From contig JALCST010000005.1 in NCBI GenBank assembly GCA_022653675.1, positions 62,001-126,000 on the forward strand: 64,000 bases of DNA. Direction: 5' to 3'. The notes under the pieces are model-generated. The model was given only the letters and a program-made list of their open reading frames with translations. It ran no database searches and had not been told where the DNA came from. Shown piece by piece: positions 1 through 64,000 of this stretch; position 1 is the stretch's first letter; each line of letters begins with the position of its first letter. A program made the translations under genes and the position numbers. This DNA comes from Bacteroidales bacterium (GTDB taxonomy: Bacteria > Bacteroidota > Bacteroidia > Bacteroidales > UBA932).

Positions 1-145
1 TCTTTTTTTTAATATCTTTCAAGTGGAATTCAAGCCTTGTTCCCCATACCAGTATTATTGTCCAAAGCCAGCGGCTCAACGGTAGCCGGTCAAACCCAGA
101 CACATGTTTTCTTGGTTCCGGGCAATATTGTGACATGTCCTGCAT
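1..145 (-). CDS. Unidentified partial ORF at the left edge
   Basis: An open frame starts with ATG at 145 and runs off the window without a stop (48 codons). It begins 9 bases after the stop of the dehydrogenase gene on the same strand, a normal operon spacing. The visible part has a polar first third, then a Trp-rich hydrophobic stretch (LSRWLWTIILVWG). That could be a membrane segment, or the start of a transferase. No family is recognisable. Because only 48 codons are visible, a chance open frame is possible. The spacing is the main argument that it is real. Confidence 0.45.
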   Translation of the reverse strand, partial: MQDMSQYCPEPRKHVSGFDRLPLSRWLWTIILVWGTRLEFHLKDIKKK

Positions 146-154
146 AAACGAGAA

Positions 155-967
155 CTAGACAAATTTCTTTCCGTACTTTCTGTCCAGGTGGTTCAGATTC
201 CTCTCGGAAAGGGTACTGACTATGGGAATTGCCAGATGGTTGAGAAAGCCCGGCATGACTGTGGAACGTCCCTTGAACATCGCATCGAGAGCCTTTGACG
301 CCGCTTCCCTGGCGCTTATCATTACCGAGACACGCCTTGCAGCCTTGCGCAACCTGTCACTCAAACGGTATAGACCCGTATCGACTGCGCCGAAAAAGGC
401 GGTGGTGACCGTTACACCCGTATGCAGCAGCTCGATTCTCAGTGAACGGCTGAATGACTTTATGAAACGCTTCGTCGCCGAATACATCGCCATTCCAGGA
501 TATGGCATCCACGCCGCCAGAGAGGATACATTAAGAATGTAGCCGCTGCCCCTCTCCTTCATGAGACGCGAATAATGATGGCACAGGATCACAGGCGTCA
601 CCATATGTACGGCCATTATCATATTGACCTTTGGCTCGGGCCATTCGTCCATGTCGGCGAACTTGAAGATGCCTGCATTGTTTATCAGAATTTCTACCGG
701 AAGATCGCCCACTCGGGCAATGAGTTCGTCGGCCGAGCCGTATTTCCCGAGGTCCATCCCTATCGGGACGATTTTCTGGCCAGGAGTCACACGGCAACCG
801 GAATCCACCTCCTCCGAGGCTTCCTTCAAGTCGCCGTCGTCGAGGGCCACCATGATTATGCTGTAACCTTTACAAGCCAGCTGACGTGAATATTCAAGGC
901 CCATTCCGCTGGAAGCACCCGTAACCAGGGCATATTTCCCCGACAGAGCATTTTCGTCTCCTTCCAT
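155..967 (-). CDS. Short-chain dehydrogenase/reductase (SDR) family oxidoreductase
   Basis: 270 aa, a normal length for a classical SDR: a single-domain Rossmann enzyme using NAD(P)H. Seen: the nucleotide motif TGASSGMG at residues 16-23, NNAG at 96-99, the catalytic Ser in NVSS (148-149), and Tyr162-x3-Lys166 in YSATK, so the catalytic set is complete. No signal peptide, so it is cytosolic. The pattern (ASSGMG, MDLGKYGSADEL, RSLRIELL) resembles SDRs that reduce or oxidise lipids or secondary alcohols, but the substrate cannot be told from sequence. A promoter of the Bacteroidota type lies 22 bases upstream. The next frame on the same strand (1-145) may be co-transcribed. Confidence 0.93.
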   Translation of the reverse strand: MEGDENALSGKYALVTGASSGMGLEYSRQLACKGYSIIMVALDDGDLKEASEEVDSGCRVTPGQKIVPIGMDLGKYGSADELIARVGDLPVEILINNAGIFKFADMDEWPEPKVNMIMAVHMVTPVILCHHYSRLMKERGSGYILNVSSLAAWMPYPGMAMYSATKRFIKSFSRSLRIELLHTGVTVTTAFFGAVDTGLYRLSDRLRKAARRVSVMISAREAASKALDAMFKGRSTVMPGFLNHLAIPIVSTLSERNLNHLDRKYGKKFV

Positions 968-988
968 ACAGCTTCTTTATAAACCATA

Positions 989-1021
989 CAAAATTAGAAA
1001 AAAAACGATCCCGTTTACAAT
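989..1021 (-). promoter_or_regulatory. Promoter of the SDR gene
   Basis: Read on the minus strand there is TAATTTTG (plus 989-996), matching the Bacteroidota -7 box TAnnTTTG. An ATTG lies 21 bases upstream (plus 1018-1021) as a partial -33 box. The gene starts 22 bases downstream. Confidence 0.6.
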
Positions 1022-1070
1022 CGCAATCAATGAATGGCACACGACTTGGATATATTCAACTTTTGAACTT

Positions 1071-1085
1071 TTATAATTATATTTG
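1071..1085 (+). promoter_or_regulatory. Promoter -7 box with an overlapping possible PerR half-box
   Basis: TATATTTG at 1078-1085 fits TAnnTTTG and sits 21 bases before the regulator start codon. No good -33 box was found. Directly in front of it, TTATAAT (1071-1077) equals the left half of the PerR box known from Bacillus (TTATAAT-N-ATTATAA); the right half is poor. Autoregulation by the PerR-like product is an inference. Confidence 0.5.
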
Positions 1086-1105
1086 CACTGCAATTATCAG
1101 ACAAT

Positions 1106-1531
1106 ATGCGAGACGATGTAAAAGACATTCTGAGAAAACATGATCTCAAAGCCACTCCGCAACGGATAATGGTTTACGGAAAACTTTTGGAACTTGGACA
1201 TGCTTCCGCTGACATGATTTATACCCAACTGAACAAAGAAAATCCGGAAATGACAGTCGCCACCACATACAACATTCTGGAATCGTTCGTAAAGGCCGGC
1301 ATAATCAAGAGGCTTTTCAGTTCCACAAACAAGATGTTCTTCGACATAAACACAAAGCCGCACTGCCATATATATACTGAAACCGGAGACCACTATACCG
1401 ACCTGTTCGATCCAAAACTGACGGAAATCATATCAGATTACCTTCTTTCAAAAAAGATACGCAATTTCGAGATCGAAGACGTCAGCATAGAGATAGTTGC
1501 AAAACGCAAGAACGAAAAGAATTACAAATAA
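1106..1531 (+). CDS. Fur/PerR family metal-dependent transcriptional regulator, PerR-like
   Basis: 141 aa, the normal Fur family length. The N-terminal winged helix includes ATPQR (16-20) and [11 protein letters not shown] (51-61). Aligned to Bacillus PerR, the five regulatory-metal ligands fall at identical spacing: His32, Asp80, His86, His88 and Asp99 (PerR His37, Asp85, His91, His93, Asp104). Asp at the last position is the PerR type, whose ligand histidines sense peroxide. Oddity: both structural-zinc CxxC pairs are missing. The first pair is replaced by Thr91 and Gly94, and the C-terminal pair is absent. Cys87 is the only cysteine. The next gene, rubrerythrin, starts 22 bases downstream, which fits a peroxide regulon. 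Fur-family membership is certain; the PerR subtype is inferred from ligands and neighbours. Confidence 0.9.
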
Positions 1532-1553
1532 AATCTTTAATACAAATCACAAT

Positions 1554-2123
1554 ATGGAATCTGTTAAAGGGACAAAAACCGAAAAGAACCTGCTGAAAAT
1601 GTTCGCAGGCGAATCGCAGGCACGCAATCGCTACACGTTCTTTGCCAGCCAGGCGAAGAAAGAGGGTTTCGAACAAATAGCTGCCGTCTTCACGATGACG
1701 GCGGAACAGGAAAAGGAACATGCGAAGATGTTATTCAAATTGCTCGAAGGTGGAAACGTCCAGATCACCGCATCTTATCCAGCAGGTGTGATTGGAAACA
1801 CGGCTGATAACCTCAAGGCAGCGGCCGCAGGGGAAAACGAAGAATGGACCGGCTTGTATCCGGAATGCGCAAGGATCGCGGATGAAGAGGGGTTCCCTGA
1901 AATAGCCTCTCAGTTCCGTCTCATTGCAATAGTCGAAAAAAGCCACGAAGAACGTTACCTAAGCCTTTTGTCAAAAGTAAAGGACAAGTTTTTCGAACGT
2001 GACGAACCAATAGAATGGCAGTGCCGCAACTGTGGGTTCATCGTTAAGGCCAGGAAAGCTCCGGAAATCTGTCCTTGCTGCAAACATCCGCAATCATATT
2101 TTGAGCCAAGAATAAACTACTGA
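1554..2123 (+). CDS. rbr: Rubrerythrin
   Basis: 189 aa peroxide-reducing diiron protein of the anaerobe oxidative-stress response; it takes electrons from rubredoxin/NADH to reduce H2O2. Seen: a ferritin-like four-helix domain with iron ligands around Glu20, EQEKEH (51-56) and EKSHEE (128-133), then a C-terminal rubredoxin-like knuckle with C157-x2-C160 and C173-x2-C176. The ATG at 1554 is chosen because the usual N-terminus of the family (KGTKTEKNL) follows at once. An upstream in-frame ATG at 1497 would lie inside the regulator gene and add a non-conserved tail. It follows the PerR-like regulator and overlaps the next gene by one base (TGATG), so the three probably form one transcript. Confidence 0.95.
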
Positions 2124-2938
2124 TGAGAAGTATTTTAAAATCTTTGGCAATAGGTCTTGCCACCCTACCTCTCTTATTGAGTTGCAAAAGTGAAAAGATG
2201 CCTGAGACCATCCAGAAAATAATTTGCCACCGCGGCATGTGGAGCGTGGAAGGTTCTTACGAAAACAGCCTCTCCAGCCTTGCAAACACACAGAAGAACG
2301 GTTTTTACGGCTCGGAATTCGATTTGAATATGACCTCCGACGGGATTCTGATCGTGAATCACGATCCAACTATCCAGGGACACGTCATAGAGCAGACGCC
2401 ATACGACACCATAAAGGTATTGAAACTTCCCAACGGCGAACCGATACCTACTTTCGAGCAATACCTAGTCAAGGGCGGTAAGAACAAGAAAACCATGATG
2501 GTCTGCGAGATGAAAAAACACTCCACGGATTCCCTTACAATTGCGGCCGTCGACAAGGCGGTGGAACTCGTAAAAAAGCACAACATGGAAGACCAGATGA
2601 TTTACATCTCCTTCAGTCTCCACGCATGCCAGGAGTATGCACGTCTCCAGCCAGACAACGAAGTAGCTTACCTCGGAGGCAAGATGGCCCCACAGGCAGT
2701 CAGGGATTCGGGAGTTAACGGGATCGATTACCAGTTTGCACAATTTATAATGCATCCCGAATGGGTGAAACAGGCTCACGATCTTGGAATGAAGGTCAAC
2801 GTCTGGACGGTAGATGACGCCTCAACCGTCTTGAAGATGGCAAACCTTGGTGTTGATTACATCACGACCAACAAACCCGAAATGGCAAGAGACCTGCTGA
2901 TAAAAACCAAAAAGACAGTTATGCCGGCCAAAAAATGA
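2123..2938 (+). CDS. Glycerophosphodiester phosphodiesterase family lipoprotein
   Basis: 271 aa. The N-terminus is a lipoprotein signal with LLLSC, lipidated Cys21. The rest is a GDPD TIM-barrel: HRG at 36-38, then SEFDLN with Glu65 and Asp67 as metal ligands, and NHDP with catalytic His80. The C-terminus carries the usual VNVWTVDD and ITTNKPE segments. Family members cleave glycerophosphodiesters to glycerol-3-phosphate and an alcohol; here the enzyme would sit on the envelope and recycle phospholipid head groups. Its ATG overlaps the rubrerythrin stop. A strong terminator follows at 2964. The exact substrate is not shown. Confidence 0.92.
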   Translation: MRSILKSLAIGLATLPLLLSCKSEKMPETIQKIICHRGMWSVEGSYENSLSSLANTQKNGFYGSEFDLNMTSDGILIVNHDPTIQGHVIEQTPYDTIKVLKLPNGEPIPTFEQYLVKGGKNKKTMMVCEMKKHSTDSLTIAAVDKAVELVKKHNMEDQMIYISFSLHACQEYARLQPDNEVAYLGGKMAPQAVRDSGVNGIDYQFAQFIMHPEWVKQAHDLGMKVNVWTVDDASTVLKMANLGVDYITTNKPEMARDLLIKTKKTVMPAKK

Positions 2939-2963
2939 TATAGACCGGTTTCCAAATAAGAGA

Positions 2964-2997
2964 ATCCCCGATAGCTTTCAGGCTATCGGGGATTTTT
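2964..2997 (+). terminator. Rho-independent terminator after the phosphodiesterase gene
   Basis: A 12-base-pair perfect stem (ATCCCCGATAGC / GCTATCGGGGAT) with a 6-base loop, followed by a T run. It ends the regulator-rubrerythrin-phosphodiesterase transcript just before the oppositely directed tRNA-Phe. Confidence 0.9.
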
Positions 2998-3007
2998 CTC
3001 TTTGAAG

Positions 3008-3080
3008 TGGTGCCACCGGGAATTGAACCAGGGACACAAGGATTTTCAGTCCTTTGCTCTACCAACTGAGCTATGACACC
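3008..3080 (-). tRNA. tRNA-Phe (GAA)
   Basis: 73-base cloverleaf read on the minus strand: acceptor GGTGTCA paired with TGGCACC (one wobble), D arm GCTCAGTTGGTAGAGC, anticodon loop CTGAAAA with GAA, and T arm with GGTTCAATTCC. Discriminator base A; the CCA end is not encoded. Confidence 0.97.
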
Positions 3081-3094
3081 ATTGAACTGGAGTG

Positions 3095-3125
3095 CAAATT
3101 TATACCTTTTTTGAGAATTCCCAAA
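3095..3125 (-). promoter_or_regulatory. Promoter of tRNA-Phe
   Basis: On the minus strand: TTTG (plus 3122-3125), 19 bases, TAAATTTG (plus 3095-3102). This is a full match to the Bacteroidota consensus, 14 bases before the mature 5' end. Confidence 0.8.
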
Positions 3126-3135
3126 ATAATTCACT

Positions 3136-3166
3136 TTTACAAAGAGAACGCTTTTTGCTACTTTTG
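3136..3166 (+). promoter_or_regulatory. Promoter of priA
   Basis: TTTA (3136-3139), 19 bases, TACTTTTG (3159-3166). The -7 box is perfect and the -33 box is off by one. The box ends 25 bases before the ATG at 3192, which supports that start over an earlier in-frame ATG at 3177, only 10 bases from the box. Confidence 0.65.
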
Positions 3167-3191
3167 TCCTGCACTAATGGAATATATTGGA

Positions 3192-5246
3192 ATGTACGCA
3201 AACATAATACTGCCTCTGAAATTGGCTTATACAATGAGCTATTCCATCCCCGGGCCTCTAGAAAGAGGCATTCGCAAAGGCAGCTGGGTAACCGTAACTA
3301 TGCATTTCAGGAGATACCTCGGCATAGTGGAAGATATCTCATACTCCGCGCCAGAGGGAATCGCCCCTTCCAGGATCAAACCCATCGACACCGTTGAGCC
3401 TATAGCAGCTGTCTCATACATGGAAATCGAGTTTTGGAAAACCGTAGCCGAATACTATATGTGTACCGTCGGAGAAGTTTTCAAGGCAGCATATTCCGGA
3501 TCCTTCTCAAAACAGATAGAATACCTTGCCGCACAGAAGGAACTAAAGGGAGAAGAGGGGGCGGCCGACAGGCTCATACGAGAGGAGCGGGAAAACCGAC
3601 GGGGGAAGACGGAATGGCATATGCCCGTACTGTCGGATATGCAGGCAGAAGCCGTAAGGAATACCGAGAAAGCATTCGCCGCAGGTAGAAGCGTCCTACT
3701 GAACGGCGTAACAGGTTCCGGCAAGACCGAAGTCTACATCACCCTTGCTATTCACAAACTGCTGGAAGGCAAACAAGTACTTTATATGGCCCCAGAGATA
3801 GCGATGTCCAAACAACTATGCGGCAGATTGAAGAATGTCTTCGGGGAAAGTCTCATGATATTTCATTCCAGGCAGACGTCGGCAAGAAAAAAACAGATTT
3901 TCAATGCGTTGAAAAACGATTCCGGATCTCCGCACATAATATTGGGCACCCGTTCGGCCGTTTTCCTTCCCTTCGAGAACCTGGGCCTGGTAATAGTTGA
4001 CGAAGAGCACGACTCTTCCTATAAGCAGGAAGACCCCGCACCACGTTATAACGGCCGTGATACGGCCCTTATGCTGGCCAGACAGCTAGGGGCGAACGTA
4101 ATCCTCGGAAGCGCCACCCCGTCCCTGGAATCCTTTTTCAACGTAAGGTGCGGCAAGTTCGCGGAGGTCCGGCTGCCGGAAAAGTATTACGGGGAAAAAG
4201 AGCCTGAGATAGAGATAGTAGACACTATCAGGGCACGCCACCTTCATGACATGAAAGGTTCTTTTTCCAACAGACTGGTAAACGAAATAGCCTTCTGCAT
4301 CAAGAATCACGAACAAGTACTTGTTTTCAGAAGCAGGCGTTCGTACTCCCCAGTAATACAATGTTCCGGGTGCGGGGAGGTCCTGAAATGCCCCAACTGC
4401 AACGTAAATCTTTCATACCATAAATATAGCGAAACGGTATCATGCCATTACTGCGGCTATTCCGCACATTTCAATCCGGTCTGCCCTTCCTGCGGAGCGG
4501 AAGCTCTCGTGCCGAAAGGGGCTGGTACCGAAAAATTGGAAGAAGAGTTGAAATCGCTTTTCCCGGAAGCGGCGATAGAAAGATTCGATGCCGACGTATT
4601 CAGGAATAAAACGCGTTCCGATGCCATACTGAAGGACTTCGCAAGCGGGAAAACCGACATCCTGGTAGGAACACAAATGATAACCAAAGGTTTCGATTTC
4701 GAAAACCTTGCCCTGGTTGCCGTAATTTCCGGCGATTCCCTGCTATCCTTCCAGGATTTCAGGAACGATGAACGCGCGACCGAACTTCTATACCAACTCA
4801 GAGGCAGAGCGGGTAGACGCAAGACACGCGGAAAGATGTTGGTGCAGACAGACCACTCTTCCCACCCTGTATTCAAATCGCTGTCCGAAGGTTCGCCTTT
4901 TGAGACGAGAATCGAGGATATGATGACCGAAAGAAGCATGTTCAACTATCCCCCCTGCTCACGTATGATACGGATCATAAGCCGCGACGAATACGAAGGC
5001 AGGCTGCTGCGAACCGGCAAGGCGCTTGCGGATGCATTGTCGGACATACGCGGCATTGCATTCACGGGTCCGGTTGCACCTGAACGAAACAGATTGAAGA
5101 ACCTGTACATATCCGAAATATGGATCAAACTTCAGCGAACCCCGCTTCTCAGGCAGCAGAAGGCACAGATAGCCTCGGCTATGGAATCAGTCCGCAAACA
5201 ATTGGATTTCAAAACGGATATTTTTCCGGACGTGGACCCACTCTAA
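3192..5246 (+). CDS. priA: Primosomal replication restart helicase PriA
   Basis: 684 aa 3'-5' DNA helicase that reloads the replisome at stalled forks. Seen in order: an N-terminal DNA-binding segment starting ANIILPLKLAYTMSYSIP, Walker A GVTGSGKTE, the DEEHD box, a zinc region with four CxxC pairs (CSGCG, CPNC, CHYC, CPSC) set between helicase motifs as in PriA, then motifs V/VI with GTQMITKGFDF and LRGRAGR. The ATG at 3192 fits the family N-terminus and the promoter distance. The frame stays open upstream to 3054, but that part crosses the promoter and the tRNA-Phe gene and is not coding. The next lipoprotein gene starts 11 bases after the stop. Confidence 0.97.
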   Translation: MYANIILPLKLAYTMSYSIPGPLERGIRKGSWVTVTMHFRRYLGIVEDISYSAPEGIAPSRIKPIDTVEPIAAVSYMEIEFWKTVAEYYMCTVGEVFKAAYSGSFSKQIEYLAAQKELKGEEGAADRLIREERENRRGKTEWHMPVLSDMQAEAVRNTEKAFAAGRSVLLNGVTGSGKTEVYITLAIHKLLEGKQVLYMAPEIAMSKQLCGRLKNVFGESLMIFHSRQTSARKKQIFNALKNDSGSPHIILGTRSAVFLPFENLGLVIVDEEHDSSYKQEDPAPRYNGRDTALMLARQLGANVILGSATPSLESFFNVRCGKFAEVRLPEKYYGEKEPEIEIVDTIRARHLHDMKGSFSNRLVNEIAFCIKNHEQVLVFRSRRSYSPVIQCSGCGEVLKCPNCNVNLSYHKYSETVSCHYCGYSAHFNPVCPSCGAEALVPKGAGTEKLEEELKSLFPEAAIERFDADVFRNKTRSDAILKDFASGKTDILVGTQMITKGFDFENLALVAVISGDSLLSFQDFRNDERATELLYQLRGRAGRRKTRGKMLVQTDHSSHPVFKSLSEGSPFETRIEDMMTERSMFNYPPCSRMIRIISRDEYEGRLLRTGKALADALSDIRGIAFTGPVAPERNRLKNLYISEIWIKLQRTPLLRQQKAQIASAMESVRKQLDFKTDIFPDVDPL

Positions 5247-5257
5247 TACGTAGTTAT

Positions 5258-6238
5258 ATGAAACAAAAATTCATCTTTTATGCCGCCGTTCCGATTGCAA
5301 TCTTTCTGGCTGCATCATGCAAGGGAGGAAAACAGAAGGATTTCGTAAGGGTAAACAGCGCAGACTCCCTGTTTTCGGCAGAAATTCCATCATTTTGCGA
5401 GAAAAGCTTCATTTCCGAAGACTATATGGCCTTTACCAACGAAAAGAGACTGACCTTCGTAAGCATATCCAGCATGGACAGTTTCGACAGCACTCGATTC
5501 AAGGCCATGGTGTCGAAGATATCATCCCGTTCCCCAATGGCACAGGAAGCTTACGAGCCTGTCTACAGCAGCGCCACTGCGGTCATATGCAGGAATGCCA
5601 AAAGCAAAAGCACAGAATACTACATTCACCGGAAAGAACAGGAATCCGACTACTTCATAGCAATAGTAGCACCTGACAAAACCGTCAGCGAAAACGACGT
5701 CAAGCATATATGCAATTCGATCCGGGAGAACGACCCAACAATTACATTGGCCACTTCCACCGGAGGCAGAATCCGTTACGGGAAGGAGAGATTCTCGGTC
5801 GACAGTACCCTCCATCTGAAATACGACAGGCAATATGCGGAAACTTACAATGGTTCACATAAAAGCGAAGCCCGGAAACTGATCGGAAGCTATCGCAACG
5901 AGGAAGATACACTTGACATAACGAACTCCACCTTTGTAAACATAAACGTCTACGACGTATCCGGAATACTGAATGAAAAGGCAATATGCAAGACCCCGAT
6001 CGAAATTTACATACAGACCCTGGACGATGCCGGCACACACTACGAAATGACCGAATTCAAGGATTGTCCTGCAGTAATCTCTACATCCGCCCAAAAGATG
6101 GGGTCCACCGGTGGAAAGATGCCGTCAAAAGAGCTCTACGTACAGCGTGACAGTATAACCTATCTTATCCGCGTATCTTCGATGACAGACCTGAAGCATA
6201 AATTCGATCGGACAGTTGAGGCCATGGATTTCATCTGA
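5258..6238 (+). CDS. Hypothetical lipoprotein, family not recognised
   Basis: 326 aa. The ATG at 5258 gives a clear lipoprotein signal (hydrophobic FYAAVPIAIFLAASC, lipidated Cys21), so it replaces an earlier in-frame ATG inside priA. The mature part is polar, with no transmembrane segment and no motif I recognise. It looks like two related halves, each with strands such as TFVSISSMDSFD and TFVNINVYDVSG; this may be a duplicated fold. Two regions mention residues typical of surface or periplasmic proteins of Bacteroidales (RVSSMTDLKHKFD at the end). It may be co-transcribed with priA (11-base gap), but a functional link is unlikely. Confidence 0.8.
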   Translation: MKQKFIFYAAVPIAIFLAASCKGGKQKDFVRVNSADSLFSAEIPSFCEKSFISEDYMAFTNEKRLTFVSISSMDSFDSTRFKAMVSKISSRSPMAQEAYEPVYSSATAVICRNAKSKSTEYYIHRKEQESDYFIAIVAPDKTVSENDVKHICNSIRENDPTITLATSTGGRIRYGKERFSVDSTLHLKYDRQYAETYNGSHKSEARKLIGSYRNEEDTLDITNSTFVNINVYDVSGILNEKAICKTPIEIYIQTLDDAGTHYEMTEFKDCPAVISTSAQKMGSTGGKMPSKELYVQRDSITYLIRVSSMTDLKHKFDRTVEAMDFI

Positions 6239-6267
6239 GAGCCGTCGGTATGGAAACCGGCACTACC

Positions 6268-6561
6268 CTAAACGGTGGCTTCGACATTCCATACGAAAGT
6301 CCGCAACCCCTGCTGAGGGAATGCGAGATCGAGTTTGTGTAGGTACTCCATAAACTTGGCTACTTTGTCATCGTCGACTATCGTAAGCAAAGCCCCATTC
6401 CGCGTAGGCCAGGCATGGGTCCCCAAGTGAGGGTCCCCATCTTTCGATCCTTCGCCTGCAAGCTCTTCCCAATATGTATATCCTTTGATTCCAAGGCTTT
6501 CCATCACTGCGAGCACATCCTCGTGGTGAGCCTGGTTATATGCTATGAAAACTGCTTTCAT
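6268..6561 (-). CDS. PG0541-type PII-like protein associated with an RND transporter
   Basis: 97 aa. It matches the Bacteroidota family typified by Porphyromonas PG0541: a small ferredoxin-like/PII-like fold encoded at the end of RND efflux operons. Seen: the first strand MKAVFIAYNQAH, the T-loop-like region ELAGEGSKDGDPHLGTHAWP with several His/Asp residues that could bind a metal or nucleotide, then NGALLTIVDDDKV. It starts 6 bases after the pump stop, so it is the last gene of the TolC-adaptor-pump operon. No function has been firmly shown for the family; control of the pump by a small molecule, as PII does for AmtB, is an inference. Confidence 0.85.
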   Translation of the reverse strand: MKAVFIAYNQAHHEDVLAVMESLGIKGYTYWEELAGEGSKDGDPHLGTHAWPTRNGALLTIVDDDKVAKFMEYLHKLDLAFPQQGLRTFVWNVEATV

Positions 6562-6567
6562 ATTTCC

Positions 6568-9500
6568 TTATTGTTTGATTGTTTCCTCCGTTTCAGCCGC
6601 TTTCTCCTCTATTCGTTTCACCTCTTCCGCAGCAATCATCTTCGTATTCTTGTCCGATTTTGCGAATAAACTGTAAATTACAGGAATCAGAACCAGGGTG
6701 ACGACCGTGGAGAAAGAAAGTCCCCAAGCTACAGAGACTCCAAGAGGCCTCCACATCTCCGATCCTTCCCCATGGCCGACAGCCATTGGGATCATTCCGA
6801 AGACAGTCGTCAGAGTTGTCATTAGGATAGGACGCAGACGGCTTCTGCCTGCCTTGACAACTGCATCGAAGATACTATCCCCCCTTTCTCGGCAAAGACG
6901 CGTATAATCGATCAGTACGATGCCGTTGTTCACTACTATCCCTACAAGCATCAGCACACCCAGCAAAGTCATGACTCCCATCGCCTGTCCATTCAGCCAA
7001 AGCCCTATCACGACTCCGACGAGGGCGAAAGGAATGGAGAACATGATGGCGAACGGATACTTTAGTGATTCGAACTGGGCAGCCATAATTATGTAGACAA
7101 GTATTATGATCAGCATCATGAGTGTTATGATATCGGAAAACATTTCCTTCTGGTCCTCATACGAACCTCCAAACTTATAGGTGATTCCAATAGGCATTTC
7201 TATCTCGCCCATATGTTTCGTAGCAGTCTTTATCACATCGCTGGTGGCGGCTCCGTGAGCTACGACGCAATAGACGGTTATCACTCTCTGACGGTCCTTG
7301 CGCTCTATCGTAGGCGGTGAATAGCTCTCCCTTATCCGTGCTACATCGCCGATCCTTACGCCTTGGCCAGCGGAATTGTAAAGCATTATATTCTCGATGT
7401 CTTCAAGCGAGGTCCTGAACTCCCTCGCCGAACGAACACGTATGTCATATTCGTCCCCGTCCTCACGGTAATACGAGTCCACCGAACCGTTTATACGATT
7501 GCGGAGATAACTTGCAGCGGTGGCACTGTTCAGACCGTGAAGAGCAAGTTTCTCGCGGTCGAAATCCACCCTGTATTCCGGAGTATACTGGTCACGGCTG
7601 ACTGTGACCTGAGAAACGGAAGGCTCTTTTTTCATCTTTTCCATCAGCTCGGCGGCTATCTTGTCGGTAGCGGCGAAATCGTAACCGTAAATCTCCACAT
7701 CCACGGAACTCTGTCCGCCCATTCCGCCCATGAATCCGCCTTCGGTGACCTGGGCTATGCGTATTTCAGGATATTGCTTCAAATCGTTCCTCATGCAGTC
7801 GCATATCTCCCCGAGAGTGCGCTTACGCTTGGAAGCACTGCAAAGCCTTACATTGAAAGAAATTATATTCGTTCCCCTCGTAGACATCGCAGCGAAGACC
7901 GTGCTCTTCTCGGATACGCCTTCGGTAAAGTTGCATCTCTCTACTTCCGGATATTTCGAAAGCCATTCGTCTGTGATTCTCATTGCGACGTTTCTAGTGA
8001 TTTCCTGCCGAGTGCCCATTGGCAACTCGACGGTCGCACTTATTCGTCCGTTATCCTCGGTCGGAAAAAATTCCGTCTTCATATTCCTGGCCCACGGTAT
8101 TATCACCACAAGGAAGATCGCCGCCGCACAACAAAGCACCAATGCCTTATGGTGAAGCGCCCAGGCAAGCAATTTCGCATATGCATCGCCAAGCCATTGC
8201 AGAAACGTCGTGATAGGTTTGAATACGATATCGTGGAACCGGCTGCTCTTCGGATTAGCCACAAGCAACTTCGAACATAGCATAGGGGTAAGGGTCATGG
8301 CGGCCAAGGTAGAAACTGAAAGGATTATGGTGACCATCCAGCCTAACTGTTTGAAAAGCACACCGGTCATCCCCTTTATCATTGTGAGGGGCAAGAAAAC
8401 GGCAATAGTGGTCAATGTGGAAGCCATGACGGCGATTCCTACCTCGTTGGTCGCATAAATCGCAGCCTGCTTCGGTTTGCTTCCCCGTTCAATATGCGTG
8501 GTTATATTCTCGAGCACCACTATCGCATTATCCACCACCATTCCTATTGCAATGGAAAGCGCGGACATGGAAATGATGTTCAGCGTATTCTTGGTAGCGA
8601 AGAGGTATATCAACGCCGCAAGCAGCGATATCGGGATTGTCAAAACGATCACGAAGGTCGCCCTCCACCTTCCGAGGAAGAGGTATACGACCAGCATCAC
8701 TATCAGAAGTATTATAATAATGGTATTCCCCAGCGAACCGATCGTATTGATGATGCTGTCCGAACTGTCGACAATCACTCCTATCTTGACATCGGAAGGA
8801 AGGGTCTTTATGATTTCGGGGAGTTTGGCCTTGACGGCCTTCGCTATGTTGACGCTGTTTGCGCCCGCCTGCTTCTGGATTACTATCTGGCCGCCTTTCA
8901 GGTTATTCGTATAGGATTCCTGCGAACGCTCCTCGACGGTATCCTTAACCACGGCGATATCCTTAAGATAGACAGCCGCCCCGTTACTTGTGCCAACGAC
9001 GAGATCGCGGAGCTGTGAGGCATCGGTAAATTCCTTCTGTACGCGGAGCGAATAGGTGTCGGAGCCTATGTCTATGGAACCGGCCGGAGTATTTTGGTTC
9101 TCAGCAGCTATGACCTTGGAAATTCCTTCTATGGTAAGTCCGTAGGCTTCAAGTTTGTAAGGATCGCAATTGACGTGTACCTCACGTTCGGGAATACCGC
9201 TGATACCGACGGTTCCGACGCCATCGATGCGTTCCAACTCGGTAACGACACGATCGTCCAGTATCTTGTAAAGGCCGTTCATGCTCTCCTTGGCGGTAAC
9301 CGATAGAATAAGTATGGGCATCTCCTCCGAACCGAACTTGAACAGCATCGGTGTCGAGGCTCCGTCGGGCAGATAGTCGGCAACCATATCCAGCTTGTCG
9401 CGTATGTTGTTCATGGCCTCGTCCATGTTTATGCCTTGGACGAATTCCATGGTTATGAGAGAGGTATTCTCACTAGATCTGGACGTGATATGCTTCAGGT

Positions 9501-9726
9501 TCGGCACGCTGTTCAACGAATTCTCGAGCACCTTTGAAATATTGGCTTCGATGTCCTCCGCACTTGCCCCGCTGTAAGTGGTCATGACCATGACAGAAGA
9601 ACTGTCCACATCGGGGAAATTGCTTATCGACAGTTTGGAGAGAGAAAAAATACCGAATACGGCAATGGCTACATAGAGCAATGCCGTAAAAACTGGTCTG
9701 TTGACCGCGGTCTTGTAAATGCTCAT
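6568..9726 (-). CDS. RND family efflux pump, inner-membrane permease (HAE1/AcrB type)
   Basis: 1052 aa, the normal length for proton-driven tripartite exporters of drugs, dyes and detergents. It has the classical duplicated layout: TM1, a large periplasmic loop, TM2-6, TM7, a second loop, TM8-12. Seen: the N-terminus MSIYKTAVNRPVFTALL, the TM4 segment with GMVVDNAIVVLEN (paired acidic residues of proton transfer are expected nearby), and GIVVNNGIVLIDY in the second half. The C-terminal cytoplasmic tail is Glu/Lys rich. It is preceded by the adaptor (3-base gap) and followed by the PG0541-type gene. Substrates cannot be read from the sequence. Confidence 0.96.
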   Translation of the reverse strand: MSIYKTAVNRPVFTALLYVAIAVFGIFSLSKLSISNFPDVDSSSVMVMTTYSGASAEDIEANISKVLENSLNSVPNLKHITSRSSENTSLITMEFVQGINMDEAMNNIRDKLDMVADYLPDGASTPMLFKFGSEEMPILILSVTAKESMNGLYKILDDRVVTELERIDGVGTVGISGIPEREVHVNCDPYKLEAYGLTIEGISKVIAAENQNTPAGSIDIGSDTYSLRVQKEFTDASQLRDLVVGTSNGAAVYLKDIAVVKDTVEERSQESYTNNLKGGQIVIQKQAGANSVNIAKAVKAKLPEIIKTLPSDVKIGVIVDSSDSIINTIGSLGNTIIIILLIVMLVVYLFLGRWRATFVIVLTIPISLLAALIYLFATKNTLNIISMSALSIAIGMVVDNAIVVLENITTHIERGSKPKQAAIYATNEVGIAVMASTLTTIAVFLPLTMIKGMTGVLFKQLGWMVTIILSVSTLAAMTLTPMLCSKLLVANPKSSRFHDIVFKPITTFLQWLGDAYAKLLAWALHHKALVLCCAAAIFLVVIIPWARNMKTEFFPTEDNGRISATVELPMGTRQEITRNVAMRITDEWLSKYPEVERCNFTEGVSEKSTVFAAMSTRGTNIISFNVRLCSASKRKRTLGEICDCMRNDLKQYPEIRIAQVTEGGFMGGMGGQSSVDVEIYGYDFAATDKIAAELMEKMKKEPSVSQVTVSRDQYTPEYRVDFDREKLALHGLNSATAASYLRNRINGSVDSYYREDGDEYDIRVRSAREFRTSLEDIENIMLYNSAGQGVRIGDVARIRESYSPPTIERKDRQRVITVYCVVAHGAATSDVIKTATKHMGEIEMPIGITYKFGGSYEDQKEMFSDIITLMMLIIILVYIIMAAQFESLKYPFAIMFSIPFALVGVVIGLWLNGQAMGVMTLLGVLMLVGIVVNNGIVLIDYTRLCRERGDSIFDAVVKAGRSRLRPILMTTLTTVFGMIPMAVGHGEGSEMWRPLGVSVAWGLSFSTVVTLVLIPVIYSLFAKSDKNTKMIAAEEVKRIEEKAAETEETIKQ

Positions 9727-9729
9727 AGG

Positions 9730-10755
9730 TTAATTCTTTTGGATTTCCACTTCCATTCCGTTGGTAAGGCGGGACTGCCCCTTCACAACCACTATCGCAC
9801 CGTCGTCTATACCGCTTACTATTTCGTAACGGTCACCCATGCGGCGACCAAGTTCTACCTTGTGAAATACTATACGTCCATCCTCTACCGCATAGATGTA
9901 CCTGTCCCCACTGCCGGTCTGCTTTACGACCGACCTGTCCGGTGCAACTACGTGGTTCATGGTTCCCCAACTCAGCAGAACCCTGGCGAACATTCCGCTG
10001 CGTACCCTTTCGTCCCTGTTGTCCATTCTGATCTCCACCTTGAAGGTGTGAGTATTGGAATCAACGGAAGGATAGATCAGATATATCCTCCCATTGAACT
10101 TAACATCCGGGTATGCGTCGAGAGTCACATCCACCGGCATTCCCCTCTTCAGCCTTGAAAAGTATTCCTCCGAAACGTTTATAATGAGTTTGACAGGCCT
10201 TATCTGTTCGACGGTAAGAACAGGCTGGCCCATGGAATACATGTCCCCGCTGTCGTAGTTTCTGGCAGATACCAATCCGTCGAGAGGGCTGGTCAGGATC
10301 GTGTTCTGCGCAAGATTGTCATACGTATTCCTTGCTATTTCGTACGCCATCTTCTGGGAGTCCCATGCCGACTTGGATATACCTCCGATTTTGTAAAGTT
10401 CGTCCGCACGATTGAATTCAGTCTCGCTGTTTTCCATCTGCACTTTCGCGGAATTCAAGTTTGCATTATCCATCGAAGCGAGTGTCTGGCCTTTTGTAAC
10501 ATGGTCTCCCACTTCGACATAAATCTTCTTGATCCTCATCGAACTCTGCGGCGCTATATTGTTTGTGGCATATGCTTCGACTATGGCTGAATATTCATTC
10601 TGCTGCGCTACGGCCTCCACTCTCACGGTATCCACCGCCACGAGTTGTTTCTGTTCGGTTTGAGTTTGCTTTTTCTTGCCGTTTCCGCCGCAGGATGCCG
10701 CAACAAGCGACAATGCAGCCATTGAAACGATGCCAATTGCTTTTGTGAAATTCAT
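9730..10755 (-). CDS. RND efflux periplasmic adaptor (membrane fusion protein), lipoprotein
   Basis: 341 aa. A lipoprotein signal (SLVAASC, lipidated Cys22) anchors it to the inner membrane. Then come the HlyD-type lipoyl half-motifs around SSMRIKKIYVEVGDHVTKGQ and LTSPLDGLVSARNYDSGD, flanking a short alpha-helical hairpin, then beta-barrel and membrane-proximal domains ending VKGQSRLTNGMEVEI. This is the MFP that links the AcrB-type pump with the TolC channel. The length is slightly short for the family (350-400), because the hairpin is short. Confidence 0.95.
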   Translation of the reverse strand: MNFTKAIGIVSMAALSLVAASCGGNGKKKQTQTEQKQLVAVDTVRVEAVAQQNEYSAIVEAYATNNIAPQSSMRIKKIYVEVGDHVTKGQTLASMDNANLNSAKVQMENSETEFNRADELYKIGGISKSAWDSQKMAYEIARNTYDNLAQNTILTSPLDGLVSARNYDSGDMYSMGQPVLTVEQIRPVKLIINVSEEYFSRLKRGMPVDVTLDAYPDVKFNGRIYLIYPSVDSNTHTFKVEIRMDNRDERVRSGMFARVLLSWGTMNHVVAPDRSVVKQTGSGDRYIYAVEDGRIVFHKVELGRRMGDRYEIVSGIDDGAIVVVKGQSRLTNGMEVEIQKN

Positions 10756-10768
10756 ATGTGCAATCCTT

Positions 10769-12148
10769 TTATTCGGTTATAAATTGTCCTTCGATCTTTT
10801 CAAGCGACGTCTTGGCCGTAAGCCAGTTATAAATGGACTGGCAGACATTCAGCTGGGCCTGAGTCAATGCAAGCTGCGAATTATTGATTTCAAGCAGGGT
10901 ACCGCTGCCGGCATGATATCTCTTGACTGCTATGTCATAACCTTTTTCAGCTTCGTCGATGCCGGATCTGGCCGCCTGGTACTGCTTGGCGCTCGTAAGC
11001 ATGGTATTCAAATATTGCATCATCGAAAGCTTGAGCGACCTTTCAGTATCCTCAATTTGCAGTGAAGCGTTCTTGATGTCTATTTCAGCCTCCTTTACCG
11101 CGGACTTGCGTTGCCCACCGGAAAAGATCGGAATGGAGAGCGTGAATCCCAAAACCGAGTAAGGGTTCCATGAATCGAATACGAAAGTATCCGCCATGAC
11201 GTTATACGAGTATGAAAAAGAGAGGTTCAAAGTAGGAAGACAAGCATTCTTCTGCATCTGGAGATTCCTTTCCAGCTGTTTCCTCTGGTTCTCGAGAATC
11301 TTCATATCCGAATTTCCTGACAGTGAGAGGGAATCCGAAGGATAGGTTACCTCAAGTTGGGATATATAGTCGGTAAGCCTGCCCTCACACTCTATTTGCT
11401 GGTCCAGATCCAAGGCGAGCAATGCCTTTAGCCTCCATTGTGCCAGGTAAAGCGAATTTTCCGCACTGTAAACGTTCGGCTCGGCATTGGCCATCGTGAC
11501 CTGGGAACTCATAAGGTCGTATTGCGATGTCAGGCCCACATCGTAACTTCCCTTCAGGTTATTATAGTTGTCAACCGCATTTTCATAAGCCTGCCTGTAA
11601 GAATCGAGGGCATCCTCGGCCAAAAGTACCGCATAGTAGGCGTTTGAAACCTCCTCTATCATCGACAGCCTCGAAGATCTGGCCGACTCTACGGCGGCTT
11701 CAACCTCAAGCCCGCTTATCTTAAGGCTTTCCCAGAGCTGGGCGTTGACCAACGGCATGGACGCCGAGACACCCGCTGAAATGTTGTTGTACATGCCTAC
11801 GGAAATGCGCTGCGAAGTCCCTTCGAACTTCATGCTCATAACCTGCTTCCTTATGGTCCTGTCATATGAAGCGGTTGAGCTTATCTGCGGAAACAACTTG
11901 GCATAGGTACCCTTGCGGGCATACTTCTGCTTTGTTATCGTACGGTCGGCGATCTTGACGTTCGGATTGTCGCTCAGCGCTATCCTGAGCGCATCCTCAA
12001 GGGTTAAATGCAGGACGCTGTCCTGTGTCGTCTCCTGCATAAACCTACCCGCCGCCGGAACAGCTTCCTGGCCATAAGTATATGTATTAAAAAGGGATGA
12101 CAGTGCCACGAATATCGGTATGAAGAGGCACGGCAAACGATGATTCAT
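10769..12148 (-). CDS. TolC family outer-membrane efflux channel
   Basis: 459 aa with an N-terminal signal peptide ending near TYTYGQ. The repeated helical layout of TolC is visible: LTLEDALRIALSDNPNVKIADRT at the start of the mature part, and a second half that repeats the pattern (NACLPTLNLSFSYSYN, then LTQAQLNVCQSIYNWLTAKTSLEKIEG). It is the first gene of the efflux operon and exports substrate across the outer membrane. The 13-base gap to the adaptor gene supports co-transcription. Just upstream, an inverted repeat overlaps a -7-like box. Confidence 0.95.
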   Translation of the reverse strand: MNHRLPCLFIPIFVALSSLFNTYTYGQEAVPAAGRFMQETTQDSVLHLTLEDALRIALSDNPNVKIADRTITKQKYARKGTYAKLFPQISSTASYDRTIRKQVMSMKFEGTSQRISVGMYNNISAGVSASMPLVNAQLWESLKISGLEVEAAVESARSSRLSMIEEVSNAYYAVLLAEDALDSYRQAYENAVDNYNNLKGSYDVGLTSQYDLMSSQVTMANAEPNVYSAENSLYLAQWRLKALLALDLDQQIECEGRLTDYISQLEVTYPSDSLSLSGNSDMKILENQRKQLERNLQMQKNACLPTLNLSFSYSYNVMADTFVFDSWNPYSVLGFTLSIPIFSGGQRKSAVKEAEIDIKNASLQIEDTERSLKLSMMQYLNTMLTSAKQYQAARSGIDEAEKGYDIAVKRYHAGSGTLLEINNSQLALTQAQLNVCQSIYNWLTAKTSLEKIEGQFITE

Positions 12149-12178
12149 ATTGCAAACGTATTAAAAAAGCGTTGCAAT
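12149..12178 (-). promoter_or_regulatory. Inverted repeat and -7-like box in front of the efflux operon
   Basis: Arms ATTGCAA (12149-12155) and TTGCAAT (12172-12178) are perfect complements separated by 16 bases. Read leftward, TACGTTTG (plus 12153-12160) fits TAnnTTTG but lies only 5 bases from the TolC start, unusually near. It could be an operator, or a promoter giving an almost leaderless message. Inferred only. Confidence 0.35.
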
Positions 12179-12199
12179 AAGGTCACAAAAATGATGCCA

Positions 12200-12775
12200 T
12201 CAGGAAATCGCCATCTTCACGAAATCCGATATGAGCGACGCGGTCATATCGGATCCTAGAATGGAAGAATCAATGCACAAATCATAATTTTCGGAACTTC
12301 CCCAGTCCCTGAAAGTGAAATATTCGTAATATGATTTGCGTTTCCTTTCCATTTTCCTGATATACGTTTCCGCCTTTTCCTCGCTGATGCCGAAACGGTC
12401 CGCGACGGTCGCCTTTCTCGCTTCCAGCGGTGCGCTGACAAATATGGTTACAAGCTTCGGATAATCGCGCAAAACATAATCGGCACAGCGTCCGACAAAT
12501 ACGTTCGACTGCATTCCGGCAAGCCTGCGTATGACTTCCGTCTGAAGCTTGAAAAGATTGTTGCTGCCGATGGCGGAATCGTTAAAACTGTCCGGTCCCT
12601 TTTCGTCAGCCTTCTCGAAGAACTCGGCTCCGATGCCATAGTCTTTGGCAGCCGTCATTATGAGTTCCTTGTCATACACTTCAACGCCAAGCATTTTCCC
12701 GAGCTTCCGGGCTATGGTCAATCCTCCGCTGCCAATGCGCCTGCCAATCGTAACATTGAAATAATTATCATTCAT
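12200..12775 (-). CDS. Cytidylate kinase-like family protein
   Basis: 191 aa P-loop protein of the AAA_26/cytidylate-kinase-2 type. Seen: a P-loop variant GRRIGSGGLTIARKLG (residues 11-26), a YDKEL segment, and an NVFVGRCADYVL strand near the middle. A late Arg/Lys-rich lid (RKMERKRKSYYEYFT) would contact phosphates. True Cmk is about 230 aa with a different N-terminus; these shorter relatives are common in Bacteroidales and Clostridia beside membrane transporters, and their substrate is unknown. Its start overlaps the end of the MATE gene by 8 bases, so the two are translationally coupled. Confidence 0.85.
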   Translation of the reverse strand: MNDNYFNVTIGRRIGSGGLTIARKLGKMLGVEVYDKELIMTAAKDYGIGAEFFEKADEKGPDSFNDSAIGSNNLFKLQTEVIRRLAGMQSNVFVGRCADYVLRDYPKLVTIFVSAPLEARKATVADRFGISEEKAETYIRKMERKRKSYYEYFTFRDWGSSENYDLCIDSSILGSDMTASLISDFVKMAIS

Positions 12776-14159
12776 AGCTTTTCACTTTATTTTCGTTCAA
12801 TGACGCTTCACCGTTTTTAATGGAACGATTGAATTCGCGTTTCTGATTGTTGAGCATTATCCAGGCCACTATAGAGGAGATGGCATCGGAGATGGGCATG
12901 CTCCACCATACGCCATTCAATCCCCAGAATTCAGGAAGAACGATCAACAACGGCAGAAGGAATATGAGTTGTCGGCTCAAGGAGAGGAATATGGCTTTCT
13001 TGGCCATGCCAATGCATTGGAAAAAATTGGAAGTCACTATCTCGTAACCTACTACCGGCATGAAGGCAACCATTATCCTCATAGCAACCACCGATTTGGA
13101 AATCAGCTCCTTGTCATGTGTAAACATTCTGACCGCAAGTTGTGGAACCAATTCGCCAATGAGAAATACGGCGCTCATAGTTATCGTTCCGTAAATTATA
13201 GTCTTATGCAGGACCTCGATTACCCTGTCATTGAGCTTCGCACCGTAGTTGTAACTGGCGATGGGTTGCATTCCCTGCGTAAAGCCCATAGTCACCATGA
13301 CGAACAGGAATTCGAACCTGTTGCAAATACCGTAGGCTCCTATGGCCAGGTCTCCCCCGAACCGGAGAAGCTGACGGTTCACCAACAACACTACGAAGCA
13401 AGCTGCAGCGTTCATCAGGAAAGGAGCCATCCCTATCGAGAATATCCTTTCGGATATCTTCCATTCGAAACGGAATATGTCCTTGCTGAAATTGATCACG
13501 TTCTTCTTGCTCGATAGAATAAAACAGATCCATATCAGAGATATGCATTGGCACAGCACCGTTGCGAGAGCCGCGCCCCGGATTCCCATCTTGAGGCCGA
13601 AAATGAATATTGGATCCATTATGACATTTAAGGAAACCGTCAGCAGTGTTACCATCATCGCGCTTTTCGGACGGCCCGAAGTGCGGACAACATTGTTAAG
13701 GGCAAAATACAGAAACGTGACCACGGTTCCGTAAAGTATGACCTGCATATAATCGCGGGCATAAACGATGGTAGCGGTGCTAGCCCCGAAAAAATACAGG
13801 ATGGGATCGAGGAAAATCAGAAATCCAGTTTGAAAAATGATACCAAGGACAATACTGAGAATGACAGCATTACCCAAGGTCCTGCGTGCCACGGCATAGT
13901 TTTTCTGTCCGAGAAGTATGGATATCATTGTGGAAGCACCGACTCCTACGAGTGTCCCTACGGCCGTAGACAGGTTCATTATGGGGAACGTCACCGCCAG
14001 GCCGCTTATCGCAAGCGCCCCGACTCCCTGTCCTATATAGATGCTGTCCACCATATTGTAAAGTGACGAAGCCGTCATTGCGATAATGGCTGGAACAGCG
14101 TATTTCTTCATAAGTTTGGGGATTTTTTCTCTCTCCAGTTCCAAAGGTGCGTATTCCAT
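12768..14159 (-). CDS. MATE family multidrug/sodium efflux transporter (first of two)
   Basis: 463 aa with the two six-helix halves of the MATE fold. The N-terminal half shows MKKYAVPAIIAMTASSLYNMVDSIYIGQGVG, the usual MATE entry helix with the NMVDS signature; the second half repeats it as MAPFLMNAAACFVVLLVNRQLL. No signal peptide. Such proteins exchange cationic drugs or metabolites for Na+ or H+. The DinF/VmrA-like subtype is suggested by length and the Lys/Asn-rich tail. It overlaps the cytidylate-kinase-like gene by 8 bases. The promoter at 14176-14183 lies 17 bases upstream. Confidence 0.94.
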   Translation of the reverse strand: MEYAPLELEREKIPKLMKKYAVPAIIAMTASSLYNMVDSIYIGQGVGALAISGLAVTFPIMNLSTAVGTLVGVGASTMISILLGQKNYAVARRTLGNAVILSIVLGIIFQTGFLIFLDPILYFFGASTATIVYARDYMQVILYGTVVTFLYFALNNVVRTSGRPKSAMMVTLLTVSLNVIMDPIFIFGLKMGIRGAALATVLCQCISLIWICFILSSKKNVINFSKDIFRFEWKISERIFSIGMAPFLMNAAACFVVLLVNRQLLRFGGDLAIGAYGICNRFEFLFVMVTMGFTQGMQPIASYNYGAKLNDRVIEVLHKTIIYGTITMSAVFLIGELVPQLAVRMFTHDKELISKSVVAMRIMVAFMPVVGYEIVTSNFFQCIGMAKKAIFLSLSRQLIFLLPLLIVLPEFWGLNGVWWSMPISDAISSIVAWIMLNNQKREFNRSIKNGEASLNENKVKSYE

Positions 14160-14175
14160 TATTATTAATTTGTCG

Positions 14176-14183
14176 CAAAAATA
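14176..14183 (-). promoter_or_regulatory. Promoter -7 box of the MATE/kinase-like operon
   Basis: On the minus strand TATTTTTG fits TAnnTTTG and lies 17 bases before the start codon. It sits immediately after the T tract of the terminator that ends the upstream ackA-ptb-buk transcript, so the two signals are abutted. Confidence 0.6.
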
Positions 14184-14219
14184 ATAAAAAGCCCCGGGTA
14201 AGGGAAACCCTTCCGAGGC
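14184..14219 (-). terminator. Rho-independent terminator of the ackA-ptb-buk operon
   Basis: On the minus strand: GCCTCGG, an inner AAGGG-TTT-CCCTT hairpin, then CCGGGGC, followed by TTTTTATT. The outer stem has 7 pairs (one G-T), the inner one 5. It lies 66 bases past the buk stop. Confidence 0.9.
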
Positions 14220-14285
14220 ATTTGGGATTTACAGTCTAATTCTCTTGTAACCGTCAATGGTGACAAAAGCCGTATGTGAATATTC

Positions 14286-15371
14286 CTATTTGTAGATTTC
14301 TGATTTGACTTCCCCTTCGAGGACGTCGAATCCGTTGTCGGCGAGTGCGGCCATTTCGTCCTCACCAGGATAGACTTTAACGGGAGCGATGAAACTGACG
14401 TAACCTGTTATACCGTCGGTAACTCCCTTGTCATAGGCGATTCCACCGGTAAGCAGGATGGCATCCACCTTGCCCCTAAGTACAGCTGAAGTACTTCCTA
14501 TCTGTTTTGCCATGTTATAAACGAAAGCATCGAGAACCATCTTGCATTTCCCGTCCCCCCCGTCGGCGCGTTCGCGAATCTCCTTGAAGTTGTTGGTTCC
14601 AACCATGGCGACGGCACCTCCGCGGCCTGAAACGAACTTCATCATCTCTTCCTTTGTGAACTTTCCGGAATAACAGGTATCCACGATATCCTTAACGAGA
14701 ATTCCCCCCATACGGTCAGGGGAGAAAGGACCTTCGCCCTGAAGGGCGTTGTTGACATCTATTACGCGGCCTTTGAGATGAGCTCCGACCGATATTCCGC
14801 CACCCATATGGGCCACAATAAGATTCAGTGAATTATAAGGTCTGCCGGTCTCCTTGGCATACCTCTTGGCTATAGCCTTTTGGTTCAGGGCATGAAAAAT
14901 ACTCTTTCTAGTATACATGGGATGTCCGGTAATCCTCGCCAAATCCTGGAGTTCGTCAACCACAACAGGATCGGCTATATACGCTTTTATGCCATTAGCC
15001 CCTTCCATATTGGCTCGTTCTGCTATTTTCACCGCTATCATTCCCCCAAGATTGCAGGCATGCTCACCGCTCAATGCTATTTGCAAGTCATGGATCATGG
15101 CTTCGTTGACCTCGTAGACTCCCGAAGGTATCGGTTTGATCAAACCTCCGCGTCCTACTATTGCATCGAAATCCTTCAACTTGTAACCTGCATTGACTAG
15201 TGCTTCCAGAATAACCTTTTGGCGGAATTCATACTGGTCGATGATATGCGCGAACTTGTCTATCTCCGACACTGGATGTCGGAGAGTCAAACCAAAAACG
15301 GGCTTTCTGTCCTCGAAAACCGCAATTTTCGTAGACGTCGAGCCCGGATTTATTACAAGTATCCTTCGCAT
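14286..15371 (-). CDS. buk: Butyrate kinase
   Basis: 361 aa ASKHA-fold kinase, the normal Buk length. It makes butyrate (or a branched-chain acid) and ATP from the acyl phosphate. Seen: the phosphate-1 motif VINPGSTSTKIAVF near the N-terminus, VAHMGGGISVGAH in the middle, and LTGGIAYDKG near the end. It is distinct from the acetate kinase in the same operon. The start lies 5 bases after the ptb stop. Together with ptb it would give substrate-level ATP at the end of acyl-CoA fermentation or amino-acid breakdown. Isobutyrate/isovalerate activity cannot be separated from butyrate by sequence. Confidence 0.95.
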   Translation of the reverse strand: MRRILVINPGSTSTKIAVFEDRKPVFGLTLRHPVSEIDKFAHIIDQYEFRQKVILEALVNAGYKLKDFDAIVGRGGLIKPIPSGVYEVNEAMIHDLQIALSGEHACNLGGMIAVKIAERANMEGANGIKAYIADPVVVDELQDLARITGHPMYTRKSIFHALNQKAIAKRYAKETGRPYNSLNLIVAHMGGGISVGAHLKGRVIDVNNALQGEGPFSPDRMGGILVKDIVDTCYSGKFTKEEMMKFVSGRGGAVAMVGTNNFKEIRERADGGDGKCKMVLDAFVYNMAKQIGSTSAVLRGKVDAILLTGGIAYDKGVTDGITGYVSFIAPVKVYPGEDEMAALADNGFDVLEGEVKSEIYK

Positions 15372-15376
15372 GGACT

Positions 15377-16279
15377 TTATGCGCTCAGTGCAGCAATTGC
15401 TATGCTGTTAAGTTTAGTGTCGATGCTGTCGGCACGGCTCGAGAGGACGCACGGCACTTTGGCTCCGACAACCATTCCGGATTGATGCACGTTAGGACAA
15501 AGTTTGGAATTGGTCTTGTAAAATACGTTGCAGGATTCTATGTTAGGGAAGAGCAGTATATCGGCATCGCCGGCGACAGGACTGGAGAGTTTCTTTATCT
15601 TGACTGCTTCTTCGGAAATAGCGACGTCGAGTGCGAGCGGGCCGTCTCCTACACAACCTCTGATCTGGCCGCGGTCGCACATTTTGGCAAGCAGAGCAGC
15701 ATCGACGCAGGACTGGATCTTCGGGAGCATCTGTTCCGTGCATCCGATGAAGGCTACCTTTGGAGTTTCGATTCCCATCGTATGTGCAACATTGACGCAA
15801 TATTTCGTCATGGCTTTCTTCTGAGAAAGATCGGGGGCCGGTATGACAGCCATGTCGGATACTATGAGCAACTTGTGATACATCGGGTTTTCGATGACCG
15901 ACACGTGGCTCATGACGGCCTTTTCAGGAAGAAGCCCCTTCTCTTTATTCAGGATGGCATGCATGAATTTATCGGTCGAACAGAGTCCCTTCATCAGGAA
16001 ATCGGCCGATCCTTCCTTTACTATGGAAACAGCCTGTGCTACCGCAGGGAGTTCGGCAGGATTGTCAATGACGTTGAAAACGCTTTCATCGAGTTTGTCC
16101 CTCTTGCAGACCTCATCGATCAATTTCTTGTCCCCTACGAGTGTAGGTTCCACAAAGCCCATTTCAGCGGCCTGGTAAACGGCATTGATGGAGTGTCCAT
16201 CCACACCCCATGCAACCACAAGCTTTTTCTTTCCCTTGGTCTTAAGCAACTCGAAAATCTGTTTGAAATTAGAAATCAT
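15377..16279 (-). CDS. ptb: Phosphate butyryltransferase (phosphate acyltransferase)
   Basis: 300 aa, the short Pta/Ptb family without extra N-terminal domains. It swaps CoA for phosphate on butyryl- or another acyl-CoA. Seen: an early segment VAWGVDGHSINAVYQAAEMG, the ADFLMKGLCSTDKFMHAILN block (family SADxLMKG), SDMAVIPAPDLSQKKAM, and the C-terminal VVGAKVPCVLSSRADS typical of the PTA/PTB fold. It sits between ackA (18-base gap) and buk (5-base gap). No separate pta gene is visible in the window, so it may also serve acetyl phosphate for AckA; this is inference. Confidence 0.93.
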   Translation of the reverse strand: MISNFKQIFELLKTKGKKKLVVAWGVDGHSINAVYQAAEMGFVEPTLVGDKKLIDEVCKRDKLDESVFNVIDNPAELPAVAQAVSIVKEGSADFLMKGLCSTDKFMHAILNKEKGLLPEKAVMSHVSVIENPMYHKLLIVSDMAVIPAPDLSQKKAMTKYCVNVAHTMGIETPKVAFIGCTEQMLPKIQSCVDAALLAKMCDRGQIRGCVGDGPLALDVAISEEAVKIKKLSSPVAGDADILLFPNIESCNVFYKTNSKLCPNVHQSGMVVGAKVPCVLSSRADSIDTKLNSIAIAALSA

Positions 16280-16297
16280 AACGTTTTTATTTTAGAA

Positions 16298-17509
16298 TTA
16301 TTCGTTTTCGGTTAGATGCATCGTATCGCGCGCGATGACGAGTTCCTCGTTCGTTGTTACGAGAAGACCATATACCTTGGAAGAAGGATAAGTCAGGATA
16401 GTATCCTTGCCTCTCAATCCGTCGTTTACATCATCGTTGACCTCGCAACCGAGGAAAGCGAGATTATGCAGGACTTCATGCCGGAGTACGAAATTATTCT
16501 CCCCGATACCGCCGGTAAATACAACCGCATCGAGTCCTCCCATCGCCGCAGCATAGGCTCCGATATATTTTGTAACTTGATAAACAAGCATATCCTGGGC
16601 TATCTGGGCCCTTTTATTGCCCGCCTTTGCAGCCGCATCCAAGTCCCGCCCGTCGGAAGAGACTCCGCTTACTCCGAGGAAACCGCTTTCCTTGTTCATC
16701 ATGGCATTCATTCCATCCGGGGAAAGATGATCCTTGTTCATTATATATGTGACCACCCCGGCGTCAAGGCTACCGCAACGCGTCCCCATTATCAAACCGT
16801 CGAGGGGAGTGAAGCCCATGGAAGTATCCACGCTTTTCCCGTTCTTGACAGCACAGATCGAACTCCCATTGCCCAGATGGCAGGTAACTATCCTGCTGTC
16901 GTTTATGCTCAGGCCTGTCATTTCGCAAGCCCGCCTGGAAACGAAACGGTGACTGGATCCGTGGAAACCGTATTTACGGATCTTATCTTCGCTGTAATAT
17001 TTGTAAGGCAGGCCGTATAGGAATGCGCGGGCCTGAATGGTTTGATGAAATGCGGTGTCGAACACGGCCACCTGAGGCGTACCCGGCATCAGCTTGGTAA
17101 CTGCGGCAACCCCTAGAAGATTGGCAGGATTATGCAGGGGAGCGAATTCGGAACACTCCTTCACCTTTTCCACTACAGCATCGTCGATCAGGACACTGTT
17201 GGAAAAGGTTTCGCCACCATGGACCATCCTGTGGCCTACAGCCTTTATTTCACTCAATGAACTTAAGACCCCATGTTCCCTCGAGACCAGAAGATCCAGG
17301 ACACAGCGGACAGCTTCGGTATGGTCTTTTACTTCCTTTTTCAGAACGAACTTTTCCTTTCCTGCAGGACTATGGGTAATTGCACCACCATCGATACCAA
17401 TCCTTTCTACAAGGCCTTTTGCCATCAGGGCATAGTCATCGTCATTCTTCATATCGAGAAGCTGGTATTTCAATGAAGAGCTTCCACAATTAAGCACTAG
17501 AATAATCAT
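16298..17509 (-). CDS. ackA: Acetate kinase
   Basis: 403 aa, the normal length. It converts acetyl phosphate and ADP to acetate and ATP. Seen: LVLNCGSSSLKYQLLD at the start (Asn, Ser ligands), GHRMVHGGE with the substrate-binding Arg/His, AVFDTAFHQTI (catalytic Asp), GFHGSSHRFV, CHLGNGSSICAV and FTGGIGENN. First gene of the ackA-ptb-buk operon, with a promoter of consensus form 48 bases upstream, on the far side of the short region shared with comEC. Confidence 0.97.
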   Translation of the reverse strand: MIILVLNCGSSSLKYQLLDMKNDDDYALMAKGLVERIGIDGGAITHSPAGKEKFVLKKEVKDHTEAVRCVLDLLVSREHGVLSSLSEIKAVGHRMVHGGETFSNSVLIDDAVVEKVKECSEFAPLHNPANLLGVAAVTKLMPGTPQVAVFDTAFHQTIQARAFLYGLPYKYYSEDKIRKYGFHGSSHRFVSRRACEMTGLSINDSRIVTCHLGNGSSICAVKNGKSVDTSMGFTPLDGLIMGTRCGSLDAGVVTYIMNKDHLSPDGMNAMMNKESGFLGVSGVSSDGRDLDAAAKAGNKRAQIAQDMLVYQVTKYIGAYAAAMGGLDAVVFTGGIGENNFVLRHEVLHNLAFLGCEVNDDVNDGLRGKDTILTYPSSKVYGLLVTTNEELVIARDTMHLTENE

Positions 17510-17556
17510 CTCGAGAACTGATTAAAAATTGTTAGTTTTTTCTTTCAAAATGGTAG

Positions 17557-17587
17557 CAAAGTTATTCTTTTTCCCATAATGTTCAAA
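17557..17587 (-). promoter_or_regulatory. Promoter of ackA-ptb-buk
   Basis: On the minus strand: TTTG (plus 17584-17587), 19 bases, TAACTTTG (plus 17557-17564). A full match to the Bacteroidota consensus, giving an untranslated leader of about 45 bases. Confidence 0.8.
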
Positions 17588-17629
17588 AATAAATAAAAAA
17601 CCTTATCTTGCAACATTGGCAGTAGTAGG

Positions 17630-19000
17630 ATGTGGCAAGGTAGATTGTTATTTTTCTGTACATTATCATACGTCGTTGGGTGTCTCCTCTGCGATTTTTA
17701 TTCCATTCCACCAGCTGCCGCAATAATATCTTTTGCCCTTATCTTATCGACATGTTGCATTGCCTTTCTGAAACATTACTATTCTCGATTGCTACCATAC
17801 ATCCTGACACTTTTTTTCGCCAGCGGCGCATGCAATGCGACTCTCTGCAAAAAGGAAAGCCGGTTGCTCCGATTTGCAGGCAGAAAAATGAAAATATGCG
17901 GCATAGTGACCGGGAACAGGCGTACTTCGAAAGGGAAACGACGCCTGGAACTTAAGGTCGGCAGGGAGAAAACATATCTTTATATCGGGGAATACGGCAA
18001 GGAAGGCGGGTTGGATGCATACCTGCTGGATACAGTACGCTTCAGCGCCATCATCTCCCCGGTCGCCAATTTCACCGAAGATTTCGATTACGTGAGCCTC
18101 CTGGCAAGAAACGGCATATTCACAACAGCCTACTGCCAACGCGAAGAAATTGAAATATCCCATCGTCAGATGAATAACCGCTCCGAAAGGACGCTTTTAA
18201 GGCTCAGGTCGCACGAATTTCTAGACGAATATCTTTCGAAAGGGCTTCCAGACGACGAGGCTGCCACACTCAAGAGCCTTCTTTTGGGAGACAGGGAAGA
18301 CATGAGTGAAGAGATGGTAGAAAATTACAGGCGGAGCGGCGCAATGCACATTATGGCAGTCTCGGGACTTCATGTAGGCATAATATACATGATGGTACGC
18401 CTGCTCCTCTCCCTAATTCCGGCCTACGGAAAACCTATACGGTTTTTAAAGGGAATGATGGCCATGATAGCACTCGTATTTTACGCGTGGATATGCGGAA
18501 TGGGAGCTTCGGTATGTCGCGCTGTCCTGACAGCAGCGATATACGAAGCCGGTATCGCCATAGAAGGCAGAAAATGCCCTTTGGGGGCGGTATCCCTAAG
18601 CGCACTTCTGATTTGCATTTTCAACCCGTGCGCACCTGCGACGGTCGGGTTCCAGCTCTCATATTCTGCTGTACTTGGAATTTCGGCCATCTATCCGCTT
18701 CTCGGAGGAATGCTGGCCACAAAAAGCAAACTATTGAAATACATATGGAAAACGGTATCCATATCCATAGCATGCCAAATCGGGACCGCAGCCGTAACTC
18801 TTTACCACTTTAAAACTTTTCCAAAATATTTCCTTATCACCAATATGGTTTCCATCACTCTCGTCAACATCATAATGTACTCTGTGATACCTGCTTTGGC
18901 CATTTCGGCGATACCTTTCACTGCATACAAGCCATTAACCTTCGTCGGTTTTTTTCTAAAAACCCTTAACTATTTCATTAAAATAATCGCCGAAATGTAA
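17630..19000 (+). CDS. ComEC/Rec2 family DNA uptake channel protein
   Basis: 456 aa polytopic membrane protein. Seen: N-terminal hydrophobic helices and a soluble DUF4131-like segment (residues about 85-190), then the competence core with LLLGDREDMSEEMVENYRRSGAMHIMAVSGLHVGI, whose SGLHVG is the family hallmark, followed by a run of transmembrane helices to the end. The metallo-beta-lactamase domain found at the C-terminus of Bacillus ComEC is absent, as in many Bacteroidota; the protein is also shorter than the usual 650-700 aa. The start ATG is the first available and is followed by hydrophobic residues. No other competence gene lies nearby except the helix-hairpin-helix protein at 47350. 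Confidence 0.92.
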   Translation: MWQGRLLFFCTLSYVVGCLLCDFYSIPPAAAIISFALILSTCCIAFLKHYYSRLLPYILTLFFASGACNATLCKKESRLLRFAGRKMKICGIVTGNRRTSKGKRRLELKVGREKTYLYIGEYGKEGGLDAYLLDTVRFSAIISPVANFTEDFDYVSLLARNGIFTTAYCQREEIEISHRQMNNRSERTLLRLRSHEFLDEYLSKGLPDDEAATLKSLLLGDREDMSEEMVENYRRSGAMHIMAVSGLHVGIIYMMVRLLLSLIPAYGKPIRFLKGMMAMIALVFYAWICGMGASVCRAVLTAAIYEAGIAIEGRKCPLGAVSLSALLICIFNPCAPATVGFQLSYSAVLGISAIYPLLGGMLATKSKLLKYIWKTVSISIACQIGTAAVTLYHFKTFPKYFLITNMVSITLVNIIMYSVIPALAISAIPFTAYKPLTFVGFFLKTLNYFIKIIAEM

Positions 19001-19007
19001 AAAATAC

Positions 19008-19015
19008 TACATTTG
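19008..19015 (+). promoter_or_regulatory. Promoter -7 box of the RRM protein gene
   Basis: TACATTTG fits TAnnTTTG, 32 bases before the start codon. No clear -33 box. Confidence 0.55.
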
Positions 19016-19047
19016 TGTAGTTTTAATGCTTAACCAAAAAAGTTTTT

Positions 19048-19338
19048 ATGAACATTTTTATTTACGGCTTGAATTTTAGAGCCAGAAAAGAAGATCTTAT
19101 GAATCTTTTCGCTCCATTTGGAGAGGTTTCCGCTGCCAGGATCATTTTAGATCGCACCACGCATCGTTCCAAAGGCTATGGTTTTGTCGAAATGCCCGAT
19201 GAGAATGCCGGTGAAGCAGCAATTGCAGCTTTGGACGGTACACAACACATGGACAGAACCATTCACGTTGCAGTAGCTAATCCGAGGCCTGAAAAACCTG
19301 CTGAACCTGTTGAACCTGCAGAACCGAAACAGGAATAG
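19048..19338 (+). CDS. RRM-domain RNA-binding protein
   Basis: 96 aa, almost all one RNA-recognition motif: RNP2 as IFIYGL (residues 3-8) and RNP1 as KGYGFVEM (47-54), with the beta-alpha-beta spacing of the fold. A short tail repeats Pro-Glu-Pro (EKPAEPVEPAEPKQE) and is disordered. Small single-RRM proteins are frequent in Bacteroidota, where they are thought to act as global RNA binders in place of Hfq; the targets of this one are unknown. It has its own promoter box upstream and a strong terminator downstream, so it is monocistronic. Confidence 0.95.
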   Translation: MNIFIYGLNFRARKEDLMNLFAPFGEVSAARIILDRTTHRSKGYGFVEMPDENAGEAAIAALDGTQHMDRTIHVAVANPRPEKPAEPVEPAEPKQE

Positions 19339-19382
19339 GCCCTATAAGGCAATAAGTTCAATAGATACTTACTAAGATCGCC

Positions 19383-19426
19383 AAGAGACCGATCGGAATA
19401 GCATTCCAGACGGTCTCTTTTTTATT
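19383..19426 (+). terminator. Rho-independent terminator of the RRM gene
   Basis: Outer stem AAGAGACCG / CGGTCTCTT (9 pairs) enclosing an inner GGAAT-AGC-ATTCC hairpin, followed by a T-rich tract (TTTTTTATTTTT). Confidence 0.92.
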
Positions 19427-19439
19427 TTTCACATAAATT

Positions 19440-19470
19440 AAGGGTGGCCGGGTATCTTCCGGCCACCCTT
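19440..19470 (-). terminator. Terminator hairpin after the TPR protein gene
   Basis: Perfect 12-base-pair stem (AAGGGTGGCCGG / CCGGCCACCCTT) with a 7-base loop, 24 bases past the TPR stop. Read leftward it is followed only by AATTTAT, so the T tract is weak; the stem itself is strong. Confidence 0.75.
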
Positions 19471-19494
19471 TGAATTCAAGCAAATTCATGCAGC

Positions 19495-20835
19495 TCAATC
19501 ACTGCCCTTGAGCATTGAATTATATTTCTGATATTTCTGCATATATTCGTCACCCTTCTCGCGGAAACGGAAATAAATGTTCCTCAAATATTCCGCTACA
19601 GCCATCTTCACATCTTCGTTCTTGGAGATTCTGAAAGCAGACTCGAAAGGTTCAATCGCATTCTTAAGGCAAGCTTCGGCCTCGTCCATCATCTTGTTGT
19701 ACTTCGCATCGTCCAATTCCTCCTGAGCCGCATTGGAAATGCCGACGGCTTCGTCATAAAGCATTATCCCTTCACCCAGATACCCGTATTCATATGTAGT
19801 ATCCGCCTCGTTAGCCTTGTGATAGCACGCGACAGCCTCATCTTTCTTACCAAGATCCTTATTTACATTGCCTTCGACGTAATACAGGCTAGGATTGTTC
19901 GGTTCATTCACCTCGGCGCTGTGCAGAAGGTCGAACAATTTCTGGGGATCCTTCTTCGACGTAACGTAACCATTTATCAAACCGACGAGGATACCTTGAT
20001 TCTGAGGAAACTTGGCAAAGCCTTCTTCGAGGATTTTCATTCCCGTTACAGTATCGCCTTCTGCAATGTAAATGTTGGACAGACCACTGAAAGCGTTCCC
20101 GTCTGAATAATAACCTATATCTATAGCTTTCTGATAATATGTCCTGGCCTTTTCATTGTTGCCGGACATGGCCTCGAATATCCCGGAGTAATAGGTGCTC
20201 ATGCTGTCGACCTTGTTCATCGTCTTATTGTCATAAAGAGGCAGGGCAGCTTCGAAAGATGAAGCGGCAGCAGAGAAATCGCCTTCCGTATAATAAGCGA
20301 AGGCCTGGTTGCTGTATCTCTGATGAAGACTCTCGTAAAGCTGTTCGATGTCCTTTGTTTTCTTGCCGTCTTCATCGACTGCAACGGCTTTTTCGACCGC
20401 TTCGTAAGCCTTCGCGAGCATATCGTCTTCCATGACCGGTTTGGTTACCACACAAGCAGCAAGGGTTCCCTTGTCAGTATACCAAAGCTGCTTATCGGCA
20501 TAAGTATCTACAGTATAATTGGAACCGTCACCACCCCTCTTATTTTCGGAACTGATAACCGGTTGATCTTTTATGAACAGTTTCACTTCATTCCTGGGAG
20601 TACCCAAAACCACATTCGTCGACGGGAAGTCGTAAGCATCTATGTACGCTTTAGCCACCTTGATATAAACATCTGGCTTGACTGTACGACCTTTTGCGGC
20701 AGCCTTCACTTCCGCTTTTTCAGTAGCCTTGATTGCCTTGGAAACTGCTGAAGCTGCAGCCTGTGCATCTCTCGGCTGTGCACCGGCAAACGTAAAAGAC
20801 ATCAGGAGCGCAGCGGCAAGTAGTATTCTTTTCAT
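19495..20835 (-). CDS. Secreted tetratricopeptide-repeat protein
   Basis: 446 aa with a signal peptide (MKRILLAAALLMSFTFAGAQ). The rest is helical with TPR-like repeats: AFAYYTEGDFSAAASSFE, ARTYYQKAIDIGYYSDG, SLYYVEGNVNKDLGKKDEA. The N-terminal 130 residues are less repetitive and contain TVDTYADKQLWYTD. A periplasmic scaffold role is likely; such proteins are common in Bacteroidales and rarely characterised. The gene starts 35 bases after the gyrA stop on the same strand and no consensus promoter is seen between them, so it probably rides on the gyrA transcript. Confidence 0.9.
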   Translation of the reverse strand: MKRILLAAALLMSFTFAGAQPRDAQAAASAVSKAIKATEKAEVKAAAKGRTVKPDVYIKVAKAYIDAYDFPSTNVVLGTPRNEVKLFIKDQPVISSENKRGGDGSNYTVDTYADKQLWYTDKGTLAACVVTKPVMEDDMLAKAYEAVEKAVAVDEDGKKTKDIEQLYESLHQRYSNQAFAYYTEGDFSAAASSFEAALPLYDNKTMNKVDSMSTYYSGIFEAMSGNNEKARTYYQKAIDIGYYSDGNAFSGLSNIYIAEGDTVTGMKILEEGFAKFPQNQGILVGLINGYVTSKKDPQKLFDLLHSAEVNEPNNPSLYYVEGNVNKDLGKKDEAVACYHKANEADTTYEYGYLGEGIMLYDEAVGISNAAQEELDDAKYNKMMDEAEACLKNAIEPFESAFRISKNEDVKMAVAEYLRNIYFRFREKGDEYMQKYQKYNSMLKGSD

Positions 20836-20870
20836 AATTAAATAATTATTTTTTGTTGTTTAATGTAATA

Positions 20871-23366
20871 TTATTCCGGGGTGTCCCCCCCATCTTCATC
20901 ACTTTTCGGAACGACGCAAACGGCAGCGATTTCATCCCCTTCGCGAAGGCTGATAAGTTTTACTCCCTGTGTAGCCCTTCCAGCTACCCTGATGCTCTCA
21001 ACCGGCATTCTTATCGTTATACCGCTCTTGTTTATTATCATGAGGTCATCGTTGTCCGAAACTGCTTTGACTGCAATAAGCGAGCCGGTTTTTTCAGTTA
21101 TGTTCAACGTTTTCACTCCCTTTCCGCCACGGTTCGTAATACGGTAGTCGTCTAATACGGAACGTTTCCCGAACCCGTTCGAACTGACCACAAGAACTGT
21201 TTTCGCTGCATCTGCATCTTCGTCGGGAGCAATGCACACCATTCCGACAACTTCGTCTCCATTGTCCAGATAAATACCCCGGACGCCGGTGGCAGTACGG
21301 CCGATGGAACGGACCTTGTCCTCCGGGAAACGGCATAGCTTGCCGGCTTTCCCGCAGGCGATGAGAATATGCGAATTGCCGTCCGTCAGGCAGGCATCCA
21401 CCATGGCATCGCCTTCGACTATATTTATGGCATTCACACCCTTCTGACGCGGGCGGGAATACATTTCGAGCACGGTCTTTTTCACTATGCCTCTCTTGGT
21501 GGCAAGAATGATATAATGGGAATTTATGAATTCCTTGTCATCGAGATCCCGGACATTCAAATATGTCTGGACCTTATCTCCCTGTTCTATCTGGATCACG
21601 TTCTGGATGGCGCGTCCCTTTGAAGCCTTGGTGCCTTCCGGAATATTGTATACCTTAAGCCAGTAACATTTGCCGAAACTTGTAAAGAAAAGCATGGTGG
21701 AGTGCATGTTCGCCACATATATCCGCTCGATGAAATCTTCCTCCCTGGTAGTTGATCCCTTCGATCCTATACCGCCCCTGTTCTGGCTGCGGTACTCGCT
21801 CAACGAAGTACGTTTTATGTAACCCATGTGGGAAATGGTTATCACCACATCCTCGTCGGGATAAAAGCTGTCGGCATCCATTTCGTCAGGGGAAATTTCG
21901 ATCGCGGTGCGGCGCGCATCCCCGAAATCGTTTACAAGCTGCCTTGTCTCCTTCTTTACGATCTCCATCTGCCTTTCGGTATGTGCTAGAATATCTTCCA
22001 AGTCGGCTATCAGTTTGGTCAGGTCATCGTACTCCTGCTGCAGCTTTTCCCGCTCGAGTCCAGTCAGGGCGCGGAGTTTCATCTCTACTATAGCATCGGC
22101 CTGGGCGCTGGAAAAATCCCATTTTGACATAAGCCCGTCGTGGGCCTCCTGTACCGTCCGTGAAGCACGTATGAGAGCTATTATCTCGTCTATTATGTCT
22201 ATCGCCTTGAGAAGCCCGGCCAGGATATGCTGGCGTTTAAGGGCTTTGTTGAGATTGAATCGCGTACGGCGTACCACTACGTTGTGACGGTGCCGTACAA
22301 AATATTTTATGAGGTCCTTGAGGTTAAGGAGGCGTGGACGGCCATCTACGAGTGCGATGTTGTTGACTGAAAATGCGGATTCGAGATCCGTCATCTTATA
22401 GAGATTGTTCAGCAGTACATTGCTGTTGGCTCCCATCTTCAGCTTGATGACAATGCGCATGCCCTTTCTGTCGCTTTCGTCGTTTATGTAGGATATGCCT
22501 TCTATCTTCTTGTTGTTGACAAGATCGGCTATCTTTTCGATAAGTTCCCTCTTGTTGACCATATAAGGTATCTCCGTAACGACAATGGTCTCACGACCAC
22601 TGTCGGAGACTTCGATCTCCGTCTTCGAACGCACTACGATCCTTCCCCTGCCGGTTTCGAAGGCATCGCGAATTCCTCCGATTCCCTGTATTATCCCGCC
22701 TGTCGGGAAATCTGGTCCCTTTATGTACTTCTCCATCAACTCGCCGACAGTGATCTCCGGATTATCGATATAGGCGCAAATGGCATTCCCGACTTCGGTA
22801 AGGTTGTGTGGAGCCATGTTCGTGGCCATTCCCACGGCAATACCCGACGCTCCGTTCAACAAAAGAAGCGGAGCCTTTGCCGGAAGGACTTCAGGCTCCT
22901 GAAGGGATTCGTCGAAATTGGGAACGAAATCCACCGTATCCTTGTCTAGATCCTCCAGAACCGTTTCAGCCAATTTGTTAAGTTTAGCCTCGGTATAACG
23001 CATGGCGGCGACGGGGTCCCCGTCTACCGAGCCGAAATTACCCTGGCCCTGTACGAGAGGATAACGCATCACCCATCCCTGGGCAAGGCGCGCCATCGCA
23101 TCATATACGCTGGAATCGCCGTGAGGATGATATTTGCCCAATACCTCCCCCACTATACGCGCCGATTTCTTGGTAGCCGAATTGGATGTCACTCCAAGCT
23201 GGTCCATTCCATAAAGTACTCTTCTGTGGACCGGCTTTAGCCCATCCCGCACATCCGGCAGCGCTCGCGAAACGATTACCGACATCGAATAGTCGATGTA
23301 GGCGCTCTGCATTTCCTGTTCTATGTTAATAGGTATGATCTTACCTATATTCTTCTCAAAATCCAT
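20871..23366 (-). CDS. gyrA: DNA gyrase subunit A
   Basis: 831 aa type IIA topoisomerase subunit that cuts and religates DNA. Catalytic Tyr124 sits in [10 protein letters not shown]. The quinolone-resistance region reads [10 protein letters not shown]: Ser85 and Asp89 correspond to E. coli Ser83 and Asp87, so the usual resistance changes are absent. The C-terminal beta-pinwheel carries the GyrA box QNRGGIG, which separates gyrase from topoisomerase IV ParC. The tail is acidic (SDEDGG). It is divergent from clpC. No clear promoter box was found in the 131-base gap on this strand. Confidence 0.98.
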
Positions 23367-23465
23367 TAATTATCCCTCTTCTTCCTTTCTTAATGAAATG
23401 TAAAGATAGAGAAAAAACTTAACTCCGCCAAATCGGATAAAGTCTCGCCCATCCATTCCTTTTTT

Positions 23466-23473
23466 TATCTTTG
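23466..23473 (+). promoter_or_regulatory. Promoter -7 box of clpC
   Basis: TATCTTTG fits TAnnTTTG, 24 bases before the clpC ATG. A -33 box is not obvious. No CIRCE or other heat-shock element was noticed. Confidence 0.6.
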
Positions 23474-23497
23474 TAGGTTGATAAGAAACCAGAAAAT

Positions 23498-26071
23498 ATG
23501 ACTCAAGCTCCAGAATGGATAAAAAATATACTCGAAACGGCGGCGAACGAAGCCGCAAGTCTCGGTAATGCAGAAATAACTCCTGACCATCTTTTCCTGG
23601 CAATAGTGGAGAACTGGATGAACGAGGCCTGCGAGACGTTGGAGGCTAATGGAATAGACTGCCAGGTAATAAAGAGGGAAATGGAAGATAAGATGAGAAG
23701 CGGAAGCGCCATCTCCCAGAAAGACATGTCGAGAATCAAACCGCTCAGTTCCCTCGGAACCGTCATAGGCGAGATGCTCAACCAAGCGAGGATTCTAGAC
23801 GAAGAGACGAATCCCATGCATCTTTTGCTTGCCATACTTCTTGCAAACGACAACATAACAAGCTCAACCCTTAGGGAAAAGGACAATCTCGATTACGGCA
23901 GACTCCTCGCAATGTGGAAAAAAGCCAAGAAAAAGAGCGTTACAAGTACTTTCGAAGGGGAATCCGCCCAAGACCAGGATTTCCATGAAGACGAAAACGG
24001 GACTCAAAATCAGGGCGGGCACCAAGGGGCAAAAAAAGAGAATTCCTCCACTCCCAATCTTGACAAATATGGCTATGATCTTACAAAGGCCGCACGCGCA
24101 GAAAAACTGGATCCGGTCGTCGGCCGCGAAACTGAAATTGAGAGACTGTCCCAGATTCTGGGAAGGAGAAGGAAGAACAGTCCTATACTTATAGGCGAAG
24201 CCGGGGTAGGAAAATCCGCAATCGCCGAAGGACTTGCCATCAGGATTGCTGAAAAACAGGTACCAAGGGCGTTGCTGAACAAACGCATCGTAACCTTGGA
24301 TATCGGTTCCCTGGTAGCCGGGACTCAATATCGCGGTCAATTCGAAGAGAGGGTGAAACAGGTTCTCGAAGAAATCAAACATAATCCTGACGTCATAATT
24401 TTCATTGACGAATTGCATACGCTTGTTGGAGCCGGAGGGGCACCCGGTTCGCTCGATGCAGCAGACATGCTCAAGCCGGCACTCGCCCGCGGAGAAATCC
24501 AGTGCATTGGAGCCACCACTACCGACGAATTCCGCAAGATAATAGAGAAAGACAGAGCGCTGGAACGCAGATTTCAGAAGATAATGGTGTTTCCGACCAC
24601 ATTCGAACAGACTCTGGCAATATTGCAAACCATCAAGGGAAGATACGAAAAGCACCACAACGTGAAATACTCCCCTGCTGCGATTACGGCATGCATAACG
24701 CTTTCACAGAGATATATAACTGACAGAAGCCTGCCTGACAAGGCTATAGACGTGCTTGACGAAGTCGGATCGAGGGTACACCTGAGGTTCTCCAACTTTC
24801 CTCCACAATTGAGGAAATACAACGTCAAGATCGAGAAAATCAGGGAGGCGAAACGTGAAGCCGCCACCGACGGCGACTTCGAAAGGGCGGCTTCTTTGAA
24901 AGCCGACGAGGACGCCATCGCAAAACGCAGGGACAAAGAGATGGAAGAGTGGTCCTCGAAAAGCGACAGCAAACCCCATGAAGTGACCGAAGAGGATGTG
25001 GCACAGGTAATTTCGGAAATGACCAACATACTGGTCAGTAAGATTGCAGCAAGCGAAAGCGACAAACTGATAAATATGGCCGCAAACCTGAAGAAACGAA
25101 TCATCGGGCAGGATGATGCCGTGGATAATGTTGTAAGAGCAATACATCGGAACCGGGCGGGGCTGAACGATCCTGGCAAACCCATCGGGACATTCCTGTT
25201 TCTAGGTCCGACGGGCGTCGGCAAGACCCAGCTGGCTAAAGTCCTCGCTGAATACATGTTCGATTCGGCCGACAACCTAATCAGGATAGACATGAGCGAA
25301 TACATGGAAAGGATAGCCATAACAAGGCTTACCGGTGCGCCTCCGGGATATGTTGGATACGATGAAGGAGGGCAGCTCAGTGAGGCAGTAAGACGCAAGC
25401 CTTACTCCGTTGTGCTTCTCGACGAAATCGAGAAGGCGCATTCGGACGTTTTCAATCTGTTGCTGCAGGTTCTGGACGAGGGAAGGCTGACTGACGCGAA
25501 CGGGAACCTGATAGATTTCAGGAACACCATACTTATAATGACCTCAAACGTAGGGTCGATGGAACTGAAGGATTTCGGGGAGGGACTCGGATTCGCGACG
25601 CCGTCGCAGAACAGGAATGCCGACAGGAACGCAATCATCAACAAGGCATTGAAACGGAAATTCGCTCCGGAATTCCTGAACAGGCTTGACGGAATCGTTA
25701 TTTTCAATTCGCTGACCCGCGAGAACATAATGAAGATAGTGGATATCGAACTCGCCGATTTGTTCAGTAGAGTGTCAGCTCTCGGTTACAATCTTCAGAT
25801 CCCTAAGGAAGTCAAACAATTTCTTACCGACGTCGGTTTCGATCCACGATACGGTGCACGTCCATTGAAACGTGCCATACAGCACTATATCGAAGATCCT
25901 CTTGCTGAATTCATTATATCGCCCGAAAAGAACTCTTCCAGGAACCTTCGTATCGTCCTTACCGACGATGCGAAGGACACCGCAGTAGAAACGTTTAATA
26001 CTCAGGAACCTAAACGCACCAATATTTCTAAGGTTCCCAAGGCCAGGACAGCTAAACAGAATATTTCCTAA
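23498..26071 (+). CDS. clpC: ATP-dependent Clp protease ATPase subunit (ClpC type)
   Basis: 857 aa Hsp100 unfoldase that feeds proteins to ClpP. Seen in order: two N-terminal Clp repeats (residues about 5-145), a variable acidic linker, AAA module D1 with [13 protein letters not shown], a middle domain containing a UVR-like stretch ([13 protein letters not shown]), AAA module D2 with [12 protein letters not shown], and the C-terminal D2-small domain ([13 protein letters not shown]). The UVR-like middle region places it with ClpC rather than ClpA or ClpB. No ClpS or McsAB partner is nearby. Its last 20 bases overlap the end of queH, which runs the other way. Confidence 0.95.
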
Positions 26072-26663
26072 GGCGCTCCTCACTGTTCCTGAAAGACATT
26101 TCGCAACCGCAGTATTTCTGCATATAGAAGTTCTTCTCGCGGCAGATTTGCGAACGGCGTTCCGTAAGCCCTCCCTTTCGCCAGTCCTTGTCCCAGAAAA
26201 TCACTCCTCCGACCTGGGTTTCGGCATAATGGCCGGCATCATTCACCTGTTCGAGCGATTTCCAGCGCGAGGTGGCCATGGTCGTTGCAAAAACTTTCAA
26301 TCCGAGTTCGAGAGTCTTCTTTGCGGCCACGAGCAGACGGTGCTTGAAACAGATCAGGCAACGTTCGCCACGCTCGGGCAAATCCTCGTAACCCCTGACG
26401 AGTTCCCTCCAGTTTTCATGGTCATAGTCGCCGTCGATGAATTTCACTCCCATATCCTTGCAGAACCTGATCTCTTCACGCTTGCGTTTTTCGTATTCTT
26501 CAAGCGGCCAGATATTCGGATTGTAATAAAACACGGTCGGTGCGATCCCGTTGTTAAGAAGGCATTCCACCACAGCCCCGGAGCACGGGGCACAACAAGA
26601 CTGCAAAAGGATTTCCTTCACACCTTCAGGAGGTTCAAGCACTATTTCAGAGACATCAGCCAT
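26052..26663 (-). CDS. queH: Epoxyqueuosine reductase QueH
   Basis: 203 aa from ATG 26663. QueH (former DUF208) performs the last step of queuosine synthesis, reducing epoxyqueuosine in tRNA, as a non-homologous alternative to QueG. Seen: the CCAPC cysteine motif near the N-terminus (QSCCAPCSG), a second cysteine pair in ERCLICFKHRL, FATTMATSRWKS, and a C-terminal YCGCEMSFRNS, which provide Fe-S and mechanistic ligands. An upstream ATG at 26693 would fall inside the -7 box, so 26663 is preferred. The 3' end overlaps that of clpC by 20 bases. Confidence 0.93.
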   Translation of the reverse strand: MADVSEIVLEPPEGVKEILLQSCCAPCSGAVVECLLNNGIAPTVFYYNPNIWPLEEYEKRKREEIRFCKDMGVKFIDGDYDHENWRELVRGYEDLPERGERCLICFKHRLLVAAKKTLELGLKVFATTMATSRWKSLEQVNDAGHYAETQVGGVIFWDKDWRKGGLTERRSQICREKNFYMQKYCGCEMSFRNSEERLRKYSV

Positions 26664-26690
26664 GATTCGGATACATTTATCTAAGGATTC

Positions 26691-26698
26691 CAAAGATA
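26691..26698 (-). promoter_or_regulatory. Promoter -7 box of queH
   Basis: On the minus strand TATCTTTG fits TAnnTTTG, 27 bases before the ATG at 26663. It decides the start: the alternative ATG at 26693 lies inside it. Confidence 0.6.
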
Positions 26699-26715
26699 CC
26701 TAATTTTAATATTTT

Positions 26716-26746
26716 TTTGTATTTCTTTGAAAAGGGAGTATATTTG
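26716..26746 (+). promoter_or_regulatory. Promoter of tRNA-Lys
   Basis: TTTG (26716-26719), 19 bases, TATATTTG (26739-26746): a full consensus match, ending 13 bases before the mature tRNA. Confidence 0.82.
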
Positions 26747-26759
26747 CACTCCCCAAAAC

Positions 26760-26832
26760 GGTCTCTTAGCTCAGTTGGTAGAGCACGACACTCTTAATGT
26801 TGGGGTCCAGGGTTCGAGCCCCTGAGGGATCA
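26760..26832 (+). tRNA. tRNA-Lys (CTT)
   Basis: 73 bases. Acceptor GGTCTCT with AGGGATC (two wobble pairs), D arm GCTCAGTTGGTAGAGC, anticodon stem CGACA/TGTTG with loop CTCTTAA (anticodon CTT), T arm with GGTTCGAGCC. Discriminator A; CCA not encoded. Confidence 0.96.
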
Positions 26833-26837
26833 CCTTA

Positions 26838-26875
26838 CGGGACAAACTCAAAATTTACGAGTTTGTCCCGTTTTT
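26838..26875 (+). terminator. Rho-independent terminator of tRNA-Lys
   Basis: 12-base-pair perfect stem CGGGACAAACTC / GAGTTTGTCCCG, 9-base loop, then TTTTT. It begins 6 bases after the tRNA. Confidence 0.92.
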
Positions 26876-26909
26876 GATTCATATATTATTGTCCATCAAT
26901 TGACAAACA

Positions 26910-28451
26910 ATGAAAAAATCCAATGCCCGAATTCAGATGATGATCCGCAATCTGGTTCTGTCCCTATGCTTTGCTCTGTTTTTAGCCGTATCGTCATGCC
27001 GTCGGAATCCTTCACCAAAAAAGCCAAATATCATAATCATCTATACCGATGATGCCGGTTACGGCGATATCGGCGCAAATGGCGCAAAGGGGGTGGAAAC
27101 CCCGAATATCGATCTGCTGGCGAAAAACGGCGTAAACTTCAGCGATGCCCATTGCTCTGCGGCCACAAGTACACCTTCACGTTTTTCTTTATTGACCGGA
27201 AGTTACGCATTCAGGAGGAATGCCGCCATTTTACCGGGTGACGCCCCATTGTTGATCGACACAAAAAAAGGTACACTGCCCAAAATGCTTCAGAAAGCCG
27301 GGTACGAAACCGCCGTTGTCGGCAAATGGCATCTCGGTCTGGGGGAAGGCGACATTGACTGGAACGGGGAAATAGTTCCCGGAGCACGTGAGGTAGGATT
27401 CGATTACAGCTTCATAATTCCTGCAACACCGGATCGCGTACCTTGTGTGTTCGTCGAAAACGACCGCGTCGCGAATTTGGATCCCGGTGATCCGATCGAA
27501 GTCAGTTACCAACACGACTTGGGCGGTTATCCGCTGGGAACGGAACATCCTGAAATGTTGAAAATGAAGGGTGATTTGCAGCATAGCGGTTCAATAATCA
27601 ACGGAGAGAGCCGGATTGGCTATATGAAAGGAGGACACAGTGCCTTATGGGTCGACGAAGATTTTCCAATAGTCATGGTCCAAAAGGTAAAAACCTTTAT
27701 TCAGGAGAATAAAAGCCATCCTTTCTTCCTCTATTTTGCAATTCCAGATGTTCATGTTCCCCGCATGCCTAACGGTGTATTTGTCGGCGAAAGCACTATG
27801 GGACGCCGTGGTGACGACATCGCCGAAATGGACTGGTGCACCGGTCAGGTCATCAAAGAATTGGAAGATCTTGGGTTGAGTGAAAACACCCTCATCATCT
27901 TTTCCAGCGACAATGGCCCCATCCTGGACGATGGATACGATGATCAGGCTGAGGAACTTCTGGGCGACCATAAACCATGGGGGCCTTACCGTGGATCGAA
28001 ATACTCGGCTTACGAAGCCGGAACCCGAATGCCGACGATAGTTTATTGGCCGGGGCATGTGAAGCATGGATCGAGTTCGGCAATGTTGTCGCAAGTCGAT
28101 TTGTACGCTTCGCTGGCAAGGTTGGTCGGGCAAAAAGTAAAGCGTGGTGATGCACCGGACAGCGAAGACCATCTGGACGCCTGGTTGGGTAAGACTCAAA
28201 AGGGACGTGATGTAATGCTTGAAGAGTCCTTCACTTTCGGATTGAGGATGGACGATTGGAAATATATCGAACCGGTATCGAAGGCAACTCCCGGATGGTT
28301 GAAAAACAAAAAGATAGAAAGCGGATTGACCAAGAAGGTGCAATTGTATGATTTGAAAAATGATATCGGGGAACAAAAAGACATCGCAGATGAAAACCCT
28401 CGCATCGTCAAGAAAATGCAGGGAAAACTTCAAAAGATATTGAACGAATAG
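26910..28451 (+). CDS. Arylsulfatase-type sulfatase, serine class, lipoprotein
   Basis: 513 aa. The N-terminus has a signal with AVSSC (lipidated Cys30). The alkaline-phosphatase-like domain has the metal site YTDDAGYGDIG and the catalytic motif S87-T-P-S-R91 followed by LLTG. The catalytic residue is Ser, so conversion to formylglycine would need the radical enzyme anSME; no such gene lies in the window. Later metal ligands appear in FSSDNGPI. Such enzymes in Bacteroidales remove sulfate from host mucin or glycosaminoglycans, or from plant/algal glycans, at the cell surface; the substrate is not evident. No SusC/SusD pair is nearby. It is convergent with the second MATE gene, with a 12-base gap. 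Confidence 0.93.
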   Translation: MKKSNARIQMMIRNLVLSLCFALFLAVSSCRRNPSPKKPNIIIIYTDDAGYGDIGANGAKGVETPNIDLLAKNGVNFSDAHCSAATSTPSRFSLLTGSYAFRRNAAILPGDAPLLIDTKKGTLPKMLQKAGYETAVVGKWHLGLGEGDIDWNGEIVPGAREVGFDYSFIIPATPDRVPCVFVENDRVANLDPGDPIEVSYQHDLGGYPLGTEHPEMLKMKGDLQHSGSIINGESRIGYMKGGHSALWVDEDFPIVMVQKVKTFIQENKSHPFFLYFAIPDVHVPRMPNGVFVGESTMGRRGDDIAEMDWCTGQVIKELEDLGLSENTLIIFSSDNGPILDDGYDDQAEELLGDHKPWGPYRGSKYSAYEAGTRMPTIVYWPGHVKHGSSSAMLSQVDLYASLARLVGQKVKRGDAPDSEDHLDAWLGKTQKGRDVMLEESFTFGLRMDDWKYIEPVSKATPGWLKNKKIESGLTKKVQLYDLKNDIGEQKDIADENPRIVKKMQGKLQKILNE

Positions 28452-28463
28452 GATGGCATTCCA

Positions 28464-29828
28464 TTACCGGATTTTCCGTTTGATTTCCTTCACATCGGCG
28501 GCCAATACGAACGATGCCAGCACGAAAGCCATGCCGTCGGCAATGGGACCGGCCCACAGGACGCCGGTTATGCCCATGAATTTCGGCAGGATCAATACCA
28601 GCGGGATCAGAAAAACGATCTGTCGCGACAGTGAAAGGACCATCGCCTGGCCAGGCTTTTTCACCGCCTGGACGAAGATGCTGGCGACCGTCTGTACGCC
28701 ATCGGGGATGCATAACAGGAGGAAAATACGCAAGCTCATGACTGCAAATTCATTATACAAATCACTCTCGGCACCGAACAGCCTGACTATGCTCATTGGA
28801 GCGAACTGGAAAACACAAAACGCTATTGCGGAAGCCACCAATGCGGACTTGATGCATATCTTCAATGCTTCCAGGACACGTCCGTAATTTTTAGCCCCGT
28901 AATTGAAGCTTATTGCAGGCTGCGCCCCGGTCGCGATACCGACGACGACGAACAGGAATATCTGGTTTACTTTCAACGTGATCCCCATTACCGCCAAGGG
29001 AATGTCTGTTCCATACTTGGAAGCGCCACCGTACCTGGTGAGCGTATTGTTTATGAAAGCCGTCATTACGACGGTGGTCATCTGGTTTATGAAACTTGCG
29101 ATACCGAGCGGCAGCATCTCCTTCAACACCGCACCGTTCAATTTGTAGTCCTTCCTTTCTAGTTTGACCGAACGCCATCTGCGCATATACGAAATGGAAA
29201 TGACGAAAGAGAGGAACTGACCTATTATGGTGGCTATCGCAGCTCCCCTTACCCCCCATTTCAATACGAAAATGAATACGGGGTCGGCGACCGTATTGAA
29301 AACTGCACCGGCGACCAGGGAGGCCATCGCGAGTTTCGGGCTTCCGTCGGCACGGATCATGGAATTGAGGGCCGTAGCTATTATGACGAATGGAAATCCG
29401 ATCATCACTATGCTGCCATACCCGAGTGCATAAGGTTCCACCGTCTTGGTGCACCCGAAAAGGTAGGCGATCGGTTTAAGAAAAAAAACCGTCATAAGGA
29501 ACAATACCGCCGATACCATTACCGACAGTGTTATACCGTTCCCCACCCCCTGGTCGGCAGCCACTGGGTCACCCTCCCCGAGCTTCAGATTCATGTACGT
29601 AGCCGATGCGTCGCCTATCAGAACCCCGAAGGCTACGCAAAGGACCGTCAAAGGAAAGATCACGTTCGTGGCGCTGTTCCCGAGATATCCCACGCCATGT
29701 CCGATGAATATTTGGTCTACGATATTATATAATCCATTTACTACTAGCGATATGACGCATGGTACGGCATATTTTCCAATCAGCCTGCCTATCGGTGCCG
29801 TCGCAAGGGAATTATCAGAATTGTTCAC
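28464..29828 (-). CDS. MATE family efflux transporter (second of two)
   Basis: 454 aa with twelve predicted helices in two halves: first IGKYAVPCVISLVVNGLYNIVDQIFIG with the usual NIVDQ signature, then a second-half repeat starting LPLGIASFINQMTTVVMTAFINN. The C-terminus LAADVKEIKRKIR is cytoplasmic. It is clearly a different paralogue from the MATE protein at 12768-14159. It diverges from the AraC-type regulator across a 74-base gap, the usual layout for a regulator and its target pump. No good -7 box was found on this strand. Confidence 0.94.
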   Translation of the reverse strand: MNNSDNSLATAPIGRLIGKYAVPCVISLVVNGLYNIVDQIFIGHGVGYLGNSATNVIFPLTVLCVAFGVLIGDASATYMNLKLGEGDPVAADQGVGNGITLSVMVSAVLFLMTVFFLKPIAYLFGCTKTVEPYALGYGSIVMIGFPFVIIATALNSMIRADGSPKLAMASLVAGAVFNTVADPVFIFVLKWGVRGAAIATIIGQFLSFVISISYMRRWRSVKLERKDYKLNGAVLKEMLPLGIASFINQMTTVVMTAFINNTLTRYGGASKYGTDIPLAVMGITLKVNQIFLFVVVGIATGAQPAISFNYGAKNYGRVLEALKICIKSALVASAIAFCVFQFAPMSIVRLFGAESDLYNEFAVMSLRIFLLLCIPDGVQTVASIFVQAVKKPGQAMVLSLSRQIVFLIPLVLILPKFMGITGVLWAGPIADGMAFVLASFVLAADVKEIKRKIR

Positions 29829-29902
29829 TATTTATCCTCAAAATTGAAATTGGGTGCAAAATTCCCAAAATATCAGCCGGCACACCGACCTCATGCGTGC
29901 AA

Positions 29903-30751
29903 ATGATGACCATATGCGAACTTTTTGATACCTTTACGCGTTATACTTTGGAAGTGTTTGACAATTATATAGTTGATAATCTTAACTTATCCGATGCGCA
30001 GTACCGTCCCGCCCATGGATTGACGTTCATGCTGATCGTTTCGGGATTCGGGACAATACGTACAAAGGAAAGGGATTATGGCTTGAAGAAAGGAACGCTC
30101 GTTTCCATCGCTCCGTTCCAGACCTATGCCTTCAAGGAATGGTCAGAAGACTTGAAATATTGGCGCATGACTTTCGAACTCGATTTCATGGCCGGTTTTC
30201 CTCTCGTACTCGAAACGAACGTAGCCGAAAAGATGGAAAGGGAACCTTGCCTGCTCCCCGACAGGAAAACTTTCGGTTTGCTCAAAAGGTACCACAAGGA
30301 GATATCCGAACAATACGAAAGGATAGGGCATCCTTCCCGGATCGAAATAGTCAAGGCGCTGCTTTACATATATATGGCGGAAGTAAGCCGCCTTTATTCG
30401 CAGCGGACAGTCGCACTGAACACGTCGCATGAGGAACAGGTTGCCGGAGATTTCCTGAAATTGCTGCACACATATTACCGCAGCGAACGGAAACCGGAAT
30501 TTTACGCCGGCAAATTATGCGTCTCCCCGCGTTACCTGTCGAGACTGCTTAAGAAAAGTACCGGACGAACACTCTTCACATGGATTTGCGAATTCGTAGT
30601 CAAAGAGGCCAAGATCATGTTGAGTTCCACCGACAAGAGCGTTTCCCAAATATCGGACGAACTTAATTTTCCGAATCCCTCCTACTTTTCCCGCTATTTC
30701 AGGAAATACACCGGAACCAGCCCGCTTAAATACAAAAAACATCTGAAATGA
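29903..30751 (+). CDS. AraC family transcriptional regulator
   Basis: 282 aa from the ATG at 29903 (a second ATG follows at once). Upstream in-frame ATGs lie inside the divergent MATE gene and are rejected. The N-terminal half is a cupin-like effector domain (HGLTFMLIVSGFGTIRTKERDYGLKKGTLVSIAPFQ). The C-terminal 100 residues have the two AraC helix-turn-helices: SPRYLSRLLKKSTGRT and VSQISDELNFPNPSYFSRYFRKYTGTSPLKYK. It could control the divergent MATE pump, or the lipoprotein genes downstream: its stop overlaps the next start by 4 bases (ATGA). Confidence 0.93.
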   Translation: MMTICELFDTFTRYTLEVFDNYIVDNLNLSDAQYRPAHGLTFMLIVSGFGTIRTKERDYGLKKGTLVSIAPFQTYAFKEWSEDLKYWRMTFELDFMAGFPLVLETNVAEKMEREPCLLPDRKTFGLLKRYHKEISEQYERIGHPSRIEIVKALLYIYMAEVSRLYSQRTVALNTSHEEQVAGDFLKLLHTYYRSERKPEFYAGKLCVSPRYLSRLLKKSTGRTLFTWICEFVVKEAKIMLSSTDKSVSQISDELNFPNPSYFSRYFRKYTGTSPLKYKKHLK

Positions 30752-31335
30752 AAAGAAACCTGAATCTGACAATCGCCATCGCCGTTTGCATGATATTGAC
30801 AAGCTGCGGCACGGGCAGGATATTAACCACTGAAAGGAAACCTGACGAAGCGATAATCATAGCCAAGGTTCGAATCGAGAACGGGGATTCGTACATAGGC
30901 AACAAATGGAATTTACTTCTCGACGAACGCCTTTGGGGAAAAATGGCCGTCTGGCCTGATGAGAACAATTACATTTACATGAAGGTCCCGGTAGGGAAGC
31001 ATTTCATAGCACTGCTGCAATATAAGGCATTGCATAAGAACATTCCGGAAAATTATCTTACTTTTGAGACTGACACGAGTGCCGTCTATTATATCGGAGA
31101 CATCGTCATACACTGGAAAATAAATTCCGAAACGGACGAAAACAGGTCAGGAAGGAATGCGAAAGTTGGAGGAGCCGTAGGAGGGGTATTCGGGGCGGTA
31201 TCGAATTCCAAGGAACCGGGAACCCGTCTGGATGTGGACGTAACCGACAATTACGACGAAACTACGGCATATTTCAAATCAAGATTCGGCTATGACCAGG
31301 AAATAAGGAAATCCCTATTAAAAGTAAATAAATAG
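30748..31335 (+). CDS. Hypothetical lipoprotein coupled to the AraC regulator
   Basis: 195 aa. Lipoprotein signal with MILTSC (Cys19 or so) and GTG after it. The mature protein looks like a beta-rich domain (residues 35-125) with a PEGA-like feature: MKVPVGKHFIALLQY, where Gly and the alternating strand suit a sugar- or protein-binding beta sandwich. Then a Gly-rich stretch KVGGAVGGVFGAVSN, which could cross or touch a membrane, and a charged C-terminus. No exact family recognised. The start overlaps the AraC stop by 4 bases and the next lipoprotein follows after 8 bases, so the three genes are one unit. Confidence 0.85.
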   Translation: MKRNLNLTIAIAVCMILTSCGTGRILTTERKPDEAIIIAKVRIENGDSYIGNKWNLLLDERLWGKMAVWPDENNYIYMKVPVGKHFIALLQYKALHKNIPENYLTFETDTSAVYYIGDIVIHWKINSETDENRSGRNAKVGGAVGGVFGAVSNSKEPGTRLDVDVTDNYDETTAYFKSRFGYDQEIRKSLLKVNK

Positions 31336-31343
31336 AAAGCGAG

Positions 31344-32666
31344 ATGAAAAAAGTCGGGAAAATCCTGATAGTATTGATTGCAGTCTCATTATTCGGCTGC
31401 AATACCAATCCGCAAAAGAACGGCGAAGTAGAAACGGATAAAAACCAAATCGAAAATTACGGGAAGGTATTCAAAAGCCTGAAAAAATACCTGGCGAAAG
31501 AAAACGGCAAACTGTGGGGGGAACAACTTTACGGGCCGATATTGCTGGTCGACAAAAATGACAGGAAGATCTTTGCGAACGAACCGGACAGCATGGGCCT
31601 GTTGACGAAAAAAGGGAGAATTTACGTCGGACTGTTGCCAAAGGAGATGAATATCGCAAATACGGCCACGGAATGGAACGGCAAGCGATGGACTATGGTC
31701 ATGCTTCCCTTGCCGGAAGACCGCAACGAAAGGTTGAACCTGCTTACACACGAGCTGTTTCACAGGATACAACCGGAACTCGGATTCGACAAATTCGGCA
31801 GCACCTCCGGTAACAACCTGGATGCGATGGACGGACGGATTTACTTGAAGCTGGAGCTGGAAGCCCTGAAAAAGGCCTTGGAATCCGGAGATGAGGGGGT
31901 TGCGAGGAACAATATCCGGAATGCGTTGTCATTCAGAATTTACAGGGACAGCCTTTATCCCGGGGAAAAAACCGCGGAAAACGCGCTGGAATTGAACGAA
32001 GGGCTGGCGGAATATACCGGTTCCATTTTGAGCGGCAGGAACGATGAGATGCTTAAAGAGCATTATATCAAGTCAATTGACAATTTTTACCATAACCGGA
32101 CTTTCGTACGGTCATTCGCCTATGTCACGATTCCCTCATACGGATATTTCATGAACAAGGAAAATCCGAACTGGAACAGGGAGATATCGGATACGACGGA
32201 CCTCACCGATTACATGACAGGTTTCTTTCACGTATCCGTACCTGCCGGCTTCAAGGATTCCATCGATCGGATTAAGATGGAATACGGCTTCGACACGATA
32301 GCGAAAATCGAGAATGAAAGGGCCGAAGCCAGAAAGAAACTTATGAAAAAATACGAGGACAGGTTTCAGGGACATCCCACACTGACCCTCAACCTTCAAA
32401 ATATGGGCATACAGTTCGATCCCAGGAACATAATGCCGTTCAAGGATGCAGGCACCATATATCCGAACATGAGAGTCACAGACGACTGGGGAATACTTTC
32501 CGTAAACGACGGCGCCCTGCTGAGCAAGCATTGGGACAAGGTTACCGTTTCCGAACCTACCATGATCACGGACACCGTCGTAAACGGAAGCGGCTGGAAA
32601 CTGGAATTGAATAAAGGATGGGAAGTGATCCGGAGCAGTAAAAATTACATTTTGAAGAAAAAATAA
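31344..32666 (+). CDS. Putative zinc metallopeptidase lipoprotein (HExxH, gluzincin-like)
   Basis: 440 aa. Lipoprotein signal with LFGC near residue 19. Seen: His136-Glu137-Leu-Phe-His140 within LLTHELFHRIQ, a HExxH zinc site with catalytic Glu137, and Asn-Glu219-Gly-Leu-Ala-Glu-Tyr 79 residues later, which has the form NEGLAEY of gluzincin third ligands. The C-terminal 80 residues (about 355-440) are beta-rich and end with IIRSSKNYILKK-like strands. I do not recognise a named family. Role on the envelope, protease or amidase, is inferred. The gap to the preceding lipoprotein is 8 bases and to the AlkD-like gene 35 bases. Confidence 0.85.
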   Translation: MKKVGKILIVLIAVSLFGCNTNPQKNGEVETDKNQIENYGKVFKSLKKYLAKENGKLWGEQLYGPILLVDKNDRKIFANEPDSMGLLTKKGRIYVGLLPKEMNIANTATEWNGKRWTMVMLPLPEDRNERLNLLTHELFHRIQPELGFDKFGSTSGNNLDAMDGRIYLKLELEALKKALESGDEGVARNNIRNALSFRIYRDSLYPGEKTAENALELNEGLAEYTGSILSGRNDEMLKEHYIKSIDNFYHNRTFVRSFAYVTIPSYGYFMNKENPNWNREISDTTDLTDYMTGFFHVSVPAGFKDSIDRIKMEYGFDTIAKIENERAEARKKLMKKYEDRFQGHPTLTLNLQNMGIQFDPRNIMPFKDAGTIYPNMRVTDDWGILSVNDGALLSKHWDKVTVSEPTMITDTVVNGSGWKLELNKGWEVIRSSKNYILKKK

Positions 32667-32701
32667 GGACTGCATGCCGAATACGAAGTAACATACGAGG
32701 A

Positions 32702-33478
32702 ATGGACTGGACCGACGACACATACGCTTCTTATGTGAAAAGACTCAGGAGCAACATCTCATGGCACGACGCCCATGACGCGAACATGCACAGGAGGATC
32801 ATCGCAACCTCGAAGGAGGTGATCGGGGTCGGCAATCCCGTCCTGCGGCAAATTGCCAGGGAGATACGCAAGGGAACAGTACGGGACCGCGCGGCCGATC
32901 CGGAAGGATTCCTGAGGGCTTGCATAAGGAACAATGGATTCGGGACTTACGAGGAGACATTAGTCTACGGACTGGTATGCTCGGGAATAAAGGACTTCGG
33001 CGAATACTCGGCAGCCATAGATCCATTCCTCGGCGCAGCAGACACATGGGCGGAAATCGACGTGACGGTCGGGGATTCGACTCTTTTCAGGAACCTCACC
33101 CCGGAAATGGAGGAGTGGACATTTTCGCTTCTACGCGATGACGGGGAACCTTTCAGGATCCGTTTCGGCATCATTTTGCTGATGAAATATTTCCGTACGG
33201 AGAAGTATCTCGGGAGAGTGCTCGACGCCTGCTCCGGCGTTTCCAAGGAGAGCTATTACGTGCGCATTGCGGTCGCGTGGCTATTGGCGGAATATCTTTT
33301 GCCGTTCCCGGACGCCATCTATGCCTACCTGAAAGAAGACGTCGCAGGGAATCCGCATCTCGACCGGTGGACTCACAACAAGGCCATCCAGAAGGCATGC
33401 GAAAGTTTTCGTGTTCCCGATGAAATGAAAACGGCTCTCAGGAAACTGAAAATAAAGAATGAAAATGGCCGTGCGTGA
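32702..33478 (+). CDS. DNA alkylation repair protein, AlkD-like HEAT-repeat family
   Basis: 258 aa, all helical, with the layout of the AlkC/AlkD family: an N-terminal YVKRLRSNISWHDAHD, GVGNPVLRQIAREIRK, and a run of HEAT-like repeats around TYEETLVYGLVCSGIKDF and FRIRFGIILLMKYF. AlkD removes bulky or cationic alkyl bases without flipping them. The eukaryote-like and Bacteroidota members are divergent, and activity here is not proved by any single residue I can assign. It overlaps the next gene by 20 bases, indicating coupled translation. Confidence 0.9.
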   Translation: MDWTDDTYASYVKRLRSNISWHDAHDANMHRRIIATSKEVIGVGNPVLRQIAREIRKGTVRDRAADPEGFLRACIRNNGFGTYEETLVYGLVCSGIKDFGEYSAAIDPFLGAADTWAEIDVTVGDSTLFRNLTPEMEEWTFSLLRDDGEPFRIRFGIILLMKYFRTEKYLGRVLDACSGVSKESYYVRIAVAWLLAEYLLPFPDAIYAYLKEDVAGNPHLDRWTHNKAIQKACESFRVPDEMKTALRKLKIKNENGRA

Positions 33479-34283
33479 ATTCACAAGGGAATTCGAAGGC
33501 TTCGCCGCCGCTCTCGGCGTACGGAATGGGAAGGATGGGGCGGACTACGTCTTCCCCGATTTCGCCCTGCGTGTGACGCCGGTGACATTGGAACAGGCAG
33601 GGAATATGGGTTTCATACTGCATCTGATCGATGCGGAAGTCGGGACAGAGCATCGCATCCTGCTTTATGAAGACAGGTGGCTCGGGGATGAAAGCGGGGC
33701 ATTGAAGAAAAGGCTCGCCGCCTGTCTCGGAAAATTCCGCAGCGTTTTCGCGCGCAAATGCGCCGTCTCGCGCACGGACATCCTGACCGCCAATGCTTTC
33801 CTCGACAAATGCCACAGTTACGGGGCTGCCTCTGCAAAATACAAATATTCGTTGACCTTCGACGGCGAACTCGTCGCCGTCGCCACTTTTTCCGGAAAGA
33901 AGAGACTTCCTTCCATGGACCACTCCTACCCTGGGACGAAGATCTCCTGCGAATGGATACGATATGCCTCTCTGCCGGATGTCAGGGTATCCGGAGGAAT
34001 GGGGAAAATGCTCAAGGCCTTCATGAAAGACGTAGACCCGGAAGAGGTCCTCTCATATTCCGACAACGAATGGTCAAAGGGAGAGGTTTACGGAAAACTC
34101 GGGTTCACGCGCATGTTCCGGACTCCTCCGCAGGAATATTACGTAAATAAAAAGACATACGGACGCATTTCGGCTATAAAGGTCGGCCGCGACAACCTTT
34201 ATAAGGGGAGAGAATTCCCTTCATCGGATTATTGGCGCATCTACAACGCCGGATCCACCCGCTGGTTTCTGGAAAAAACTTAG
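33459..34283 (+). CDS. Phage-type GNAT-like protein of unknown function
   Basis: 274 aa. The first 90 residues are a nuclease- or DNA-binding-like region of no clear family (FTREFEGFAAALGVRNGKDG). Residues 100-250 show the pattern of GNAT-like proteins common in phages: a strand-strand core YSLTFDGELVAVATFSGKK, then SCEWIRYASLPDVRVSGGMGKML and LSYSDNEWSKGEVYGKLGFTR, ending with YYVNKKTYG. Known: phages encode many such proteins, including DNA-modifying relatives (Mom). Whether this one acetylates or modifies DNA is unknown. It is tightly coupled to the AlkD-like gene (20-base overlap), which hints at joint work on DNA. Start ambiguity: ATG at 33465 is also possible. Confidence 0.75.
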   Translation: MKMAVREFTREFEGFAAALGVRNGKDGADYVFPDFALRVTPVTLEQAGNMGFILHLIDAEVGTEHRILLYEDRWLGDESGALKKRLAACLGKFRSVFARKCAVSRTDILTANAFLDKCHSYGAASAKYKYSLTFDGELVAVATFSGKKRLPSMDHSYPGTKISCEWIRYASLPDVRVSGGMGKMLKAFMKDVDPEEVLSYSDNEWSKGEVYGKLGFTRMFRTPPQEYYVNKKTYGRISAIKVGRDNLYKGREFPSSDYWRIYNAGSTRWFLEKT

Positions 34284-34321
34284 AAAAACAGGCCGGAAAA
34301 ATTCGTTTTTAAAAAAAGTGT

Positions 34322-34329
34322 TATATTTG
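34322..34329 (+). promoter_or_regulatory. Promoter -7 box of the metY-metX-thrA-asd operon
   Basis: TATATTTG fits TAnnTTTG. The -33 box is poor. It lies 177 bases before the metY start, far more than the 17-48 bases seen for most other genes here, so the message carries a long leader. Confidence 0.6.
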
Positions 34330-34506
34330 CGGCAATGAAAGAGAAGAGACATATAGTGGATATGCGAATGCATCTTTAAGATGCATCCCAAATTCATTTC
34401 GAAAGTCTCGCCGCAATCGGCGGATCTTCCAAACAAATTCCAATAAATCAAAGAACAATCACCCTGCACGGCCATCATTGCGTGCAGCCATCAAACAAAT
34501 AATATC
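34330..34506 (+). promoter_or_regulatory. Structured leader in front of metY
   Basis: About 175 bases between the -7 box and metY, free of large ORFs. Seen: hairpin 1 at 34368-34386 (ATGCATC-TTTAA-GATGCAT), hairpin 2 at 34409-34422 (CGCCG-CAAT-CGGCG), hairpin 3 at 34464-34487 (CTGCACG, 10-base loop, CGTGCAG). A GAGAC (34346-34350) could also pair with GTCTC (34405-34409). No T run follows hairpin 3, so transcription termination is not obvious. It does not match the SAM-I or SAM-II patterns I know. Control by methionine, S-adenosylmethionine or threonine is an inference from the genes downstream. Confidence 0.55.
34335..34379 (+). other. Possible leader peptide ORF in the metY leader
   Basis: ATG at 34335 opens a 14-codon frame (MKEKRHIVDMRMHL) ending in TAA inside the loop of hairpin 1. 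Two Met codons lie just before the stop, at the base of the hairpin, the geometry of an attenuator. However, the ATG is only a few bases from the likely transcription start and there are just two Met codons, so it may be chance. Confidence 0.25.
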
Positions 34507-35784
34507 ATGTCCGGAAAACTCCATTTCGACACCCTGCAGGTCCATGCAGGGAGATCAAAGGACCAGAGCAACGGTCCTTGCGTGACCCCGATCTACCAAA
34601 CCGCATCATTCCTGTTCGACGACGTGTCGCAGGCGGCGGATATCTTCGCATTGAAAAGGGACGGAAACACGTATACGCGCCTTTCAAATCCGACAACCGA
34701 AACTTTGGAACGCAGAATCGCGGCACTCGAAGGAGGGACGGCCGGCACTGCGGTAGCCAGCGGCAATTCGTCGCAGTTCATAACGTTCCAGCAGATATGC
34801 CGTCCGGGGGACCATATCGTAGCTTGCAAGTCGCTTTACGGCGGCACGTTCAATCTCTTGAACCAGACATTCAAACAGCTGGGAGTGGACTGTACCTTCG
34901 TGGAAGGTTCGCCGGAAAGCTTCGAAAAGGCGTTGCGCCCGGACACCAAGGCGTGCTATGTCGAAACTATAGGAAATTCGGATTTCTTCGTTCCTGACTT
35001 CGACGCCATATCCGGGATCTGCTCGAAAGCCGGAATCCCTCTTATAGTGGACAACACCTTCGGAGGCGGAGGATATCTTTTCCGGCCGGCCGAACACGGC
35101 GCGAACGTAGTGACCGATTCCCTGACCAAATGGATCGGGGGACACGGCACCAGCATAGGAGGCATCCTGACAGATGCCGGCAACTTCGACTGGGGAAACG
35201 GCAAATTCCCGCAGATAGACAGTCCGTGCGAATCCGCACACGGGCTTAACTTCTGGAGAAAATACGGGGACAGGGCTTTTGCGGTCATGGCGAAGGAGAT
35301 CGGGGTCAGGGACTGGGGCTGCTGCATAAGCCCGTTCAACGCCTTCCTCATTCTCGAAGGCGTGGAAACATTGTCGTTGAGGATGCAGCGTGAAATGGAC
35401 AATGCGATGGAACTTGCGGAATGGCTCGAAAAAATACCTAAGGTGGAATCAGTAAACTATCCGGGCCTTGACCGGCATCCGAGCCACACTACCGCAGAAA
35501 AATATTTCAGGAACGGATTCGGGGCGGTGATGAGCATCACGCTCAAGGGAAACAGGGAGCAAACCGCAGGCTTCGTAAACCGGCTGCAACTGATTTCGCA
35601 CCTTGCCAACGTAGGCGACAACAGGACCCTGGTCATACAACCGGCCGCAACGACCCATGCACAACTGGACGGAGAAGAGCTGCATGCTGCAGGAATAAGC
35701 GAGGGAACCCTCCGGCTCTCGGTCGGCATCGAAAACATAGAAGACATAAAGGCCGACATCGAACAGTCACTCGAAAAATTGTAG
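34507..35784 (+). CDS. metY: O-acetylhomoserine sulfhydrylase (thiol-lyase)
   Basis: 425 aa, the MetY length, of the Cys/Met-metabolism PLP family. It makes homocysteine directly from O-acetylhomoserine and sulfide. Seen: N-terminus KLHFDTLQVHAG, TYTRLSNPTTETLERRIAALEGG, and the PLP lysine Lys208 in SLTKWIGGHGTSIGG. The C-terminus has HLANVGDNRTLVIQPAATTHAQL, typical of O-acetyl- rather than O-succinyl-homoserine enzymes. It is the first gene of the operon and 3 bases ahead of metX, which makes its substrate. Confidence 0.96.
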   Translation: MSGKLHFDTLQVHAGRSKDQSNGPCVTPIYQTASFLFDDVSQAADIFALKRDGNTYTRLSNPTTETLERRIAALEGGTAGTAVASGNSSQFITFQQICRPGDHIVACKSLYGGTFNLLNQTFKQLGVDCTFVEGSPESFEKALRPDTKACYVETIGNSDFFVPDFDAISGICSKAGIPLIVDNTFGGGGYLFRPAEHGANVVTDSLTKWIGGHGTSIGGILTDAGNFDWGNGKFPQIDSPCESAHGLNFWRKYGDRAFAVMAKEIGVRDWGCCISPFNAFLILEGVETLSLRMQREMDNAMELAEWLEKIPKVESVNYPGLDRHPSHTTAEKYFRNGFGAVMSITLKGNREQTAGFVNRLQLISHLANVGDNRTLVIQPAATTHAQLDGEELHAAGISEGTLRLSVGIENIEDIKADIEQSLEKL

Positions 35785-35787
35785 AAG

Positions 35788-36819
35788 ATGACGGGGAAAA
35801 ATTTCAAATACGGCAGCGCCTTTCCCCTGGAGGGAGGGGGCCTGTTGCCGGAACTGGAGATCAGATACCACGTGAGTTGCGAAAACCCGGAGGGCAAGAA
35901 GGTGGTATGGATATGCCACGCACTGACCGCCAACTCGGACGCCGGGGATTGGTGGAACGTGATGGTAGGTCCGGGGAAATACTTCGACACCGGGAAATAT
36001 TTCATAATATGCGCCAACATTCTCGGCTCCTGCTACGGCACGACCGGTCCCCAGAGCCTGAATCCCGAGACCGGCCGCAAATATCTGCTCGATTTCCCGA
36101 AAGTGACGATACGCGATTTCGTCAACGCACATGAGCTGCTACGCAAAAGTCTGGGCATAAAACATATAGATATACTCATCGGAGCCTCGACCGGAGGATT
36201 CCAGGCCATCGAATGGGCGATAATGAATCCCGGCCTCATAGGCAACCTCGTATTGATGTGCTGCGATGCAAGGATAAGCGCATGGGGTACCGCATTCAAT
36301 GCAGCCCAGCGCATGGTACTCGAAGCCGACCAGACGTTCAGGGCACAGCAAGATCCGGGATTCGGCGGGAGCAAGGCACTCGAAGCCTGCAGGGCAATAG
36401 GACTTATTTCCTACCGTTCGTACGAAGGATATGTCGCCAAGCAAAGCGAACCCGACGAAAACTGCCTTTTCGCAGACAAGGCCGGCAGTTACCTAAGGCA
36501 CCAGGGAGCGAAACTCTCGGCAAGATTCGACGCCTACAGCTATTACACCCTGCTTTGGGCTACCGACTCACACAATGTCGGCCGTAACCGGGGAGGAGTG
36601 GGAAAAGCTCTCCGGACCGTAAAGGCAAGGACACTATGCATCGCCATAGACAGCGATGTGCTTTTCCCGCAGCGCGAGCTTGAGTTCCTTGCTGAAAACA
36701 TTCCGCAGGCAAAGCTCGCCGTCATTTCATCCGCCTTCGGACACGACGGCTTTCTACTTGAACATGAACAAATAACAAAAGTGCTATGCAAGTTCTTAAA
36801 TTCGGCGGGAGTTCTGTAA
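35788..36819 (+). CDS. metX: Homoserine O-acetyltransferase
   Basis: 343 aa alpha/beta-hydrolase-fold enzyme (MetX type, acetyl-CoA dependent). Seen: the nucleophile elbow G-A-Ser134-T-G-G within IGASTGGFQAIEWA, the catalytic Asp in IAIDSDVLFPQRE, and the catalytic His in AFGHDGFLLE. Other family blocks are WICHALTANSDAGDWW and GSCYGTTGPQSLNP. Its product goes to MetY, encoded just upstream. The end overlaps the start of thrA by 34 bases, a long coupled overlap that ties the homoserine producer to the enzyme using it. Confidence 0.96.
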   Translation: MTGKNFKYGSAFPLEGGGLLPELEIRYHVSCENPEGKKVVWICHALTANSDAGDWWNVMVGPGKYFDTGKYFIICANILGSCYGTTGPQSLNPETGRKYLLDFPKVTIRDFVNAHELLRKSLGIKHIDILIGASTGGFQAIEWAIMNPGLIGNLVLMCCDARISAWGTAFNAAQRMVLEADQTFRAQQDPGFGGSKALEACRAIGLISYRSYEGYVAKQSEPDENCLFADKAGSYLRHQGAKLSARFDAYSYYTLLWATDSHNVGRNRGGVGKALRTVKARTLCIAIDSDVLFPQRELEFLAENIPQAKLAVISSAFGHDGFLLEHEQITKVLCKFLNSAGVL

Positions 36820-39251
36820 CGGATGCCCGCGCAATGGAGCGCGTTGTGGAAATAGTCCGCAAGGCCATATACGCTGACAGGACCATCGTGGTAGCTTCCG
36901 CAATAGGTGGCGCCACCGACAAGCTGATAGAAATAGGCGCCCTCGCGGCGGCAGGGGACAATGCCTGGATCAGGGAAATAGACGCCTTGGAAGAACGGCA
37001 CCTAAGCATAATCAAGGAGCTTCTGCCCGAAGACTTCCGCGGCGAAGCCGTAAACACCGTATCCGGGCTTTTCAAGGAACTCAGAGGCATCTGCGAAGGG
37101 GTCAGCCTCATAAGGGAAAAGAGTTTCTTCACCAACGACAAGATAATGAGTTTCGGAGAGTTGCTTTCCACCAACATTCTCTATGCAAAGTTCCAGTCGC
37201 TCGGCGTGAGCTGCCGTTGGCTGGATTCGAGGGATTACATAAAAACCGAACTGAAAGGCGGTTCCAATATGGTCATAACCGACCTGACATATTCCAACAT
37301 TGCTGGGCTGAACGGAATAAATTCGGTAAAGCTGCTGATCTTGCCGGGATTCATAGCATCCGACCTCCAGGGACGCACCACCACTCTCGGACGTGGGGGA
37401 TCCGACTATACCGCATCGCTCCTTGCCGTGGGCGCCGAAGCAAGGTCCCTGGAAATATGGACGGACGTCAACGGCATGATGACAGCCGACCCACGAATAG
37501 TGCCGGAAGCGAAAACCATAGAACACATCTCCTACAAGGAGGCCCTCGAACTCTCCCATTTCGGTGCCAAAGTCGTCTATCCGCCAACAATCCAGCCGGT
37601 AGTCGCAAAGGGCATCCCTATCCTCGTCAAAAACACATTCGAACCCGGGAACCACGGGACATATATCGAGAACAATCCTCCCGAAAGCAAGGAGCGCATC
37701 AGGGGTATCTCGGGAAGCAGCGACATAGCACTGCTCTCGATGGAGGGCAGCGGAATGGTAGGCGTCCCCGGATATTCGAGCAGGCTGTTCGCGGCACTGG
37801 CGGAAAGGGATATAAACATAATTCTGATAACGCAGGCTTCTTCAGTCCATACAATGCTCGTGGCGATCAGCCTTAGAGATGCAGAAAAGGCAAAAAAGGC
37901 AGCCGACGAAGCATTCGCATGGGAGATCTCGATAGGCAAGATAGAACCTTTGAAAGTGGAACCGGATTTCGCCATAATAAGCCTGATAGGCGACGACATG
38001 AAGAACCAGTCCGGAGCGGGGGGCAGGATGTTCGAAGCCATAGGACGCAATGGAATAAGCATAAGAGCGATAGCTCAGGGATCTTCCGAAAGGAACGTGT
38101 CGGCCATAGTAGCCGGCCGGGATATGGTTCAGGCGATCCGCTCCGTCCACGACGAATTCTTCGGAGCATCGTATTCACGCCTCAACCTGTTCGTGGCAGG
38201 TTACGGCAACGTAGGGAAAACCCTTGTCCGCATAATCGGCGAACAGGCCCGGCAGATCCTTGAAAAGAGGGCCGTCGACCTCAAGATAGTCGCAGTCTGC
38301 AATTCCAGAAGGCAGATCTTCGACAGGAACGGCATAGATCCGGAAAATGTCGGGGAACTGCTCGGAGCCGGAACTGCAGGCTCCGCCGGCAAATCCGACG
38401 AACAATTCTTCGACAACCTGTTCAATTCGCACCTATCCCACTCCATCCTCGTAGATTGCACGAGCGACAGGATAATCGCATCGAAATATGCGGACATTCT
38501 CGATGACGGCATAGGGATAGTCACCTGCAACAAAATCGCCAATTCTTCCACCCAGGAGTATTACGATCTCATGAGGAAACTCGGCCGCGGAGTCCCCTTC
38601 CGTTACGGGACAAATGTGGGAGCTGCCCTTCCGGTCATCGAATTCCTCGACATGCTGGTTGCAAGCGGGGATTCGGTTTCGAGCGTAGAAGCAGTCCTTT
38701 CAGGTTCCCTGAGTTACATCTTCAACAATTACGACGGCACGAAGCCGTTTGCCGAAGTCGTCCGCGATGCGCGCAGGGCCGGCTACACCGAACCCGATCC
38801 GCGCACGGATCTGAAAGGCACGGATGTTTTGCGCAAGACGCTGATTCTGGCACGTGAACTGGGATGCAAGCTGGAGGCTGATGATATCTCCTGCGGAAAG
38901 ATTCTCCCCGATTCCTGTTTCGACGGTGACCTGGATACATTTTACGCCAACTGCCTCGAAAACGAACCACATTTCAAGGAACTCGCCGGCAAAGCCGCCG
39001 CGTCGGGTTGCAGGCTTCGCTACGTCTCGAAGATAGAAGTCTGCGACGGAAACGGCTCTCCTAAAGCCAAAGCTTCGGTATCATTGGATTCCGTACCGGC
39101 AGGCAGCCCCTTATACGACTTATGTGCCGCCGATAACCGCATAACGGTCATAAGCCGTGATTATCCGGAAGGATTTACGGTTACGGGAGCGGGGGCCGGA
39201 GCACACCGTACCGCGGCCGGCCTGTTGTCGGACATAATTAGATGCAAATAA
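36786..39251 (+). CDS. thrA: Bifunctional aspartate kinase / homoserine dehydrogenase
   Basis: 821 aa, as E. coli ThrA. Residues about 1-290 are the aspartate kinase (KFGGSS at 5-10, LLSTNILYAK, TTLGRGGSDYT). Residues about 300-460 hold two ACT domains for feedback control (ISGSSDIALLSMEGSGMVG, FAIISLIGDDMKNQSG). Then comes the homoserine dehydrogenase with the NAD(P) motif GYGNVGKTLVR and the catalytic region AGYTEPDPRTDLKGTDVLRK. It covers the first and third steps of the threonine/methionine branch; asd, the second step, is 4 bases downstream. The start at 36786 lies in the metX gene. Confidence 0.97.
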   Translation: MQVLKFGGSSVTDARAMERVVEIVRKAIYADRTIVVASAIGGATDKLIEIGALAAAGDNAWIREIDALEERHLSIIKELLPEDFRGEAVNTVSGLFKELRGICEGVSLIREKSFFTNDKIMSFGELLSTNILYAKFQSLGVSCRWLDSRDYIKTELKGGSNMVITDLTYSNIAGLNGINSVKLLILPGFIASDLQGRTTTLGRGGSDYTASLLAVGAEARSLEIWTDVNGMMTADPRIVPEAKTIEHISYKEALELSHFGAKVVYPPTIQPVVAKGIPILVKNTFEPGNHGTYIENNPPESKERIRGISGSSDIALLSMEGSGMVGVPGYSSRLFAALAERDINIILITQASSVHTMLVAISLRDAEKAKKAADEAFAWEISIGKIEPLKVEPDFAIISLIGDDMKNQSGAGGRMFEAIGRNGISIRAIAQGSSERNVSAIVAGRDMVQAIRSVHDEFFGASYSRLNLFVAGYGNVGKTLVRIIGEQARQILEKRAVDLKIVAVCNSRRQIFDRNGIDPENVGELLGAGTAGSAGKSDEQFFDNLFNSHLSHSILVDCTSDRIIASKYADILDDGIGIVTCNKIANSSTQEYYDLMRKLGRGVPFRYGTNVGAALPVIEFLDMLVASGDSVSSVEAVLSGSLSYIFNNYDGTKPFAEVVRDARRAGYTEPDPRTDLKGTDVLRKTLILARELGCKLEADDISCGKILPDSCFDGDLDTFYANCLENEPHFKELAGKAAASGCRLRYVSKIEVCDGNGSPKAKASVSLDSVPAGSPLYDLCAADNRITVISRDYPEGFTVTGAGAGAHRTAAGLLSDIIRCK

Positions 39252-39255
39252 CAAA

Positions 39256-40263
39256 ATGAAAGTAGCAGTATTCGGTGCCACCGGACTTGTTGGCACAAGA
39301 ATGATCGAAGTGCTCGGAGAGCGCAAATTCCCCGTCTCCGAACTGATTCCGGTAGCATCCGGACAATCGGAAGGGAAGATGATAGGATTCGGAGGAAAGG
39401 AATGGCCCGTAATATCGGCAGTCGAAGCCTTGGTAAAGAGACCTGAACTGGCATTATTCTCCGCAGGAGCCGATCTCTCGAAGATCTGGGCTCCCCGTTT
39501 TGCGGAAGCCGGATGCCGTGTGGTAGACAATTCTGCATGCTGGAGAATGGATCCGAACGTAAAACTGGTGATACCGGAAATCAACGGTAATATTCTCGAC
39601 GACGGGGACATGATAATAGCCAACCCCAATTGCTCCACCATACAGATGCTGATGGCACTGTATCCTTTGCACCTCTCATTCGGGTTGAAGCGCATAGTGG
39701 TTTCCACCTACCAGTCCATCACGGGTACCGGAAAGAAAGCCGTAACTCAACTTTTCGCCGAGCGCGCGAAAAACAGGGACGGAGCCGACGTACGCCTGGT
39801 CGACCCTGATGCCGACAATGCATATCCCTACCCGATCGACCTGAACCTGTTCCCACATATCGACGATTTCCTCGACAACGGCTACACGAAAGAGGAGATG
39901 AAGATGGTGAACGAAACCCACAAGATCTTCGACGACTACACAATAGGAGTGACAGCCACAACCGTGCGCGTTCCGGTAATGGGAGGGCATTCGGAAGCCG
40001 TAAATGCCGAATTCGGGAAACCTTTCAAATTGGAAGAAGCGAGGGAACTGATTTCCGGTTTCAAGGGAGACACCCTGGTCGACGATCCGTCCAGGCTGCA
40101 ATATCCGATGCCTCTGTTCGCGGAGGGCAGCGACGAGGTTTTCGTGGGCCGGATAAGATACGACGAATCCCGGCCGAATACCCTCAACCTCTGGTGCGTT
40201 TCGGACAACCTGCGCAAAGGAGCGGCCACGAACGCCGTCCAGATCGCCGAGCTCTACCTGTAA
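39256..40263 (+). CDS. asd: Aspartate-semialdehyde dehydrogenase
   Basis: 335 aa. It reduces aspartyl phosphate to aspartate semialdehyde with NADPH, feeding lysine, threonine and methionine synthesis. Seen: nucleotide motif GATGLVGTRM (8-17), catalytic Cys126 in NPNCSTIQ, and His245 in VPVMGGHSEAV. Last gene of the operon, 4 bases after thrA. The hairpin after its stop has no T run on this strand and serves the facing tRNA-Pro. Confidence 0.97.
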   Translation: MKVAVFGATGLVGTRMIEVLGERKFPVSELIPVASGQSEGKMIGFGGKEWPVISAVEALVKRPELALFSAGADLSKIWAPRFAEAGCRVVDNSACWRMDPNVKLVIPEINGNILDDGDMIIANPNCSTIQMLMALYPLHLSFGLKRIVVSTYQSITGTGKKAVTQLFAERAKNRDGADVRLVDPDADNAYPYPIDLNLFPHIDDFLDNGYTKEEMKMVNETHKIFDDYTIGVTATTVRVPVMGGHSEAVNAEFGKPFKLEEARELISGFKGDTLVDDPSRLQYPMPLFAEGSDEVFVGRIRYDESRPNTLNLWCVSDNLRKGAATNAVQIAELYL

Positions 40264-40267
40264 GGAC

Positions 40268-40296
40268 AAAAAAAGAGGGGACCGTATGGCCCCCTC
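40268..40296 (-). terminator. Terminator of tRNA-Pro
   Basis: On the minus strand GAGGGGGCC, loop ATAC, GGTCCCCTC (one mismatch), then TTTTTTT. It ends 4 bases from the asd stop and sits about 10 bases past the tRNA end. Confidence 0.85.
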
Positions 40297-40305
40297 CGAT
40301 TAACG

Positions 40306-40379
40306 TCGGGATTATGTGACTCGAACACACGACCTCTGCGTCCCGAACGCAGCGCACTAGCCAACTGTGCCAAATCCCG
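40306..40379 (-). tRNA. tRNA-Pro (CGG)
   Basis: 74 bases on the minus strand. Acceptor CGGGATT / AATCCCG with the C1-G72 pair of tRNA-Pro, D arm GCACAGTTGGCTAGTGC, anticodon loop TTCGGGA (CGG), T arm with TGTTCGAGTCA. Discriminator A; CCA not encoded. Confidence 0.96.
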
Positions 40380-40427
40380 ATACCTACGCGGCAGCCGTTC
40401 CTCACGGCACGATCCGTTTCGGGTTTG

Positions 40428-40435
40428 CAAAAGTA
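40428..40435 (-). promoter_or_regulatory. Promoter -7 box of tRNA-Pro
   Basis: On the minus strand TACTTTTG fits TAnnTTTG, with ATTG 20 bases upstream as a near -33 box. The mature tRNA begins 48 bases downstream. Confidence 0.6.
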
Positions 40436-40503
40436 CAATTATTTTCCAAATGCACCAATTTTTTCATTAGACAATCGAACGTAAGATCTTTTCATCCGGA
40501 GCG

Positions 40504-41919
40504 TTAACGGTAAATGTAGAGCCGTTGCCCAATCCGAATTGTAGTGCCCCTCAAATGGTTCCATTTCTTGATCTTAGAGACCGTGGTATGGTAACGTCGT
40601 GCAAGCAACCCGAGGGTTTCTCCCCTCCTCACCTTGTGGACGATGCGGGAACCGGTCCCGGATTCCCTGATGCTTTTCATCTTGACCGGATTGAAATAGA
40701 CCGAATCGCGGTACTTAGGTATCTCGGCTTCATTGTCGACATAGGCCATACTGTAAGTATAAGGCAGTATCAATATACATGGATTGCCGGCAGAACCAGG
40801 GATGATGTCGTGGGTGTATTCCGGGTTCAGGTTCCTTATCTGTTCCGCCGAAGCCCCGGTATAATATGAAATCTGGTCGAAATGGACCATCTTGCTTACG
40901 TGGAACGTATCCGTATGAACCGGGAGGTTCACTACGGCGGGAGTAATGCCATGTTCGGGATAATAATTCAAAGCATAGAGCGCACCAATGAATGCAGGTA
41001 CGTAACCGCGGGTTTCGTGTGGCAGGTAAGGATAAATGGTCCAGAAATCATGGGACCCCCCTGAACGCCTGATGGCCTTTGAAACGTTGCCTGCACCGCA
41101 ATTATATGAGGCTATCGCCAGCATCCAGTCTCCGAAAACGGCATAGGAATCCCGCAGGTACCTTACGGCCGCATCAGTGCTTTTGACAGGATCGTACCGT
41201 TCGTCTATAAAAGAGGATATGTTAAGTCCGTACATCTTTGCCGTAGAATACATGAATTGCCACAAACCTTTCGCCCCGGCACGCGAAACGGCCTTGGGGT
41301 TCAACGCCGATTCTATTATGGCGACGGCCTCCAATTCCTTCGGCATGTCGTACTTGTCCAGGATTCCCTCGATGATCGGCATGTAATAGTTCGAAAGCCC
41401 AAGTATTTCGGGTATTTTCTCCGGCATTTTTTCGGTGTAAAGAATTATGAAATTCCTTACAATCTTGTTGTATGGCAATGGAATGAAGGAATTCATCCTG
41501 TCGAGACGGCTTATGTAAACCGAATCGGGGACATTGGAAATGAACTGTATGCTGTCCATGGCCATTATCTCACGGTCAATGTTATTCACATTTCTTTGGA
41601 CATACCAAATGCTTAGCAGGGAATCTACATTTACTATGCTGTCTGCGGCATTCAGCAAAGGATCGTTCACTATTTCGCCGTCGCTCAATTCGACCTGAAG
41701 CGTATCTTCATTATCTAAATTGGAGAGAGAGTCTTTGAGTACGGCGTAATCATCAGCCAACTCGTTGAAAGCCTGTTGCAAGGAATCGTATTTGGCTTTA
41801 ATCTCCTCTATCTGGGTATTCTTAGAGGAGTGCTTGAAGATCTGTGCATCGGCTGCAGGGTAACTACAGCAAATAAGCAAAAGCGATGCAGAAAGAAATA
41901 TTACCTTATTCATAATCAA
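40504..41919 (-). CDS. Membrane-bound lytic transglycosylase with LysM (MltD type)
   Basis: 471 aa. Signal peptide at the N-terminus (SASLLLICCSYPAADAQ; the two Cys could serve lipidation). Residues 185-330 form the SLT goose-lysozyme-like domain with catalytic Glu203 in AIIESALNP, then GLWQFMYSTAKMYGL and ASYNCGAGNVSKAI. The end is one LysM domain (HKVRRGETLGLLARRYH to IGQRLYIYR). It cleaves peptidoglycan glycan strands in the periplasm. Its ATG overlaps the end of the DUF5683 gene by 4 bases; the group parA-parB-DUF5683-mltD is a familiar Bacteroidota arrangement linking chromosome and wall genes. Confidence 0.94.
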   Translation of the reverse strand: MIMNKVIFLSASLLLICCSYPAADAQIFKHSSKNTQIEEIKAKYDSLQQAFNELADDYAVLKDSLSNLDNEDTLQVELSDGEIVNDPLLNAADSIVNVDSLLSIWYVQRNVNNIDREIMAMDSIQFISNVPDSVYISRLDRMNSFIPLPYNKIVRNFIILYTEKMPEKIPEILGLSNYYMPIIEGILDKYDMPKELEAVAIIESALNPKAVSRAGAKGLWQFMYSTAKMYGLNISSFIDERYDPVKSTDAAVRYLRDSYAVFGDWMLAIASYNCGAGNVSKAIRRSGGSHDFWTIYPYLPHETRGYVPAFIGALYALNYYPEHGITPAVVNLPVHTDTFHVSKMVHFDQISYYTGASAEQIRNLNPEYTHDIIPGSAGNPCILILPYTYSMAYVDNEAEIPKYRDSVYFNPVKMKSIRESGTGSRIVHKVRRGETLGLLARRYHTTVSKIKKWNHLRGTTIRIGQRLYIYR

Positions 41920-42860
41920 AATCTGAATTGCATTTGGAACCCCATGGCCGAAGCTGTAGAAGTCACACCTCCGCTCGTATTCGAAGCATACATGGGGGAA
42001 ATAATGGGAACTGCAGCAGGCGAGACATTGAGGGAAATGTCGTCGTTAACCTCGAAATCGCTCATGTATGAAAACACGTTGGCGTCGATCACTGTTATGG
42101 CGTAAAAAACTATGCCTGCGACATAGCCGTAATCCCTGTATCTCCTGTAAAGGTCACGGTAGTAAAGGGCGGTTTTGGAAGTTATATGCCCGACATAACC
42201 ACTCGAACTGTCCTCGGAAAGATTGTAAATATATTTGAAACGCCTATATTGGATATTCATGTAATTCACGTAGTAACCAACTCCGAGGAACCCGGAATAA
42301 TACAGCGGTATTTTCCAGTAATCACCATTGTAAGCCTGTCCCAGCCCGGGACATAACAAGGCGTAGAACGTGGCTTTGGCAGGATCGTCCCTCTTCTGCG
42401 ATTTGTAGCAGGTGGTTCCGTCCATCAGGGCCCACCAATATGTAACCGCCGCACCGGCATAAGCAAGAGTCCTGTAATTCTTATATTTGTTCAATCCAGT
42501 CTCCTGATACTTAAGGTTATTGCTTATGCCTAAATACAAGCCAGCCCCCAAACCTCCGTAAACTATGGGCAATTTCCAATACTGCCTGTTATAGATCTGG
42601 CAGCCTCCGGGAAATACGAACGAGCCACCAACCATGTGCCAGATACTTAACGTATCCTTATGCAAAAGTCCTCGCAAATAATGCCTTACAGACAGAGTTT
42701 GCGACGTATCGGCCTGCACGGAGGAGTTGCCGTTAATATTGGTGCTGCTCGCATTCTGGCCAGGCACCGAAGTGGTGCTGGTGTTTTTTGTGAATTGGGC
42801 ATTGGCATTCAACACGAAGGCCAGCAACGAAACAACCAGTAATATAAGTTTTTTACGCAC
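41916..42860 (-). CDS. DUF5683 domain-containing protein
   Basis: 314 aa. Signal peptide ending near LNANAQ. After a low-complexity Ser/Thr/Asn linker (residues 22-55) comes the DUF5683 domain: SFVFPGGCQIYNRQYWKLPIVYGGLGAGL, a second WWALMDGT block, then LCPGLGQAYNGDYWKIPLYYSG. The repeated P-G-x-G-Q-x-Y-x-x-x-Y-W-K-x-P pattern suggests paired membrane hairpins. It lies between parB (13-base gap) and mltD (4-base overlap). Function unknown; an envelope partner of the transglycosylase is inferred from context. Confidence 0.9.
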   Translation of the reverse strand: MRKKLILLVVSLLAFVLNANAQFTKNTSTTSVPGQNASSTNINGNSSVQADTSQTLSVRHYLRGLLHKDTLSIWHMVGGSFVFPGGCQIYNRQYWKLPIVYGGLGAGLYLGISNNLKYQETGLNKYKNYRTLAYAGAAVTYWWALMDGTTCYKSQKRDDPAKATFYALLCPGLGQAYNGDYWKIPLYYSGFLGVGYYVNYMNIQYRRFKYIYNLSEDSSSGYVGHITSKTALYYRDLYRRYRDYGYVAGIVFYAITVIDANVFSYMSDFEVNDDISLNVSPAAVPIISPMYASNTSGGVTSTASAMGFQMQFRF

Positions 42861-42873
42861 CTCGGATCTGATT

Positions 42874-43770
42874 CTATATATCGGATTCTTCCAACACTTT
42901 CAAAAAGGAAGCCAATTCATCGTCATTCCCGAACTTCATTGTAACCGAACCGGAACCAGAACCAGAACGTTTCACGGAGACACAACCTTCGCAAACGTAC
43001 TTGCCGAGGATATCCCTGACTTTGGAATAGCCGGCCGTAAGTTCCACAGATTTGGCCGTGCGTTTCGGCGAATTCCCGCTATGATCAATCGCAGGCACAT
43101 CCCTTAAGGAAGCCACCATTTCCTCGGCAGCACGGACTGACAAATCTTTTCTTATGATCTCTTCGCAAACTGCATCCTGATCGGAAGCATCTGCGAGGCT
43201 CAAAAGAGCCTTCGCATGTCCCATGGTGATTTTACCAGCCTTGAGCGCCTTCTGGATTTCAGGAGGAAGATTCAAAAGCCTGAGATAATTGGCGACGCTG
43301 CTGCGTTTCTTCCCTACCCGATCAGCCATCTCCTCCTGGGTCAGGTTACATTCCTCGATCAGTCTTCTGAAACTTAAAGCGGTATCGACAGGATCAAGGT
43401 CTTCGCGCTGTATGTTCTCCACTATGGCCATTTCGAGCATCCCGACATCATCCACCTTGCGAATATATGCGGGAATCGTATGCAAACCCGCTTTGCGAGC
43501 TGCACGCACCCTCCTTTCGCCACTAATTATAAGGTATTTGTCATGTGATACCTGTTTCAATGTAACGGGCTGCACGAGCCCTATGCTCTTGATGGATTCG
43601 GCAAGTCCCGCTAGGCTTTCCTCATCAAATTCCTGCCGCGGCTGGTAAGGATTCGGTTCGATAAGATCAAGATTCACATTGCTGACGTCACTGCCGTTAC
43701 CGGTAGGATTTGCATTGCCTAACAGGGCATCCAAGCCTCTGCCAAGAGCGGGTTCCTGCTGTTTTTTCAT
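42874..43770 (-). CDS. parB: Chromosome partitioning protein ParB
   Basis: 298 aa CTP-dependent clamp that loads at parS. Seen: N-terminal domain with [21 protein letters not shown] and the C-motif [14 protein letters not shown], the helix-turn-helix [27 protein letters not shown], and a C-terminal dimer region rich in charges. Translation is coupled to ParA by a 4-base overlap. No convincing parS site was found in the window. Confidence 0.96.
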
Positions 43771-44537
43771 TTGGAATTGCGTTTGACGATCTCCTTCGCA
43801 AGGTTGAGATAATTGTTAGATCCCGTCGACATGGCATCGTAAAGTATTACAGGCTTTCCATGGGACGGAGCCTCGCTCAACTTCACGTTCCTCGTTATTA
43901 CGGTGTCGAAAACCATATCCTTAAAGTGCGTCCTGACATCCTCGACCACCTGGTTATGAAGTCTCAGGCGACCGTCGAACATGGTAAACAGAAACCCTTC
44001 GATCGTTAGATCGGGATTTAGCTTGTTCTGTACGAGCTTTATAGTATTCAAAAGCTTTCCGAGCCCTTCCAATGCAAAGAATTCGGGTTGCACTGGAATT
44101 ATCACGGAATCCGCAGCCGTAAGGGCATTGACGGTTATAAGTCCCAACGAAGGGGAGCAGTCTATGATTATGTATTCGTAATCGTCCCGGATGGGAGCAA
44201 GAGAGTCTTTCAGACGCATTTCCCTGTCGTTCACGTCCATCAATTCTATTTCAGCACCCACAAGATTGATATGTGAAGGAACCACCTTGAGGTATTTTAT
44301 TTCGGTGTCCAAGACGACATCGCTAATTTTCATCTTCCCAATAATGGCTTCGTAGATCGTCTTCCCCGTATTCGAATCGGGATTGAAATTCATGCCCGAA
44401 GTCGTATTCGCCTGAGGGTCGGCATCGATGAGCAAAACGTTCTTTTCCATTACGGCAAGCGACGCCGCAAGGTTTATGGCTGTCGTGGTTTTACCCACTC
44501 CTCCCTTCTGATTCGCTATGGCTAATACTTTTCCCAT
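43767..44537 (-). CDS. parA: Chromosome partitioning ATPase ParA/Soj
   Basis: 256 aa deviant-Walker ATPase: [14 protein letters not shown] at about residues 10-23, [12 protein letters not shown], and [12 protein letters not shown]. It moves ParB-parS complexes over the nucleoid. It begins 20 bases after a TAAATTTG promoter box and is the first gene of parA-parB-DUF5683-mltD. Confidence 0.97.
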
Positions 44538-44556
44538 ATTTCAATACTTATGGAAG

Positions 44557-44564
44557 CAAATTTA
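44557..44564 (-). promoter_or_regulatory. Promoter -7 box of parA
   Basis: On the minus strand TAAATTTG fits TAnnTTTG, 19 bases before the parA start and just past the obg stop. The -33 box is poor. Confidence 0.55.
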
Positions 44565-44576
44565 AAAAATTCTCCT

Positions 44577-45569
44577 TTAAGAATGAAGTTCCTGCCAGAG
44601 AATATCCAGGAGTTGCCGAACGCCGTATCCCGTAACTGAAGATATCAGAACCGTCCTTACACCTTCTGGAAGGTGGGACATTAAGGCCCTCCTCAATTCC
44701 TCATCCAAAAGGTCTGCTTTAGTGACTGCCAGAATGCGCTTCTTGTCAAGCAATTCCGGATTATATTTCCCCAACTCCCCTATAAGTATGCCGTATTCAC
44801 TCACAATATCATCGGCATCAGCCGGCACCATGAAAAGAAGCATGGAATTCCTTTCTATATGCCTGAGGAACTGCAAACCCAAGCCTTTGCCCTCATGAGC
44901 CCCTTCTATGATACCAGGAATGTCGGCCACAACGAAAGATTTGTCGTCCATATACCTGACTATGCCGAGATTGGGCTGCAAAGTCGTAAAGGGATAGTCC
45001 GCTATCTTCGGCCTTGCCGATGAAATGACCGACAAAAAAGTGGATTTCCCGGCATTGGGAAAGCCGACCAGCCCGACATCGGCCAGAAGCTTCAATTCGA
45101 GAACATACCACCCCTCTTCACCCGTTTCGCCAGTTTGAGCGAAACGGGGAGTTTGCATGGTGGCGGACTTGAAATTATTATTCCCCAATCCGCCTCTTCC
45201 TCCGTGGCACAGGATCACCTCCTCGCCATCCTTTAGAACCTCGCAAACTTTCTCTCCGGTCTCGGCATCACGTGCGACAGTGCCGAGCGGAACTTCCAGC
45301 AATACGTCTTTCCCGTCGGCCCCATGCTTCAAGGCTCCGCATCCGTTTCCGCCATCTTCGGCAATTACATGCTTACGGTATTTGAGATCTATCAAAGTCC
45401 ATTTCTGGGCATCGCCACGCAGGATTATGTGTCCTCCCCGACCTCCGTCACCACCATCAGGTCCCCCCTTGGGGACATATTTTTCACGTCTTAGATGCAC
45501 GGCACCGTTACCACCTTTGCCGGAGTGGCAGAAAATCTTCACATAATCTATGAAATTCGTATTGGCCAT
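44577..45569 (-). CDS. obg: Obg/CgtA GTPase
   Basis: 330 aa ribosome-assembly and growth-control GTPase. Seen: the glycine-rich Obg fold in the first 155 residues ([29 protein letters not shown]), then a G domain with [25 protein letters not shown] and VTKAD. The OCT extension found in some lineages is absent. It starts 12 bases after the adk stop, and hpt-adk-obg probably form one transcript. Confidence 0.97.
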
Positions 45570-45581
45570 CCAGCAGAAAGC

Positions 45582-46145
45582 TTACAGCAATTTCTCTATG
45601 TCGGAAAACACTTCGCCTATAGCTCTTTCCCCAGGAATCTCGTTGTACTTACCCTGACCCTTGTAAAATGCTATCAGGGGTTCCGTCTTTTCGTGGTAAG
45701 TCCTTATCCTGGTTTTTATTATCTCCTCGTCCGTATCATCCTTGCGGTTCTCGACCTTGGCACGGTGAAGGATTCTCTCGCGTATTACGTCATCGCCTAT
45801 CGCCAGAGAAATTACGGAATTTACCTTGTGGCCGAATTGGGAGAGCATGCTGTCCAGTTCTTCCGCTTGGGCTATGGTACGCGGGAATCCGTCGAAAATA
45901 AAACCTCTCACGTCAGGATTTTCCTTTATTGTCTTCCGAATCATTCCGACTACTACATCATCCGGCACAAGTTTGCCTTCGTTTATCAGTTTCTGGGCCT
46001 TTTCCCCGAGTTCGGTACATTCGGCCATTTCCTTACGAAGGAGGTCGCCGGTTGAGACATGCTTGAAATTGTATTTGTCGACCAGCAGTTTGGCCTGGGT
46101 CCCCTTGCCGGCCCCTGGAGGTCCGAAAAGAATGAAATATTTCAT
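45582..46145 (-). CDS. adk: Adenylate kinase
   Basis: 187 aa, the short form. P-loop GPPGAGKGTQAK, FIFDGFPRTIAQAEEL, and the LID region HRAKVENRKDDTDEEI, which is short and has no zinc cysteines. It converts ATP + AMP to 2 ADP in the cytosol. It lies 19 bases after hpt and 12 before obg. Confidence 0.97.
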   Translation of the reverse strand: MKYFILFGPPGAGKGTQAKLLVDKYNFKHVSTGDLLRKEMAECTELGEKAQKLINEGKLVPDDVVVGMIRKTIKENPDVRGFIFDGFPRTIAQAEELDSMLSQFGHKVNSVISLAIGDDVIRERILHRAKVENRKDDTDEEIIKTRIRTYHEKTEPLIAFYKGQGKYNEIPGERAIGEVFSDIEKLL

Positions 46146-46164
46146 ATTATCCTATCTTAAATAA

Positions 46165-46722
46165 TCAACTGTTGGATTCCTGACTCTCCAGAATATAAAT
46201 ATCCTTCGTATTACGGCCGATCTGGTCGTAATCAAGCCCGAACCCAACGATAAATTTGTTTGGAATCCTGATTCCTACATAATCCAGTTTTATGGACTGC
46301 TTGTAAACTTCTTCCTTGAACAGCATCGTACATATCCTGACCTCCGAAGCCCCGGCTTCAAGCAACTTATTCTTCAGGTCGACTATCGTAGCTCCGGTAT
46401 CCACTATGTCTTCAACTATTATTGCGCGCCTTCCGGCTATATTGTTCTGAAGGCCTATTATCTGCTTTATCTGTCCGGTGGAAGATGTTCCCTGATACGA
46501 AGAAACCCGTATGCTGGTCAGTTCGCAGGTGAATTCGAGGCGCTGCATCAGTTCCCCGGTAAATATTATTGAACCGTTCAGTACACATACTATCAAAGGG
46601 ACATCAGCAGATTCTTTGAAATCGTCGTTTATCTTTCCGGCGACTTGATCTATGGCTTTGATAATCTGTTCATGAGGAATAAACGGCACGAAATATTTGT
46701 CGTGAAGCTTGATACGATCCAT
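46165..46722 (-). CDS. hpt: Hypoxanthine phosphoribosyltransferase
   Basis: 185 aa from ATG 46722. It salvages hypoxanthine/guanine with PRPP. Seen: PLIVCVLNGSIIFTGELMQ, the PRPP loop VEDIVDTGATIVDLK, and the C-terminal block KLDYVGIRIPNKFIVGFGLDYDQIGRN. An upstream in-frame ATG at 46746 would fall inside the -7 box (46744-46751), so the second ATG is chosen. First gene of the leftward purine group hpt-adk-obg, divergent from purE. Confidence 0.95.
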   Translation of the reverse strand: MDRIKLHDKYFVPFIPHEQIIKAIDQVAGKINDDFKESADVPLIVCVLNGSIIFTGELMQRLEFTCELTSIRVSSYQGTSSTGQIKQIIGLQNNIAGRRAIIVEDIVDTGATIVDLKNKLLEAGASEVRICTMLFKEEVYKQSIKLDYVGIRIPNKFIVGFGLDYDQIGRNTKDIYILESQESNS

Positions 46723-46733
46723 TTCTGTTGTAG

Positions 46734-46764
46734 TTTGATGTTGCAAAAATAAGCATTACTTTTG
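46734..46764 (+). promoter_or_regulatory. Promoter of purE
   Basis: TTTG (46734-46737), 19 bases, TACTTTTG (46757-46764): a full consensus match, 27 bases before the purE start. It overlaps the hpt promoter box on the other strand. Confidence 0.82.
46744..46751 (-). promoter_or_regulatory. Promoter -7 box of hpt
   Basis: On the minus strand TATTTTTG fits TAnnTTTG, 21 bases before the hpt start at 46722. It lies inside the span of the purE promoter, so the two polymerases would compete. Confidence 0.6.
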
Positions 46765-46791
46765 ATTATTAAAGTTAAAGAGTAACGAAAT

Positions 46792-47304
46792 ATGAAACCT
46801 TTGGTAAGTATCATAATGGGTAGCACTTCCGACCTCGGCGTCATGCGCAAGTCTGCCGAATTCCTTGACGAAACCGGCATACCTTTCGAGATTAATGCAC
46901 TTTCGGCACATCGCGTTCCGGACATGGTAAACGAGTTCGCAAAAAATGCGGCCGGCCGTGGGATAAAGGTTATAATAGCAGGTGCAGGCGGAGCGGCACA
47001 CTTGCCAGGCGTCATTGCAGCAAGTACGCCTCTGCCCGTAATCGGAGTTCCTATAAAGAGTTCCAATTCCATTGAAGGAATAGATTCGATTTTTTCGATT
47101 CTCCAAATGCCTTCCGGGATTCCTGTGGCTACAATGGCTGTGGACGGAGCGAAGAATGCAGCAATATTCGCACTGCAGATACTAGCCGTCGGAGATCCGG
47201 AAATGATGAAAAAAATGATCGCCTTCAAATCCTCCCTGTCAGGAAAGATAGCCAAGGCCAACGAAGAGTTGAAAGGGGTCCGATTCGACAACAAAACAAA
47301 CTGA
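46792..47304 (+). CDS. purE: N5-carboxyaminoimidazole ribonucleotide mutase
   Basis: 170 aa class I PurE of purine synthesis. Seen: IMGSTSDLGVMRKSAEFLDE, ALSAHRVPDMVNEFA, and GAGGAAHLPGVIAASTPLPVIGVPI with the conserved His and Gly loops. Own consensus promoter; the divergent hpt gene is also in purine metabolism. Confidence 0.97.
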   Translation: MKPLVSIIMGSTSDLGVMRKSAEFLDETGIPFEINALSAHRVPDMVNEFAKNAAGRGIKVIIAGAGGAAHLPGVIAASTPLPVIGVPIKSSNSIEGIDSIFSILQMPSGIPVATMAVDGAKNAAIFALQILAVGDPEMMKKMIAFKSSLSGKIAKANEELKGVRFDNKTN

Positions 47305-47349
47305 AATACATTTTATCAGATATAAGGCAATAATTTAACATTTTCAGGC

Positions 47350-49146
47350 ATGAGGGGAGAGATTGAGGGGAAGGAATCCTCACGGATGGCCTTGCCATTC
47401 GTGGCGGTATGTTTTTTTTGCGTTTTTTTCAATGTTGCACAAACGGATGCGCAAATTCCGGAAGCGATAGGCCGGCTTGCGGAACAGATAGCTGAGGAGG
47501 GAGGTGCCGAAACGGCTGCGGAGTGCCTCGAGTATTATGAGGAACTGTTCGAAAATCCGTTGAACATCAATGCCACGTGCGAATCCGAACTTGAAAGGCT
47601 CATGCTGCTGTCGGAATTCCAGATTCGCAGCCTTCTGGAATATGTGGAAGAATACGGAGCGATACTGTCGGAAAGCGAGCTTTGCCTCGTTTCAGGGTTC
47701 GATGCCGCTTTGGTCGGGCTCCTGAGGCCATTCATAAGTTTCGGGAAAAAGGAAGAACGCGGAAACGCGCATAAAGGATTGCGTCACGACGCGATGCTGC
47801 GTACGGACCGCAAATTCGCCCCGGCATCCGGGGAGTACGGCCTGCCGGTAACGTTGACCGGCAAATATTCCGTCGATGACGGAAATTTATGGAACGCCGG
47901 GATATCCGTCCGCCATAACGCTTTCGACACCCTTCGGAAAGGGTTAATTCCATCGTTCACATCCGCCGGAGTATCGTTCCACGACATTCCCCTGTCCAGT
48001 CGGTCCGTCCGCAAGGGCCGTAAGAAAACATCCCCTTCACTGGACAAGATAGTGGTCGGCGATTTCACAGCCCGTTTCGGCCAAGGGTTATCGATATGGA
48101 AAGCCTTTCCGGTAAACTTCCTGTCGAATCCTTCGTCGCTCTGCAAGTCGGCCAACGGGCTTAACAGGTACAATTCCACCTCCGAAGGCAATTTCCTAAG
48201 AGGTGTCGGAGGAACCGTATCGGCAGGAAGGTGGTCGGCCTCCCTTTGGGCTTCCCATAGCCTCGCCGGCACGAATCTCACAATAACCTCCGGGCGGATA
48301 AGGATCGGCGCTACATTCTGCATCTACGGAAAAGACTCGACGGTAACGAGCATCGACATATTCTGCACTCTTGGCAAAGGGTGGCGCATATTTGGGGAAG
48401 CGGCGTTGAGCCACACCGTCATCCCGACGCCGGCGGCATTGACAGGTTTCATATATTCACCTTCTTACGAATTCGAAGCCGCCATTCTAATGCGCAGTTA
48501 TTCTACATCATATGATGCACCTGACGGCGGCGCCTATTCTACCCTGTCGAAATGCAAAAACCAACAGGGAATCACCGCCGCATTACTATGGAGACCTTCC
48601 AAGTGGAAAATACACTTCAGTTGCGATGCCGTCCATCACCCCGGACCACGCTACGGCATCGACACTCCGTCCACGGTTATTAAAACGCGGTTTGACGCCG
48701 AACTCGCATTAGGGAAAGAGACGGATCTGTCATTCAGGACGACATATTCATACAAAACGGCTACGGAAGAGCATAAGGCCGGAATACGTATACAAAGCGC
48801 CAACAGGCTACTGCCATGCATAACTTTGATCTCTAAAGTCGAAGGGTGCTCAATATGGAATCCTGCTCCGGAACTAGGCTTTATAGCCCATGAAGAAGTA
48901 GCGATAAAACTTGTCGACGACAGATTATCCATTCGCGCAAGATTGGCATATTACAGCACAACATCTTGGAATACCAGGATTTACAGTTACGAATACGATT
49001 TGCCTCATACCTTTTCCATACCAGTGTTCCACGACTCAGGGCTATACTGTTACGGCTTGGCTTCGTACCGTACCGGATCCGGCATTTCAGTCTGGATCAA
49101 GGCTTCTTCACGGCTTTGCCGCTTGGGGATCATACTGAGAATATGA
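47350..49146 (+). CDS. Helix-hairpin-helix outer-membrane-type protein
   Basis: 598 aa. ATG at 47350 or 47386; the latter puts the signal peptide (ALPFVAVCFFCVFFNVAQTDAQ) at the N-terminus. Residues about 30-135 hold helix-hairpin-helix-like repeats (PLNINATCESELERLMLLSEFQIRSLLEYVEEYG, then LSESELCLVSGFDAALVGLLRPF), the ComEA-type arrangement widespread in Bacteroidota. The rest (140-598) is rich in alternating aromatic strands (GWRIFGEAALSHTV, WKIHFSCDAVHH, FRTTYSYKTATEEH) ending in an aromatic-rich tail, as in beta-barrels. A DNA- or protein-binding plug attached to a barrel is possible. Function unknown; not shown to be in competence. Confidence 0.85.
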   Translation: MRGEIEGKESSRMALPFVAVCFFCVFFNVAQTDAQIPEAIGRLAEQIAEEGGAETAAECLEYYEELFENPLNINATCESELERLMLLSEFQIRSLLEYVEEYGAILSESELCLVSGFDAALVGLLRPFISFGKKEERGNAHKGLRHDAMLRTDRKFAPASGEYGLPVTLTGKYSVDDGNLWNAGISVRHNAFDTLRKGLIPSFTSAGVSFHDIPLSSRSVRKGRKKTSPSLDKIVVGDFTARFGQGLSIWKAFPVNFLSNPSSLCKSANGLNRYNSTSEGNFLRGVGGTVSAGRWSASLWASHSLAGTNLTITSGRIRIGATFCIYGKDSTVTSIDIFCTLGKGWRIFGEAALSHTVIPTPAALTGFIYSPSYEFEAAILMRSYSTSYDAPDGGAYSTLSKCKNQQGITAALLWRPSKWKIHFSCDAVHHPGPRYGIDTPSTVIKTRFDAELALGKETDLSFRTTYSYKTATEEHKAGIRIQSANRLLPCITLISKVEGCSIWNPAPELGFIAHEEVAIKLVDDRLSIRARLAYYSTTSWNTRIYSYEYDLPHTFSIPVFHDSGLYCYGLASYRTGSGISVWIKASSRLCRLGIILRI

Positions 49147-49254
49147 CAAGGGCGAAAGTATGATTTTATATCCAAAATTCCCTTATATGTATCATTTAAG
49201 GCATGTTCCCAACAATTCTTAAGACAAAAAAATGGACTTGAAAGAAAAAATTTA

Positions 49255-49262
49255 TATCTTTG
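49255..49262 (+). promoter_or_regulatory. Promoter -7 box of the CDP-alcohol transferase gene
   Basis: TATCTTTG fits TAnnTTTG, 38 bases before the ATG. The 154-base gap after the barrel gene holds nothing else recognisable. Confidence 0.5.
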
Positions 49263-49300
49263 ATAAATAAAGTTCATGTTAAATTAATATCCTTTTCATT

Positions 49301-50002
49301 ATGGGAAACGAATCAGCAAACAGAATCCAGACTTCCATTCTCAACGGAGCAGAGCGTAAGGCTCTTGTTTGGCTCGCTGAACGCCAGCCTCGTTGGGTTA
49401 CCTCAGATTTATTAACATTTATCGGCCTCGGCGGTGCCATAATATGCGCCCTCGGCTTTTTCCTGTCCAATTACAATCTCAACTGGCTTTGGCTTTCATC
49501 CGGAGGCATTCTGATAAACTGGTATGGAGACAGCCTGGACGGTTCCCTCGCAAGAGTGCGTCACACCCAGCGTCCTGTTTACGGATTTTTCATCGACCAC
49601 AATATAGATTCCATGACCATTTCCATAATGTGCATAGGTGCAGGACTTTCTCCCTTAATACGGCTTGATGTAGCCATGCTTGTATTGGTAGGATATCTCG
49701 TCATATCCATTTATACATATATAGGAGCTATACTGAAAAACGAATTCCGTCTTACCTACGGAAAACTGGGGCCTACCGAATTCAGACTTATAGTCATAAT
49801 AATCAATACCCTGTTCATATACACGAACTGGCACAACCTATATTACAACATCCACGGATTCAGATTCGGGCTGTTCGATTTCATAGCATTAGGCATTGCA
49901 TTGATACTATTCGCATTCCATTTGACTGCCTTCTTCAAGGGCAGGAAAGTCATTTCAAGGGAAGATCCTCTAAAACCTTGGGGAAAGGAAGAAAAAGAAT
50001 AA
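49301..50002 (+). CDS. CDP-alcohol phosphatidyltransferase family membrane enzyme
   Basis: 233 aa with about six transmembrane helices. The family active site D77-x2-D80-G-x2-A-R85 ... G95-x3-D99-x3-D103 is complete. The stretch between Arg85 and Gly95 is 9 residues, one more than the usual 8. The enzyme class joins a CDP-linked lipid to an alcohol (inositol, glycerol phosphate, serine) in the inner membrane; the alcohol is not evident. The positive C-terminus (FFKGRKVISREDPLKPWGKEEKE) is cytoplasmic. It is 94 bases ahead of the GtrA-acyltransferase gene on the same strand, so both may work on one lipid. Confidence 0.92.
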   Translation: MGNESANRIQTSILNGAERKALVWLAERQPRWVTSDLLTFIGLGGAIICALGFFLSNYNLNWLWLSSGGILINWYGDSLDGSLARVRHTQRPVYGFFIDHNIDSMTISIMCIGAGLSPLIRLDVAMLVLVGYLVISIYTYIGAILKNEFRLTYGKLGPTEFRLIVIIINTLFIYTNWHNLYYNIHGFRFGLFDFIALGIALILFAFHLTAFFKGRKVISREDPLKPWGKEEKE

Positions 50003-50096
50003 TAAGCCTGTAATTGCCTACTGTTGGGGAAAGGTATCGAGACCCGTTTCCTGTCCTTTTACCCTATTCTTCCTTGAAAAATAAACATAGCTGCTG

Positions 50097-51428
50097 ATGA
50101 GTAAGGAGGCGATTCGCAAATACATCAGTTTCTTCTTAAGCCGTCTTTTCGGCACGGGAGTAGATACTGCTGTACTCTGGACATGCGAGAAATTGTTCTT
50201 CAGCAGTTATTTCGGAGTATACATACTATCTCCGATGATCTCCTTCGAGTTCGCGACGATGAGCAATTACCTCTTCTCCTATTATTGGATATGGAGGAAC
50301 CGCATCGAAGACAAGAGCTCCAGGTTTTTCTGGACCCATTTTCTTACTTTCAACCTGTCATGCATAATAGGATTCCTCGTGAAGATGGCCTTCCTCCTAC
50401 TCTTCAAGAAATTGTTCGGATGGAACGTTGTGGTCTGCAACCTGAGCGCTCTCGTCATATCCGGAATCCTGAACTACTTTCTCGCTGAAGACTGGGTCTT
50501 CAAGAAAAAGCGTTGCCATTACAAGAACGAACTGCTTACACTCGAAGAATTGTCGAGCGTGGCGCCGATACTGCAAAGCACATGGGGAAAATACCTTGGA
50601 AGGCTGCTGTTTTCCATATGCGGAGTGGAGAAGATGAACCGCCTTTATGACAGCATAGCAGACGAAGAAGGTGCCGCAAGTGCGGCCAAGGCGTTGAAGA
50701 ACATGGGATGCGACTACTACGTTGGCAATGCCGAACGAATGGACAGCCTGCCCGAAGGGGCATTCATCACCGTCAGCAACCATCCGTACGGCGGACTCGA
50801 CGGGCTCATGATAATAGACCTGTTCTGCGACAAGCGAAGCGACTACAAGGTAATGGTCAACAATATTTTAGGCAAGGTAAAGTCCTTGAAGGAAGTATTC
50901 ATAACGGTTACCCCCCGTGGTAAAGAGCAAAAAACGGCCGATGCCACTACTCTGGCGGGAATCCGGACGGTACTTGTACAATTGAAGGAGGGACATCCGG
51001 TAGGATTCTTCCCTTCGGGAGCCGTTTCTGACCTTCATATTAACCTGCACAAGTTACGCATTGAAGACCGCCCTTGGCAGGAAAGCCTTATCCACCTCAT
51101 AATGCACGCAGAAGTCCCAATAATTCCGGTACGGTTTTTCGATTACAATTCCCGTTTTTATTACCTGCTCGGACTGATCGGCTGGAGGGTCAGGTTACTT
51201 CGCCTTCCACGAGAACTTTTCAATAAGAAAAAGGGACAACACAGGATAGGTATAGGAGAGACAATCACTGTGGAAGAACAGAAGAAGCATGCATCGAATG
51301 TAGACGAATTCAGTGCCTTTCTCAGATCCAAGGTCTACGACATGCCCATGCCCGACAACTTCGTCCGGCACAGCGTCCTGCTGAAAAAAGAGGGGAAAGG
51401 AGATCCCGTCCATACTCCCAAGCCGTAA
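50097..51428 (+). CDS. Fusion protein: GtrA-like membrane domain plus acyltransferase
   Basis: 443 aa. Residues about 1-140 are a GtrA-type four-helix membrane domain (RLFGTGVDTAVLW, FEFATMSNYLFSYYWIWRNR, NYFLAEDWVFKKK). GtrA proteins flip or bind polyprenyl-linked sugars. Residues about 160-420 are a PlsC/hemolysin-like acyltransferase with VSNHPYGGLDG (His229 and Asp235) and GFFPSGAVSDLH. The H-x5-D form matches a Bacteroidota acyltransferase group rather than H-x4-D. The fusion is unbroken, in one frame. The CDP-alcohol transferase upstream and the GH31 gene 25 bases downstream suggest work on an envelope lipid or glycolipid. The exact product is unknown. Confidence 0.9.
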   Translation: MSKEAIRKYISFFLSRLFGTGVDTAVLWTCEKLFFSSYFGVYILSPMISFEFATMSNYLFSYYWIWRNRIEDKSSRFFWTHFLTFNLSCIIGFLVKMAFLLLFKKLFGWNVVVCNLSALVISGILNYFLAEDWVFKKKRCHYKNELLTLEELSSVAPILQSTWGKYLGRLLFSICGVEKMNRLYDSIADEEGAASAAKALKNMGCDYYVGNAERMDSLPEGAFITVSNHPYGGLDGLMIIDLFCDKRSDYKVMVNNILGKVKSLKEVFITVTPRGKEQKTADATTLAGIRTVLVQLKEGHPVGFFPSGAVSDLHINLHKLRIEDRPWQESLIHLIMHAEVPIIPVRFFDYNSRFYYLLGLIGWRVRLLRLPRELFNKKKGQHRIGIGETITVEEQKKHASNVDEFSAFLRSKVYDMPMPDNFVRHSVLLKKEGKGDPVHTPKP

Positions 51429-51453
51429 GTGGAAAACAAAACTGATTAAAAGT

Positions 51454-54276
51454 ATGGAGAAAAAAGTGGCGTTTCTATCCCTGCTGGTTATTCTTGCAGG
51501 TTGTTCGAATACATTCGTGAAAACCGGTGAAGGAGTCATCGTAAAGACCGGCGACCACTCCCGTGTAAGGCTGGAAGCAGTCACCGACAGCATAATAAGA
51601 GTTTCCGCTGTATGCAGCGAAAATTTTTCCACCAGAACTTCGTTGAGCGTATTGCCTGTAAAGGGCAAGCCAAGATTCAGCGTCACATCCAGCGGAGATA
51701 CGGTCACCCTTTCGACCGCCACCCTGAATGCAAAAGTCGACCGGAAATCCGGCCGGATAAGTTTCTTCGACGCGAACGGGGAATCAATCCTGAATGAGGA
51801 CCGCAGGAAATTCACTCCCATCAAGACGGATGGCGACAAGGGATATACCGTACGCCAAGTATTCAGGTCACCTGCCGACGAAGCATTTTACGGCTTGGGA
51901 CAGCATCAGAGCGACGAATTCAACTACAAGGGGAAAAACGAAACCTTATATCAATATAACACGAAGGTCTCGATCCCTTTCATAGTTTCAAACAAGGGGT
52001 ACGGCATTTTGTGGGACAATTACTCCCTGACCCGCTGGGGCGATCCGTGCGATTATGCCGAACTGGATACTGTCTTCACGACCGGCGGATTCCAAGCCAC
52101 ATACACGGCCGCAGACGGAACAGCAATCAAAAGGAAAGAGAACGAAATCGATTATGCCGACCTTGAAAAAACCGCCAATTTCCCCGCCGGATTCGCCGAT
52201 AAATTCTACGGTTCGACGATAACATGGGAAGGAGACATAACTCCGAGCGAAACCGGCATCTACCGCTTCCTGCTCCATTATGCAGGTTATACCACGCTCT
52301 TCGTGGATGGCAAAGTGGTTGTTCCCGAACATTGGCGTACGGCATGGAACCCCAATAATGTGAAGTTCCAACTCGATATGACAAAAGGAGAGGCAAGAAG
52401 AATCAAAATAGTGTGGCATCCAGACGGAGGCATATCCTACATTTCCCTGAAAGTCCTCTCACCGGTAGATCCGGACGAACAAGCAAAGATGTCCTGGTGG
52501 AGTGAAATGGGTGATCAGATAGACTACTATTTCATTTACGGAGGCAATGCCGACGGGGTCATTTCAGGTTATCGGAAACTTACGGGCAAAAGCCAGATCA
52601 TGCCCGAATGGGCCATGGGGTTTTGGCAAAGCCGCGAACGTTACCAAACGCAGAAAGAACTCCTTTCAACCGTGGCTGAATACCGCAAACGCCATCTCGG
52701 CCTCGACGTGATAGTGCTGGACTGGTTCTATTGGGTCGAGGATTCATGGGGCAGCCACATTTTCGACCGGACCAGATTCCCCGACCCCAAAGTCATGGTC
52801 GACAGCGTTCATGCCATGGACGCACATCTCATGATATCGGTATGGCCCAAATTCTACTGCACGACCGAACATTACAAGGAACTTGACAAAATAGGGGCCA
52901 TCTACCGGCAAGCAATTAAGGACAGTATTCACGACTGGGTCGGTAAAAGCTATATCGGCTCGTTCTACGACGCATACAATCCGAAGGCGCGCAAACTCTA
53001 TTGGCATCAGATAAGCGATTGCCTGCTTCCCCTCGGCATCGACGCATGGTGGCTGGACGCATCGGAACCAGACATTCAATCCAACCACTCACTTGAATAC
53101 CGGAAAAAACTCTGCGGACCGACATACCTGGGTTCCTCCACCCGTTATCTGAACGCCTACGCCCTCATGAATGCAGAGGCAGTATACGAAGGGCAACGCA
53201 GCAAGCTTACTGACAAGCGTGTGGTCATACTGACCAGATCCGGCTTCGCCGGCATCCAACGTTATTCGACAGCCATCTGGTCGGGCGATATCGGCACATG
53301 CTGGGAAGATATGAAAGCCCAGATTTCCGCAGGCCTCAATTTCTCCATTTCAGGCATCCCCTATTGGACACAGGACATAGGAGGATTCAGCGTCCAACAT
53401 AAGTTCGAAGTGGCCAAGGAAGGTTCACCTGATATGGATGAATGGCGCGAATTGAACACACGCTGGCATCAGTGGGGAACGTTTACCCCTATCTACCGTT
53501 CACACGGGCAGTATCCATGCCGCGAGATCTACAATCTGGCCCCTGAATCCAGCCCTGCATACCACAGCATCGCATTTTACAACAAATTGCGTTACCGCCT
53601 GATGCCTTACATATACACCCTCGCTTCCCGCACATGGTTCGACGATTACACGATCATGCGTCCGCTTGTAATGGATTTCCCGTCGGACACGAACGTAACA
53701 AACATTTCGGACCAATACATGTTCGGGGACGCCTTCATGGTCTGTCCGGTCTACACCTTCAAGGCACGCAGCCGCAAGGTTTACCTGCCTTCAGGAGGCT
53801 GGTACGATTTTTTTACAGGCAAATTCTTGAACGGAGGACAAACCATAAACGCGGACGCACCTTACGAACATTCTCCACTGTATGTACGGGCCGGCCGGAT
53901 AATTCCAATGGGCCCCGATGTGGAATACGCATCACGACAGCAAGAGGACCCGATCACCATAAACGTCTACTCCGGAGCCGACGCTTCATTTTCGCTTTAC
54001 GAGGATGACGGCACCACTTACGGCTACGAAAGAGGAGAATATTCCCGCATACCCATGAAATGGAAAGAAAAAGATTCAGTACTCGAAATCGGGGCAAGGA
54101 AAGGAAGCTTCGATGGAATGAGAAAGGAGCGCAAAATCTCGGTATTGATAATGAGATCTGACAAAACAACGGAAACTTTTAAAATCGATTACAAAGGCGA
54201 GCCTGTCACCATAAAATGCAAAACGATAACCAATGATTCCCCTCAAACGCAGCATTCATGCATCGGTTTCCGATAA
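51454..54276 (+). CDS. Glycoside hydrolase family 31 with PA14 insert (alpha-xylosidase/alpha-glucosidase type)
   Basis: 940 aa. Lipoprotein signal with VILAGC (Cys17). N-terminal beta-sandwich (residues 20-220), a PA14 insertion at about 225-340 (ITPSETGIYRFLLHYAGYT), then the GH31 (beta/alpha)8 barrel with nucleophile Asp535 in WWLDASEPD and acid/base Asp612 in WSGDIGTCW. C-terminal beta domains follow (GGWYDFFTGKFLNGG). This layout matches the Bacteroides xyloglucan alpha-xylosidase BoGH31A; alpha-glucosidase activity is also possible. It is the first of three genes with an esterase and a HAD protein; no SusC/SusD pair is near. Confidence 0.93.
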   Translation: MEKKVAFLSLLVILAGCSNTFVKTGEGVIVKTGDHSRVRLEAVTDSIIRVSAVCSENFSTRTSLSVLPVKGKPRFSVTSSGDTVTLSTATLNAKVDRKSGRISFFDANGESILNEDRRKFTPIKTDGDKGYTVRQVFRSPADEAFYGLGQHQSDEFNYKGKNETLYQYNTKVSIPFIVSNKGYGILWDNYSLTRWGDPCDYAELDTVFTTGGFQATYTAADGTAIKRKENEIDYADLEKTANFPAGFADKFYGSTITWEGDITPSETGIYRFLLHYAGYTTLFVDGKVVVPEHWRTAWNPNNVKFQLDMTKGEARRIKIVWHPDGGISYISLKVLSPVDPDEQAKMSWWSEMGDQIDYYFIYGGNADGVISGYRKLTGKSQIMPEWAMGFWQSRERYQTQKELLSTVAEYRKRHLGLDVIVLDWFYWVEDSWGSHIFDRTRFPDPKVMVDSVHAMDAHLMISVWPKFYCTTEHYKELDKIGAIYRQAIKDSIHDWVGKSYIGSFYDAYNPKARKLYWHQISDCLLPLGIDAWWLDASEPDIQSNHSLEYRKKLCGPTYLGSSTRYLNAYALMNAEAVYEGQRSKLTDKRVVILTRSGFAGIQRYSTAIWSGDIGTCWEDMKAQISAGLNFSISGIPYWTQDIGGFSVQHKFEVAKEGSPDMDEWRELNTRWHQWGTFTPIYRSHGQYPCREIYNLAPESSPAYHSIAFYNKLRYRLMPYIYTLASRTWFDDYTIMRPLVMDFPSDTNVTNISDQYMFGDAFMVCPVYTFKARSRKVYLPSGGWYDFFTGKFLNGGQTINADAPYEHSPLYVRAGRIIPMGPDVEYASRQQEDPITINVYSGADASFSLYEDDGTTYGYERGEYSRIPMKWKEKDSVLEIGARKGSFDGMRKERKISVLIMRSDKTTETFKIDYKGEPVTIKCKTITNDSPQTQHSCIGFR

Positions 54277-54316
54277 TTTGCTAACTTTCGAAGCAAAAAA
54301 TAAGGACAAATAAGGA

Positions 54317-55774
54317 ATGCTCAATATGAAAAAATTCTTCTCGATAATTTTGATGGGTTGCGCCTTATCGCTATTTACGGCAAAAGCTCAACTAAGCGTT
54401 TCCAAGCCTGCCGGAAACGGAATGGTACTCCAGCAAAAAAGCGAAGCTGCCATGTGGGGCAATGCCGCGAGGGATGCGGCTGTCACCATCACTCCTTCGT
54501 GGAACGGCAGGAGCATAAGATGCCGTGCTGATAAAAACGGTCGTTGGAGAACCACCATCAAGACACCTGCCGGAAGTTACAAATCCTACATGATCAAGAT
54601 CAGATCCGGAGACCGGACCGTCACGATAGACGACGTCCTCGTCGGGGAGGTGTGGCTCGCCTCGGGGCAAAGCAATATGGAGATGCCCATGCGCGGTTTC
54701 TACAATTGCCCCGTCGAGAATGCGAACGAATTCTTCGCCTCAGCGCCCGCAACAGAACGTATCAGGATGTTCACCGTACCCAAGAAACAATCCTACGTTC
54801 CGCTAGACGAATGTGAAGGGGAATGGAAGGGAGCGGAATCCTCAACCATTCCGGACATGAGTGCTACGGCGTATTTCTTCGCATTGAAACTCAATTCCGT
54901 GCTAAACATTCCGATTGGAATCGTCTGCTGCCCTTACGGCGGCGCCAAAGTGGAAAGCTGGATGCCGCGCGAACTTCTGGGAAACTACCCTGACATAGAT
55001 CTGACGAAAGAAGGCATAGATAAGATAAAGCGGGAATATCTGCGTCCCATGGTCATGTACAATGCTATGCTGCATCCTCTGGTCGGTTATACCATAAAGG
55101 GATTCATCTGGTACCAGGGATGTTCCAATGTCAGTACTTCCGAAACTTATAAGGAACGCTTCGAGAAAATGGTCTCCGAATGGCGGAGAGAATGGGGAGA
55201 TACCGGTGACAAACTTCCGTTCTACACCGTAGAAATAGCCCCTTACCGTTACAAGGATCCTTCCGAGGCCGGCAATGCGGCCCTGCTGCGCGAAGCGCAA
55301 CACGAGGCCGCCAAAGAAGTTCCTAACTGCGGCATCGTGATCACAAATGACCTGGTAGCCACATACGAGGAAGACAACATACATCCTTCACGCAAACAGC
55401 CGGTCGGCAACCGTCTCGCATATCTCGCCCTTCACCGGGACTATGGCTTCAAAATGGTGGCCTGCTATTCTCCCACAGCTGCCAAATGTACCCGAGGAAA
55501 TGGCTCGGACGAACTTGCGATCGAATTCGACAACGCCGAAAACGGCATGAACCGATGGCGCGAAATAGAAGGCCTCGAGGTAGCCGGCAGCGAAGGAGTC
55601 TTCTACCCCGTCACCTTCGCCTATTACGGATGGAAACCGAAAGTCTTGAGAATCCGTTCCGAATTCGTCCCCGACCCATGCGAGGTCCGTTACGGGTGGG
55701 GAGATTTTCGTCCGGGCAACCTGAAATCCGTGGAAGGACTTCCCGTCACCCCTTTCGACATCAAAGTAAAATAA
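54317..55774 (+). CDS. Secreted sialate O-acetylesterase / SGNH glycan esterase
   Basis: 485 aa. Signal peptide MKKFFSIILMGCALSLFTAKAQ (start ATG 54317 or 54326). Beta-sandwich linker at 25-105, then SGNH hydrolase with the nucleophile Ser119 in LASGQSNMEM, an internal GFIWYQGCSN block III, and D353-x2-H356 in NIHPSRKQPVG. It removes O-acetyl groups from sialic acids, or from xylan or other acetylated glycans. Following GH31 by 40 bases, it fits the removal of side groups from a branched plant glycan, but host glycan acetyl groups are also possible. Confidence 0.93.
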   Translation: MLNMKKFFSIILMGCALSLFTAKAQLSVSKPAGNGMVLQQKSEAAMWGNAARDAAVTITPSWNGRSIRCRADKNGRWRTTIKTPAGSYKSYMIKIRSGDRTVTIDDVLVGEVWLASGQSNMEMPMRGFYNCPVENANEFFASAPATERIRMFTVPKKQSYVPLDECEGEWKGAESSTIPDMSATAYFFALKLNSVLNIPIGIVCCPYGGAKVESWMPRELLGNYPDIDLTKEGIDKIKREYLRPMVMYNAMLHPLVGYTIKGFIWYQGCSNVSTSETYKERFEKMVSEWRREWGDTGDKLPFYTVEIAPYRYKDPSEAGNAALLREAQHEAAKEVPNCGIVITNDLVATYEEDNIHPSRKQPVGNRLAYLALHRDYGFKMVACYSPTAAKCTRGNGSDELAIEFDNAENGMNRWREIEGLEVAGSEGVFYPVTFAYYGWKPKVLRIRSEFVPDPCEVRYGWGDFRPGNLKSVEGLPVTPFDIKVK

Positions 55775-55781
55775 ATTTAAA

Positions 55782-56477
55782 ATGAGCACTATAAAAGTCA
55801 TTTCATTCGACGGCGACGATACTCTTTGGCAAAACGAAAACTTCTTCCAGAAGTTCTGCAGTAAGTTCTACGACATGTTGAGCGAATACGGAACGACCGA
55901 GGAGATATCCAAAAAACTTTATGATACGGAAGTCAAAAATATAGCCATTTATGGCTATGGGGCTAAAAGCATGATGCTAAGTATGATAGAGACATATTGC
56001 AAAATAACCGACGGCAACGGGGATATCGAAATTATTGACAAGATAATAAAACAGGGCCAGCAGCTGCTTCAAATGCCCGTAAATCTTTTAGACGGAGTGA
56101 AAGAAGCCGTTTCAACGTTGAAAAGCACATATAAGCTCGTACTAGCCACCAAGGGCGATCTGACAGACCAGAAAAGAAAGATAGACGAAAGCGGGCTTCA
56201 AAAATATTTTTACCATATAGAAATAATGGCCGAGAAAAATGCCACCGGCTATCGTGAACTCCTTGACATTCTCGACTGCGCCCCGGAAAATTTTCTCATG
56301 GTAGGGAACTCCATGAAATCGGATATCCTGCCTGTTCTGGAACTGGGAGGGCATGCTATTCTCATCCCCTATTTCGTGACTTGGGAACACGAGAAAAGCG
56401 ACGAAGTAGTCGATAATCCTGACTTCAGGCAAATCGCGAGCATGAAAAAGCTCGTTTCCACGATAAAAGACCTTTAA
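55782..56477 (+). CDS. HAD family hydrolase
   Basis: 231 aa. Motif I VISFDGDDTLWQNE has the nucleophile Asp9 and Asp11-like acid; motif II AT in LVLATKGDLTDQ, motif III Lys in KIDESG, motif IV NFLMVGNSMKSDI. The cap is of the alpha-helical C1 type. The phosphate substrate is not evident. It is 7 bases after the SGNH esterase, so it may dephosphorylate a sugar from the same pathway. The following tRNA-Leu promoter region overlaps only the end. Confidence 0.9.
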   Translation: MSTIKVISFDGDDTLWQNENFFQKFCSKFYDMLSEYGTTEEISKKLYDTEVKNIAIYGYGAKSMMLSMIETYCKITDGNGDIEIIDKIIKQGQQLLQMPVNLLDGVKEAVSTLKSTYKLVLATKGDLTDQKRKIDESGLQKYFYHIEIMAEKNATGYRELLDILDCAPENFLMVGNSMKSDILPVLELGGHAILIPYFVTWEHEKSDEVVDNPDFRQIASMKKLVSTIKDL

Positions 56478-56496
56478 CTTTTGTTCCAAACTTTTT

Positions 56497-56527
56497 TTTG
56501 CTCCTTTTGCTAAAAGATATATATTTG
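56497..56527 (+). promoter_or_regulatory. Promoter of tRNA-Leu
   Basis: TTTG (56497-56500), 19 bases, TATATTTG (56520-56527): a full consensus match, 25 bases before the mature tRNA. Confidence 0.82.
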
Positions 56528-56552
56528 CAATCCCAAACCAAGCACTGCTATA

Positions 56553-56638
56553 GCCCGGGTGGTGAAATTGGTAGACACGCTACTTTGAGGGGGTAGTGCC
56601 GACATACTGGCGTGCAAGTTCAAATCTTGTCCCGGGCA
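56553..56638 (+). tRNA. tRNA-Leu (GAG)
   Basis: 86 bases, a type II tRNA with a long variable arm (GCCGACATACTGGC). Acceptor GCCCGGG / CCCGGGC, anticodon stem CTACT with loop TTGAGGG (anticodon GAG), T arm with AGTTCAAATCT. Discriminator A; CCA not encoded. Confidence 0.95.
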
Positions 56639-56714
56639 CAAAAGTTAAATGGGGGTGACTGAAAAATATGTTTTCGGCCACTCTTATTTTTTTACAAACA
56701 TATATTGCAACCCG

Positions 56715-57515
56715 ATGCTTGCTGAACTGGCACAATTCCTTTCGACGACTCCACTCAATGACTGGAGGATAATCACGATTCTCTTATGTGTCGGATTTAT
56801 AGTCGGATTCATAAATACAATAGCTGGAATGGCATCGGCTATTTCCTATGCTCTCTTCATGGCAATGGGAATGCCCGTCAGCTTAGCAAACGGAACGACA
56901 AGGTTCGGAGTCCTGGTACAAATGGGCGTCACTTCCTCAATCTTCCATAAAGCGGGGTACCTCGACATGAAACTGGCATTCAAGGTAGGCATCGCAGTCG
57001 CTGCAGGTTCGGCGATCGGAGCCGAACTGGTGACACTGCTTCCATCCTCGATAGTAGAAATAAGCATGGGCGTCATGTTGCCGGTAATGGCTGTATTGCT
57101 TTTCATAGACAAGAGCAAACTCTCGAAAAAACATGAATGCGATTCAATAAGGTGCATGTCATGGTGGAAATACGCGGTATTCGTTCTGGTCGGGATCTAC
57201 GGAGGATTCACTCACGCCGGCGCCGGGGTTCTCATCATGCTGGGAGTCTTCTACATGCTCGGCGAAGATTTGGTGCGTTCCAATGCCATAAGGCAGTTCG
57301 TCGTATTGGTTTACACTCCCGTAGCACTTACCATTTTCATGCTGCACAACGATATAAACTGGCCTGTGGCATTGATTTATGCCATAGGTAACGTAGCCGG
57401 CGGCATCCTGGGCGCAAAGGCAAGCATTAAAAAAGGAGACAAGCTGATAAAGGTATCGGTAGCCGTAATGGTAGTACTGATCTCAATCTGGTTCATAAAG
57501 CGAAATATCGGATGA
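56715..57515 (+). CDS. Sulfite exporter TauE/SafE family membrane protein
   Basis: 266 aa from ATG 56715, with about eight transmembrane helices. TauE/SafE signatures: GFIVGFINTIAGMASAI near the start and GIYGGFTHAGAGVLIML in the second half, the internal repeat of the family. The family exports sulfite, sulfoacetate or other anions. An earlier ATG at 56649 would add 22 residues directly after the tRNA-Leu, out of line with the family N-terminus. No regulator or sulfur gene adjoins it, so the substrate is open. The tRNA-Leu lies 76 bases upstream. Confidence 0.9.
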   Translation: MLAELAQFLSTTPLNDWRIITILLCVGFIVGFINTIAGMASAISYALFMAMGMPVSLANGTTRFGVLVQMGVTSSIFHKAGYLDMKLAFKVGIAVAAGSAIGAELVTLLPSSIVEISMGVMLPVMAVLLFIDKSKLSKKHECDSIRCMSWWKYAVFVLVGIYGGFTHAGAGVLIMLGVFYMLGEDLVRSNAIRQFVVLVYTPVALTIFMLHNDINWPVALIYAIGNVAGGILGAKASIKKGDKLIKVSVAVMVVLISIWFIKRNIG

Positions 57516-57562
57516 AGCGTAGAAAAAAATGGACAAATGTAGTATTGTTAAGATTTAATAGC

Positions 57563-57570
57563 TATATTTG
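57563..57570 (+). promoter_or_regulatory. Promoter -7 box of the binding-domain histidine kinase
   Basis: TATATTTG fits TAnnTTTG; -33 box poor. It lies 66 bases before the first in-frame ATG (57637), but only 27 bases before codon ATC at 57598, the usual distance in this window. Confidence 0.6.
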
Positions 57571-57636
57571 TTGAAATAATCTTTGTAAAAGAGGCATATC
57601 AAAACCTTAAGTATACATAATATCCTTCTTGCATGT

Positions 57637-59931
57637 ATGCTGCTCATCTTGGCGGCAGTACCTTCATTTGGAAATAACGAAGGCCAATTCACGAAAAACA
57701 ATCCTTTGGTTATAGTGGAAAAAAACAATTTTCCACCATATTCTTTCGTTGACGGGAAAGGAGCAGCAAAAGGGTTGAATGTCGATCTTGTAAAAGAGAT
57801 GATGGATCGGCTTGAAATCCCGTACGAATTGAGATTCGCAACTTGGAAGGAGATAAAAGCCGGTATCTCCAGCGGATATGTAAATATCGCGCCCATGATT
57901 TATAATCCGGATACTGACTCGACTTTCAAGTTCTCCGCAACTTATCTCCTTCTAAAATTCAGGGTTGTATATAGGAAAAAGGATCCTCCTATAAATACGA
58001 TAAGAGATTTGAGAGACAAGGTAATCGCAGTAGAAGACGAATCCGCGACTGAAAATATGGCAAACTCGTTCAGCCATACGGGAAATATCGTTTTCGTGGA
58101 TAATTTGCGACGTGCCATAATACTTCTTTCCCAAGGAGAATACGATGCCGTGCTATGCGATGAACAGTCCATAAAGCACATCATAAGGGAAAACCGCATT
58201 AAGAACCTAGTAATAAGTGACATCGGATTACCTGACCAGGATTACAGTTTCGCCGGGACGGATACATCCCTAGTAAAAAGATTGAATTCGGAACTCAGCA
58301 ATCTGAAAGACAGCGGAGAACTTGATAAGATACAAAAGAAATGGGTTAACAGTGAAAATGGGAAATACGATATTCCACATAAGGCCAATTACACTTCCTT
58401 CATGCTAGGCATTTTAATAAGCATTTTCGTTCTCGCCACTATTTTCCTTATAATAAAAGTAAACAGTTCACGGGAAAAACTCAGGAAAGAGAACAAAAAA
58501 CTACAGCTCGCAGTAAAAGCTGGGCAGGTCACGGTCTGGGTATATGACATTGCCAAGGACAAGTTCACTAACATCGAAGGCGAACCCTTCCTCAAAGGCA
58601 TGGGCAGGCAGGAAGCCATGCATATAACTCATCCTGATGACAGGCGTCTCCAGAAAGAGCTTCTATTGGATATTATGATGGGGAAAAAGGAAAGAGGGGA
58701 ACTGGTAATAAGGATAAGTCCCAAAAACGATGGTAACTACATATATCATTGGGAAGATGTCGTTGCATCCAAGAGCAGGAACGGCAAAGTTACCACCATC
58801 GTGGGTACCACGAAAGACATAACTGAGAAAGTAAAGCAGCAAAACGAGATCAACGAACTTTACCTCAAATACAAGACGGTATTTACCGAGGTAAGCGTTG
58901 GGTGCGTATTCTTTGACAGTGAAGGGACGCTGATAGATATAAACGACAAGGCCTGCAACATATTCGGTTATGCCGACAAGAAAAACCTGATAGGAAAGAC
59001 CGACATATACGAAAACCCATACTTCAACGGATATTTCAAAGGGCAACACTCCGCCCCCCACTACGAAATAATGGAAATTAATGCGGATCCGTCTATGCAG
59101 TTCTTCCCGATATCGGGGAAACGCTTTTGGGAATGCTCGTTCACTCCACATTACGATACCAACAATAAAATCAGCGGTTACATAGTATGCATAAACGATG
59201 TGACCAATCTAATACAGACCCAGAAGAATCTGGAAGCCGAAAAGGACAAGGCCGTAAAGGAAACCAAGGCCAAACTGGAATTCATAGCAAACGTAAGTCA
59301 CGAGGTTCGTACTCCACTTAATGCCATAACAGGCTTCTCCAACCTGATAATGAAGACAAGCGATCCGCAGGAGAAGAAAGAGTATGCTGAAATAATCGAG
59401 GATAACAGCGAGTTGCTGGACAGGCTGATCAATGATGTACTCGACCTAACAAAACTGGACTACGGCACGATGAAGTTCAATGCGAAGAAAACGGATGTAT
59501 CGCATATGTTCGGTGAATTGTGTACTGCATTGAAGCGAGACATAAAAAATGAGGATATACTCTTCATCGTCGACAATCCGTACGACTCATGCAACGTATA
59601 TGTAGATGGAGACCGCCTGGCGCAGATCATAACCAATTTCGTGACAAATGCCGTCAAGCATACTAAAACAGGCCATGTCAAGGTCGGCTATTCTTATTTG
59701 GAGGGAGGTATAAAAACTTATGTCGAAGACACGGGACCGGGAATACCGGAAGGCAACAAGGAAAAAATATTCCAGAGATTTACAAGACTAGACGACTCGG
59801 TTCCGGGAAATGGACTCGGGCTCTCCATTTGCAAGGCCATAACCGACGCATGCGGAGGCAAGATAGGCTTCGAATCGAAAGTCGGAGCAGGTACAACCTT
59901 CTGGGCCTGGATCCCTGCACCCCGGGCTTAA
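57637..59931 (+). CDS. Sensor histidine kinase with periplasmic solute-binding domain and two PAS domains
   Basis: 764 aa from ATG 57637. Residues about 20-245 are a bacterial type 3 solute-binding domain (FPPYSFVDGKGAAKGLNVDLVKEM), so it senses an amino acid or similar ligand outside. TM at about 254-276, PAS 1 about 288-398, PAS 2 about 409-528, HisKA with His555 in ANVSHEVRTPLNA, and the ATPase with N-box NFVTNAVKHT, DTGPGIPEG and GNGLGLSICKAI. No receiver domain and no adjacent response regulator. Oddity: the signal peptide looks short (MLLILAAVPSFG). In-frame codons upstream, after the stop at 57586, encode KRHIKTLSIHNILLAC, a good charged-then-hydrophobic leader, so a non-ATG start near 57598 is likely. 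Confidence 0.92.
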   Translation: MLLILAAVPSFGNNEGQFTKNNPLVIVEKNNFPPYSFVDGKGAAKGLNVDLVKEMMDRLEIPYELRFATWKEIKAGISSGYVNIAPMIYNPDTDSTFKFSATYLLLKFRVVYRKKDPPINTIRDLRDKVIAVEDESATENMANSFSHTGNIVFVDNLRRAIILLSQGEYDAVLCDEQSIKHIIRENRIKNLVISDIGLPDQDYSFAGTDTSLVKRLNSELSNLKDSGELDKIQKKWVNSENGKYDIPHKANYTSFMLGILISIFVLATIFLIIKVNSSREKLRKENKKLQLAVKAGQVTVWVYDIAKDKFTNIEGEPFLKGMGRQEAMHITHPDDRRLQKELLLDIMMGKKERGELVIRISPKNDGNYIYHWEDVVASKSRNGKVTTIVGTTKDITEKVKQQNEINELYLKYKTVFTEVSVGCVFFDSEGTLIDINDKACNIFGYADKKNLIGKTDIYENPYFNGYFKGQHSAPHYEIMEINADPSMQFFPISGKRFWECSFTPHYDTNNKISGYIVCINDVTNLIQTQKNLEAEKDKAVKETKAKLEFIANVSHEVRTPLNAITGFSNLIMKTSDPQEKKEYAEIIEDNSELLDRLINDVLDLTKLDYGTMKFNAKKTDVSHMFGELCTALKRDIKNEDILFIVDNPYDSCNVYVDGDRLAQIITNFVTNAVKHTKTGHVKVGYSYLEGGIKTYVEDTGPGIPEGNKEKIFQRFTRLDDSVPGNGLGLSICKAITDACGGKIGFESKVGAGTTFWAWIPAPRA

Positions 59932-60659
59932 TCCGCCTTATCCGATTTAAACAGATTACCTATCACATCGTCAAGTTGGCGAATCTGCTTTTCCTCGCAC
60001 CGGCCGGTAACATGGAATGCGATCCTGCCATCTGAATCTATGACATAAGTGCGCGGAATGCCGCTCGGCGCGTATTCATGAAATTGGTTACGATCGGGAT
60101 CGCAAAAGACATTATCGTGCATATAAGCGCATTCGCCCAGCTTGCCGACAAACTTACTTACGCTGGCAGGTTTGTCAACGGCAACTGCAAGAAACATGAA
60201 ACCCTTTTTGCCGGCATACTTGTTTACTAGGGCGGCGAACTCGGGATCGCGCAGTTCACCTACGCAAGGGGCACACCATGTCGCCCAGAAATTCACCATG
60301 ATGACCCTTCCCTTTACCGTGCCGAGTTTTTTCCCGGTTATTGGATTGACACCGGAAAGCTCGGGGGCGGCAGCCCCATCTTCCAATTCGACGGTGCCTG
60401 ACGGAACCGCCGCTTTCTCCGCTGAGCCATTTGCCACTCCGGAGGAATCGGCCGGAGCATTTTTTGTCATGATCTCCAGAACGATGTTGAAGGTATCGGG
60501 ATCGACCGATTTGTTCATGGATTTTATCACGGACAAATCGAGCGCATCGACTTCCACCTTCGTCACAGTTCGGCCATCTATCTTATAAGTCACTATGTCC
60601 TGGGCAAATATGCTCTTTGAAATTAGAATTGCAATAACTAAAAGAAAAATTCTTTTCAT
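59928..60659 (-). CDS. TlpA/ResA-like thiol-disulfide oxidoreductase
   Basis: 243 aa. Signal peptide MKRIFLLVIAILISKSIFAQ. A 70-residue N-terminal region (VTYKIDGRTVTKVEVDAL) of unknown role, a Ser/Ala/Glu linker, then a TlpA thioredoxin domain with MVNFWATWCAPC (Cys129-x2-Cys132) and the cis-Pro loop SGIPRTYV. It reduces or isomerises disulfides in the periplasm, often in cytochrome assembly. It is convergent with the histidine kinase; the two 3' ends overlap by 4 bases. No partner gene on the same strand. Confidence 0.92.
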   Translation of the reverse strand: MKRIFLLVIAILISKSIFAQDIVTYKIDGRTVTKVEVDALDLSVIKSMNKSVDPDTFNIVLEIMTKNAPADSSGVANGSAEKAAVPSGTVELEDGAAAPELSGVNPITGKKLGTVKGRVIMVNFWATWCAPCVGELRDPEFAALVNKYAGKKGFMFLAVAVDKPASVSKFVGKLGECAYMHDNVFCDPDRNQFHEYAPSGIPRTYVIDSDGRIAFHVTGRCEEKQIRQLDDVIGNLFKSDKAD

Positions 60660-60724
60660 TGTTTTCTGGTCATGTCTTTGAACCTGAACAAAGGTAATTA
60701 TAATTTAACTTACCAATAAATAAT

Positions 60725-60756
60725 TTTGGTTTATTAAATAAATTACTTTATATTTG
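60725..60756 (+). promoter_or_regulatory. Promoter of the membrane protein / winged-helix pair
   Basis: TTTG (60725-60728), 20 bases, TATATTTG (60749-60756): consensus match. It ends 24 bases before ATG 60781, and rules out the earlier in-frame ATG at 60754, which lies inside the box. Confidence 0.8.
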
Positions 60757-60780
60757 CAGCAAGTTAAAAAAATAAAAGAA

Positions 60781-61395
60781 ATGGAAGAAAAAGCAATCAA
60801 TGAGCAGGAAAGCCTGCAAATCATTACCAAGATGATTAGAAACACTCAGAAAAGAATGGTCAAAAACGAGGGCAACACATTCTTGATTTGGGGATATACG
60901 ACTCTGGCTGTAACAATAGCCGTGGGACTGGCCATACATTTTTCAGGTAACTGGAGATGGAACTATCTTTGGTTCGCCATACCTGTGATAGGTGCACCGC
61001 TGAACGCAATATTCCGTCATAATACTCCGAAAGGAGTCAGAACATACATCGATACGGTAATCAAATACGTATGGATAGTATTAGGGATAGCCTGTTTTTT
61101 CGCATCGGTTCTAAGCATAGTTTCAGGCCTTTATAAGAACATACTGTTCATAGTGCCTCTGATTATAGGTTCCGGCTCGGCAATAACCGGCATGGTAGTC
61201 AAATTCACTCCAGCTACGGTAGGAGGATTCCTCGGAATCGCACTAGGGGCATTGACACTGTTCTTCCCACAATATTCCCTGATCACCTTCGCTATGATCT
61301 TCGTCATCATGATGATAATTCCCGGACACATCCTGAACAGCAAATCGAGGAAAATGAACAAAACAGAGGAGGCAAGCAATGTTCAGGGAGCTTAA
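60781..61395 (+). CDS. Membrane protein of unknown function
   Basis: 204 aa. A soluble N-terminus of about 45 residues (NEQESLQIITKMIRNTQKRMVKN) is followed by five or six hydrophobic helices in two or three hairpins (TLAVTIAVGLAIHF, AACFFASVLSIVSG-like, AITGMVVKFTP, GLALGALTLFFP). C-terminus positive and Ser/Lys rich (SKSRKMNKTEE). The N-terminal motif is repeated in Bacteroidales families always found next to a small winged-helix regulator, as here (17-base overlap). No enzymatic motif is seen; a transport or sensor role is inferred. Confidence 0.85.
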   Translation: MEEKAINEQESLQIITKMIRNTQKRMVKNEGNTFLIWGYTTLAVTIAVGLAIHFSGNWRWNYLWFAIPVIGAPLNAIFRHNTPKGVRTYIDTVIKYVWIVLGIACFFASVLSIVSGLYKNILFIVPLIIGSGSAITGMVVKFTPATVGGFLGIALGALTLFFPQYSLITFAMIFVIMMIIPGHILNSKSRKMNKTEEASNVQGA

Positions 61396-61675
61396 TCCTA
61401 TTCTGCACTCCGAACTGAGACTGGCTATAATGTCCATTCTCATAAGCGTCGAAAGCGCGGAATTCACCTACATTAAAAAAGAAACTGCAGCAACGTCAGG
61501 AAACCTGAGCGTACAACTGGACAAGTTGTCGCAAGCCGGATACATTACTGTAAAAAAAGGGTTCAAAGGTAAAAAGCCTTGCACCACCTGCCGTATTACG
61601 ACAGAAGGCATCAAGGCATTCAGGGAATATGTCGAAGCTATAAAGACTTATCTGGACAGCGGGAAACAAGGATAG
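61379..61675 (+). CDS. Winged-helix transcriptional regulator
   Basis: 98 aa, one winged-helix domain of the MarR/ArsR superfamily (PF13601 type): ILHSELRLAIMSILISVE, TYIKKETAATSGNLSVQLDKLSQAGYITVKKGF (recognition helix and wing) and CRITTEGIKAFREYVEAI. Cys pair CTTC in the wing (KPCTTCRITTEG) is not a known sensor motif but could bind metal. It overlaps the membrane protein by 17 bases and probably controls that gene. The promoter ahead of the pair is consensus. Confidence 0.9.
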   Translation: MFRELNPILHSELRLAIMSILISVESAEFTYIKKETAATSGNLSVQLDKLSQAGYITVKKGFKGKKPCTTCRITTEGIKAFREYVEAIKTYLDSGKQG

Positions 61676-61687
61676 CCCGGTTTTAAC

Positions 61688-61695
61688 TATATTTG
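61688..61695 (+). promoter_or_regulatory. Promoter -7 box of the MBL-fold gene
   Basis: TATATTTG fits TAnnTTTG, 24 bases before ATG 61720. An earlier in-frame ATG at 61693 lies in the box and is rejected. Confidence 0.6.
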
Positions 61696-61719
61696 CAATG
61701 CAACAATAACCCACGCATC

Positions 61720-62559
61720 ATGGTCAAGATAACCGTACTGGCGGACAACCGCCCCGATCCCGGAAACGAAGCTCTCGGGACGGAACACGGACTCTCGTTT
61801 TACATCGAATTCGAGGGAAAGAAACTCTTGTGTGATACCGGAGCCTCCAGCCTTTTCGCAGAAAATGCAAAGCGGCTCGGCGTTGATCTGGGCGCAGTTG
61901 ATTCGGTTTTCCTCTCACACGGACATTACGACCATACTGGAGGGTTAAAAACGTTTCTTGAGACCAACGATACAGCAAAAGTATATATGTCCGACAAGAT
62001 ATTCGGCAGAAAATTTTACTCTTCCAGACATACGGTAAAACGCGAAATAGGCACCGACGGTTCGTTGCAAAAGGCTTATGCAGGAAGATTCGCATTAATT
62101 CCCGGAAGCTGTCGGATTTCCGAAAATATCGCTTTAGTATTCAATGATTCGCACGAATACCCTATACCGGCAGCTAACCGGTTCCTTACCATTGCCGACA
62201 ACGACGGTGAAAGGCCGGACGATTTTTCACATGAGATGTCTCTAGTTTTCAATACCCCAAAAGGACTTGCGATAATATCGTCCTGCTCCCACTGCGGAGC
62301 ATTGAACATCATAGATTCCTGTAGCCGGTTCACCGGAATCGGAAAGGTAGCAGCATTCGTAGGCGGAATGCATTTCGTCGATTACGAAGGAAGCGAAAGG
62401 GAAGTCGGGGCCTTTTCCACCGCAATGGCCCAAGTCGCTCCCGAAACCATCTTCTACGCCGGACACTGTACCGGAGAAAGGGCAAAAGCCTGGTTCGCCT
62501 CACACGGATTGTCGGAAAAGGTAAAATTCTTCCATACCGGCAGCGAATTCTTCGTTTAG
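61720..62559 (+). CDS. MBL-fold metallohydrolase (dihydropterin-ribofuranosylaminobenzene phosphate synthase-like)
   Basis: 279 aa. Metallo-beta-lactamase fold with the metal motif H67-G-H69-Y-D71-H72 in LSHGHYDHTGGL, an earlier CDTGAS (Asp39), and later metal/loop segments IISSCSHCGALNI and FYAGHCTGERAK. The subgroup is that of archaeal MJ0301, assigned to methanopterin synthesis; most bacterial members have no known substrate. No signal peptide. The start is chosen from promoter distance and from the family N-terminus VKITVLADN. Confidence 0.9.
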   Translation: MVKITVLADNRPDPGNEALGTEHGLSFYIEFEGKKLLCDTGASSLFAENAKRLGVDLGAVDSVFLSHGHYDHTGGLKTFLETNDTAKVYMSDKIFGRKFYSSRHTVKREIGTDGSLQKAYAGRFALIPGSCRISENIALVFNDSHEYPIPAANRFLTIADNDGERPDDFSHEMSLVFNTPKGLAIISSCSHCGALNIIDSCSRFTGIGKVAAFVGGMHFVDYEGSEREVGAFSTAMAQVAPETIFYAGHCTGERAKAWFASHGLSEKVKFFHTGSEFFV

Positions 62560-62630
62560 CCTATCCATAAAAACAACGTTCGGATAAAATATTTTCGTTC
62601 TTAATCCGTCTTCCTTAGAAAAGGGAAACG

Positions 62631-62849
62631 ATGAAAACGAAAATAGATCTTTTCACTTACTCCTGCACAGGCTGCGGCATATGCACGAGGAGATGTCCGA
62701 AGCATGTGCTACATTTGGTGTCCAATGGAAAGATACGTTTCGTAACTGTCTGGAATGCGGATGCATGCGATGGCTGCAAGAAGTGCGAGAAAATATGCAG
62801 GCACAATGCGATCAGAATTGTTAACGAATATGAACGACAACAACTATAA
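62631..62849 (+). CDS. Ferredoxin with two [4Fe-4S] clusters
   Basis: 72 aa. Cluster I ligands Cys12, Cys15, Cys18 and Cys22 (CTGCGICTRRC); cluster II Cys46, Cys49, Cys52 and Cys56 (CDGCKKCEKIC). The longer spacing between clusters (23 residues, with a SNGKIRF turn) resembles the 2[4Fe-4S] domains of larger oxidoreductases rather than clostridial ferredoxin. It is small enough to be a free electron carrier. The gap to the His-rich membrane protein gene is 13 bases, so they may share a transcript; the partner redox enzyme is not evident. Confidence 0.93.
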   Translation: MKTKIDLFTYSCTGCGICTRRCPKHVLHLVSNGKIRFVTVWNADACDGCKKCEKICRHNAIRIVNEYERQQL

Positions 62850-62862
62850 AATATAAAGCGAT

Positions 62863-63204
62863 ATGAAAACAGGAAAAAACTATTTAGACCGTACAACGAG
62901 ATTCTTCGTAAGGATAGCCCTGTGTGCGGTGATTTCCCTCATCATAATGTGGCTGTGGAATCTGCTTATTCCGAATATTACACATTGGAGCAACATAAAT
63001 TACTGGCAATCTCTCGGCCTTCTGGTATTCTTTCGCCTTTTGTGCGGAAATTTCAGATTTTTCAGTTATTATCCTCATCACCGTCGCTACTATCGCCACC
63101 ATCATCACAGCGGGTTGGACGACATGTCTCCCGAAGAGAAGGAAGCATTCGTACGCAAACGCTTTCAAGACCTGATGAACGATGAAACAAGCTGGAAAGA
63201 ATAA
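62863..63204 (+). CDS. Small His-rich membrane protein
   Basis: 113 aa. Two likely transmembrane segments (residues about 13-37 and 47-62), then a cytoplasmic or periplasmic segment with a histidine and tyrosine cluster (YYPHHRRYYRHHHHS, His72-82) and an acidic C-terminus (EEKEAFVRKRFQDLMN). The histidine run could bind Zn, Ni, Cu or heme. No family recognised. Its stop lies 23 bases inside the ECF sigma gene, so translation is coupled. A role as sensor or membrane partner of that sigma factor is inferred, though classical anti-sigma domains (ASD) are not seen. Confidence 0.8.
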   Translation: MKTGKNYLDRTTRFFVRIALCAVISLIIMWLWNLLIPNITHWSNINYWQSLGLLVFFRLLCGNFRFFSYYPHHRRYYRHHHHSGLDDMSPEEKEAFVRKRFQDLMNDETSWKE

Positions 63205-63754
63205 CCTGGCAAATGTTTTCACGACTTTCCGGCAACAATTGCTGAACTTTATCAGATGCCGAATATCGTCCGAGGAAGATGCAAACGATCTTCTTCAGGA
63301 TGTCTTTCTCAGTTTTCTGCAAACTGAAGAGAACGAATCCATTGAGAAAATCTCGTCATGGCTGTACAGGGTAACCAGGAACCGGATCATAGATTACAGA
63401 CGCAAAAAGGGCATGGCAACTTTGAATGAACCTTATTATGACGAAGAAGAGCATGACGGAGATGACCTGCCGGTAAAGGAAATAACCGGCATACTGATGG
63501 AAAATGACGGGTATCCGGAAGACGAACTCCTGCGAAAACTCATATGGGAGGAAATAGAAGATGCTCTGGACGAACTCCCGAAGGAACAAAGAGAAATTTT
63601 CGAACAAACCGAATTCGAGAACAAGTCATATAATGATATCGCAGCTGCCACCAATGTCCCAATCAATACCCTACTTTCAAGAAAACATTATGCAGTACTC
63701 TATTTACGCAAGAGATTGAAACAGATCTACGAAGCGATATTATACGATCACTGA
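63182..63754 (+). CDS. ECF-type RNA polymerase sigma factor
   Basis: 190 aa. Sigma-70 region 2 (LLNFIRCRISSEEDANDLLQDVFLSF) and region 4 with the helix-turn-helix (ELPKEQREIFEQTEFENKSYNDIAAATNV, then TLLSRKHYAVLYLRKRLKQ). The linker is long and acidic (YYDEEEHDGDDLPV), holding extra Asp/Glu that could bind metal ions. It starts inside the His-rich membrane protein gene (23-base overlap). No separate anti-sigma gene follows. Confidence 0.93.
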   Translation: MKQAGKNNLANVFTTFRQQLLNFIRCRISSEEDANDLLQDVFLSFLQTEENESIEKISSWLYRVTRNRIIDYRRKKGMATLNEPYYDEEEHDGDDLPVKEITGILMENDGYPEDELLRKLIWEEIEDALDELPKEQREIFEQTEFENKSYNDIAAATNVPINTLLSRKHYAVLYLRKRLKQIYEAILYDH

Positions 63755-63765
63755 CAGAAAAATAA

Positions 63766-63796
63766 TTTGAAGTTATAAAATAAATTTCCATCTTTG
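63766..63796 (+). promoter_or_regulatory. Promoter of the right-edge ATPase gene
   Basis: TTTG (63766-63769), 19 bases, CATCTTTG (63789-63796). The -7 box differs from TAnnTTTG at its first base only. It lies 32 bases before ATG 63829 and overlaps the inverted repeat. Confidence 0.65.
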
Positions 63797-63821
63797 CGTT
63801 ACGCAATTACTGTAACGCAAA
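63793..63821 (+). repeat. Perfect inverted repeat across the ATPase promoter
   Basis: Arms TTTGCGTTAC (63793-63802) and GTAACGCAAA (63812-63821): 10 bases perfectly complementary, spacer 9. The left arm covers the end of the -7 box and the likely transcription start, the position of a repressor operator. It could also form a hairpin at the very 5' end of the message. Confidence 0.6.
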
Positions 63822-63828
63822 AGATGAA

Positions 63829-64000
63829 ATGAAACCAACCAATCCTTTTCTGATATCCGGCTACTATAGCCCCGAGTATTTCTGCGACAGGAGAAAAGAG
63901 ACTCAGACCATCATCGAAGCACTGCACAACGGTCGTAACCTTACATTAATAGCTCCACGGCGTATGGGAAAAACCGGGCTGATAAGACACACCTTCTATA
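63829..64000 (+). CDS. AAA-family ATPase, cut by the window edge
   Basis: 57 residues visible, open at the right edge. Seen: the family N-terminus NPFLISGYYSPEYFCDR, and a Walker A of the Bacteroidales form APRRMGKTGL. These ATPases (PF01637 relatives, often with a C-terminal DUF234-like domain) occur in many copies in Bacteroidales genomes; their role is unknown. The ATG at 63829 is used; an ATG at 63824 is followed at once by a stop. Confidence 0.85.
   Translation, partial: MKPTNPFLISGYYSPEYFCDRRKETQTIIEALHNGRNLTLIAPRRMGKTGLIRHTFY

Follow-up and report, generated by a model that had tools for sequence, protein, structure and literature searches.

A chromosomal Bacteroidales protein combining a predicted inactive Vsr/EDxHD-like nuclease domain with a Mom-like GNAT domain

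Within the window, by which we mean the whole stretch of 64,000 nucleotides of Bacteroidales DNA that was analysed, a gene encoding a protein of 274 residues overlaps the end of a gene of the AlkD family. The locus raises the question of what this protein is and whether the two genes work together, as was proposed in the first-pass annotation, in which a base modifier was coupled to AlkD as the reader or repair enzyme of its mark. Our preferred reading, to which a probability of roughly 0.5 is given, is that of a domesticated homing endonuclease in which the modification domain has been retained and whose probable target is a base in a nucleic acid. The anatomy, kinship and domestication of the protein, taken together, are held with high confidence, and base modification as its activity is offered tentatively. 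The features to which the text refers are as follows.

20871-23366, minus strand: gyrA, a frequent neighbour of the gene in the family
23498-26071, plus strand: clpC-like gene, a frequent neighbour of the gene in the family, ending 7.4 kb upstream here
32702-33478, plus strand: AlkD-family gene, 258 residues, divergent subfamily (PF08713, DNA_alkylation)
33459-33478, plus strand: 20-base overlap of the AlkD ORF and the GNAT gene (ORF coordinates, counted from the first ATG)
33459-34283, plus strand: the gene, 274 residues, predicted inactivated Vsr/EDxHD-like nuclease domain followed by a Mom-like GNAT domain
33459-33752, plus strand: N-terminal domain, residues 1-98, predicted folded remnant of a Vsr/I-Bth0305I-type nuclease (model, VIA-align, catalytic columns)
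33753-34280, plus strand: C-terminal GNAT domain, residues 99-274, kin of phage Mu Mom (fold and profile matches)
33993-34007, plus strand: GGMGK, residues 179-183, presumed position of the GNAT pyrophosphate-binding loop (alignment; the residues of Mom differ there)
34053-34091, plus strand: SYSDNEWSKGEVY, residues 199-211 (alignment with Mom)

The two domains of the protein

The gene at 33459-34283 on the plus strand is a single uninterrupted ORF with an ATG start and contains both motifs quoted in the first-pass annotation. Reading of the ORFs confirmed both the frame and its 20-base overlap with the AlkD-family gene; a second in-frame ATG at 33465, if used as the start, would give an overlap of 14 bases instead. 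Alignment A1 comprises the window sequence and 40 loci of 39 genomes, two of the loci coming from G043; of the genomes with a match, G026, whose two matches are fragmentary, and G073, which is not of the family, were left out. An AlphaFold2 model of the window protein, built with 41 sequences, had a pLDDT of 94.7 and a pTM of 0.89.

The N-terminal part, modelled alone as residues 1-102, had a pLDDT of 83. Its three best matches in VIA-align were I-Bth0305I (3r3p, Z 8.5 over 84 residues) and two structures of Vsr (1cw0, Z 7.9; 1vsr, Z 7.3), and Foldseek with this domain returned no significant E-value, the best being 0.38. On the model, a Vsr-like nuclease fold is assigned to the domain with moderate confidence, at the Z of 8.5. 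A profile of the nuclease region of the phage relatives matched the solved catalytic domain of I-Bth0305I with an E-value of 8.5e-8. We take I-Bth0305I to be the prototype of the EDxHD enzymes. EDxHD is counted as one of six homing endonuclease families in a published article (PMC6083498). In a joint alignment, T40, T43, Q46, A47 and L56 of the window protein occupy the columns in each of which 11 of 12 phages have, respectively, E, G, W, H and K. The nuclease motif was found in none of 39 family ORFs, none of 77 ORFs of the genome_contigs set, two of three IMG/VR ORFs and all five phage ORFs, where the ORFs were picked by one common pattern that missed 1/40, 3/80, 0/3 and 7/12 loci of these sets in turn and 2/6 of another; the 12 phage sequences were instead judged for the motif by the joint alignment. 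Residues that are kept in this region of the bacterial proteins include the E of 'YEDRW' (37/41) and R99 (41/41). Judged by its sequence, the nuclease half is dead, its catalytic motif being absent.

The C-terminal part was matched by Foldseek to an archaeal N-terminal acetyltransferase (4lx9, E 9.7e-7) at rank 1 of the PDB and to phage Mu Mom (8bv8_A, E 4.0e-6) at rank 3. In VIA-align, whose 50 listed matches cover residues 99-274, the highest scores by Z belonged to protein N-acetyltransferases rather than to Mom (Ard1, 6ag4, Z 14.1 over 139 residues; Naa50 and RimI near 13); Mom (8bv8) had a Z of 12.7 over 169 residues, the longest alignment among the 50 matches listed. The GNAT fold that had been supposed for the protein is thus present in the model by both methods, and its suggested kinship with Mom is borne out by the structure comparison and by profiles: in hhalign, the profile of the 41 bacterial proteins aligned with that of 10 Mom proteins from residue 99 on (probability 96.6, E 6.6e-10), and that of the phage homing endonucleases described below aligned with Mom at a probability of 97.3 and an E-value of 1.9e-11. 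One of the seven phage homing endonucleases scanned passed the Pfam cut-off for Mom (PTm1, 31.7 against 27.1 bits), another matched below it, and four of the 41 bacterial proteins matched weakly at E up to 0.1, the best at 0.009. The window protein itself has no match to Pfam Mom (PF25680) at E up to 1, none over the cut-off to any Pfam family and none to NCBIfam. Weak matches to a Fragile X Tudor domain at residues 175-207 (Pfam, E 0.053) and 172-227 (PDB, E 0.23) were judged to be due to chance.

Thirteen residues are invariant over the 41 sequences (R99, F114, F144, S145, R168, G179, F188, Y200, W205, G208, Y211, F216 and R236), and E165 (38/41), D202 (40/41) and H119 (39/41) are nearly so. 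By the hhalign mapping, the counterparts of the invariant H58, E108, R111, D149, G156 and Y159 of Mom are kept and S146 is present as S or T; within SYSDNEWSKGEVY, it is S199, D202, G208 and Y211 that align with the invariant S146, D149, G156 and Y159 of the Mom alignment. Of the mapped positions of the 10-sequence Mom alignment, Y59, N121, S/T124 and N163 are not kept, and in the window protein S178 and M181 take the place of the invariant N121 and of S/T124, the position that carries the mutation in the 'inactive' Mom of 8bv8. The GGMGK at residues 179-183 stands where we take the pyrophosphate-binding donor loop of GNAT proteins to be. A GG-x-G/S-K/R loop is found here in 40 of the 41 bacterial sequences, the remaining one reading GAMGK, and by its residues it appears closer to the donor loop of an ordinary GNAT than to that of Mom. 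Because N121 and S/T124 of Mom have no counterpart and a GNAT-like loop stands in their place, the protein, although apparently built like Mom, was not filed as Mom. Compared with the DNA adenine modification enzyme of phage Mu (PF25680; 8bv8), it shares the GNAT fold and the H, E, R, S, D, G and Y positions, and differs in the absence of a Pfam Mom match, in the donor-loop residues and in the additional nuclease-derived domain. In six loci (L044, L048, L057, L062, L066 and L070) the proteins have inserts that resemble one another, about 15-20 residues long and placed between two GNAT strands (for example RRATG...E-x-GM).

Phage relatives, distribution and descent

The PHROG matches of the window protein fall on the C-terminal part of the families concerned, namely phrog_3339, annotated 'homing endonuclease' (E 8e-36), phrog_559, annotated 'HNH endonuclease' (E 2e-27), and phrog_29804 (E 4.7e-22). 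Relatives of the gene were found by tblastn in 208 of 50,697 phage records, every one below 60% identity and about 25-38% identical among the 40 of the 208 matches that were listed, and in none of 72,556 plasmid records. In genome_contigs, a relative is encoded in 445 of the 456 stretches matched by pattern (the best 80 of the 445 were used for later counts), and these numbers in phages and contigs are more than chance would give. Searches of IMG/VR yielded three loci with the alignment as query and nothing confirmed with the single protein. Among viral predicted structures, the best match to the model had an E-value of 6.2e-25 and a TMq of 0.78, and the first 20 matches were, where named, endonuclease-like phage proteins; a homing endonuclease of PA5oct stood at rank 8 in BFVD and a Mom protein at rank 28 (E 4.5e-10). 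The first-pass annotation described the core of the protein as of a kind otherwise seen in phages: the kinship with phage proteins holds, and the confinement to phages does not, the closest relatives being chromosomal genes of the same bacterial family, with 47-48% identity over at least 200 residues.

Aligned by hhalign with 12 phage homing endonucleases, the 41-protein profile gave a probability of 100 and an E-value of 4.4e-54 over residues 8-273 of the window protein. The window protein thus has the same two domains in the same order as the Hef-like/EDxHD phage homing endonucleases (phrog_3339, phrog_559), of which those of Campylobacter phage PC5, Klebsiella phage RaK2, Pseudomonas phage Cassandra and Tenacibaculum phage PTm1 are examples; however, it is without their nuclease catalytic motif, lacks their long N-terminal part (274 residues against 441-667 in the 12 phage proteins) and is encoded in the chromosomes of a bacterial family. 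Two articles state that Hef is active as an endonuclease and does not resemble any homing endonuclease known (PMC3322345), and that the Hef of phage U5 cleaves nrdB (PMC2988022). The REase-Mom fusions of jumbo phages, for which modification and restriction in one protein were proposed in PMC7824862, probably belong to the same family as the window protein; that paper also credits PA5oct with five momylating enzymes. In the fusions as described there, the nuclease is predicted to be active and the gene is viral, whereas in the window the motif is gone and the gene belongs to the host. A search of the open-licence literature on homing endonucleases with Mom or GNAT domains gave no chromosomal nuclease-dead form among the matches listed. 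Nuclease-Mom fusions of jumbo phages are already published; by this search, the nuclease-dead chromosomal form is a new variant.

Two settings of the phage genes were recorded in passing. In Campylobacter phage PC5, the gene for the Hef-like endonuclease (L156:1688-3310) sits between two topoisomerase genes, and this setting, taken with the frequent position of the bacterial gene near gyrA, may be a trace of an ancient homing target. The RNA polymerase beta gene of Bacillus phage AR9 is split and contains the relative found in that phage (L160:1179-2663); close by is an endonuclease annotated as 'group I intron VSR'.

The gene was matched in 42 of 99 related genomes, comprising 41 of the 59 genomes of its own family (the window's included) and one of the 40 that belong to other families in the order, in agreement with the first-pass annotation that it is chromosomal. 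Most family genomes have one match; two or three were found in G002, G026, G043 and G044, partly as pieces of one frame. The gene is absent from all three sampled genomes in each of four genera (g8, g13, g15 and g21) and is found in one of three in each of three others (g14, g17 and g19), so that its presence or absence appears to be mostly a matter of genus. Weak tblastn pieces in three genomes without the gene (E 0.001-0.018) lie inside clpC, gyrA or an esterase-like ORF and were judged to be chance matches. In a sample of the phylum the gene occurs in seven of 395 genomes, that of the window and six others of the same class, and the best 80 of the 445 genome_contigs relatives are mostly titled Bacteroidales. 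For 17 pairs of relatives more than 60% identical, dN/dS, where a value could be calculated, was 0.08-0.25 for the one domain and the other alike; the ratios are rough where dS exceeds 1, as it does in many cases. The close relatives thus appear to be under purifying selection, and such values in both domains speak against a decaying relic.

A quick, unrooted tree of 61 rows was calculated, from which L181 was left out as its ORF was not found by the pattern. The 12 phage rows and two of the three IMG/VR rows form one group (SH-aLRT 100), outside which lie 41 family rows and five rows of the class. The family rows are split into a set of 29 and a set of 12, and a starred branch places the smaller set with the phages; with two bacterial sets in an unrooted tree, descent of the bacterial genes from phage genes is the direction that we infer, and the bacterial genes may have one origin or more than one. 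L151, the remaining IMG/VR row, is of the bacterial type and is found at a contig end beside ORFs that by eye resemble miaA and an integrase; it is probably the host chromosomal flank of a provirus.

Of 40 family loci, 15 have clpC or gyrA close to the gene, as do 53 of 80 genome_contigs loci (the best 80 of 445); the two sets share contigs. This recurrent locus, the one match in most family genomes and the apparent purifying selection are patterns that tell against mobility. The window gene would still lie in this frequent neighbourhood, with its orientation flipped relative to clpC and other genes between. A minus-strand ORF at 26052-26693, by eye QueH-like, extends into the end of the clpC-like gene, at the site where many relatives carry the GNAT-nuclease gene. 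A recent arrival from a phage or plasmid was considered and rejected, as the gene is present family-wide, has no plasmid match by tblastn and, together with its AlkD neighbour, has no match to phage DNA by distant blastn.

The AlkD neighbour

The AlkD ORF matches PF08713 (DNA_alkylation) with 29.7 bits against a cut-off of 21, which upholds the AlkD-like identity given to it; the protein is divergent, a solved AlkD being matched by phmmer only at residues 181-213, with an E-value of 0.24. In favour of a functional pair are the 20-base overlap on the same strand and the probable co-transcription of the two genes in the window's genome. On the plus strand, an AraC-like gene, a gene for a lipoprotein-like product of 195 residues, one for a protein of 440 residues with a HELFH motif, the AlkD gene and the GNAT gene follow one another over 29759-34283 with spacings of -20 to 35 bases, and may form a five-gene transcription unit. 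A scan of 32600-34600 gave no promoter-like and two terminator-like sites, numbers also reached in shuffled sequence. The 440-residue protein has no Pfam match at E up to 1, and PADLOC returned nothing at E up to 1 for this protein, AlkD or the GNAT protein, so that a known defence protein was set aside.

Search for the pair in other genomes gave a different picture. PF08713 was found in 41 of the 59 family genomes, in 40 of them over the cut-off, and G034, whose match is below it, was counted as positive in the association test. Both genes occur in 26 genomes, the gene alone in 15, AlkD alone in 15 and neither in three (odds ratio 0.35, p = 0.22), with no positive association. Among the 26 genomes with both, only in that of the window are the two adjacent: in the other 25, the genes are on separate contigs in 23 cases and more than 800 kb apart on one contig in two (G002 and G009), counts in which a rare adjacency could be hidden by contig breaks, many of the family genomes being fragmented. 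The window AlkD used as a query matched in 14 of 99 genomes, its own included, and by tblastn found nothing in the 123 fetched loci, a search by which distant AlkDs would be missed. The window's genus is represented by one genome. With neither recurrent adjacency nor co-occurrence beyond expectation in the genomes sampled, the pair was rejected as a general system and coupling to AlkD as a reader or repair enzyme is considered very improbable. Because the adjacency is confined to the window's genome among those sampled, AlkD is judged a chance neighbour, the overlap seemingly a local accident, which may have followed a rearrangement near the old clpC-gyrA site.

In two genomes without the gene, G033 (L184) and G051 (L185), a single esterase-like ORF separates clpC from a canonical AlkD, which stands near the site that the gene occupies in relatives; the window AlkD does not find these AlkDs at E up to 0.001.

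Possible activities

On the preferred reading, that of a domesticated homing endonuclease, a phage-type enzyme would have become a host chromosomal gene, its Vsr/EDxHD domain losing the catalytic motif yet staying folded and its Mom-like GNAT domain remaining intact. The dead nuclease domain would then most likely help to hold DNA or another nucleic acid, the GNAT domain would bind a donor of the acyl-CoA type and modify a base, and the protein would serve its host as a stand-alone 'orphan' modification enzyme.

The structural matches could also be read as those of an ordinary protein or small-molecule N-acetyltransferase for which phage ancestry is no guide to the substrate: the best VIA-align matches are N-terminal acetyltransferases and other GNATs, and the fold and the GxG-type loop are common to the window protein and to Ard1 and RimI, the loop residues being those in which Mom departs. 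However, sequence profiles tie the protein to Mom and to homing endonucleases that act on DNA, the 41-protein profile matches no PDB chain at E up to 1, and an ordinary acetyltransferase would not need the additional N-terminal, nuclease-derived domain that is here under purifying selection; we regard this explanation as unlikely. Loss of the nuclease motif and the loop residues that are unlike those of Mom would also suit a protein with no enzyme activity, a regulator that binds DNA or RNA or a structural protein made of two retired domains. Against it stand E165, R168, Y200, D202, W205, G208 and Y211, kept at the frequencies given above (41/41 for R168, Y200, W205, G208 and Y211) although the relatives are 25-44% identical to the window protein, a pattern that fits an active site better than a binder, and this explanation is thought somewhat less likely still.

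If domesticated homing endonuclease is the right description and base modification is its activity, gut and rumen Bacteroidales would carry in their chromosomes a Mom-like enzyme for base modification, with consequences for phage resistance, for the cloning of their DNA and for the reading of their methylomes. A more specific and speculative form of this idea, which we regard as unlikely, is that a large group of Bacteroidales has an orphan Mom-type enzyme, derived from a phage protein that both modified and cut, by which adenine or another base in the bacterium's own DNA or RNA receives a bulky mark of the acyl type; such host hypermodification, previously unassigned, would have descended vertically after the cutting half died, by analogy with orphan methyltransferases that outlive their restriction partners. 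Even without that activity, the gene would clearly exemplify the disarming and retention of a selfish phage nuclease, probably for the sake of its second domain. One carrier, Muribaculum sp. An289 (L121), is apparently in culture and offers an organism in which these readings can be tested.
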